A stretch of DNA of 32,471 bases from Asticcacaulis sp. (GTDB lineage: Bacteria; Pseudomonadota; Alphaproteobacteria; Caulobacterales; Caulobacteraceae): contig NZ_JAIXSV010000087.1 in the NCBI RefSeq assembly GCF_027484505.1, forward strand, positions 1 to 32,471, in the 5' to 3' direction. Positions 1 through 32,471 of this stretch are shown here, piece by piece; the stretch's first letter is position 1; each line of letters opens with the position of its first letter. Both the position numbers and the translations under genes were made by a program. Below the pieces are notes generated by a model, which had not been told where the DNA came from, did not search any database, and worked only from the letters and a program-made list of their open reading frames with translations.

Positions 1-435
1 CTTCAGGGGCATGAGGAGGGCTTCTTCCTGGCCCCCAGCCTGTTCGACCATGTGACGCCCGCCATGCAGACCTATCAGGACGAAATCTTCGGCCCGGTGC
101 TGCAAATCGTGCGGGCCAAGACCTTGGAAGAAGCCATCCGCCTGCCGTCACAACACCCTTACGGCAATGGCGTGGCCATCTTCACGCGCAATGGCGATGC
201 GGCACGTGAGTTCGCCTCACAGGTCGAGGTCGGCATGGTCGGTATCAATGTGCCCATCCCGGTGCCCGTGGCCTATCACAGCTTCGGCGGCTGGAAGCGC
301 TCCGGTTTCGGCGACCTCAACCAGTACGGCATGGACGGCGTGCGCTTCTATACCCGCACAAAAACCGTCACCCAAAGATGGCCGCGCGCGGGCCAGAGTC
401 ACGATTCCAGCTTCATTATTCCGACTATGCGTTGA
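1..435 (+). CDS. iolA: Methylmalonate-semialdehyde dehydrogenase, C-terminal part (5' end outside window)
   Basis: This is the last ~144 codons of an aldehyde-dehydrogenase-superfamily protein; the frame is open from base 1 to the TGA at 433-435. The segment [14 protein letters not shown], then the ALDH motif EIFGPVL and the ending KTVTQRWP, are typical of CoA-acylating methylmalonate/malonate-semialdehyde dehydrogenase (MmsA/IolA). That enzyme oxidises malonate semialdehyde, the end product of inositol breakdown, to acetyl-CoA and CO2. The catalytic Cys and NAD-binding part lie upstream of the window. The inositol genes that follow make IolA, rather than a valine-pathway MmsA, the better name; this choice rests on context. 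About 20 residues follow the usual family end ([16 protein letters not shown]), so the tail is slightly extended. Confidence 0.9.
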
Positions 436-439
436 CGTT

Positions 440-453
440 GGAATAAAAATTCC
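440..453. promoter_or_regulatory. Probable IolR operator 1 (upstream of ibpA)
   Basis: GGAATAAAAATTCC is a perfect GGAAT-N4-ATTCC palindrome directly after the iolA stop and ~130 bp before ibpA. It matches the GGAA-N6-TTCC pattern known for RpiR-type IolR repressors of alphaproteobacteria. Three similar 14-mers occur at the other inositol promoters in this window. Function is inferred from position and similarity. Confidence 0.65.
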
Positions 454-532
454 ATTTACTACACAAACAAAAAAAGCCGACCAATCGGCACGTCCGTCCG
501 GGGCACCCTGCCACACGCCTTCGTCCCCGGCG

Positions 533-538
533 TATAAT
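533..538 (+). promoter_or_regulatory. Possible -10 box of the ibpA promoter
   Basis: A consensus TATAAT lies 44 bases before the ibpA start codon. No good -35 hexamer stands at the usual distance; CTGCCA at 508-513 is the nearest, with a 19-base spacer. The call is therefore weak, although the AT-rich hexamer stands out in a GC-rich stretch. Confidence 0.3.
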
Positions 539-582
539 ACAAGACGCAGCCGCAAGGCGCACAGTTCCACGGGAGGAACTCA

Positions 583-1551
583 ATGTCGATTAACCGCCGC
601 CACCTGCTGGCTGCCAGTCTGGGTATGGGCCTTGGTCTGAGCCTGACTGCCTGTCAGAAATCCGGTTCTGCCTCCGCTACCGACGGTATCGTCGTCAGTT
701 TCAGCGACCTGTCGCAGCCCTTCTTCGTCGCCATGCGCCGCGATCTGGAGGACGAGGCCAAAAAGCTGGGCGTCAAGGTTCAGGTTTTGGACGGTCAGAA
801 CAATTCCTCCAAGCAGGTCTCCGATCTGGAGGCCGCGCGCGTTCAGGGCATTTCCGCGGTGATCATCGCCCCCACAGACTCCAAGGCGCTGGCCTCGGCC
901 ACCGACGCCCTGATCGACGAAAAGACCGTGGTGGTCTCCGTCGATCGTCAGATCGGCGGCGGCAAGCACCCGGTGCCACATTTCGGGGCCAACAATGTCG
1001 AAGGCGGGCGCGCCATGGCCGACTGGGTGGTCAAGACCTACCCCAAGGGGGCCAAGGTCGTCGTCATCACCAATGATCCGGGCAGCACCTCTTCGATTGA
1101 GCGCGTCAAAGGCGTGCATGAGGGCCTTGCGGCGGGCGGCGCAGCCTATCAGATCGTCGCCGAACAGACCGGCAATTCAAAGCGCGATCAGGCGCTGAGC
1201 GTCACCCAGAACGTCCTCACCTCTATGGGCGGCGCGCACCCGGACGTCATCCTGTGCCTCAATGACGACATGGCCATGGGCGCGCTTGAGGCCATTCGCG
1301 GCGCGGGCTTTACGACGCAGCAGATCGCGGTTTTAGGCTTCGATGCCATTCCCGAAGCGCTCAAGCGTATCCGCGACGGCGAAATGGCCGCCAGCGTCGA
1401 ACAGAATCCGGGCGAACAGATCCGTTCGGCCCTGCGCGCCGTGGTGGCCAATCTGAAAGACAAGACCCCCATCGCCTCCAAAAGCCTGACGCCGGTGCTG
1501 ATCACGCGCGACACCCTCGCGCAGGCGTCGCGCATCGGCGAAGTGAAGTAG
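583..1551 (+). CDS. ibpA: myo-Inositol ABC transporter, periplasmic binding protein
   Basis: A 322-residue periplasmic-binding-protein type 1 (Peripla_BP_4, ribose/galactose-binding-like) protein. The N-terminus has RR, a hydrophobic stretch and a lipobox-like LTAC (Cys24), suggesting a lipid-anchored or exported protein. The fold's hallmarks follow: VVSFSDLSQPFFVAMRRDLE (about 38-57), the hinge-like VIIAPTD and the late segment LNDDMAMGALEAIRGAG. The start is chosen because GGGAGGAA lies just ahead of the ATG. It is the first gene of an uptake operon with an ATPase and permease (7-base gap to the next gene). The resemblance to Caulobacter IbpA and the surrounding iol genes point to myo-inositol as ligand; the substrate is inferred, since the family also binds ribose and other sugars. 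Confidence 0.88.
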   Translation: MSINRRHLLAASLGMGLGLSLTACQKSGSASATDGIVVSFSDLSQPFFVAMRRDLEDEAKKLGVKVQVLDGQNNSSKQVSDLEAARVQGISAVIIAPTDSKALASATDALIDEKTVVVSVDRQIGGGKHPVPHFGANNVEGGRAMADWVVKTYPKGAKVVVITNDPGSTSSIERVKGVHEGLAAGGAAYQIVAEQTGNSKRDQALSVTQNVLTSMGGAHPDVILCLNDDMAMGALEAIRGAGFTTQQIAVLGFDAIPEALKRIRDGEMAASVEQNPGEQIRSALRAVVANLKDKTPIASKSLTPVLITRDTLAQASRIGEVK

Positions 1552-1558
1552 GCCGGTC

Positions 1559-3091
1559 ATGGCCCTGCTCGAAGCCCGTGACATCACCAAGCGTTTCCCC
1601 GGTGTCGTGGCGCTGGGCGGGGCAAGCCTGCGCGTCGAACCGGGCGAGGTTCATGCCCTGCTGGGCGAAAACGGCGCGGGCAAATCAACGCTGCTGAAAA
1701 TCCTTGCCGGGGCGCAGGGCAGCGACGGCGGGCAGCTCACCTTTGACGGAAAGCCTCTCCGCCCGGACGATACGCCCAGCCAGCGGCAAAAGGCGGGCAT
1801 TGTCACCATCTATCAGGAGTTCAACCTCCAGCCCTTTCTGAGCGTCGCCGAAAACCTCTATCTGGGGCGTGAACCCCTGCGCATGGGCCTGATTGATCAC
1901 CGACGGATGCGCGCGGATGCCCGCCGCATACTGGACGATCTGGGCCTCAGCCTTGATCCCGATCTGGAGGTCAGCCGCCTCAATGTCGCCGATCAGCAGA
2001 TGGTCGAAATCGCCAGAGCCATGACGCTTCAGGCCAAATTGATCATCATGGATGAACCCACGGCGGCGCTCAGCCCGCGTGAGGTGGACATCCTGCACCG
2101 CACTGTCGGCACGCTGAAGGCGCGCGGCATCGCCGTCATCTATGTCACCCACCGCCTGAAAGAGGTGAAGGCCATCTGCGACGCCTATACGGTGTTGCGC
2201 GATGGGCGCTTTGTGTCCAGCGGTCAGGTGTCAGACGTCAGTATCGACGACATGGTGCGCCTGATGATCGGGCGCGATGTCGCCTTTCTCAAGCGCCCCG
2301 CGCGTCAGGTCGCGCCAACGCCGGTGCTGCGCATCGAAGGGGTCAGCCGCCGACGCGGCGCGCATGAGGCACGTGGCACCTCGCTCGACAATATTTCTTT
2401 TGAGGTGCACGCCGGGGAAATCGTCGGTCTGGCCGGGCTGGTCGGCGCGGGCCGCACCGATCTGGCGCGCGTGCTTTACGGGGCCGATAGAAAAGATAGC
2501 GGACGCATCCAGTTGTGTGGCCGCGCTCTCGACATTCAGTCACCTGCGCAGGCGCTGAGCGCCGGGATCGCGCTGGTGCCCGAAGACCGCAAGCAGCAAG
2601 GCTGCTTCCTCGATCACTCCATCCGCCATAACCTGTCCCTATCGGGCCTGAAGGCCCTGTCGCGTCCCGGCGGCTTTGTCGATGAAGGGGCCGAGCGACG
2701 CCTCGTCGAAACCTTCCGGCAGAAGCTGCGCATCCGCATGAGCAGTGCCGAAGCGGCCATCGGCACCCTGTCTGGCGGCAATCAGCAAAAGGTGCTTCTG
2801 GCGCGCTGCATGGCTCTGTCGCCCAAGGTGCTGATCGTCGATGAGCCGACGCGCGGCATCGATGTCGGTGCCAAGGCCGACGTGCATCAGGTTCTGTTCG
2901 ACATGGCCTCTGAGGGCATGGCGGTCATCGTCATCTCCTCAGAACTGCCCGAAGTGATGGCCGTCAGCGACCGCATTATCGTCTTCCGCGAAGGCCGCAT
3001 CACCGGCACGCTGGAAGCCTGCGCCGCCGATGAAGAAACCCTGATGGCGCTGATGGCCACCGGCAGCGCCCCCCAAGCCCCCAACCCTTGA
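1559..3091 (+). CDS. iatA: myo-Inositol ABC transporter, duplicated ATPase
   Basis: A 510-residue sugar ABC ATPase of the RbsA/MglA type with two nucleotide-binding domains. The first has a full Walker A, GENGAGKST (36-44), and Walker B LIIMDEPTAAL. The second has the degenerate Walker A GLVGAGRTD usual for this family, an intact signature LSGGNQQKV and Walker B VLIVDEPTRGID. Length is normal. It would couple ATP hydrolysis on the cytoplasmic side to uptake of the IbpA ligand through IatP. The ATG lies 7 bases after the ibpA stop, so the genes are co-transcribed. Inositol specificity follows from the operon, not from the ATPase itself. Confidence 0.9.
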   Translation: MALLEARDITKRFPGVVALGGASLRVEPGEVHALLGENGAGKSTLLKILAGAQGSDGGQLTFDGKPLRPDDTPSQRQKAGIVTIYQEFNLQPFLSVAENLYLGREPLRMGLIDHRRMRADARRILDDLGLSLDPDLEVSRLNVADQQMVEIARAMTLQAKLIIMDEPTAALSPREVDILHRTVGTLKARGIAVIYVTHRLKEVKAICDAYTVLRDGRFVSSGQVSDVSIDDMVRLMIGRDVAFLKRPARQVAPTPVLRIEGVSRRRGAHEARGTSLDNISFEVHAGEIVGLAGLVGAGRTDLARVLYGADRKDSGRIQLCGRALDIQSPAQALSAGIALVPEDRKQQGCFLDHSIRHNLSLSGLKALSRPGGFVDEGAERRLVETFRQKLRIRMSSAEAAIGTLSGGNQQKVLLARCMALSPKVLIVDEPTRGIDVGAKADVHQVLFDMASEGMAVIVISSELPEVMAVSDRIIVFREGRITGTLEACAADEETLMALMATGSAPQAPNP

Positions 3092-3100
3092 GTCCCATTG

Positions 3101-4111
3101 ATGACGTCCACCCCTGCCCCCGCCCCTGACCCGTCTGCGCCCCCGGCCAAACCACCCTTCGACACGGTGGCCTTTTTGCGGACGTGGGGGACGACCCTGT
3201 TCCTGCTGCTGCTGATTATCGGGTTCGCGGCGTGGAACCCGCGTTTTCTGTCGCTGCGCAATGCCCTCAACATCCTGACCGAGGTGTCGATCTATGGCGT
3301 CATTGCCGTCGGCATGACCTTTGTCATCCTCACCGCCGGGGTCGATCTGGCGGTAGGCTCGCTGCTGGCCTTTGCGGCGATTGCCGCCGCCTGGGTGGTG
3401 CAGCATATGGGCGGTGACCTGCCGCAATGGCTGGTGGCGCTCAGCGTCGCCTCGGCCATTGGTCTGGCGGCAGGCTATGCGCACGGCAAGACGATAACCT
3501 GGCTTAAGGTGCCCGCCTTTATCGTGACGCTGGGGGGGATGACCATCTGGCGCGGGGCGACCCTGATCCTCAATGACGGCGGGCCGATTTCCGGCTTTGA
3601 TGCCGGCTATCGCTGGTGGGGCACAGGGACGGTCCTCGGTGTGCCGGTGCCGGTCATCCTGTTTGCACTCGTGGCGCTGGCCGGGCATGTGACGCTGCGC
3701 TACACGCGCTTCGGGCGGCAAGTCTATGCGGTGGGCGGCAATGCCGAGGCCGCACGGCTGGCCGGGATCAATGTCAAGGCCATACTGATCAGCGTCTATG
3801 TCATCGTTGGCTTTCTGGCCGGGCTGTCAGGCTTTTTGCTGTCGGCACGGCTCGGTTCAGCCGAGGCCGTGGCAGGCATCAATTACGAGCTGCGCGTCAT
3901 CGCTTCGGTCGTCATCGGCGGGGCCAGCCTGTCGGGCGGGGCGGGCCATATCCGCGGCACGCTGATCGGAGCGCTGCTGATCGGGGTGCTGTCGAACGGG
4001 CTCGTCATCATGCACGTTTCGTCCTATTTCCAGCAGGTGGTGATCGGCCTGATCATCGTCGCAGCCGTGGCCTTCGATGCCTACGCCAAATCACATCGCG
4101 GAAAGGTCTGA
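3101..4111 (+). CDS. iatP: myo-Inositol ABC transporter, permease
   Basis: A 336-residue inner-membrane permease of the branched-chain/ribose type (BPD_transp_2, RbsC-like). After a proline-rich cytoplasmic start there are many hydrophobic segments, including LFLLLLIIGFAAW near residue 33 and the conserved GMTFVILTAGVDLAVGSLLA. The C-terminal half has GGASLSGGAGHIRGTLIGAL, the loop expected to contact the ATPase. The ATG at 3101 is preferred over the TTG directly before it. It follows iatA by 9 bases and ends 4 bases before the GH92 gene, so all four belong to one transcription unit. Confidence 0.9.
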   Translation: MTSTPAPAPDPSAPPAKPPFDTVAFLRTWGTTLFLLLLIIGFAAWNPRFLSLRNALNILTEVSIYGVIAVGMTFVILTAGVDLAVGSLLAFAAIAAAWVVQHMGGDLPQWLVALSVASAIGLAAGYAHGKTITWLKVPAFIVTLGGMTIWRGATLILNDGGPISGFDAGYRWWGTGTVLGVPVPVILFALVALAGHVTLRYTRFGRQVYAVGGNAEAARLAGINVKAILISVYVIVGFLAGLSGFLLSARLGSAEAVAGINYELRVIASVVIGGASLSGGAGHIRGTLIGALLIGVLSNGLVIMHVSSYFQQVVIGLIIVAAVAFDAYAKSHRGKV

Positions 4112-4115
4112 TCGC

Positions 4116-6413
4116 ATGTCCTATGGTTTGAAACGCAGCGGTTCGGTCTGCGCCCTGATATTGGCAGCGGCTCTGTGCACCCTCAGCGTCCCGGCTGTGG
4201 CGCAGCAGACGGCCACCCCGGACTATACGGCGCTGGCCAATCCCTTTGTCGGTGTCGATGACGGCGGCAACACGGTCCCCGGCGCGGGCATCCCCTTTGG
4301 CTTTATCTCCTTAAGCCCGGATACGGCCAATGGCGACACCAATGGCTACGACTCCAAAAGCGCCATTCTGGGCTTCAGCTACACCCACGTCACCGGCACC
4401 GGCGGCACCAGCAAGTACGGCAATTTCCGCGTCACCCCGACCTCTGGGGAACTGGGCGTCAACCATCTGGTCTTCGCCAAGCACGATGAGACGGCCTCGC
4501 CCGGCTATTACGCCGTAACGCTGGCCAATGATCCGGCAAAGGCCGTGCGTGTCGAACTGACGGCCTCGCGGCTTGTGGGCTTTCAGCGCGTGACCTTCCC
4601 CAAGGGCGCGCCGGGTCAGTTTGTGCTCGACGCCACCTCGGTCATCGGCCTGCGCGGCAGCGGTCAGCGCACCACGGCGGCACAGGTCGAGGTGGTGGAC
4701 GACCACACCCTCTCCGGCTGGGCCAGCTTTGAAGGCGGCTGGAACCCCGCCCCCTATAAGCTCTACTTCTACGCTGTGTTCGACCGCCCGGCGGTCAAAT
4801 ACGGGGCGTGGAAGGCCCGACAGGGCGAGGCCCAGATTCAGATCGGCACCGGGCGTCTGGACGGCGGCAATCAGACCAAGAGCGCGGCCAACCGTCAGGG
4901 GCTGATGATCGAATACGACACCGAGCAGGAGTTTTCCAACCGGCTGGGCGGCTTCATGACGTTCGATACGACGAACGGCTCTGTCGTGCAGATGAAGCTG
5001 GCCGTCTCCTTCATCAGCGTTGACAAGGCCAAAGCCAATCTGGCCGCCGAACTGCCCGGCTGGGACTTCGATGCGCAGCACGCCAGGGCGCGCGATCTGT
5101 GGAACGGCGCGCTTGCCAAAATCGAGGTCGAAGGTGGCGACGACACCCAGAGACGCAACTTCTATTCGGGGCTCTACCGCAGCCACACCATGCCGCACGA
5201 CCTGAGCGGCGAGAACGTGTGGTGGAACTCAAACGAGCCCCATTACGAGGATTTCTATACGCTGTGGGATACGTTCCGCACCCTGCATCCGCTGTTGACC
5301 GTCATCCAGCCGCAGCGCCAGCGCGACATGATCCGCTCGCTGATTGACACCTATGCCCATACGGGCTGGCTGCCGGATTCACGCATCGCCGGGGCCAACG
5401 GCATGACGCAGGGCGGGTCAAATGGCGACGTGCTGATCGCCGATGCCGTGGTCAAAAACCTCGGTGGCTTTGATGTCAAACAGGCCTATGCCGCCTTGCT
5501 TAAGAATGGCGAGGTCGAAAGCGACAAGCCCTTCCTTCAGGGCCGCGTTTTGAAGGACTATCTGTCTTTGGGCTATGTGTCGATGCGCCAGACGCGCTCG
5601 GCGTCGCGCACGCTCGAATACGCCTATAACGACTTCGCCATTGCCTCCGTTGCCGCGCATCTGGGTGAAAAAGCCGATCAGGCGCGCTATCTCAAGCGCG
5701 CTGAGGCGTGGAAAAAACTGTGGGACGATGATCTGGGCTGCATCCGCCCGCGCTATGCCGACGGGCGCTGGCTGGAAAACTTCACCTGCACCTATGACTA
5801 TCCGGACAAGTCCGGCCCGTGGTGGGAGGCCCCCTTCTATGAGGGCAATTCGCTGCAATATTCGACCTACGTGCCGCACGATGTCGATGGGCTGATGGCC
5901 AAAACCGGCGGGCGCGAAGGCTTTGTGCGCTGGCTCGACCGCCTGTTTGACGAAGGCTATTATCTTCAGGGCAATGAGCCCGATATTCTGGCCCCCTGGC
6001 TCTATATCCACGCCGGGCGTCCGGATCGCACGGTCGAGCGGGTACGGCGTATCCTGTCTGTGCACTATAAGCCGACACGCAATGGCCTGCCGGGCAATGA
6101 CGATGCCGGCACCATGTCGTCATGGTACGTGTGGGCCAGTCTGGGGCTCTATCCCAATGCGGGGCAGCCCTTCTACTACATCGGGTCGCCCCTGTTCCGG
6201 AAGACGACCATTCACCTTGAAGGCGGCAAGACGTTTCAGATCGTCGCGCCCAAGACCTCAGAAGCCAATCTCTATGTCGCCGGTGCGCGTCTGAACGGCA
6301 AGGCGATCGACCGCGCGTGGCTCACCCACGCCGAGCTGATCAAGGGCGGTACGCTGGAGCTGGATATGACGGCCCAACCCTCCGGCTGGGCCACCAAGTT
6401 TACTAAACCCTGA
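4116..6413 (+). CDS. Secreted GH92 family alpha-mannosidase
   Basis: A 765-residue protein with a signal peptide (hydrophobic core ALILAAALCTLSV, probable cut after AVAQ) and the full GH92 architecture: an N-terminal beta-sandwich and a C-terminal catalytic barrel. Characteristic motifs are LWDTFRTLHPLL, NEPDILAPWLY (Glu621, the expected general acid) and GNDDAGTMSSWYVW (Asp662-Asp663, expected metal-dependent base region), then YYIGSPLF. GH92 enzymes are calcium-dependent exo-alpha-mannosidases, often alpha-1,2. The ATG at 4116 has GGAAAGG upstream and is 4 bases after the permease stop, placing the gene in the inositol uptake operon. A mannosidase here is unusual; it may release inositol from mannosylated inositol compounds (inference). 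It overlaps idhA tail-to-tail by 11 bases. Confidence 0.9.
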   Translation: MSYGLKRSGSVCALILAAALCTLSVPAVAQQTATPDYTALANPFVGVDDGGNTVPGAGIPFGFISLSPDTANGDTNGYDSKSAILGFSYTHVTGTGGTSKYGNFRVTPTSGELGVNHLVFAKHDETASPGYYAVTLANDPAKAVRVELTASRLVGFQRVTFPKGAPGQFVLDATSVIGLRGSGQRTTAAQVEVVDDHTLSGWASFEGGWNPAPYKLYFYAVFDRPAVKYGAWKARQGEAQIQIGTGRLDGGNQTKSAANRQGLMIEYDTEQEFSNRLGGFMTFDTTNGSVVQMKLAVSFISVDKAKANLAAELPGWDFDAQHARARDLWNGALAKIEVEGGDDTQRRNFYSGLYRSHTMPHDLSGENVWWNSNEPHYEDFYTLWDTFRTLHPLLTVIQPQRQRDMIRSLIDTYAHTGWLPDSRIAGANGMTQGGSNGDVLIADAVVKNLGGFDVKQAYAALLKNGEVESDKPFLQGRVLKDYLSLGYVSMRQTRSASRTLEYAYNDFAIASVAAHLGEKADQARYLKRAEAWKKLWDDDLGCIRPRYADGRWLENFTCTYDYPDKSGPWWEAPFYEGNSLQYSTYVPHDVDGLMAKTGGREGFVRWLDRLFDEGYYLQGNEPDILAPWLYIHAGRPDRTVERVRRILSVHYKPTRNGLPGNDDAGTMSSWYVWASLGLYPNAGQPFYYIGSPLFRKTTIHLEGGKTFQIVAPKTSEANLYVAGARLNGKAIDRAWLTHAELIKGGTLELDMTAQPSGWATKFTKP

Positions 6414-7386
6414 CGACCTGACCGGTGGCGACCGAATAGGCCGCCGCTTCGGCCAGTTCCAGCGCGCGCACGGCGTCGTCATAGCCCACCATCGGCTTGG
6501 CCTTACCCGCGACGATGTCGGCAAAGTGCGCGATTTCGCTGCGATAGGCCTCGGCATAGCGGTCGAGGAAGAAGTTCTGGAAGGCATCGAGCACCGGGCC
6601 TTCGGCCCCCCAGTGCGCCACCGTGCTTTCCAGCACATTATCGGCTTTCAGAAGCCCCTTCTGCCCATAGGCTTCGAGGCGCTGATCGTAGCCATAGCCG
6701 GAACGGCGCGAATTGCTGATGACGCACAGACGGCCTGAGGCGGTTTTCAGCGTCGTCTTCGCGGTGTCCACATCCCCCGCCTCACCGATGGCCGGATCGA
6801 CCAGACAGGCCGCCGCCGCATAGACCTCAACGATCTCCTCGCCCAGAATAAAGCGCGCCATGTCGAAATCGTGGATAGCCATGTCCTTGAACAGGCCACC
6901 CGATACCTTGACGTAGGACACCGGCGGCGGCGCGGGATCATGGCTGACGATCAACAGGCTTTCCAGCGCGCCGATACGCCCGGCCTCAAGCTGCTGTTTC
7001 AGCGCCCCGAAATGGCGGTCGAAACGGCGATTGAAGCCCAGCAGAAGCGGTTTGTCCCCACCCAGTTGCGCGGCGGCCCCGCGCGCCGTCTCCAGATCCT
7101 GATCCAGCGGCTTTTCGCACAGGACCGCCTTGCCCGCCGCGATGCATTGAAGCGTCTGCGTCAGGTGCTGATCCGTCGGTGAGGCGATGACCACGCCCTT
7201 GACGTTCGGATCGGCCAATACGGCCTCAAAGGTCGAAACCTCAGACCCCAGCGCCCTGGCCAGTTCCGCCGCACTGTCGCCCACCGGATCGACAATGGCC
7301 TTCAGGTGCAAAGCCGGGTGCGCGGCGACATTTCTGGCGTGGATACGACCGATACGCCCGGCCCCGATAACAGCCACTTCAAACAT
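6403..7386 (-). CDS. idhA: myo-Inositol 2-dehydrogenase
   Basis: A 327-residue GFO/IDH/MocA oxidoreductase that converts myo-inositol to scyllo-inosose with NAD, the first catabolic step. The Rossmann motif GAGRIG is at residues 8-13. The catalytic Lys lies in EKPLDQD (Lys92), and DMAIHDFDMARF supplies Asp168 and His172 with the spacing of characterised inositol dehydrogenases. The internal ATG at 7386 is taken as start because AAAGGAAA precedes it; a longer reading to 7461 would run through the operator. The gene is divergent from iolR and convergent with the GH92 gene. Also called iolG in other species. Confidence 0.92.
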   Translation of the reverse strand: MFEVAVIGAGRIGRIHARNVAAHPALHLKAIVDPVGDSAAELARALGSEVSTFEAVLADPNVKGVVIASPTDQHLTQTLQCIAAGKAVLCEKPLDQDLETARGAAAQLGGDKPLLLGFNRRFDRHFGALKQQLEAGRIGALESLLIVSHDPAPPPVSYVKVSGGLFKDMAIHDFDMARFILGEEIVEVYAAAACLVDPAIGEAGDVDTAKTTLKTASGRLCVISNSRRSGYGYDQRLEAYGQKGLLKADNVLESTVAHWGAEGPVLDAFQNFFLDRYAEAYRSEIAHFADIVAGKAKPMVGYDDAVRALELAEAAAYSVATGQVVRV

Positions 7387-7432
7387 TGCGTTTCCTTTGG
7401 TTTGGGTCTGGCGGCAGGCCTGATCCCGCTTT

Positions 7433-7446
7433 GAAATATTTATTCC
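7433..7446. promoter_or_regulatory. Probable IolR operator 2 (idhA side)
   Basis: GAAATATTTATTCC matches the operator pattern with one mismatch in the left half (GAAA instead of GGAA) and a perfect ATTCC right half. It lies 47 bases upstream of the idhA start, in the 181-bp intergenic region shared with iolR. Confidence 0.55.
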
Positions 7447-7498
7447 ATTTTTGAAACCCAAGCCTTAGAAAAGGGTTCCATGTTTGGCTTTGTGTTTT

Positions 7499-7512
7499 GG
7501 AACAAATATTCC
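7499..7512. promoter_or_regulatory. Probable IolR operator 3 (iolR side)
   Basis: GGAACAAATATTCC is a GGAA-N6-TTCC palindrome 55 bases upstream of the iolR start. Together with the site near idhA it would allow autoregulation and control of the divergent pair; this is inferred from placement. Confidence 0.6.
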
Positions 7513-7567
7513 ATATTGTGTCAACTTGGAAAATGCCTGATTCCCTTCTCAACGGCGGAGCGCCCCG

Positions 7568-8434
7568 ATGAGCCCACACCCAACGGAAATCCCCGAAGAC
7601 GCCCTGCCCGGCGGTGATGCACCGCAAACGCTCGATGCCTTGCGCACGGCGATTATGCGCCAGTATGACGACGCCTCGCGGCGCATGAAGCAGGTGGCCA
7701 GCTTCGTGCTGGACAAGCCTGAGGACGTGGCCTTTGAAACGCTGGCTGTGGTCGCCGAACGCGCCGACGTTCAGCCTTCGACACTGGTACGTTTTGCCAA
7801 GACGCTGGGCTATGCCGGCGCCTCTCAGATGCAGAAGGTCATCCGCGATGAATTGTTGTCCAGCCACATCAGTCTGGCCTATGGCGAGCGGGCGCGCGCC
7901 TTTGGGGCCTCTGAGGGCATGGGAGACGAAGGCCTCAGCACCATTCTGGACGAGTTTGCCGAGGCCGATATTCTGGCCCTCACCCATTTGCGGCAAAGCG
8001 TGTCTGCCGAGCAGATTCGCACCAGTGTCGAGGCCATTATCGCTGCCGACAACGTCTATATTGCCGGGTTCCGCCGCGCCTTTCCGATTGCCGCCTACCT
8101 GGCCTATGCCCTTCAGCGCGCCGGTAAGCGCGTGGTGTTTCTCGATGGCGCGGGCGGCCTGTGGGAGCAGCAGGCGCGAGGTATCCGCGCCGAAGACCTG
8201 CTGATTGCCATCAGTTTCCGACCCTATGCCGAGGAAACCGTGCGTTGCCATGCGCTGGCGCTTGAACGCGGCGCGCAGGTCCTGTCGATCACCGATTCCA
8301 ACGTCTCCCCCCTCGTCAAGCCGGGGCACCAGAGCCTGTTGCTGCGCGAGTCCGAAGTGCGCGCCTTCCGCTCGCTTACCGCGCCCCTGTGTCTGGCGCA
8401 GTCCCTCGTCGTCGCCTACGCCTTCGCCACCTAA
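7568..8434 (+). CDS. iolR: RpiR-family regulator of inositol catabolism
   Basis: A 288-residue RpiR-type transcription factor: an N-terminal helix-turn-helix (about 25-100, with FETLAVVAERADVQPSTLVRFAKTLGY) and a C-terminal SIS sugar-phosphate-binding domain (about 140-270, with VYIAGFRRAFPIAAYLAYAL). In Caulobacter and rhizobia the inositol repressor is of this family and responds to a phosphorylated pathway intermediate; here that role is supported by the position between idhA and iolC and by the four similar palindromes at inositol promoters. The ATG at 7568 follows GGCGGAG. A perfect 12-bp hairpin begins within the stop codon region. Confidence 0.85.
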   Translation: MSPHPTEIPEDALPGGDAPQTLDALRTAIMRQYDDASRRMKQVASFVLDKPEDVAFETLAVVAERADVQPSTLVRFAKTLGYAGASQMQKVIRDELLSSHISLAYGERARAFGASEGMGDEGLSTILDEFAEADILALTHLRQSVSAEQIRTSVEAIIAADNVYIAGFRRAFPIAAYLAYALQRAGKRVVFLDGAGGLWEQQARGIRAEDLLIAISFRPYAEETVRCHALALERGAQVLSITDSNVSPLVKPGHQSLLLRESEVRAFRSLTAPLCLAQSLVVAYAFAT

Positions 8435-8470
8435 AGCCCTATAAACATAGGGCTTTAGGCTTTGTTTTTG
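8431..8470 (+). terminator. Intrinsic terminator overlapping the iolR stop
   Basis: Perfect 12-bp arms, CTAAAGCCCTAT (8431-8442) and ATAGGGCTTTAG (8447-8458), with loop AAAC, followed by GCTTTGTTTTTG. The TAA stop of iolR is inside the left arm. It directly abuts a copy of the hairpin repeat. Confidence 0.75.
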
Positions 8471-8556
8471 CCCCTCGCCGGGCGGCGGCTACGCCACCTT
8501 GGCCGCCGCCTCAATGGCGGCTTGAGCGGAATGATCCCGAAAAGATCATTCCGCTT
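8461..8556 (+). repeat. Hairpin repeat family R2, copy A (partial)
   Basis: The stretch from CCCCTCGCCGGGCGG through GGCCGCCGCC to the terminal stem AGCGGAATGATC/GATCATTCCGCT (8525-8536 and 8544-8555) is shared with 28866-28999 and, inverted, 32330-32462. The left-hand ATCATTATG hairpin of the other copies is absent here; the iolR terminator takes its place. Confidence 0.8.
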
Positions 8557-8609
8557 CAATCGAAAGGGTAAAATCGTTTTGAAATGGTAATTGCAAAATT
8601 TCAAATAAA

Positions 8610-8623
8610 GAAATAAACATTCC
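8610..8623. promoter_or_regulatory. Probable IolR operator 4 (upstream of iolC)
   Basis: GAAATAAACATTCC has the same form as the site near idhA (GAAA-N6-TTCC) and ends 36 bases before the iolC start. A second inverted repeat, TTTGAAAT at 8578-8585 with ATTTCAAA at 8598-8605, lies just upstream and may also be regulatory. Confidence 0.55.
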
Positions 8624-8659
8624 AAAAGAGGCCGCTTCAAGGGCCTCGTGGGAGGTTTT

Positions 8660-10576
8660 ATGGGCGCTCACCCCCTTGGCGGACTGGATGTCATCACGCT
8701 GGGCCGGTCCAGTGTGGACCTGTACGGGCAGCAGATCGGCGGCCGTCTCGAAGACATGGCGTCGTTTGCCAAATATGTCGGCGGCAGCCCGACCAATACG
8801 GCCATCGGTGCGGCGCGGCTGGGGCTGAAGGCCGGGCTGATCACACGCGTCGGGGCCGACCATATGGGCCGTTTCATTCTTGAGGCCCTGCGCCGCGAAG
8901 GCGTGGATACGACCGGCGTTGTGACCGATCCGGCGCGTCTGACCGCCCTTGTTTTGCTGGGGATCGTCGATAAGGACACCTTCCCGCTGATCTTTTATCG
9001 CGAAGACTGCGCCGACATGGCCATCGACATGGCCGATATTGATACCTCATGGCTGACCTCGGCACGCGCGCTGGTCATCGATGGCACCCACCTGTCGCAG
9101 CCGGGCGTCTTTGCCGCCAGTCTGGAGGCCGTGCGGCAGATCAAGGCCGCCGGCGGGCAGATCGCTTTTGACATCGACTACCGCCCGGTTCTGTGGGGGC
9201 TGACGACCCGCGATATGGGCGAGCAGCGCTACGTGGCCGATGCCGAAGTGACGCAACGGCTGGCCACCGTTACCCCTCTGTGTGACCTGATTATCGGCAC
9301 CGAGGAAGAGGTACGCATTCTGGGCGGCCATGAGGATGTGATTACCGCCCTCAAGGCCATCCGCGCCCAGACAAACGCCATACTGGTGTGCAAGCTCGGG
9401 CCGGATGGCTGCGCCATCTTCCCCGGTGAGGTCCCTGACCGCATCGCTGACGGGCTGGTCGTACCGGGCTTTCCTATCGAGGTGATGAATGTGCTGGGGG
9501 CGGGCGATGCCTTCAGCGCCGGTTTCCTGCGCGGCTGGCTGGGCGGCGAAGACCTCGCCACCTGCGGTCGCTGGGCCAATGCCTGTGGCGCGCTGGTGGT
9601 CACCCGCCATTCGTGCGCCCCGGCCATGCCGACCTTTGACGAATTGCAGGCCTTCATGGCCGCGCCGCACCCGATGACGCACGAAGCCCAAAGCGCGCTG
9701 GATCACCTGCACTGGGCACGCACCCGCCACCGCGATTACGACGCCCTGATGATCCTCGCCATTGATCACCGCTTCCAGTTCGAGGAGATGGCCAGCGATT
9801 TCGGGGCAGACCTCTCGCGCGTGTCGGCCTTCAAACGGCTGGCGCTCCGGGCCGTGGACCGTCTGGCGCAGGGCAATGCCGATTTCGGCGTACTACTCGA
9901 TGGCCGCTACGGGGCCGAGGCGCTTAGCGAGGCCGGTCATACGCCCTACTGGATCGGCCGCCCGGTTGAGGTGCCGAAATCAAGGCCGCTGCAATTTGAA
10001 ACCGGGGCCGATGTCGGGCTCGACCTGCATACCTGGCCCGTCAATCAGGTGGTCAAATGCCTGGTCCTCTACCATCCCGACGACGAGAAAGACCTGCGCG
10101 ACGAGCAGGAACGTCAGTTGATAACCCTCTATGACGCCTGCCGTCGCTCAGGTCACGAACTGCTGCTGGAACTGATCCTGCCCACCGGTATGGCGTCCGA
10201 TGCGATGACCCGCGCGCGGGGGATGCAGCGCCTGTACGACCTTGGCATCAAGCCCGACTGGTGGAAGCTGGAACCCGTCGCGGACGCCGACAACTGGCAA
10301 AATATCGAAGCCGTCATTGCCGACAATGACCCCCTGTGCCGCGGCGTCGTGGTGCTGGGCCTTTCCGCCCCCGAAAACGAGCTTCTGGAGGCCTTTGCGG
10401 TGGCGGCCCGCTTTGAGCGCGTCAAGGGCTTTGCCATCGGCCGCACCATCTTCCACGATGTCGCAGCCCAGTGGCTGCGTGGCGAAATGGATGATGACGC
10501 CGCCACCGCCGCCATGGCAGACAAGCTGTCGCGGCTGGTGGACGGGTGGCGGACCATCCGTCAGCCGCAAAGCTGA
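8660..10576 (+). CDS. iolC: Bifunctional 5-dehydro-2-deoxygluconokinase / phosphogluconate aldolase (IolC-IolJ fusion)
   Basis: A 638-residue two-domain protein. Residues ~8-330 are a PfkB sugar kinase (early GGSPTNTAIGAARLG; C-terminal GAGDAFSAGF with catalytic Asp283) that phosphorylates 5-dehydro-2-deoxy-D-gluconate. Residues ~350-630 form a DUF2090 domain, containing AIDHRFQFEEM and LLDGRYGAEAL, related to class I aldolases and expected to split the product into DHAP and malonate semialdehyde. The fusion is common in proteobacteria, and no separate iolJ occurs in the window. The ATG at 8660 follows GGAGG closely; a GTG 12 bases earlier would remove that ribosome-binding site. First gene of the iolCDEB operon, 14 bases before iolD. 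Confidence 0.9.
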   Translation: MGAHPLGGLDVITLGRSSVDLYGQQIGGRLEDMASFAKYVGGSPTNTAIGAARLGLKAGLITRVGADHMGRFILEALRREGVDTTGVVTDPARLTALVLLGIVDKDTFPLIFYREDCADMAIDMADIDTSWLTSARALVIDGTHLSQPGVFAASLEAVRQIKAAGGQIAFDIDYRPVLWGLTTRDMGEQRYVADAEVTQRLATVTPLCDLIIGTEEEVRILGGHEDVITALKAIRAQTNAILVCKLGPDGCAIFPGEVPDRIADGLVVPGFPIEVMNVLGAGDAFSAGFLRGWLGGEDLATCGRWANACGALVVTRHSCAPAMPTFDELQAFMAAPHPMTHEAQSALDHLHWARTRHRDYDALMILAIDHRFQFEEMASDFGADLSRVSAFKRLALRAVDRLAQGNADFGVLLDGRYGAEALSEAGHTPYWIGRPVEVPKSRPLQFETGADVGLDLHTWPVNQVVKCLVLYHPDDEKDLRDEQERQLITLYDACRRSGHELLLELILPTGMASDAMTRARGMQRLYDLGIKPDWWKLEPVADADNWQNIEAVIADNDPLCRGVVVLGLSAPENELLEAFAVAARFERVKGFAIGRTIFHDVAAQWLRGEMDDDAATAAMADKLSRLVDGWRTIRQPQS

Positions 10577-10590
10577 GCAGGAGAGACGCC

Positions 10591-12417
10591 ATGACCCTTA
10601 TCCGACTGACCATGGCTCAGGCCCTGACGCGCTGGATGGCCGTGCAGATGATCGACTCAGAGGACGGCCCCGTGCCCTTCTTTGCCGGCGTCTGGGCCAT
10701 TTTCGGGCATGGCAATGTGGCCGGTCTGGGCGAAGCCCTCTATGCGGTGCGCGATCGCCTGCCGACCTATCGCGCCCATAACGAACAGGGCATGGCGCAC
10801 GCGGCCATCGCCTACGCCAAACAGATGGCGCGCCGGCGCGCCTTTGCCTGCACCACCTCCATCGGGCCGGGGGCGACCAATATGGTCACCGCCGCCGCCG
10901 TCGCCCACGTCAACCGCCTGCCGGTCCTCTTCCTGCCCGGTGACGTCTATGCCAACCGCCGCCCCGACCCGGTCTTGCAGCAGATCGAAGCGTTCGGTGA
11001 CGCCACCGTCTCGGCCAATGACTGTTTCCGACCCGTTTCACGCTATTTCGACCGCATCACCCGCCCGGAACAGATACTGAAGGCCCTGCCCGCCGCCATG
11101 GCTGTGCTGACCGATCCGACCAACTGCGGTCCGGTGACGCTGGCCCTGTGTCAGGATGTGCAGGCCGAAGCCTTTGACTATCCTGAACGTTTTTTTGAGC
11201 CCCGTCTGTGGCCCTTCCGGCGGGCGCCGGCTGATGCCCATGATCTGGCCGACCTGCAACAGGCGCTGACTGAGGCCAAACGCCCGCTGGTCATCGCCGG
11301 GGGCGGTGTGCGCTACAGTCAGGCCGAAAGCGCCCTGTCGGCCTTCTGCCAAAGCCACCGCATTCCCTTTTGTGAGACGCAAGCCGGTAAGGGCGCCCTG
11401 CCCTACGACCACCCGCTCAATCTGGGGGCCATCGGCGTCACCGGGACGGATGCCGCTAATCAGGCGGCGCGCGAGGCCGACCTGATCATCGCCATCGGCA
11501 CACGTCTTCAGGACTTCACGACCGGTTCCGCTGCCCTCTTCCCGCAAGCGCGCATCGCCTCGATCAATACGGCGGCGTTTGACGCGCACAAGTTCGACGC
11601 CCTGCCCGTCATTGGCGACGCCAAGACCGTCCTGTCGCAGATCGCGAGCGGCTATCAGGCTCCGCAGGACTGGACTGAGCGCCTGAGCGCGGCCCGCACC
11701 GTCTGGGAGGCGCGCGCCGACGCGGTGATGGCGGCTCAGGGCACGCCCACCGAAGCGCAGGTTCTGGGCGCGCTGATGCACTGTACCCCCGAAAACGCCG
11801 TGGTCGTGGCTGCCGCCGGAGGCCTGCCCGGGGATATGCACAAGCTGTGGCGCACGCGCCAGAGCGGTGGCTATCATATGGAATACGGCTATTCCTGTAT
11901 GGGCTATGAGATTGCCGGCGGGTTGGGCGTGGCCATGGCCGAGCCAGAGCGCGAGGTCTATGTGCTGGTCGGCGACGGCAGCTATATGATGATGAATTCG
12001 GAACTGGCCACCGCCGTCATGATGGGCGTGCGCCTGACCGTCATCCTGATCGACAATCGCGGCTTTGGCTGTATCCATCGCCTGCAAAAGGCGACGGGCG
12101 GAGCGCCGTTCAACAACCGCCTCGCCGACAGTCACCACGCAACCCTGCCCGATATCGACTTCGTGGCGCACGCCCGCGCCATGGGGGCCCATGCCGTGCA
12201 CGCGGCCTCCATCGACGCACTGGAAAGCGCCATCGAAGCCGCCAGAACCCGCGGCGGTGTCAATCTGATCCTCATCGAAACCGAGGCCACGCAAGGGCTG
12301 AGCGAAGGCGGAACATGGTGGGACGTGGCCGTCCCCGAAGTCTCCGACTCTGCCGCTGTCCGTGCCGCCCGCAGCGCCTATGAACAAAAACTCAAAACAC
12401 TCAGGGCCCCCTCATGA
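10591..12417 (+). CDS. iolD: 3D-(3,5/4)-trihydroxycyclohexane-1,2-dione acylhydrolase
   Basis: A 608-residue thiamine-diphosphate enzyme that opens the ring of 3D-trihydroxycyclohexane-1,2-dione to 5-deoxy-glucuronate. The N-terminal pyrimidine-binding domain has the ThDP-activating Glu65 in YRAHNEQGMAHAA. The C-terminal domain has the GDG motif (461-463) in VLVGDGSYMMMNSEL, continuing to the Mg/ThDP end in LIDNRGFG. The start at 10591 is selected by GCAGGAGAG just upstream. It overlaps iolE by the 4-base ATGA, implying translational coupling. Confidence 0.93.
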   Translation: MTLIRLTMAQALTRWMAVQMIDSEDGPVPFFAGVWAIFGHGNVAGLGEALYAVRDRLPTYRAHNEQGMAHAAIAYAKQMARRRAFACTTSIGPGATNMVTAAAVAHVNRLPVLFLPGDVYANRRPDPVLQQIEAFGDATVSANDCFRPVSRYFDRITRPEQILKALPAAMAVLTDPTNCGPVTLALCQDVQAEAFDYPERFFEPRLWPFRRAPADAHDLADLQQALTEAKRPLVIAGGGVRYSQAESALSAFCQSHRIPFCETQAGKGALPYDHPLNLGAIGVTGTDAANQAAREADLIIAIGTRLQDFTTGSAALFPQARIASINTAAFDAHKFDALPVIGDAKTVLSQIASGYQAPQDWTERLSAARTVWEARADAVMAAQGTPTEAQVLGALMHCTPENAVVVAAAGGLPGDMHKLWRTRQSGGYHMEYGYSCMGYEIAGGLGVAMAEPEREVYVLVGDGSYMMMNSELATAVMMGVRLTVILIDNRGFGCIHRLQKATGGAPFNNRLADSHHATLPDIDFVAHARAMGAHAVHAASIDALESAIEAARTRGGVNLILIETEATQGLSEGGTWWDVAVPEVSDSAAVRAARSAYEQKLKTLRAPS

Positions 12418-13316
12418 CCATTACCTTCGGCGTCAGCCCCATTGCCTGGATCAATGACGACATGCCCGAACTGGGCGGCGATACGCCGCTCGACAGCGTT
12501 CTGAAAGACATTGCCGAGGTCGGTTTCGCCGGGTCGGAGCTGGGCGGAAAATTCCCCAAAGACCCTGCGGTGCTGAAGGCCTTGCTGGGTGGCTACGGGC
12601 TGGAACTGGTCGGCGGCTGGTATAGCTGCGAGCTTCTGACGCGCGACGCCGAGGCCGAAATCGCGGCCCTGCAAGGGCATCTGGCGCTTCTGAAAGCCAT
12701 GGGCAGCCGCGTCTTCGTCATCGCCGAAACGAGCAATGCCATCCACGGTCAGAAGGACATCCCGCTGAAAGACCGCCCGCATCTTGATGCCGAGGGCTGG
12801 GCCCGTTTTGGGGCGCGACTGAGCGCGGTCGCAGACTATGTCAACGGACACGGCCTCAAGCTCGCCTACCACTACCATCTGGGCACGGTTGTGCAGGACG
12901 AAGCGGACCTGACGGCGTTTCTGATCCATACGACGCCCAATGTGGGGGTCACGCTCGATACGGGCCACGCGGTTCTGGGCGGTATCGACCCCTATGGCCT
13001 GATCGACAGCCATCCGGAGCGTATCGTCCACGTCCACTGCAAAGATGTGCGTCAGGCCGTGTTTGAGCGCACCGCAGGGGCTGAGGACAGCTTCCTCAAC
13101 GGTGTGCTGGCCGGTATGTTCACCGTGCCGGGCGACGGCTCGATTGACTTTGACCGCATCATGCGGGGCCTGAAACGCATAGACTATGCGGGCTGGATCA
13201 TCATTGAGGCCGAGCAGGACCCGGCCAAGGCCGATCCACGCGCCTATGCCGATATGGGGCTGAAAACCCTGCGCACCGCCGCTCAGGCCGCCGGACTGTC
13301 AGAGGGCGCCCGATGA
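12414..13316 (+). CDS. iolE: scyllo-Inosose (2-keto-myo-inositol) dehydratase
   Basis: A 300-residue xylose-isomerase-like TIM-barrel protein that dehydrates scyllo-inosose to the trihydroxycyclohexane dione. Visible family features are the start FGVSPIAWINDDMPELGG, the metal-ligand-bearing strands LAYHYHLGT, VGVTLDTGHAVLGG and IVHVHCKDV, and the last strand WIIIEAEQDP. The start ATG overlaps the iolD stop and its own stop overlaps the iolB start, both as ATGA. Confidence 0.93.
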   Translation: MTITFGVSPIAWINDDMPELGGDTPLDSVLKDIAEVGFAGSELGGKFPKDPAVLKALLGGYGLELVGGWYSCELLTRDAEAEIAALQGHLALLKAMGSRVFVIAETSNAIHGQKDIPLKDRPHLDAEGWARFGARLSAVADYVNGHGLKLAYHYHLGTVVQDEADLTAFLIHTTPNVGVTLDTGHAVLGGIDPYGLIDSHPERIVHVHCKDVRQAVFERTAGAEDSFLNGVLAGMFTVPGDGSIDFDRIMRGLKRIDYAGWIIIEAEQDPAKADPRAYADMGLKTLRTAAQAAGLSEGAR

Positions 13317-14116
13317 GCCATCTGCGCGTTCGCCCGGCCCCGCCCGATGCCGAAGGCCGCGTCACCGTCATCACGCCGCAGTCGGCAGGCTGGACCTATG
13401 TCGGTTTCACGCTGGTGCGGCTTGTGGCCGGTCAGACCTATCGCGGACAGGAAGAAACGCGCGAAACCTGCCTCGTGATCGTCAGCGGCACGGCCAACAT
13501 CGCGGTCGGAACGGAGGATTTCGCCGCCGTGGGTGGTCGCCGCTCGCCGTTCGAGGATGCGCCGCCGGGCGCCGTCTTTGTACCGCCAGCGACCGCCTAT
13601 GCCGTTACCGCCGTGGACGCGTTCGAACTGGCCGTCTGTACCGCGCCGGGTCAGGTTGGTGACACGGTGCGCCAGATCGCGGCCTCAGACATGTCGCGGG
13701 AAGTGCGCGGTCAGGGCACCAATACCCGCTATATCCGCAACATCCTGCCGCAGGACCGCCCGGCCCACAGCCTGCTGGTGGTCGAGGTGGTCACCCCCGC
13801 CGGTCACTGGTCGAGCTACCCGCCGCATAAGCACGACAGCGCTGAGCCAGAGCTGGAGACGCAACTCGAAGAAACCTACTATCACCGTATCAACCCGCCG
13901 CAGGGCTTCGGCTTTCAGCGCGTCTATACCGACGACCGCAGCCTCGATGAGGCGGTGCTGGTCGAAGACGGCGACGTGGTGCTGGTCCCGCGCGGCTATC
14001 ACCCGGTGGGCGCGCCGCATGGCTACAGCCTCTACTATCTGAACGTCATGGCCGGGCCGGAACGCCGCTGGATCTTCCGCAACGATCCGCAGCACGAGTG
14101 GATGCTCAAGGGCTGA
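13313..14116 (+). CDS. iolB: 5-Deoxy-glucuronate isomerase
   Basis: A 267-residue bicupin that isomerises 5-deoxy-D-glucuronate to 5-dehydro-2-deoxy-D-gluconate, the IolC substrate. The metal-site region is SSYPPHKHD followed by ELETQLEETYYHRINPPQGFGFQ; VLVPRGYHPVGAPHGY and RRWIFRNDPQHEW are strongly IolB-like. It is the last gene of the operon, coupled to iolE by a 4-base overlap. A strong hairpin with a T-rich tail ~130 bases downstream probably ends the transcript. Confidence 0.93.
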   Translation: MSHLRVRPAPPDAEGRVTVITPQSAGWTYVGFTLVRLVAGQTYRGQEETRETCLVIVSGTANIAVGTEDFAAVGGRRSPFEDAPPGAVFVPPATAYAVTAVDAFELAVCTAPGQVGDTVRQIAASDMSREVRGQGTNTRYIRNILPQDRPAHSLLVVEVVTPAGHWSSYPPHKHDSAEPELETQLEETYYHRINPPQGFGFQRVYTDDRSLDEAVLVEDGDVVLVPRGYHPVGAPHGYSLYYLNVMAGPERRWIFRNDPQHEWMLKG

Positions 14117-14131
14117 GGGTGGGTTTAAGAC

Positions 14132-14271
14132 GCAGGGGTCACGACCCCTGCACCCCGAAACGCGGTGCGAAAGACCTGAAGGGCGAAGCTCCCTGCCCTA
14201 TTGACCTCTGCACTTGGTTTGCCGTTCGCGCTCCCGGTTATGGGGTGAAGGGGCCTGCGGCCCCTTCGATC
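14132..14271 (+). repeat. Hairpin repeat family R1, copy 1
   Basis: It begins with hairpin GCAGGGGTC/GACCCCTGC (14132-14151), passes through ACCCCGAAACGCGGTGCGAA and CCCGGTTATGGGGTG, and ends with hairpin GAAGGGGCC/GGCCCCTTC (14247-14267). A closely similar direct copy lies at 15487-15626 and an inverted copy at 17349-17497. Copies 1 and 2 bracket the Fic gene. Confidence 0.88.
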
Positions 14272-14276
14272 TTTTC
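14247..14276. terminator. Terminator between iolB and fic
   Basis: A 9-bp GC-rich stem, GAAGGGGCC/GGCCCCTTC with loop TGC, followed by GATCTTTTC. It sits between two convergent genes and is the only good terminator-like structure for the iolCDEB operon. It is also the right end of repeat R1 copy 1. Confidence 0.6.
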
Positions 14277-14282
14277 ATCTGA

Positions 14283-15377
14283 TCAACGGCTTTCAGACAC
14301 TTCAAGGAACAGCCGCACCAACTCGCTATTGATATAATAGTTGCTTTTGCCAGAGCGATGCTTTTCGACAAAACCCTGCTCCGCCAGCGTATCGAGATAA
14401 CGCGCCGCCGTCTGACGGGTCACCCCCAAATCATTCTGGACGTATTCAATGCGGGTGTAAGGGTGGCGGAACAGATTGTTCAGCAGGTCCTGGCTGTAGA
14501 GTTTGGGTAAGTCCTCTCGCATCCGATGCTTTACACGGGCCATCTGTTCCCGGACGCCCTCAACCAGTCGTACCGTGGTGGCCGCGGTTTCCGCCACGGC
14601 CTCCAGCATGAAAACAACCCAGTCTTCCCACGCGCCCTCATCACGCACGGCTTGCAGCAGGCGATAATAGTCCGCCTTGTGACGGGTTATATGGCGCGAC
14701 AGATACAGGATCGGAATATCCAGCAAACCTGTCCGTGTCAGGTACAACACATTGAGGATTCGACCGATCCGCCCATTCCCGTCCGGAAAAGGATGTATAC
14801 TTTCAAACTGATGATGGATCAGCGCCATCTTGATCAGTGGATCGAGCGCCGACAACTCATCATCATTAATGAAGCGTTCCAGCCCGGCCATGTGGCCCAG
14901 AATGGCTTGTCCGTCCTGCGGCGGGACGAAGACGGTTTCGCCCGTCATCTCGTTTTTTAGCGCAGTGCCCGGCACAACCCGAAAGCCGTCATTGCGCCCC
15001 TTGAGCCGCCTGAACATCTCGATCAGGGCCGCATTGGGTATCAATCCGTCTGTTTGACGGAGCCGGTCGTATCCCAGCCGCAAGGCATCCCGATAAAGCG
15101 CCACCTCCTTGGCGGCCGGGGATTGCGGGTCATCCGGGAACAGGTCTGCCTGAAACAGCTCATCCTGCGTTGTAACGATATTCTCAATTTCCGAAGACGC
15201 CTTGGCCTCCTGCAAGGCCAGGGTGTCGATCAATATGCCCTGATTGGGTATAGTGCGGGCCTGACCTTTGAGATCAGCAAGCGCACGACTGGCCCGTGTC
15301 AGTGCTTTGTAAACACGCACGGTTTCCAACTCGACGGGAGGCGGTAGATCGGGAATGGCATAGGTTGGGATCAACAT
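14283..15377 (-). CDS. Fic-domain AMP-transferase, class II with wHTH tail
   Basis: A 364-residue protein with a Fic_N region, a Fic domain and a C-terminal winged helix. The catalytic motif HPFPDGNGR (195-203), continuing IGR, is intact, so it should transfer AMP (or another NMP) to hydroxyl side chains of target proteins. An inhibitory-helix motif of the form SxxxEN (SSEIEN, 61-66) precedes the Fic core, defining class II: activity is blocked in cis by the Glu. The wHTH (about 310-355: RIEYVQNDLGVTRQTAARYL) suggests DNA binding, perhaps at the AACATG repeats upstream. No clear Shine-Dalgarno precedes the ATG. The gene lies between direct repeats R1. Its target is unknown. Confidence 0.9.
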   Translation of the reverse strand: MLIPTYAIPDLPPPVELETVRVYKALTRASRALADLKGQARTIPNQGILIDTLALQEAKASSEIENIVTTQDELFQADLFPDDPQSPAAKEVALYRDALRLGYDRLRQTDGLIPNAALIEMFRRLKGRNDGFRVVPGTALKNEMTGETVFVPPQDGQAILGHMAGLERFINDDELSALDPLIKMALIHHQFESIHPFPDGNGRIGRILNVLYLTRTGLLDIPILYLSRHITRHKADYYRLLQAVRDEGAWEDWVVFMLEAVAETAATTVRLVEGVREQMARVKHRMREDLPKLYSQDLLNNLFRHPYTRIEYVQNDLGVTRQTAARYLDTLAEQGFVEKHRSGKSNYYINSELVRLFLEVSESR

Positions 15378-15477
15378 GGCGACTGTTTTAACATGAAACC
15401 CGGAACATGTTATGAAAATGTGATTTTTTTAACATGACGGGTTTGATATGTTCGGAAATTCACTTTGTTCGAACATG
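15373..15477. promoter_or_regulatory. AACATG repeat cluster in the fic promoter region
   Basis: AACATG occurs at 15373-15378 (over the start codon), 15390-15395, 15404-15409 (within palindrome AACATGTT), 15431-15436 and 15472-15477, with a related TATGTT at 15447-15452. The clustering in ~105 bp is unlikely to be chance and resembles multiple operator half-sites. Binding by the Fic protein's own winged helix is a guess. Confidence 0.45.
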
Positions 15478-15486
15478 AACAAGAAT

Positions 15487-15626
15487 GCAGGGGTCGTGAC
15501 CCCTGCACCCCGAAACGCGGTGCGAACCTGTCTTCGGGCGAAGCCCCCTGCCTATTCGCCTCTGCGCGTCGCTTGCCGTGTGTGCTCCCGGTTATGGGGT
15601 GAAGGGGCCTGTGGCCCCTTCGGTCT
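15487..15626 (+). repeat. Hairpin repeat family R1, copy 2
   Basis: A direct repeat of 14132-14271: it starts with GCAGGGGTC/GACCCCTGC (15487-15506), contains CCCGGTTATGGGGTG and ends with GAAGGGGCC/GGCCCCTTC (15602-15622) plus a T-rich tail. The outer hairpins and borders are nearly identical; the middle differs more. Confidence 0.88.
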
Positions 15627-15632
15627 TTCTTC

Positions 15633-15825
15633 TTGCAACACGGCAAAAATCACAAATCCGCGTCAAGGGCATTCAGAGGCCCGTACGGCGAATTTTTGCG
15701 TTTTGGCCATATGACATCGGAAAAACATTCGAAGGCCGCTCACGCGCCTTCTGAGCGCCTCACTGATGCGAACACCTAAATAAACACCCGCTATGCCGTT
15801 AAGACTCTGATTTTGAATCAGAAAT
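15633..15825. other. Non-coding spacer downstream of the GH43 gene
   Basis: No supportable gene. A small 7-bp stem, TCTGATT/AATCAGA at 15806-15822, sits just after the GH43 stop on the minus strand and could be a weak terminator. Nothing else recognised. Confidence 0.4.
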
Positions 15826-16863
15826 TCACCGTTTCAGCGGTCCCACGGTCACGGGTTCACCAAAATCGGGGGTGCCATCCTTACGCCACTTCACATATTG
15901 CAATCGGGAGTGGCGATTGGGGTCAAAAAGCGAGTTGCCCTTGATCTCCTTGTAGTCGCGGGCGTGATAGACGATCACATCGCGGCCGCGCTCATCGACG
16001 GTGAAGCCATTGTGCCCCGGCCCCCAGATGTTGTTCTTCTCAGAGCTGACGAAGACCGGCACGGGCGACTTGCTCCACGAGGCCGGGTCCATCAGATCGG
16101 CATCGGCCTTGGCCGTCAGAAGGCCCAGACAATAGTTGTGGTCGGTCGCCGAAGCCGAATAGGTCACAAAGACGCGGCCGTTGCGGATCAGCACCCCGGG
16201 GCCTTCGGCGACCTTGTACTTCACCGTCTCCCAGTCATAGGTCGGGATGGTCAGGCGCACGGGCGTCTTCGCAAAGGTCGTCGCTGTGGCCAGAGGCGCG
16301 AGGTAGAGGTTGGAATTGGTGTCGATGCCGGGCTCCTTCTGCGCCCATATCATGTAGGTCACGCCCCGATGCTCAAACAGGCTGGCGTCGAGATTAAAGG
16401 TGTCCCAAGGCATCTGCACTGGCACCGGCGCATTCCACTTCGCGGTCAGCGGATTGGATTCCGCCGTCGATATGACGTAGGTGCGCACGCGGAACGGCTC
16501 GCCCTTGTCCCCTGCCCCGAAATAAAGCCGCCACTGGCCGTCGAAATGATGCAACTCCGGCGCCCAGATATAGCCACCCATCTTGCCCTCGGTCGGACGC
16601 CGCCATACCACCACCTCTTCGGCCGCCGACAGTCCCCCCAGCGTCCTCGCCCGGCGGATGACCAGACGATCATATTCCGGCACAGTCGCCATGAAATAAT
16701 AATAGCCGTCGCTGTGTTTGAGGATTTGCGGATCGGCGCGCTGCTTGATGATCGGGTTGATGATTGGCGCGCTTTTGGCCTGTGCAATGACAGGCGCGCT
16801 CAGGCTCGCAGCGGCCGCGGTCCCGATAAACAGACGGCGCGATAAAGAGGTCGGTTTTGGCAT
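15826..16863 (-). CDS. Exported GH43-family glycoside hydrolase
   Basis: A 345-residue protein with a Tat-like signal (SRRLFIG at 8-14, hydrophobic stretch, APVIAQA). The five-bladed propeller family GH43 is indicated by RADPQILKHSDGYYYF (general base Asp44), NLDASLFEHRG (Asp159, the pKa modulator) and AEGPGVLIRNGR (acid Glu220), with GPGHNGF near the end. GH43 enzymes act on arabinose- or xylose-containing polysaccharides; sequence reading does not fix the substrate, though alpha-L-arabinofuranosidase is a common annotation for this type. The ATG at 16863 is kept because the Tat motif follows at the right distance. It is transcribed away from the replication origin. Confidence 0.82.
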   Translation of the reverse strand: MPKPTSLSRRLFIGTAAAASLSAPVIAQAKSAPIINPIIKQRADPQILKHSDGYYYFMATVPEYDRLVIRRARTLGGLSAAEEVVVWRRPTEGKMGGYIWAPELHHFDGQWRLYFGAGDKGEPFRVRTYVISTAESNPLTAKWNAPVPVQMPWDTFNLDASLFEHRGVTYMIWAQKEPGIDTNSNLYLAPLATATTFAKTPVRLTIPTYDWETVKYKVAEGPGVLIRNGRVFVTYSASATDHNYCLGLLTAKADADLMDPASWSKSPVPVFVSSEKNNIWGPGHNGFTVDERGRDVIVYHARDYKEIKGNSLFDPNRHSRLQYVKWRKDGTPDFGEPVTVGPLKR

Positions 16864-16896
16864 TTCGGCATCCCATTGTGATTATGTCTTACAATT

Positions 16897-16925
16897 ACCC
16901 TATCGCCCTACCCGGCCCTTGTCAA
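16897..16925 (-). promoter_or_regulatory. Possible promoter of the GH43 gene
   Basis: On the minus strand a perfect TTGACA (16925-16920) is followed after 17 bases by TAGGGT (16902-16897), a partial match to the -10 consensus, 33 bases before the start codon. Confidence 0.4.
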
Positions 16926-17058
16926 AACGCCCCTTCGACCCTTTTCCATATCTAAACCTCTGAAGGCGTTAGAGACGTTCAAGAGTCTTAAGTTACAGAG
17001 TTAAACGCCCGCCGAAACCTCAAATCCGCAATAGATTCATCTGGCTAGGCGTCCACAG

Positions 17059-17311
17059 CGTTCCCGTTGTATCGCGTCTGCGTTCCCGAAGTATCAAAGG
17101 CAGCGTTCCCGAAGTGTCAGGGGATTGTTCCTGATGTGCCAAAGACCGTTCCCGATGTGTCGAAACTCCCGTGCAGGGCCCTGGTTTTTGAATCAATTTG
17201 GCTCCCCCCTTCGCAAAACTCGTTCAAACCGATTCCCTTCCTGTCAACAGATTCGGTTTTTGTGACGGTTTGTCGTCAAAAGCCGCAGAGTGATTCGTCA
17301 CTTCGGGAACG
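17059..17311. other. Iteron-type replication origin
   Basis: Five direct 15-bp repeats of form CGTTCCCGAWGTRTC begin at 17059, 17081, 17104, 17126 and 17147, spaced 22, 23, 22 and 21 bases, about two helical turns. The second and third are closest to consensus; the fourth is degenerate (TGTTCCTGATGTGCC). A sixth, inverted copy lies at 17297-17311 with one mismatch. They are within 460 bases downstream of repA, as expected for RepA-binding iterons. The segment between direct and inverted copies includes AT-richer stretches that could be the melting region (inference). Confidence 0.8.
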
Positions 17312-17348
17312 CTTTGGAGGGGGAGCGAAAAGAAAGAAGATGAAAGAC

Positions 17349-17497
17349 GCAGGGGCCGCGGGCCCCTGCACCCCATAACCGGGTGCACAGAAGGCGCTGA
17401 TGAGTGTGTGGTGAATAGGGGAAGGGGCTTCGCCCGAAGACTGTTGAACCCTGAGCGTATAGGGGTGCAGGGGCCTGAGGCCCCTGCGTTCTTTCCC
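17349..17497 (-). repeat. Hairpin repeat family R1, copy 3 (inverted)
   Basis: Inverted relative to copies 1 and 2: hairpin GCAGGGGCC/GGCCCCTGC (17349-17369), CACCCCATAACCGGG, a GGGCTTCGCCCGAAGAC segment and a second hairpin GCAGGGGCC/GGCCCCTGC (17467-17487). The middle is more diverged. It lies between the iterons and the repA stop and may end repA transcription. Confidence 0.78.
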
Positions 17498-17513
17498 CTT
17501 ACCTTCTCAAAAC

Positions 17514-18617
17514 CTAGGCCCGCAACTGATGACGGTTCTTTTCGTGATAGCGTTTGACGAAGCCGATAAAGGCGCTCTGATAGCGGTCGGGGGCGCGTTC
17601 GGCGCTTTCGCTCAGCCAGGCGCGGAAGTCGGCGTGCAGGGCGTGGAAGTCCCAGCCGCGATAGTGTTTGCGCAGGTGGTCGAGCGTGTCTTCGGTGATA
17701 TAGCCGCGCGGTTCGTCATTGGCGCTGACGGGTTTGGGTCTGGCCGCCGGTTTGACCACTTCGACGGGCGCGGGGCTGGCGTCGCGGCGCACCATATGCA
17801 GCAGCGGTTCGCGCGAGGTGGCGGCTTCGGTCAGGCTGAGGTCGTAGCCCGGCAGGTCGTTACGGCGCACGATGGCGGCGATTTCGAACTTGAAACGACG
17901 GTATTGGCCCTCGGCCCCGGACTTTTCAAACAGGGTCGGCAGGGCGATGGCAAAGCCGCCCTCGCCTGCCCCGCCGGCGTGTTTGCGGGCGACCTTGTAC
18001 AGCCAACGCTCGCGCCCGCCCGTGATATCGAAATAGGCGCGGTCGATGGAGAGCACGCCGCCATTCATCAGGACGCCCTCATAGAACCAGCTGGACAGCG
18101 ACAGGCTCAGGCCGCGTGAGCGGTCGGTCTTTTCATCGACCAACTGGCTCCAGTTATCGAGCCAGGAGAAGGTGGCCTCACGGCGCAGGTCTGATCGGAT
18201 ATTGGTCTTGACGGTCGTTGATTGCAGCCGGTCAAGCGCCTGCCCCAAAAGCTCATAGGATCGGCCAGATATAGGCCGGCCGATGGAGCGCAGCAGGTCA
18301 TAGGGCATGATTTTCAGCGTGCGCGGGATATCGTTGACGCGGCGCTGCTTGAGGTCGTTCAGCACGCTGGCGCAATAGATCAGGATGTCGGCGTCCCAGA
18401 TGGTCGCCATGCCATAGTCGGGATTGGCCGAGACGTGCACCCACACCTTGCCGTCGGGCGAGGTGTAGTCGATGGGTTTGAGGCGTTTCGATTTGGCCAG
18501 ACTGAAGAAGGGCCGTTCCATCATCTCGCGCTGATCGCGCAGGCTCAGATCGGCCAGATAGGGCAGGAAGAGATCAATCTGTTCGGACTTGTCTTCGGCC
18601 ATGATCCTGTCAGCCAT
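17514..18617 (-). CDS. repA: Replication initiator protein (RPA / RepA family)
   Basis: A 367-residue protein resembling the alphaproteobacterial plasmid initiator family RPA (PF10134). Conserved-looking segments are ERPFFSLAKSKR, WDADILIYCASVL, LGQALDRLQSTTVKTN and RAYFDITGGRERWLYKVARKHAG; the C-terminal ~100 residues are more variable, with a basic WHALHADFRAWL-like tail. Such proteins bind iterons and open the origin; a set of iterons lies just downstream. A second ATG at 18602 is an alternative start, and neither has an ideal ribosome-binding site. Together with parA and parB upstream in the same direction it marks an independently replicating element. Confidence 0.85.
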   Translation of the reverse strand: MADRIMAEDKSEQIDLFLPYLADLSLRDQREMMERPFFSLAKSKRLKPIDYTSPDGKVWVHVSANPDYGMATIWDADILIYCASVLNDLKQRRVNDIPRTLKIMPYDLLRSIGRPISGRSYELLGQALDRLQSTTVKTNIRSDLRREATFSWLDNWSQLVDEKTDRSRGLSLSLSSWFYEGVLMNGGVLSIDRAYFDITGGRERWLYKVARKHAGGAGEGGFAIALPTLFEKSGAEGQYRRFKFEIAAIVRRNDLPGYDLSLTEAATSREPLLHMVRRDASPAPVEVVKPAARPKPVSANDEPRGYITEDTLDHLRKHYRGWDFHALHADFRAWLSESAERAPDRYQSAFIGFVKRYHEKNRHQLRA

Positions 18618-18653
18618 GTCTGAATTTATGATGAGGAAGATAAGTAAGATACC

Positions 18654-18839
18654 GGGGCCACAGGCCTCGGACCCCGAAAAGTTTCTTAGAGGAAACTTTT
18701 CGTACTCCGATTCTCAGGATTAGTTGAGTATCGGGGTGTGGGGCCAACTGGCCCCACAATCTTGGAGTCGATCTTTAAGATTAAAAACCTGGGGCCACAG
18801 GCCCCAAACCCCAAAAGTTTCCTCAAAGAAACTTTTTAT
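18654..18839. repeat. Paired composite hairpins between repA and parB
   Basis: A ~49-bp unit made of GGGGCCACAGGCC and a stem AAAAGTTTC/GAAACTTTT occurs at 18654-18702 and again, directly repeated, at 18791-18839. Between them is a third hairpin GTGGGGCCA/TGGCCCCAC (18738-18757). The second copy overlaps the parB stop. These stems could attenuate readthrough from parAB into repA. Confidence 0.7.
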
Positions 18840-19930
18840 CTGAGCCCCTTGCCCTGCTTGTCCAGCGCTTCAAGCGCCTTACGAAACAGCTCGGTCAGTT
18901 CACGCGCCGACGCGCCCGACCCAGCGTGCAGGCGCAGCGACACGCCGTTGCGGTTGGACGACATGACGCTGAGCGCTGGGCGGCCGGACGGGGCGGGGAG
19001 GGTGAGCAGGCTGCGGTCTTCGGCAGCGGCCGGCGCATCAACGGTCATCAGCTGACGCACCACCTCGGCGGCGGGAACGCTGGGGCCACCGCGGAAGCTG
19101 ACCTGCAACTTGGCCAGCTCCTCGGCGGCGTACTTCATCAGCTGCAGAAGCTCCGTGTCGTTGGCGGCTTCCAGCGACTGAATGCGCTGCGCCAGCGGGT
19201 AGCAGGTGGCGAGCTGGATATCGGCGGGGCTGGCGAAGGCCGCCACGGCCCAGTCGGGCAGGGCGCCGACGCTGAGCATTTTCGACAGCCAGCCCTTCGA
19301 CAGACGCAGGCGTTCGGCCATACGCACCTGCTTGCCGCCATAGTGCTGATCAAGCGCCGCCAGATAGGTGCGGGCGCGCTCGAAATCCGAGACGTCCTTG
19401 CGTGCGCGGTTTTCGATGTCGGAGATACGGAAGGCCGACTCGTCGTCCAGCGCATAGACCTGCGCCAGGAACATCATGTCCGGATAGTTGTTGGCGCGCA
19501 GCCACGAAATGGCCCAGTGGCGACGCGAGCCAGCGATGACCTCGTAATCGTGTTCCGGGTCGTTATCGACGCGGCGGACGATGGCGGGAACTTTTTGACC
19601 GCCTTCGGCCAGAATGGCGTCGATCAGTTCGCGGCAATTGGCCTCGGTGAGGGATTCCTGATGACGCGGATTGCCGGTCCAGATGCGCACGCGCGCCGGG
19701 TCGAGCAGCAATTGTGTCACCTGCTTCACTTCACCATTGGCGACGCGGGCGAGGGCGGATTCGCGCGCCAGCAGGGTGTTGGCCGATCGCACGCTGGCCG
19801 GAGCAGGAGCCGCGGGGGCGGCCGTCGCCGGGCCGGGGTTGAGCCGGATGGGGTCCCGCGACATGGGTGTGCTTTCAGACAGGGCGTCGTTGAGCAGGGC
19901 GGAGAGATAGTCAGACTGACGTTTGGACAT
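18836..19930 (-). CDS. parB: ParB/RepB-type partition protein
   Basis: A 364-residue centromere-binding protein. The N-terminal ParB domain contains YEVIAGSRRHWAI (GSRRHWA at 134-140), corresponding to the CTPase box II motif GERRxR, and ENRARKDVSDFERARTYLAAL just before the helix-turn-helix (about 193-216: VRMAERLRLSKGWLSKMLSVG). The C-terminus is predicted dimerisation, with DRSLLTLPAPSGRPAL and a final helix. It would load on parS and segregate the replicon with ParA. The ATG at 19930 has AGGAGG and follows the parA stop by 9 bases. No parS site was identified with confidence. Confidence 0.92.
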   Translation of the reverse strand: MSKRQSDYLSALLNDALSESTPMSRDPIRLNPGPATAAPAAPAPASVRSANTLLARESALARVANGEVKQVTQLLLDPARVRIWTGNPRHQESLTEANCRELIDAILAEGGQKVPAIVRRVDNDPEHDYEVIAGSRRHWAISWLRANNYPDMMFLAQVYALDDESAFRISDIENRARKDVSDFERARTYLAALDQHYGGKQVRMAERLRLSKGWLSKMLSVGALPDWAVAAFASPADIQLATCYPLAQRIQSLEAANDTELLQLMKYAAEELAKLQVSFRGGPSVPAAEVVRQLMTVDAPAAAEDRSLLTLPAPSGRPALSVMSSNRNGVSLRLHAGSGASARELTELFRKALEALDKQGKGLR

Positions 19931-19939
19931 AAGACCTCC

Positions 19940-21175
19940 TTACAAGGCGGCGGCCAGTGCCGCGCCCTTCTCATTATCCACCCGTCCCCAACGTAGGCGG
20001 ATAAGTTTTTCTATCTGGCCCATCGCTTCGTCAATATTGCTGCGGCAGCGTTTGTGCGTTTTCGGTGTTCCCACAGGCTTTTCCAGCTCATAGACGGTCA
20101 TCATGCGTAGCGCCGCATGACTGATTTCAGCCGACTCAAGTATGGGGATAGGGAGGAGCGCCGGGCCGAAGGATTGCTCCATAATGCGCTGGATCATGGC
20201 GTGGCTGGGGTCGTTGGAATTGAACTTCGAACAGATCAGGCGGCAGAAGTCGTATTCGACCTGAATGCCGGCCTCCTGAAGCTGCGTGATGACCTGCGAC
20301 ATCATCGACAGGAACTGCACCGTAGAGCAGAAGTCGGGCGTGGTGGCGGCCAGCGGCACCAGCAGGGCATTGGCCGCCTGCATGACCGCCAGCGAAATCG
20401 TGCCCAGCGCCGGAGGCGGATCGAGCAGCACCACATCGTAATCCTGCGCCAGCTCATTGAGCCCCTGTTTCAGCTTGCGAAAGCGTGAGGCCAGTGTGCC
20501 GCCGCCGCCGGAACCGGCCGCCGCCAGCTCGTATTCGACGTCGAACATCTGAAGATTGGAGGGGATCAGATCGACATTGGGCCAGATGGTCGATTTGACC
20601 GCGTAATGTAGGCTGTCCTCGGTCGGTTCGATCGATAGGTAGGGGTAGAGCGTCTCTTCGCGGCGGATGGCAAAGTGCGGATTGAAGCCGAACAGGGTGG
20701 TGGTGGTCGCCTGACTATCGCAATCAACGACCAGTACGCGATAGCCCTGAACGGCCAGATAGTGGGCGAGGTGCGTGGTGACGGTTGATTTGCCGACGCC
20801 ACCCTTGAAGTTTTGGACCGTGATGATGGCCGGCGGGTCTTCGGGCGAGCGGCGCGGCGATGCCCCCAGTACCTGACGCATGTTGAGCAGGGCCGGGATG
20901 TCATAACCCAGACGCCGGCCCGTATCGCTTTCGGGCGGCGGGGGCAGGCGGCCATCCTGTTCGGCCATGCGGATGCGATTGGTGGAACAGCCCAGTAATT
21001 CAGCGGCTTCGGCAATGCCCAGACGCACATTCAGCGCCTTGGTCGCACCGGGCAGGAAGGCGGTACGGCGCAGACGCTCGACCATCTGCTCCCCGGCCTG
21101 CGCCAGTTGGGTGATTCGCTCGGCCTCGGCGAGGTGAGGATGAAACTCCTCATTATTCCAATGATTTGCGTTCAT
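19940..21175 (-). CDS. parA: ParA/RepA-type partition ATPase with N-terminal HTH
   Basis: A 411-residue type Ia-like ParA. Residues ~45-105 carry a MerR-like helix-turn-helix (GIAEAAELLGCSTNRIRMAE) for autoregulation. The ATPase has the deviant Walker A KGGVGKST (124-131), the switch segment VVLLDPPPALGT and a Walker B-like VLVVDCDSQATTT. It drives segregation on the nucleoid. The start ATG at 21175 is preferred to a TTG at 21244, because the added 23 residues do not look ParA-like and the region is AT-rich. Gene order is parA-parB-repA. Confidence 0.92.
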   Translation of the reverse strand: MNANHWNNEEFHPHLAEAERITQLAQAGEQMVERLRRTAFLPGATKALNVRLGIAEAAELLGCSTNRIRMAEQDGRLPPPPESDTGRRLGYDIPALLNMRQVLGASPRRSPEDPPAIITVQNFKGGVGKSTVTTHLAHYLAVQGYRVLVVDCDSQATTTTLFGFNPHFAIRREETLYPYLSIEPTEDSLHYAVKSTIWPNVDLIPSNLQMFDVEYELAAAGSGGGGTLASRFRKLKQGLNELAQDYDVVLLDPPPALGTISLAVMQAANALLVPLAATTPDFCSTVQFLSMMSQVITQLQEAGIQVEYDFCRLICSKFNSNDPSHAMIQRIMEQSFGPALLPIPILESAEISHAALRMMTVYELEKPVGTPKTHKRCRSNIDEAMGQIEKLIRLRWGRVDNEKGAALAAAL

Positions 21176-21496
21176 TTTGACACCCAAAAAGCCCGATGAA
21201 TGAAATTTCTCGGAAATGTATCTGTAAAGCTTCAATGATGCCAAGCGGTAAATATTTTGTTAACCGTGAGGGAGCTTTGACATTGTATATGAGCGTGTTT
21301 TTACAAGGAAAAATCAGACTTATTCATTTTTCGAGAAAGTTATCCCCATTAACCATTCGGCAAGGTTTCATCCTCAAATTCAAATATCGATGGTATCTGC
21401 ATGGTTGCCGCCTTGTTAACCACAGGCCGCAAACAGGGAAGGCCAGCCGTTCAGGACGGCAAGGAAGAGCCGCCGTCGAGTGTTCAGGAGAGGCGT
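21176..21496. promoter_or_regulatory. AT-rich divergent promoter region parA / chemoreceptor
   Basis: A 321-bp gap, clearly AT-richer than its neighbours, from which parA (minus) and the chemoreceptor (plus) are transcribed. TTAACC recurs at 21260-21265, 21349-21354 and 21416-21421, and TTATCCCCA at 21340-21348 is one mismatch from a DnaA box. TTGACA at 21277-21282 lacks a convincing -10. These are leads, not firm assignments. Confidence 0.4.
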
Positions 21497-23185
21497 ATGA
21501 AACTGTCGGATATCCAGATCGGTACCAAGATTTTGGCCATTATCGCCACCTTTGGCCTGTCGGCCGTTGGCATGACGCTGTGGCAAAATGCCAATATGGC
21601 CAGCGCCGAAAAGGCGTATCAGAATATCATTAAATCCGCAGATGCCGCACTCCTGGCCGGGGCGCGCATGAACCAGAACGTCTATGCCATCGATGGGGCC
21701 ATCAATGGACTGGCGTTTCAAACCTGCCCAAGTCCAGCCTGTGACGTTTATGAAGAGCAGATCAAAAAATCGGACGAGCGCTTTCTGCAGCGCTATGAGC
21801 AACTGATCAAGGCAGCCCCGAGCTATAAGGCGGAATTCGAACCCCTGAAAGAGCGATTTGCCACGCTTTCCGACGCTATCCGCAACCGTTACATGTCAAT
21901 GGCGCTCAACAACGAGCAGGCGGCGCTTGCTCCCGAATTGGCCGCGCAGGCCAGCATCGTTGACAAGCTGACGACGGATATCCGCAACACGATTGACGCC
22001 AAGCAAAAAGAAAACGAAGCCGCGATCTCGACGCTTGGCGAGAAGACAAAGGCTGAGGCGACGATGGGCCTTGTGATCTCTGTTGCCATCGTTCTTCTGG
22101 TCACGGCTCTGGCCTCTTACATCGCCTTCGCTGACATTGTGCGCTCGATCCGCCGCATCACTGATCAGATGAGCCAGGTGTCGAAGGGGGCGCTGGATCT
22201 CAGGATCGACGGGCAAACCCGCGGCGACGAAATCGGCGGCATGGCCAAGACGCTGGAAATCTTCCGTCAGGGCCTGCTGGAGACGGAGACCCTGCGCAAG
22301 GATGCGGAGGTTCAAAAACAGCGGGCTGAGGAGGACCGACGTCGCGCCATGCTGAAACTGGCTGACGATTTTGAAGCCTCGGTCGGTCAGGTCGTGGCCA
22401 TGGTGTCGTCTGCGGCAACCGAAATGCAGGCTTCGGCGGCGCAACTCACCGCCACGGCGCAGGAAACGGCAGCGCAGTCGGTGGCCGTCTCGTCGGCCGC
22501 CGAAGAGGCCGGCACCAATGTCACCTCAGTGGCCTCGGCGGCCGAAGAAATGGGCGCATCGGTCAGTGAAATCGGTCGTCAGGTCGCCTCTTCGGCCCAG
22601 ACGTCGCGGGCGGCGGTGGCGCAGGCCGACTCCGCGGCCGAAGTGGTCCACGAACTGAGCGAAGTGGCGGCCTCAATCAACGGCATTGTCGATCTGATCG
22701 CGGGCCTGGCCGGACAAACCAATCTGCTGGCGCTCAATGCCACTATCGAGTCGGCGCGCGCTGGCGAAGCGGGTAAAGGCTTTGCGGTCGTCGCCTCTGA
22801 AGTCAAGGCGCTGGCGGGTCAAACGGCCAAGGCCACAACCGACATCTCCGCCCGTATCGGACAGATTCAGGAGGCGACCTCCAAGGCGGCGACCGCCTTC
22901 CGTACCATCACCTCGACCATTCAGAATATCGACACCACCAACGCTATGATCTCCGCCGCCGTTGAGCAGCAATCCGCCGCGACTCAGGAAATCATTCAGG
23001 CGGTCAATCAGGCTTCCTTGGGGACGCAGGAGGTGACGCTGAACATCACCGGTGTGGCGCAGGCCTCGGGTCAGACGGGCGATGCTGCCGCGCAGGTGCT
23101 GACCTCTTCGGGTGAATTGGCGCTACAGGCCGAGCGTCTGCGTCGGGAAATGGATCAGTTCCTAAGCACGGTGCGGGCGGCGTAA
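21497..23185 (+). CDS. Methyl-accepting chemotaxis protein
   Basis: A 562-residue transmembrane chemoreceptor. TM1 is about residues 10-29 ([20 protein letters not shown]), followed by a ~160-residue helical periplasmic sensor containing two Cys (CPSPAC, near 77-82), TM2 about 193-214 ([20 protein letters not shown]), a HAMP domain ([20 protein letters not shown]) and the cytoplasmic signalling coiled coil with the conserved tip [20 protein letters not shown]. No C-terminal NWETF-type CheR tether is present. The ATG at 21497 is chosen for AGGAGAGG just upstream. The ligand is unknown. It is divergent from parA and followed by a terminator. Confidence 0.92.
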
Positions 23186-23231
23186 CCCCGACAGGCTTCA
23201 GTCGCGTTGCGTGAGTAGGGCGTGATTGCAG

Positions 23232-23278
23232 AGAGACGGCGTGGCAGGCCCCCACAGGCTGCGCCGTCTCTTCCCATT
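23232..23278 (+). terminator. Intrinsic terminator after the chemoreceptor gene
   Basis: A 10-bp stem, AGAGACGGCG (23232-23241) with CGCCGTCTCT (23262-23271), a 20-base loop and a downstream TTCCCATTTTT. Confidence 0.6.
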
Positions 23279-23387
23279 TTTGGGCATTGCTTTTGCTAGG
23301 CGCCGCGTTACGTTTCATGCGATTTTGCGCAATGGGGTATTATTTTTGTCGATTTCCATTCAAAATCGTCTGGGTGGGGTCCCCGAC

Positions 23388-24254
23388 GTGTCGTGGGATG
23401 ATCTGCGGCTGGTCCTGGCTATCCACCGCGAAGGGACGCTTTCGGCGGCGGGCAAGATACTGAACCTCAGCCAGCCGACCATGGGGCGACGTCTTGAAGC
23501 CGCAGAGGCGGCCTTTGGCGAGCGCCTGTTTCAGCGCACGACGCGCGGTCTGGTGGCCACGGGGCTGGGGCTGGCGGTGGCCGAACACGCCCGCGCCATG
23601 GAAGACGAGGTGCTGGCCCTGTCGCGGCGTCTGAGTGGGGCGCAGCAGGCCCTGTCCGGCGTCATCCGCGTGTCGTCTTCAGAGTGGTTTTTCAATCACG
23701 TTCTGATGCCGGTGTTTGAGGGGTTCATGGCCGCCCATCCGCAGGTTGTGATCGAAGCCGTGGTGGATACGCGCGCGCTTGATCTCGACCGCCGTGAAGC
23801 CGATTTGGTGTTCCGCTTTGACGGCTTTGCCGAGGGCAATGCCGTACAGCGCAAGCTGACGCGCATCGACTATGGCCTTTATGCCTCGGCCAGCTATCTC
23901 AACCGGCATGGGTTACCTGAGGCGGGTGAAGGGGAGAATCATCAGTTGATTCTGATGGCCGAAGCGCTAGGCCATCTCAGCGATGTTGTGTGGTTACAAA
24001 GACTTCTGCCGCAGGCGCGGCCCGTGTTTCGCTCCAACAGCCGCGACCTTCAGGCCATGGCCGCCGCCGCCGGGCGCGGTCTGGCGGTGCTGCCCACCCT
24101 GATGGCGCGCCCTTTGGGGCTGGTGCCGGTCGATCTCGGCGAAGAGGTCCCGGGCCGTGAGGTGTTTGTGGGCTATCATGCCGATCTCAAACCCATGGCG
24201 CGCCTGCGGGCCCTGATTGATCATGTCACGCAGAGCGTACCCTCGTATATTTAG
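23388..24254 (+). CDS. LysR-family transcriptional regulator
   Basis: A 288-residue LysR-type regulator. The N-terminal winged HTH reads WDDLRLVLAIHREGTLSAAG and continues with LSQPTMGRRLEAAEAAFGERLFQR; the effector-binding domain follows from ~90. The GTG at 23388 is chosen since GGTGGGG precedes it by about 9 bases and LysR proteins begin right before this helix; the open frame to 23226 carries no family sequence. It lies upstream of, and in the same direction as, a ruined oxidoreductase gene, possibly its former target. Confidence 0.88.
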   Translation: MSWDDLRLVLAIHREGTLSAAGKILNLSQPTMGRRLEAAEAAFGERLFQRTTRGLVATGLGLAVAEHARAMEDEVLALSRRLSGAQQALSGVIRVSSSEWFFNHVLMPVFEGFMAAHPQVVIEAVVDTRALDLDRREADLVFRFDGFAEGNAVQRKLTRIDYGLYASASYLNRHGLPEAGEGENHQLILMAEALGHLSDVVWLQRLLPQARPVFRSNSRDLQAMAAAAGRGLAVLPTLMARPLGLVPVDLGEEVPGREVFVGYHADLKPMARLRALIDHVTQSVPSYI

Positions 24255-24261
24255 AGCGCTT

Positions 24262-24346
24262 TCCGAAAAGTGTGACGCACTTTTCGGATAAAGAAGCGCG
24301 TTAAACTGAAAAACTTAGAGCGTGATTTCGATTCAATCTGAACGAA
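24262..24346. repeat. Alphaproteobacterial REP-like hairpin element
   Basis: A perfect 11-bp stem TCCGAAAAGTG/CACTTTTCGGA (24262-24272 and 24278-24288), then a second imperfect stem around GCGTG...CACGC with TTCGATTCAATCTGAACGAA inside. Elements of this type are frequent between genes in alphaproteobacterial genomes. It follows the LysR stop by 8 bases and may also act as terminator. Confidence 0.6.
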
Positions 24347-24459
24347 ACACGCACAAATCTATTCAATTATGAATGAAAATCATGCAAAATTTGCCATTTT
24401 GCAAATGTTTGAATGGATTATATGGCGGTCATCGTCCCTTTGCCGATTAGGAGGCGGTG

Positions 24460-25109
24460 ATGAAGGCCATAGGCTATAGTGAAACCGGACCCGCCAGCGT
24501 TCTACGTGATCTGGACCTGACCAAACCCATTGCGGAGCCGCGCGATCTGATCGTCCGGGTCGAAGCGGCGGGCGTGGTGGAGTCGGTGGGGTCAGAGGTG
24601 ACCCTGTTCCGTCCCGGCGATGCGGTTTTTACGCCGGCGATATCACGCGTCCGGGCACAAATGCGCAGTTTCACGCCGTCGATGAGCGCCTTGTCGGCCC
24701 CAAACCGCAGACTCTGGGCTTTGCCGAAGCGGCGGCCCTGCCGCTGACGACGATTACGGCGTGGGAGATATTGTTTGAGCGTTTGGAGGTGTCACGCGAC
24801 ACCTCGAAGGCCCCGCACACCCTGCTGGTCATCGGCGGGGCGGGCGGCGCTGGATCAATATTGATTCAGTTGGCCCGGCGTCTGACATATCTGACCGTGA
24901 TCGCCACCGCATCGCGTCCCGAATCCGTCCAATGGGTTGAAAACATGGGGGCTAACGCCGTTATCAATCATGGACTCCCGTTGGCCGACGAACTGCGGCG
25001 CATAGGACTCACCGAGGTCGATTTTATCGCCAGCCTGATCCGCGTACACGAACAGATAGAGACGGGCTCCAGCATCGGCAAAACCGTCCTGAGCGGTTTT
25101 CCCGATTGA
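24460..25109 (+). pseudogene. Zinc-type alcohol dehydrogenase-like / quinone oxidoreductase, degraded
   Basis: An MDR-superfamily gene with at least three lesions. (1) After VRVEA the reading passes directly to [11 protein letters not shown], skipping ~30 residues of the usual GroES-like domain. (2) In a run of five T (24626-24630) one base appears lost: the frame shifts, and the homologous [20 protein letters not shown] to [12 protein letters not shown] continues in another frame. (3) After DFIASLI the protein jumps to a typical family C-terminus, IGKTVLSGF, so ~90 residues are missing. The NADPH-binding [16 protein letters not shown] survives. The start has AGGAGG upstream. Gaps are judged from memory of the family, so sizes are approximate. 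Confidence 0.85.
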
Positions 25110-25156
25110 TTTCAGGGCAGGGCAGGGGGACAAGGGACTCCCGCCAAGGAGCCTCC

Positions 25157-26125
25157 ATGTCCCGTCCCCGCATTCTGCTGACCCGTTCATGGCCCGATGG
25201 GGCCTTCGCCTATCTGAAAGACCGTTATGAGGTGACCGTCAATGAGACCGGTGTGCCGTTGACGCAGGCGCAACTGATCGCGGCCATGGACGATTACGAC
25301 GCCCTGTGCCCGACGGTAACCGACAAACTCACCAAAGAAATTTTACGCCCCGGCACGCGGGTGCGGATGATCGCCAATTTCGGGGCGGGGTTTGAACATA
25401 TCGACCTTGAAGCGGCAAAGGCCGCCGGTATCCGCGTCTCCAATACGCCCGATGTGCTGACCGAAGCGACGGCAGAGATCGCCCTGTTGCTGATGCTGAT
25501 GACCAGCCGCCGGGCGTCTGAGGCCGAACGCGGTTTGCGTGACGGGCGCTGGAACGGCTGGAAGCCGACGCAGTTTCTGGGGCAGGGCTTGAGCGGCAAG
25601 ACTTTGGGCCTTGTTGGCTTCGGGCGGATCGGTCAGGCGACGGCCTGTAAGGCGCAGACGGCGCTGGGGATGCAGATTGCCTATCACAGCCGCCACCGCG
25701 TCGCGCCAGAGATCGAGGCGCGGTTTGGGGCGCGTTATGTGGACTCGCTCGAGGCTCTGGCGGCCGAAGCCGATGTGCTGTCGCTGCATACGCCGGGCGG
25801 TGAGGCGACGCGGCATATGGTCGATGCGCGCTTGCTGGGTCTGATGAAGCCCTCGGCCATTCTGATCAATACGGCGCGCGGTTCGGTCGTGCATGAGGCG
25901 GATCTGGCGGCGGCGCTGAAGGCCGGGACGATCTGGGCCGCCGGACTAGATGTCTATGAGCGCGAACCGCAGGTGCATCCGGACCTGCTGCCCCTCGATA
26001 ATGTCGTCCTCTTGCCGCATCTGGGCTCGGCGACGCGCGAAACCCGCGACGAGATGGGCCTGCGCGCGGCCCATAATCTCGATCGCTTCTTTGCCGGGGA
26101 GCCACTGATTGACCCCATTGCCTGA
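25157..26125 (+). CDS. D-2-hydroxyacid dehydrogenase (glyoxylate/hydroxypyruvate reductase type)
   Basis: A 322-residue NAD(P)-dependent D-isomer 2-hydroxyacid dehydrogenase. The NAD motif GFGRIG is at 154-159, and the catalytic Arg241 (NTARG), Glu270 (YEREP) and His288 (LLPHLGSAT) are all present. It probably interconverts D-glycerate and hydroxypyruvate, or reduces glyoxylate; the glycerate-kinase-like gene that overlaps its end supports a glycerate role. The ATG at 25157 follows AAGGAGCC. The longer frame from 25106 starts inside the ruined upstream gene. Confidence 0.88.
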   Translation: MSRPRILLTRSWPDGAFAYLKDRYEVTVNETGVPLTQAQLIAAMDDYDALCPTVTDKLTKEILRPGTRVRMIANFGAGFEHIDLEAAKAAGIRVSNTPDVLTEATAEIALLLMLMTSRRASEAERGLRDGRWNGWKPTQFLGQGLSGKTLGLVGFGRIGQATACKAQTALGMQIAYHSRHRVAPEIEARFGARYVDSLEALAAEADVLSLHTPGGEATRHMVDARLLGLMKPSAILINTARGSVVHEADLAAALKAGTIWAAGLDVYEREPQVHPDLLPLDNVVLLPHLGSATRETRDEMGLRAAHNLDRFFAGEPLIDPIA

Positions 26126-26912
26126 TCTCACGGCGGCCCGTCTGGTGATAGACGCCATCGAATGCTGGCGCAGGGATGGGGCACGGCTGATCGGCCTGTG
26201 CGGGGCTCAGGGCTGTGGAAAATCAACCATTGCCGAGGCGGTGCGCCAAGAGTTTGCCGGGCGGGGCCTGCGCGTCGCCGTCCTGTCGCTGGATGATCTG
26301 TATTTGCCGCCGGATCAGCGGCCCGTTTCGGTCCATCCCCTGTTTGCCACACGCGGTGTGCCCGGCACGCACGATGTGGGTTTGGGGGTGTCGGTGCTTG
26401 ACGCGCTGAAAGCCGGGGAGGGGGTTGCCCTGCCACGCTTTGACAAGGCGACGGATCACCCACTGCCGCCTCACGACTGGCCGCACATGAGCGCGGATGT
26501 GATCCTGTTTGAAGGCTGGTGCGTCGGGGCGCGACCTCAAAGCGAAAGGGCCTTATGCATGCCGGTCAACGCGGTGGAGCGCGACGAAGACCAGGATGGG
26601 GTGTGGCGGGCCTATGTGAATCAACAGTTGGCGGGACCCTATGCCGACCTCTTTGCCCGGATGGACCGGCTGATCCTGCTGGCCGCGCCCGGCTTCGACG
26701 TGGTTCAGGGCTGGCGCACCCAGCAGGAAGACGCCTTAAGCCAGAGATTACGCTCTGAGGGCCGCGACACTTCCGGCCTGATGGACGCTGACGCGCTGAG
26801 GCGCTTTATCGCTCACTATGAACGCCTGACGCGGCATATCCTGGAGGACATGCCGCGTTATGCGAATTTGAATATCTGGTTGGGTTCAGACCGACAGGTT
26901 CTACAAATGTGA
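26109..26912 (+). CDS. Putative D-glycerate 3-kinase (P-loop, GLYK type)
   Basis: A 267-residue P-loop kinase with Walker A GAQGCGKST (32-40), LSLDDLYLPPDQR (uridine-kinase-like DDxY motif), GTHDVGLG, LPRFDKATDHPLP and ILFEGWCVG, the pattern of plant-type glycerate kinase and its bacterial YggF-like relatives. It would make 3-phosphoglycerate from D-glycerate. The start is TTG: a stop lies directly upstream in frame, and GGGGAG at 26096-26101 is well spaced. It overlaps the dehydrogenase by 17 bases, so translation is probably coupled. An in-frame TTG at 26118 is an alternative. Confidence 0.8.
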   Translation: MTPLPDLTAARLVIDAIECWRRDGARLIGLCGAQGCGKSTIAEAVRQEFAGRGLRVAVLSLDDLYLPPDQRPVSVHPLFATRGVPGTHDVGLGVSVLDALKAGEGVALPRFDKATDHPLPPHDWPHMSADVILFEGWCVGARPQSERALCMPVNAVERDEDQDGVWRAYVNQQLAGPYADLFARMDRLILLAAPGFDVVQGWRTQQEDALSQRLRSEGRDTSGLMDADALRRFIAHYERLTRHILEDMPRYANLNIWLGSDRQVLQM

Positions 26913-27287
26913 AACGCCCGCCTTTGGCCGCCCCCCCTTGGCGCCGTTGGCTCGGCTGGCCGTAGCGCGGCGTTCGGCCCGACTCATGGTGTTAGAGCCC
27001 AGAACATCGAGAAACAGGCGTGATACCGAAATATCGGCGTCAAGTAACGGAATGTGCAGGCCATACCCGCGTCCCTGCACCTCAATCCCGGTCAGGTCCT
27101 GTGGCTTGGCGTCCTCAAGCCCCGCAATGGCCCTGAGTGGAAAGCCGACCGAGGCCCCATTGGTCAGTTGCACGACAAGCTGGGCGCTTTGGGCATCGTA
27201 ACGCGCACTTTCGGCGCGAAAGGCGGTTTGCGGTTTGCGTCGTGTCTGTTCGAATTGCCGCACTATGACCGGTTTAAACTCAGCCAT
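26901..27287 (-). CDS. DUF2442-domain protein (possible antitoxin-like partner)
   Basis: A 128-residue protein: a DUF2442 core (ARYDAQSAQLVVQLTNGASVGFPLRAIAGL, LTGIEVQGRGYGLHIPLLDADISVSRLFLDVLG) and a basic, Ala/Arg-rich tail (SRAERRATASRANGAKGGRPKAG) that may touch nucleic acid. The ATG at 27287 follows GGAGTGAAATTC. Its start overlaps by 8 bases the end of a DUF4160 frame upstream; DUF4160-DUF2442 is a recurring two-gene unit proposed as toxin-antitoxin-like. The stop overlaps the convergent kinase gene by 12 bases. Function is not established. Confidence 0.8.
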   Translation of the reverse strand: MAEFKPVIVRQFEQTRRKPQTAFRAESARYDAQSAQLVVQLTNGASVGFPLRAIAGLEDAKPQDLTGIEVQGRGYGLHIPLLDADISVSRLFLDVLGSNTMSRAERRATASRANGAKGGRPKAGVSHL

Positions 27288-27525
27288 GAATTTCACTCCA
27301 CTTGACACAGATCGCTTCGAGATTATGGGCAACCAGGCCGCCGATCTCGTTCAGTTCGCTCAGCTTGAACCCTTAATGATCCCAAAGTTCCACAGGACCT
27401 TGCGGGCAATTGAGACGAAACCGCGCCTCAGCCTCATTGCCTTTCAGGGCATGGACATGAGGCGGCGGGTGATCATTTGTATAGATGGCAATGCGAATGT
27501 TCCGCAGGGTGAGCCGCATTGGCAT
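27280..27525 (-). pseudogene. DUF4160 gene interrupted by an in-frame stop
   Basis: On the minus strand the reading from ATG at 27525 gives 50 residues with the DUF4160 hallmark IYTNDHPPPHVHALKGNEAE and ends at ELWDH followed by TAA (27375-27373). The same frame then continues GFKLSELNEIGGLVAHNLEA and closes with KWSEIHG and TGA at 27280. The downstream part is clearly family-like, so one substitution (for example AAA to TAA) explains the break. A second ATG, 6 bases in, is an alternative start. Whether the 50-residue product has any function is unknown; a sequencing error would also explain it. Confidence 0.8.
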
Positions 27526-27535
27526 GACTCTGTAT

Positions 27536-27569
27536 AGCACTAACCTAGACTATGGTCTAGGTTAGTGCT
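27536..27569. promoter_or_regulatory. Perfect 15-bp inverted repeat between DUF4160 unit and hydrolase
   Basis: AGCACTAACCTAGAC (27536-27550), a 4-base loop TATG, then GTCTAGGTTAGTGCT (27555-27569). It ends 11 bases before the DUF4160 start and 10 bases after the hydrolase stop. With no T-run on the minus strand it looks as much like an operator of the two-gene unit as a terminator for the hydrolase. Confidence 0.6.
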
Positions 27570-27579
27570 TTCAGGTCGC

Positions 27580-28413
27580 TTACGCTTCGATAAAGGCCAG
27601 CATATCGGCGTTTAGCAGATCAGCATTGATGGTCAGCATACCGTGCGACAGGCCCGGATAGATTTTCAGCGTGCCGTTTTTCACCAGCTTGATGGCTTCA
27701 AGGGCGGCGGCCTTGACCGGGACGATCTGGTCGTCGTCGCCGTGCAGGATCAGCACGGGCACGTCGATGGCCTTCAGGTCTTCGCTGAGGTCGGTTTCCG
27801 AAAAGGCCTTGATGCCTTCGTAATGGGCCTTGGCCGAGCCCATCATGCCCTGACGCCACCAGTTGTTGATCACGGCCTCGATGGGGGCGACGCCGTCACG
27901 GTTGAAGCCATAGAAGGGGATGGGCAGTTCTTTGAAAAACTGCGTTCGGCTGGCGGCCGTCTGGGCGCGCAGGCCGTCAAACACCTCTATGGGCAGGCCA
28001 CCGGGGAAGGCTTCGGTCTTCAGCATGATCGGTGTAATGGCGCTGACCAGAATGGCCTTGGCGACGCGGCCATTACCGCCGTAGCGCGCCACATAGCGGG
28101 CAACTTCGCCGCCGCCGGTCGAGTGACCGATATGGATGGCGTTTTTGAGGTCGAGATACTCGGCTACCGCGTGGGCGTCGGCGGCGTAGGTGTCGATATT
28201 ATGCCCTTCGCTGACCTGCTCGGAGCGACCGTGACCGCGGCGGTCGTGGGCCACCACGCGATAGCCCTTAGCAAGGAAGTAGAGCATCTGCGTATCCCAG
28301 TCGTCGGACGACAGGGGCCAACCGTGGTGGAAGACGACGGGCTGGGCGGACTTGGGGCCCCAATCCTTGAAGAAGATCTGCGTACCATCGGCGGCGGTGA
28401 CAAAGTTGGTCAT
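27580..28413 (-). CDS. Alpha/beta hydrolase, non-haem chloroperoxidase/arylesterase type
   Basis: A 277-residue alpha/beta-hydrolase-fold protein. The nucleophile elbow GHSTGG gives Ser98; Asp228 (LHGDDDQIVPV) and His257 (GLSHGM) complete the triad. The oxyanion region HHGWPLSSDDW and the cap sequence match the cofactor-free haloperoxidase/esterase group. In vivo it probably hydrolyses an ester; peroxidase activity is often a side reaction. The ATG at 28413 is chosen since the family starts right there (MTNFVTAADGTQIFFKDWG) and CGGAG precedes it. The longer frame to 28542 has no family sequence. Confidence 0.88.
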   Translation of the reverse strand: MTNFVTAADGTQIFFKDWGPKSAQPVVFHHGWPLSSDDWDTQMLYFLAKGYRVVAHDRRGHGRSEQVSEGHNIDTYAADAHAVAEYLDLKNAIHIGHSTGGGEVARYVARYGGNGRVAKAILVSAITPIMLKTEAFPGGLPIEVFDGLRAQTAASRTQFFKELPIPFYGFNRDGVAPIEAVINNWWRQGMMGSAKAHYEGIKAFSETDLSEDLKAIDVPVLILHGDDDQIVPVKAAALEAIKLVKNGTLKIYPGLSHGMLTINADLLNADMLAFIEA

Positions 28414-28662
28414 GGTGTGGCTCCGTTCGGGTAAGGCTCCGCCGGTCACGGCAAGAGGCCATTTTTCAAAAAGGTCTGAAATTTTGGATAGTTCGGTTTT
28501 GAGCAGGACGCTTACATTCGACGAATGAAGAGATAACGCCATCGCCGTCGTTACAGAAGTCGGAACTTTTGGAATGGAGCGTTGTTAAATGCGCAACGCT
28601 GGATCGGGGAGTTATCCTGCGGTATAATAAACTTTTACGCGAAAAACAAAAGCGCCGATCCG
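28414..28662. other. Non-coding region upstream of the hydrolase
   Basis: No supportable gene. It must contain the hydrolase promoter (minus strand). It shows an imperfect hairpin GCGTTG/CAACGC (28578-28597) and a plus-strand TATAAT at 28623-28628 that leads to no gene. Confidence 0.4.
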
Positions 28663-28865
28663 CTAGGCTGTGGTGACAATTTAAGATGTAATGCGGCTAT
28701 TTTCTCCTCCCTACGCTTAAGCGTGGGGAGGTGGCAGCGAGCGAAGCGAAGCTGACGGAGGGGTATAACCGTCCGTAAGATACCCCTCCGCCTCGTAAAC
28801 TCGGCACCTCCCCATGATATGGGGAGGAGGAAGATCGCAAACGTAAATTCGTCACCACAGCCTAG
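28663..28865. mobile_element. 203-bp MITE-like element with terminal inverted repeats
   Basis: The left end CTAGGCTGTGGTGAC-AATTTA (28663-28683) matches the inverted right end TAAATTC-GTCACCACAGCCTAG (28844-28865): 15 bp perfect plus an AATTTA block offset by one base. The interior is a long imperfect palindrome with CTCCTCCC/GGGGAGG and GGAGGGG/CCCCTCC arms and no open frame. This is the form of a non-autonomous transposable element; the parent family was not identified. Its right end abuts the next repeat directly. Confidence 0.75.
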
Positions 28866-28999
28866 ATCATTATGATTTCTGGTAGAAACATAATGATTCA
28901 GCTTTTGTTTAGCCCCTCGCCGGGCGGTGGCTTGCGCCACCTTGGCCGCCGCCGCAATGGCGGCTTGAGCGGAATGATTCCAGTAGAAATCATTCCGCT
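28866..28999 (+). repeat. Hairpin repeat family R2, copy B
   Basis: Left stem ATCATTATG/CATAATGAT with inner TTTCT/AGAAA (28866-28897), then CAGCTTTTGTTTAG, the GC-rich core from CCCCTCGCCGGGCGG to GCCGCCGCC, and a final stem AGCGGAATGATT/AATCATTCCGCT ending at 28999. Almost the same sequence, inverted, occupies 32330-32462. Confidence 0.85.
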
Positions 29000-29041
29000 C
29001 TACAACGGACCGACGCTTCTTTGCCAAATATGGGCTCAGAG

Positions 29042-29884
29042 TCAGGCCGCGATCACCGTCTGCTTCTGGGTGCCGAGGCCTTCGATGCCCAGTTCCATCA
29101 CATCGCCGACTTCCAGATAGACCGGCGGCTTTTGCCCCAGACCGACGCCCGGCGGCGTGCCGGTCGAGATGACGTCGCCCGGATGCAGGCTCATGAACTG
29201 CGAGACGTATGAAACAATAAAGGCGGGCTTGAAGATCATGGTGGCGGTCGAACCGTCCTGATAGGTCTTGCCGTTGACGCTCAGCCACATTTTCAGATTG
29301 GTCGGGTCGGCGACTTCATCGCGGGTCACCAGCCACGGGCCGATGGGGCCGAAGGTGTCGCAGCCCTTGCCCTTGTCCCAGGTGCCGCCGCGCTCCAGCT
29401 GAAACGCGCGTTCGGATACATCATTGATGGTGCAGTAGCCGGCGATGCAGGCTTCGGCTTCGGCTTCCGTCGCATAGGAGGCCGTCTTGCCGATCACGAT
29501 GCCGAGTTCGACTTCCCAGTCGAGCTTGGTCGAGCCGCGCGGTTTCTTCACCTCGTCGTTCGGGCCAATGATGCACGAGGTCGTCTTGGAAAACAGGACC
29601 GGCTCTTCCGGGATGGGCAGGTTCGATTCAGCGGCGTGGTCGGCATAGTTGAGGCCGATGCACAGGAATTTACCCACGCCGGCCACGCAAGCGCCATAAC
29701 GCACACCTTCGGGGGCCAGAGGCAGGGTGGCGGGGTCGATGGCCTTCAGTTTGGCCAGCGCCTCATCCGACAGGGTGGCACCGTTGATGTCGGCAACGAC
29801 GCCAGACAGGTCGCGGATACGGCCGTCAGCATCGAGCAGGCCGGGCTTTTCCTGACCGGGCTGACCAAAACGCAGCAGTTTCAT
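29042..29884 (-). CDS. Fumarylacetoacetate hydrolase family protein
   Basis: A 280-residue FAH-superfamily enzyme. Family marks are KFLCIGLNYADHAAE (about 72-86), the metal-site strand KLDWEVELGIVIGK (about 119-132), INDVSERAFQ, and the C-terminal VISTGTPPGVGLGQKPPVYL followed by GDVMELGIEGLG. Such proteins cleave or decarboxylate 2,4-dioxo acids; close relatives are named 2,4-diketo-3-deoxy-L-fuconate hydrolase or ureidoglycolate lyase. Divergence from an IclR regulator suggests an inducible catabolic step, but the substrate cannot be read here. AAGGAA precedes the ATG at 29884. Confidence 0.88.
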   Translation of the reverse strand: MKLLRFGQPGQEKPGLLDADGRIRDLSGVVADINGATLSDEALAKLKAIDPATLPLAPEGVRYGACVAGVGKFLCIGLNYADHAAESNLPIPEEPVLFSKTTSCIIGPNDEVKKPRGSTKLDWEVELGIVIGKTASYATEAEAEACIAGYCTINDVSERAFQLERGGTWDKGKGCDTFGPIGPWLVTRDEVADPTNLKMWLSVNGKTYQDGSTATMIFKPAFIVSYVSQFMSLHPGDVISTGTPPGVGLGQKPPVYLEVGDVMELGIEGLGTQKQTVIAA

Positions 29885-30174
29885 GGGGTTTCCTTATATA
29901 GACAGGGGTAGTGGGTCAGGGATAGCGGGTTTGTGCGCGACGGCAAAGAGTCGAAATGCTTTCGCCAGCAGAATATATTTCTTATATAAAATCGTCTTGA
30001 GGCCTCTGCCGTTTGTGAAAGAGGTCTTGTCTTGGGCACCGCTACGCAGGGTTTGGGCCAGACACGGTGCATAAAGCCCTTTGCGTCCCGCTTTATGAGG
30101 CTACCGTTTCAAAAACGCTTCACAGCGACCGCAATGCCCTTTAGATTAAGCGAACGATTGGTCCGTGGCCGGAG
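29885..30174. promoter_or_regulatory. Divergent promoter region of the FAH and IclR genes
   Basis: No gene seen. An AT-rich patch (ATATATTTCTTATATAAAA, 29970-29988) lies ~90 bases before the FAH-family gene and is the likely minus-strand promoter area. A pseudo-palindromic CCGTTTCAAAAACG at 30105-30118 is a candidate IclR site; no direct evidence. Confidence 0.35.
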
Positions 30175-31014
30175 ATGCCTGAGTTGGCGCGAGTAAAAGC
30201 AGTGGAAAATATGGCTTTGGTGGCCGATGTCGAAGACATGGCCGAGGTCGGCGCCGAAAAGGAAAAGGGAATCGCCGGGGCCCTGACCCTGATGCGCGGT
30301 CTGGACGTGCTGGGCCGCGTGGCCAAGGGCGACAATACCCTGCCGAAAATTTCGCGCTCTTTGGGGCTCAACAAATCGACCGTGCACCGTCTGGCCTCGA
30401 CTTTGGTCGATTACGGCTTCCTGTCGTTTACGCAGCGCGAAGGCTACGCGCTGGGAACGCGGTTGCTGGAACTGGGTCATGCTGCGTCGCAGCAGATCAC
30501 CCTTACGCGCGTGTCGCACGACCATCTGGTGCGGCTGGCCGCCGATACGGGCGATACGGTCAATCTGGGCGTGCTCGACGGCCATCAGGTTCACTATATC
30601 GATAAAATCCCCGGCACGCGTCGTATTGAGGTGCGCTGTGTGATCGGTGAGCGGCAATATCTGCGCCCGACGGGATTGGGTAAGGCTCTGCTGCTGGACG
30701 CCGATGAGGACAAGCTGCGCGAGGTCTATAACCGCGAAGCGCGCGAATTCCCCAACTATCGTTACGACCTTAAGGGCTGGCTCGACATCATGAAGACCTA
30801 CCGCGAAGGTGGGTATGCGCTGGATATGGACGAAAACGAAGATCGCATCCGATGCGTCTCTGCGCCCATTCGCGACCTGTCGGGCAAGATTGTCGCCGCC
30901 GTCTCCATCTCCAGCGCCGCGCAATATATGGATGATGCGCGCCTTGAGACGCTGAAGGGCTACGTCAAGGAAGTGACCCTCACCATCAGCCGTGAGTTGG
31001 GCTATAAGGGGTAA
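30175..31014 (+). CDS. IclR-family transcriptional regulator
   Basis: A 279-residue regulator with an N-terminal winged HTH (about 33-95: GALTLMRGLDVLGRVAKGDN, then KISRSLGLNKSTVHRLASTL) and an IclR effector domain (about 110-275: VNLGVLDGHQVHYIDKIPG, RPTGLGKALLL, IRCVSAPIRDLSGKIVAAVS). The ATG at 30175 directly abuts its only GGAG, so a start at 30211 or 30238 is possible; ~30 residues before the HTH are not conserved. It probably controls the divergent FAH-family gene. Confidence 0.88.
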   Translation: MPELARVKAVENMALVADVEDMAEVGAEKEKGIAGALTLMRGLDVLGRVAKGDNTLPKISRSLGLNKSTVHRLASTLVDYGFLSFTQREGYALGTRLLELGHAASQQITLTRVSHDHLVRLAADTGDTVNLGVLDGHQVHYIDKIPGTRRIEVRCVIGERQYLRPTGLGKALLLDADEDKLREVYNREAREFPNYRYDLKGWLDIMKTYREGGYALDMDENEDRIRCVSAPIRDLSGKIVAAVSISSAAQYMDDARLETLKGYVKEVTLTISRELGYKG

Positions 31015-31125
31015 GTAAGTCGTCCCCGCTGCGGTATGTCATTGCAATTTCACTTTGCGCTCAGCGCCATTTGCCGTATCAATTGAGTGACGAGCGCAAA
31101 GCCGTACACAGGCAGGGGGGATTTT

Positions 31126-32346
31126 ATGAGACAGGCTGTGGCTGTCATTGTGGCGCTGTCGTTTCTGGCCGCGGGCGTGTCCGCGCAGGCGCAGATCACC
31201 TATCAGCCTGCGCCGGTAACAAAGACGCAGGTCTTTACCCTTGAGCCGCGCGACGGGGTAACCTGCGCCAACGGTACGCTGAGCTGGCCTGCGGCCTTTA
31301 CCTTCCCGGCGGGTTTAATCGCGCCGTTGCCAGCGCCCAAACCGGCCACGAGCAATAGCGATCCCATCGTGTTCAGAGGTTCGCCCGTGGCGGTGAACAA
31401 GGTTTACACTTTGGGCTTTGACGTGCTGGCCAATGGCCGGATGAGCAATATCCGTCCGGTGGGCGGAGATTATCGACTGTCTGCCAATGAATTTTTGCCG
31501 ACCTGGGCGGCGAGCTGGAATTTCGGTGCTCAGCCAAAGGCTTTGACCGGCTGCAAGATGACATGGGATATCAAAACCGATTACACGCCAGAGGCGGCCA
31601 AGCCCCTGATGTATGAGGCCGCTTTTCTGCGCAATTTCGCCAGTGGCCTCAAACCCGCCGATCCGCGCAGCGAGGATTGTAAGGCCGTGGACCGGCGCAT
31701 CCGTCTGAACGCCTATCCGGACCGCCAGCAAATGCGCCGCACACCGGGGCGTTCGCAATGGCTTGTCCTGCGAACCGATGTGCAGGCCAATGGCAAGGTA
31801 AAGGTGGGCGGACGGCTGCGCGCTTCGGGTGAAGAGGCCAATCTGGAGGCGGTGGAAAAGGCCCTGAGTCAGCGCGCCTACTATCCCGGTGAGGCCGCCG
31901 AATGCCTGACCGGCTATGTGATCCCAGCGGACGGTCTGCCATGGACGGGCGGCGTGGGGGATGATGGCACGGAGGCTGACAAGGCAAACAAAGAAGCCGA
32001 GGAAGAAAAAACCTGTCCGGCGGAGGCTCGCCGTGCGGCCATGACCTTCAGCTATCGCCCTGAATATTATCCGACTCAGGCCAGCCGTCTGGGTATCGAA
32101 GGCATCGCGCTGCTGACCTTTGACGTAGCCCCCTGGGGTCAGGTGCGGATCAAGTCGAGTACAAGCCAGCCCCTGCCGCAATTTGCACAGGCCGCGTCGC
32201 GCATGTTGACGCAATCGAGCTTCAAACCCACGGATCGCGGTCTGAGTGGGTGTCGTCTGCTGGTGCGCTTTGTGCTCGACAAGGACGATAAGCCCGAAGC
32301 GGCCGCTCCCGAAGTCTCGGAAGGTTTAGAGCGGAATGATTTCTAA
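31126..32346 (+). CDS. Exported protein with three TonB-C-like modules
   Basis: A 406-residue protein with a signal peptide (AVAVIVALSFLAAGVSAQAQ) and no later transmembrane segment. The last module (about 297-386) is a recognisable TonB C-terminal domain: YRPEYYPTQASRLGIEGIAL, then VAPWGQVRI and SSFKP. Two earlier stretches (about 47-150 and 185-266) look like diverged copies, with VNKVYTLGFDVLANGRMSNI and WLVLRTDVQANGKVKVGGRL. Each module has a Cys near its start and end (47/143, 185/260, 297/376), suggesting disulfides in the periplasm. It lacks the membrane anchor of true TonB, so an energy-transducer role is doubtful. The ATG at 31126 follows CAGGGGGG. The last codons and stop come from a repeat. 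Confidence 0.75.
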   Translation: MRQAVAVIVALSFLAAGVSAQAQITYQPAPVTKTQVFTLEPRDGVTCANGTLSWPAAFTFPAGLIAPLPAPKPATSNSDPIVFRGSPVAVNKVYTLGFDVLANGRMSNIRPVGGDYRLSANEFLPTWAASWNFGAQPKALTGCKMTWDIKTDYTPEAAKPLMYEAAFLRNFASGLKPADPRSEDCKAVDRRIRLNAYPDRQQMRRTPGRSQWLVLRTDVQANGKVKVGGRLRASGEEANLEAVEKALSQRAYYPGEAAECLTGYVIPADGLPWTGGVGDDGTEADKANKEAEEEKTCPAEARRAAMTFSYRPEYYPTQASRLGIEGIALLTFDVAPWGQVRIKSSTSQPLPQFAQAASRMLTQSSFKPTDRGLSGCRLLVRFVLDKDDKPEAAAPEVSEGLERNDF

Positions 32347-32462
32347 TGGGATCATTCCGCTCAAGCCGCCATTGAGGCGGCGGCCAAGGTGGCAAAGCCA
32401 CCGCCCGGCGAGGGACTAAACAAAAGCTGGATCATTATGTTTCTACCAGAAATCATAATGAT
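32330..32462 (-). repeat. Hairpin repeat family R2, copy C (inverted)
   Basis: The reverse complement closely matches copy B: stem AGCGGAATGAT/ATCATTCCGCT (32330-32340 and 32351-32361), the GC-rich core, CTAAACAAAAGCTGG and the ATCATTATG/CATAATGAT stem ending at 32462. It begins inside the upstream coding sequence, which ends at its TAA (32344-32346). Confidence 0.85.
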
Positions 32463-32471
32463 CCAGAAGAC

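Follow-up and report, generated by a model that had tools for sequence, protein, structure and literature searches.

A gene that lies between two direct copies of the same repeat looks like a cassette, and the question that it raises is whether the repeats have served to bring the gene in or to take it out. The case considered here is a fic gene in a 32,471-nt stretch of Asticcacaulis DNA (the window, by which the whole analysed stretch is meant), where a preliminary description had noted ~140-bp hairpin repeats, called R1, on either side of fic and its upstream region, and had proposed that fic moved in with these repeats or is lost through recombination between them. The answer that we consider probable is that R1 is an Asticcacaulis family of double-hairpin elements at gene 3' ends, that fic is bracketed by such elements as a transcription unit of its own, and that it varies among plasmids without R1xR1 crossover.

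The fic locus and its repeats

The repeats themselves are as described. R1-1 and R1-2 are in direct orientation and 84% identical over 140 nt, most alike at their ends (95% over the left 40 nt, 86% over the right 78 nt) and less conserved in the middle; the longest exact blocks common to the two are 29 and 28 nt, and the interval between them holds only fic and the 109 nt upstream of it. Each of the two folds with a hairpin at either end, closed by ACCCC/GGGGT; compared with shuffles, the five R1 strands that were folded give z-scores from -3.0 to -7.5. The third, inverted copy of the preliminary description is also there (R1-3, Table 1).

From left to right the elements are iolB (rightward), R1-1, fic (leftward), R1-2, GH43 (leftward), a putative origin, R1-3, repA (leftward), R1-4 and parB (leftward). 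Iteron-like repeats of the CGTTCCCGAAGTGTC type, picked out by eye at 17050-17170 in the GH43-repA gap, are possibly the replication origin. A plasmid search, and searches that started from fic, repA and iolB, assign the window to Asticcacaulis. The counterparts of the locus are plasmids: those of A. excentricus M6 (NZ_AP018829.1) and CB48 (NC_014818.1) and of strains DW145 (NZ_AP029026.1) and AND118 (NZ_CP084912.1). With the window and genome G004, six replicons have the locus in common.

Table 1. Genes, R1 elements and operator-like repeats of the fic locus, in window coordinates.
Feature	Position	Strand	Remarks
iolB	13313..14116	+	Left neighbour, convergent with fic; KduI/IolB domain match
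R1-1	14132..14271	+	Double hairpin in convergent gap; 15 nt to iolB, 11 nt to fic
fic	14283..15377	-	Class II Fic protein of 364 aa, SoFic-like, with a winged helix as C-terminal domain
fic operator-like inverted repeat A	15406..15436	.	TGTTAA-N15-ATAACA (coding strand), start codon 57 nt on; position hand-counted
fic operator-like inverted repeat B	15447..15477	.	CATGTTCG..CGAACATA type; by eye
R1-2	15487..15626	+	Direct copy of R1-1; fic operator on one side, GH43 on the other; GH43 stop 199 nt away
Glycosyl hydrolase family 43 (GH43) gene	15826..16863	-	Right neighbour
R1-3	17342..17495	-	Inverted copy at repA 3' end; 143.9 bits (covariance model)
repA, replication initiator protein A	17514..18617	-	
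R1-4	18643..18765	-	parB/repA gap; weaker family member; 43.8 bits on minus, 39.4 on plus; E 3.8e-11
parB-like gene	18836..19930	-	

The iolB-GH43 junction with and without fic

As the preliminary description supposed, fic is not conserved at the locus across relatives: the window, M6 and AND118 carry it, and CB48, G004 and DW145 do not. Homologues of at least 85% identity occur in 4 of 25 Asticcacaulis genomes, the window's included. No close fic lies elsewhere in CB48 or G004 (best E 1.2e-12 and 2.8e-12, respectively); the absence from DW145 covers its plasmid record only.

The idea of a mobile or excisable cassette with R1-1 and R1-2 as its borders, in which recombination between them deletes fic or fic arrived between them, is suggested by the direct orientation of the two copies, their identity and their long exact blocks, and by the existence of fic-less alleles with one R1. 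Such alleles, for which the preliminary description had proposed to search sister strains, are indeed found: CB48, G004 and DW145 each have a single R1 in the iolB-GH43 gap. They are not clean, however. R1xR1 recombination should leave 15 nt between iolB and the remaining R1, but the distance in all three is 128-129 nt (measured from the iolB stop position that is common to the replicons), and 88-89 nt of this align with the upstream region of the window's fic. The identities to the window are 65/90 in CB48, 73/89 in G004 and 74/89 in DW145; the corresponding alignment scores, 39.5, 57 and 59, lie above anything that shuffles reached (maxima 17.5-19.5). The 45 nt that adjoin iolB have no match to fic or to the R1-1 gap above the shuffles' 95% level. 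What the fic-less replicons lack is the fic coding sequence and R1-1; what they have is the upstream region and R1-2. Since recombination between the repeats would also remove the upstream region, which lies between them, these three alleles are not its products. (The iolB stop codon position is itself altered in DW145, near 3817-3835 of stretch L171, where the annotated gene is 18 nt longer than the window's.)

AND118 also speaks against the cassette: fic lies beside GH43 with its upstream region kept, an R1 is found at the fic 3' end only, there is no match to R1-2, and cyoD takes the place of iolB. This layout indicates that R1-1 goes with the end of fic and R1-2 with the GH43 side. In M6, R1-1 is internally deleted and fic is intact. 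No recombinase or transposase lies between R1-1 and R1-2; fic is the sole gene there and its immediate neighbours are iolB and GH43. Nor was R1 found when 80 further fic loci, 79 from outside the genus, were searched with flanks of up to 6 kb; the one match scored 12 bits at E 0.45. A repeat-bounded cassette is contradicted by the junctions and by AND118, with no support lent to it by the 80 other loci, and we regard it as very unlikely; what fails in the preliminary description is gain or loss of fic by R1-1xR1-2 recombination.

The exchanges or deletions that distinguish the three fic-less replicons have ends outside an R1xR1 crossover. In which direction the changes went, and how often, is a matter of inference. 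A tree of the backbone, rooted on AND118 for the sole reason that it is the most divergent plasmid, has two pairs, G004/DW145 (100) and window/CB48 (91), with M6 joining the latter (90); single-gene trees are partly at odds with it. The fic-less replicons have a common junction, yet they do not form one clade on this tree, and exchange between plasmids would explain that. The absence of a common clade counts against a simple history. The decay of R1-3 in CB48 is a point against the answer favoured here. (In place of R1-3, CB48 has a palindrome like those in other R1 loops, with a T run; L162 5740-6450, by eye.) It is conceivable that the fic-less state is the older one, and that the lineages of the window and of M6 acquired fic, along with R1-1, from a fic-bearing plasmid through homologous exchange: CB48 and G004/DW145, which are not one clade, have the fic-less junction in common, and the disagreement of the gene trees suggests exchange. 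The fic-less junction already holds the fic upstream region, however, which argues that fic was there before, and AND118, the most divergent plasmid, has fic beside GH43. We consider this order of events possible but doubtful. On the reading that we prefer, fic would be gained and lost among these plasmids through deletions or allelic exchanges with ends elsewhere than a simple R1xR1 crossover would put them.

R1 elements at gene ends

If the repeats do not serve to move fic, what are they? BLAST of the window's own genome with R1 yields three full-length copies and six partial matches, and identity among R1 copies is 74-84%. A covariance model (built from ten copies; 11 were aligned at first and the truncated R1-1 of M6 was left out) gives at least 52 matches to related double-hairpin elements in the same genome at E<=0.01, with both strands counted and 122 of 3416 candidates scored. 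It matches 24 of 25 Asticcacaulis genomes at that threshold; in a draw of 80 genomes of the family, at E<=0.001, it matches 8/8 from Asticcacaulis and 0/72 from 21 other genera. At most 122 candidates per genome were scored in the genus scan and at most 38 in the family draw, so that the counts are lower bounds, and the absence outside Asticcacaulis holds under strict filters. Members range from about 85 to 220 bp. A small palindrome of the GCGCTCAAACAGCGAAGCGGTAGCGCAC type sits inside a terminal hairpin of some R1-like elements, as if inserted (L208, L225, L228 and L236; by eye).

Rfam offers no name for these elements: a scan of window positions 13500-19000 places nothing over R1-1 to R1-3 at E<=1, no match over any R1 reaches the gathering level, and a sub-threshold pRNA match (21.1 bits vs 34) overlaps R1-4. 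A hairpin pattern search with loops of 3-5 nt proved too strict, missing the window's own copies and matching two other places. A literature search on an R1-type element in Asticcacaulis found nothing, which is no proof of absence. R1 is a genus-specific family of a known sort, new as a family and ordinary in kind.

The preliminary description had asked which genes R1 copies flank, and had held that copies beside most genes at random would speak against a special tie to fic. The outcome comes close to that, in that R1 flanks the neighbouring genes and other chromosomal genes too; its placement, among the matches listed, is convergent at 28, tandem at 7 and divergent at none of 35 R1-like sites off this plasmid. 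(The 35 are the listed non-plasmid matches of genomes G000, G004, G006, G007 and G016, two of the four of G001 and two of the three of G013; own-genome stretches L230-L234 are outside the set.) Both stop codons are within 13 nt at 21 of the 28 convergent sites. For a base rate, 400 kb of M6 hold 327 adjacent ORF pairs, of which 64 are convergent, and a high-copy repeat of the same genome as the window, taken as a control, is convergent at 6 of 19 classified copies. When the 35 sites are collapsed into 13 groups that have no flanking gene family in common, 8 are convergent, 5 tandem (with two ties) and none divergent (P 0.001). All of these contexts, for sites, M6 pairs and groups, come from a mechanical ORF picker and not from annotation, and a few tandem calls rest on short frames. 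Four of the groups hold 4 to 7 loci with a common flanking gene family, so that R1 elements are retained in particular gaps from species to species, with changing interiors.

Each end of an element is a GC-rich hairpin, then a short outward T-rich tail (GTCTT), with complementary ACCCC/GGGGT on the inner sides. TCTT is found at 62/70 outward ends and 0/70 inward sides, a count biased by a model trained on copies with such tails and with ACCCC on the inner side. A terminator scan of 13000-19000 gives 13 sites, where shuffles average 6.1; among the 13 are four separate outward hairpins of R1 and three alternative stems of those four. The outward sites are at R1-1(+), R1-2(+ and -) and R1-3(-), that is at four of the six ends of R1-1 to R1-3 and at neither of the two ends of R1-4, and their T tails are short. 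The most likely job of R1 would be bidirectional termination of transcription together with protection of mRNA 3' ends. Since the T tail follows the far hairpin, an element would act on transcripts that have crossed the whole of it. The window has four R1-type elements, near the ends of iolB/fic, GH43, repA and parB; set between parB, repA, GH43, fic and iolB in this way, they would bracket fic because it is a transcription unit of its own. Counting against the terminator reading, R1-2 is 199 nt from the GH43 stop codon, far for a terminator. Nor is R1 the usual terminator: in the 400 kb of M6 a strict double-hairpin detector fired at 3 of the 64 convergent pairs and the R1 model matched 7 places (the sample was picked partly to include known R1 sites, and no density is drawn from it), which makes R1 one of several gene-end structures. 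Other convergent gaps of M6 have classical hairpins with long T runs (by eye). The Rho-independent bidirectional terminators of tail-to-tail gaps, as the text of the TransTermHP paper describes them (PMC1852404), are like R1 in their GC hairpins and outward T-rich tails, but have one common hairpin where R1 has two hairpins, a long structured spacer and short tails.

The other known structures that R1 resembles are REP dimers, or BIMEs, the GTAG and CGTC families of which are described by Di Nocera et al. 2013 (PMC3733652) as paired inverted palindromes with a spacer, near the 3' ends of mainly convergent or co-directed genes; in this broad sense of placement the 35 listed sites (28, 7 and 0) put R1 among them. 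R1 lacks, if compared by description, the GTAG or CGTC tag with a CCA tail of these two super-families, its stems begin GC(A) where the text of that paper gives AT pairs for CGTC repeats, its full-length copies are few, and it was found only in Asticcacaulis in these scans. Neither Asticcacaulis nor Caulobacter occurs in the main text of that paper. The CGTCTT tails had suggested membership of the CGTC family, which was rejected because R1 has the tag at the opposite side and a different stem.

The resemblance raises the possibility that R1 is a REP/BIME-like or MITE-like family of mobile palindromes that settle harmlessly at gene ends and have no role in termination. Placement of inverted pairs near 3' ends matches that of REP dimers as outlined in PMC3733652, and strains differ in the direction of the R1-3 interior: M6, G004 and DW145 have it opposite to the window and AND118, as if the segment flips between inverted ends. 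The comparison with a second repeat family of the same genome tells against it. That family, a different palindromic repeat of ~141 bp with copies at 28862-29002 and 32327-32466 of the window and a relative at 8459-8538, has at least 40 near-full-length genome copies (134 candidates, 40 of them scored), one being the query and 39 showing 90-97% identity, and looks like a real high-copy mobile element. R1, in contrast, has few full-length copies, 74-84% identical, persists at the same gene gaps in several species, and has conserved outward tails. Harmless settling without a role in termination is, in our view, unlikely.

The Fic protein and the repeat upstream of its gene

The fic product has Fic_N, Fic core and SoFic-like C-terminal winged-helix domains, and searches match it to SoFic. 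Its translation carries HPFPDGNGR and SSEIEN; the Fic consensus motifs are HPFx(D/E)GNGR for the core and (S/T)xxxE(G/N) for the N-terminal inhibitory segment. The inhibitory motif of class II Fic proteins is also given in the text of PMC9755527. The combination of a class II Fic domain with a C-terminal domain is that of SoFic (PDB 3EQX and 9VJC; PADLOC SoFic; described in PMC12249575). On domain and motif evidence fic is predicted to encode a SoFic-like class II Fic protein. It differs from SoFic in scoring 379.2 with the NCBIfam equivalog NF046030, under, and thus outside, its cutoff of 550, and in that no AS1-like antitoxin was recognised downstream, as judged without direct comparison with AS1. 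(The small frames over the fic-iolB gap, of 22, 24, 57 and 79 aa, run over R1-1 or into the flanking genes.)

The upstream region that the fic-less replicons retain has a feature of its own. Among 54 distinct regions upstream of fic homologues of 71-85% identity, 42 have the inverted repeat TGTTAA-N11..17-TTAACA with one mismatch or none, and 12 lack it at this stringency; its position is -40 in 33 of the 42 and its spacer 15 nt in 38. Shuffles give 0.04/54 and random 160-nt stretches of the same loci 6/1080. Counted as exact hexamers it is at 45 of 80 fic loci, and a stricter pattern is at 37/80 against 0.00 in shuffles. The window has two such repeats in tandem (A, at -57, and B; Table 1). 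Distant homologues of about 44% identity (L015 and L016) apparently have another repeat, TGTCGAT/ATCGACA (by eye).

The nearest parallel is CccR of Yersinia pseudotuberculosis, like fic here a class II Fic with a C-terminal HTH and a wide inverted repeat at its promoter, which, according to the text of PMC9755527, represses its own promoter through that widely spaced repeat. The operators differ, that of CccR being given there as AGATAATCAT-N26-ATGATAATCT and that of SoFic-like genes being TGTTAA-N15-TTAACA, mostly 40 nt before the start codon. By this analogy the repeat upstream of fic is likely an operator for autoregulation by the Fic protein. A literature search for an operator of SoFic itself found CccR as the one relevant match and nothing else, which does not prove that no such operator has been described.

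Of the fic-less replicons, CB48 still has the strict repeat A pattern, and G004 and DW145 do not, so that the operator remnant would be decaying at least there. One may go further and suppose that SoFic-type genes in many alphaproteobacteria and some other bacteria have a conserved operator that is read by their own winged-helix domain, and, in addition, that selection has preserved the operator in fic-less plasmids as a decoy, by which an incoming SoFic is sensed or buffered. The first half, a self-read off-switch, is likely; the decoy half is a bold proposal, against which the loss of the strict pattern in G004 and DW145 counts, and the two taken together are highly improbable.

For the biology of the genus, the natural alleles contradict the tempting reading of a repeat-bounded toxin cassette, and R1 is a genus-wide family of 3'-end elements that will turn up whenever Asticcacaulis DNA is annotated. 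The operator upstream of SoFic-like genes, a by-product of this analysis, is more interesting than R1: its strong conservation gives experiments a point of entry to the question of how a phage-defence toxin encoded by one gene may be quieted when it moves between hosts.
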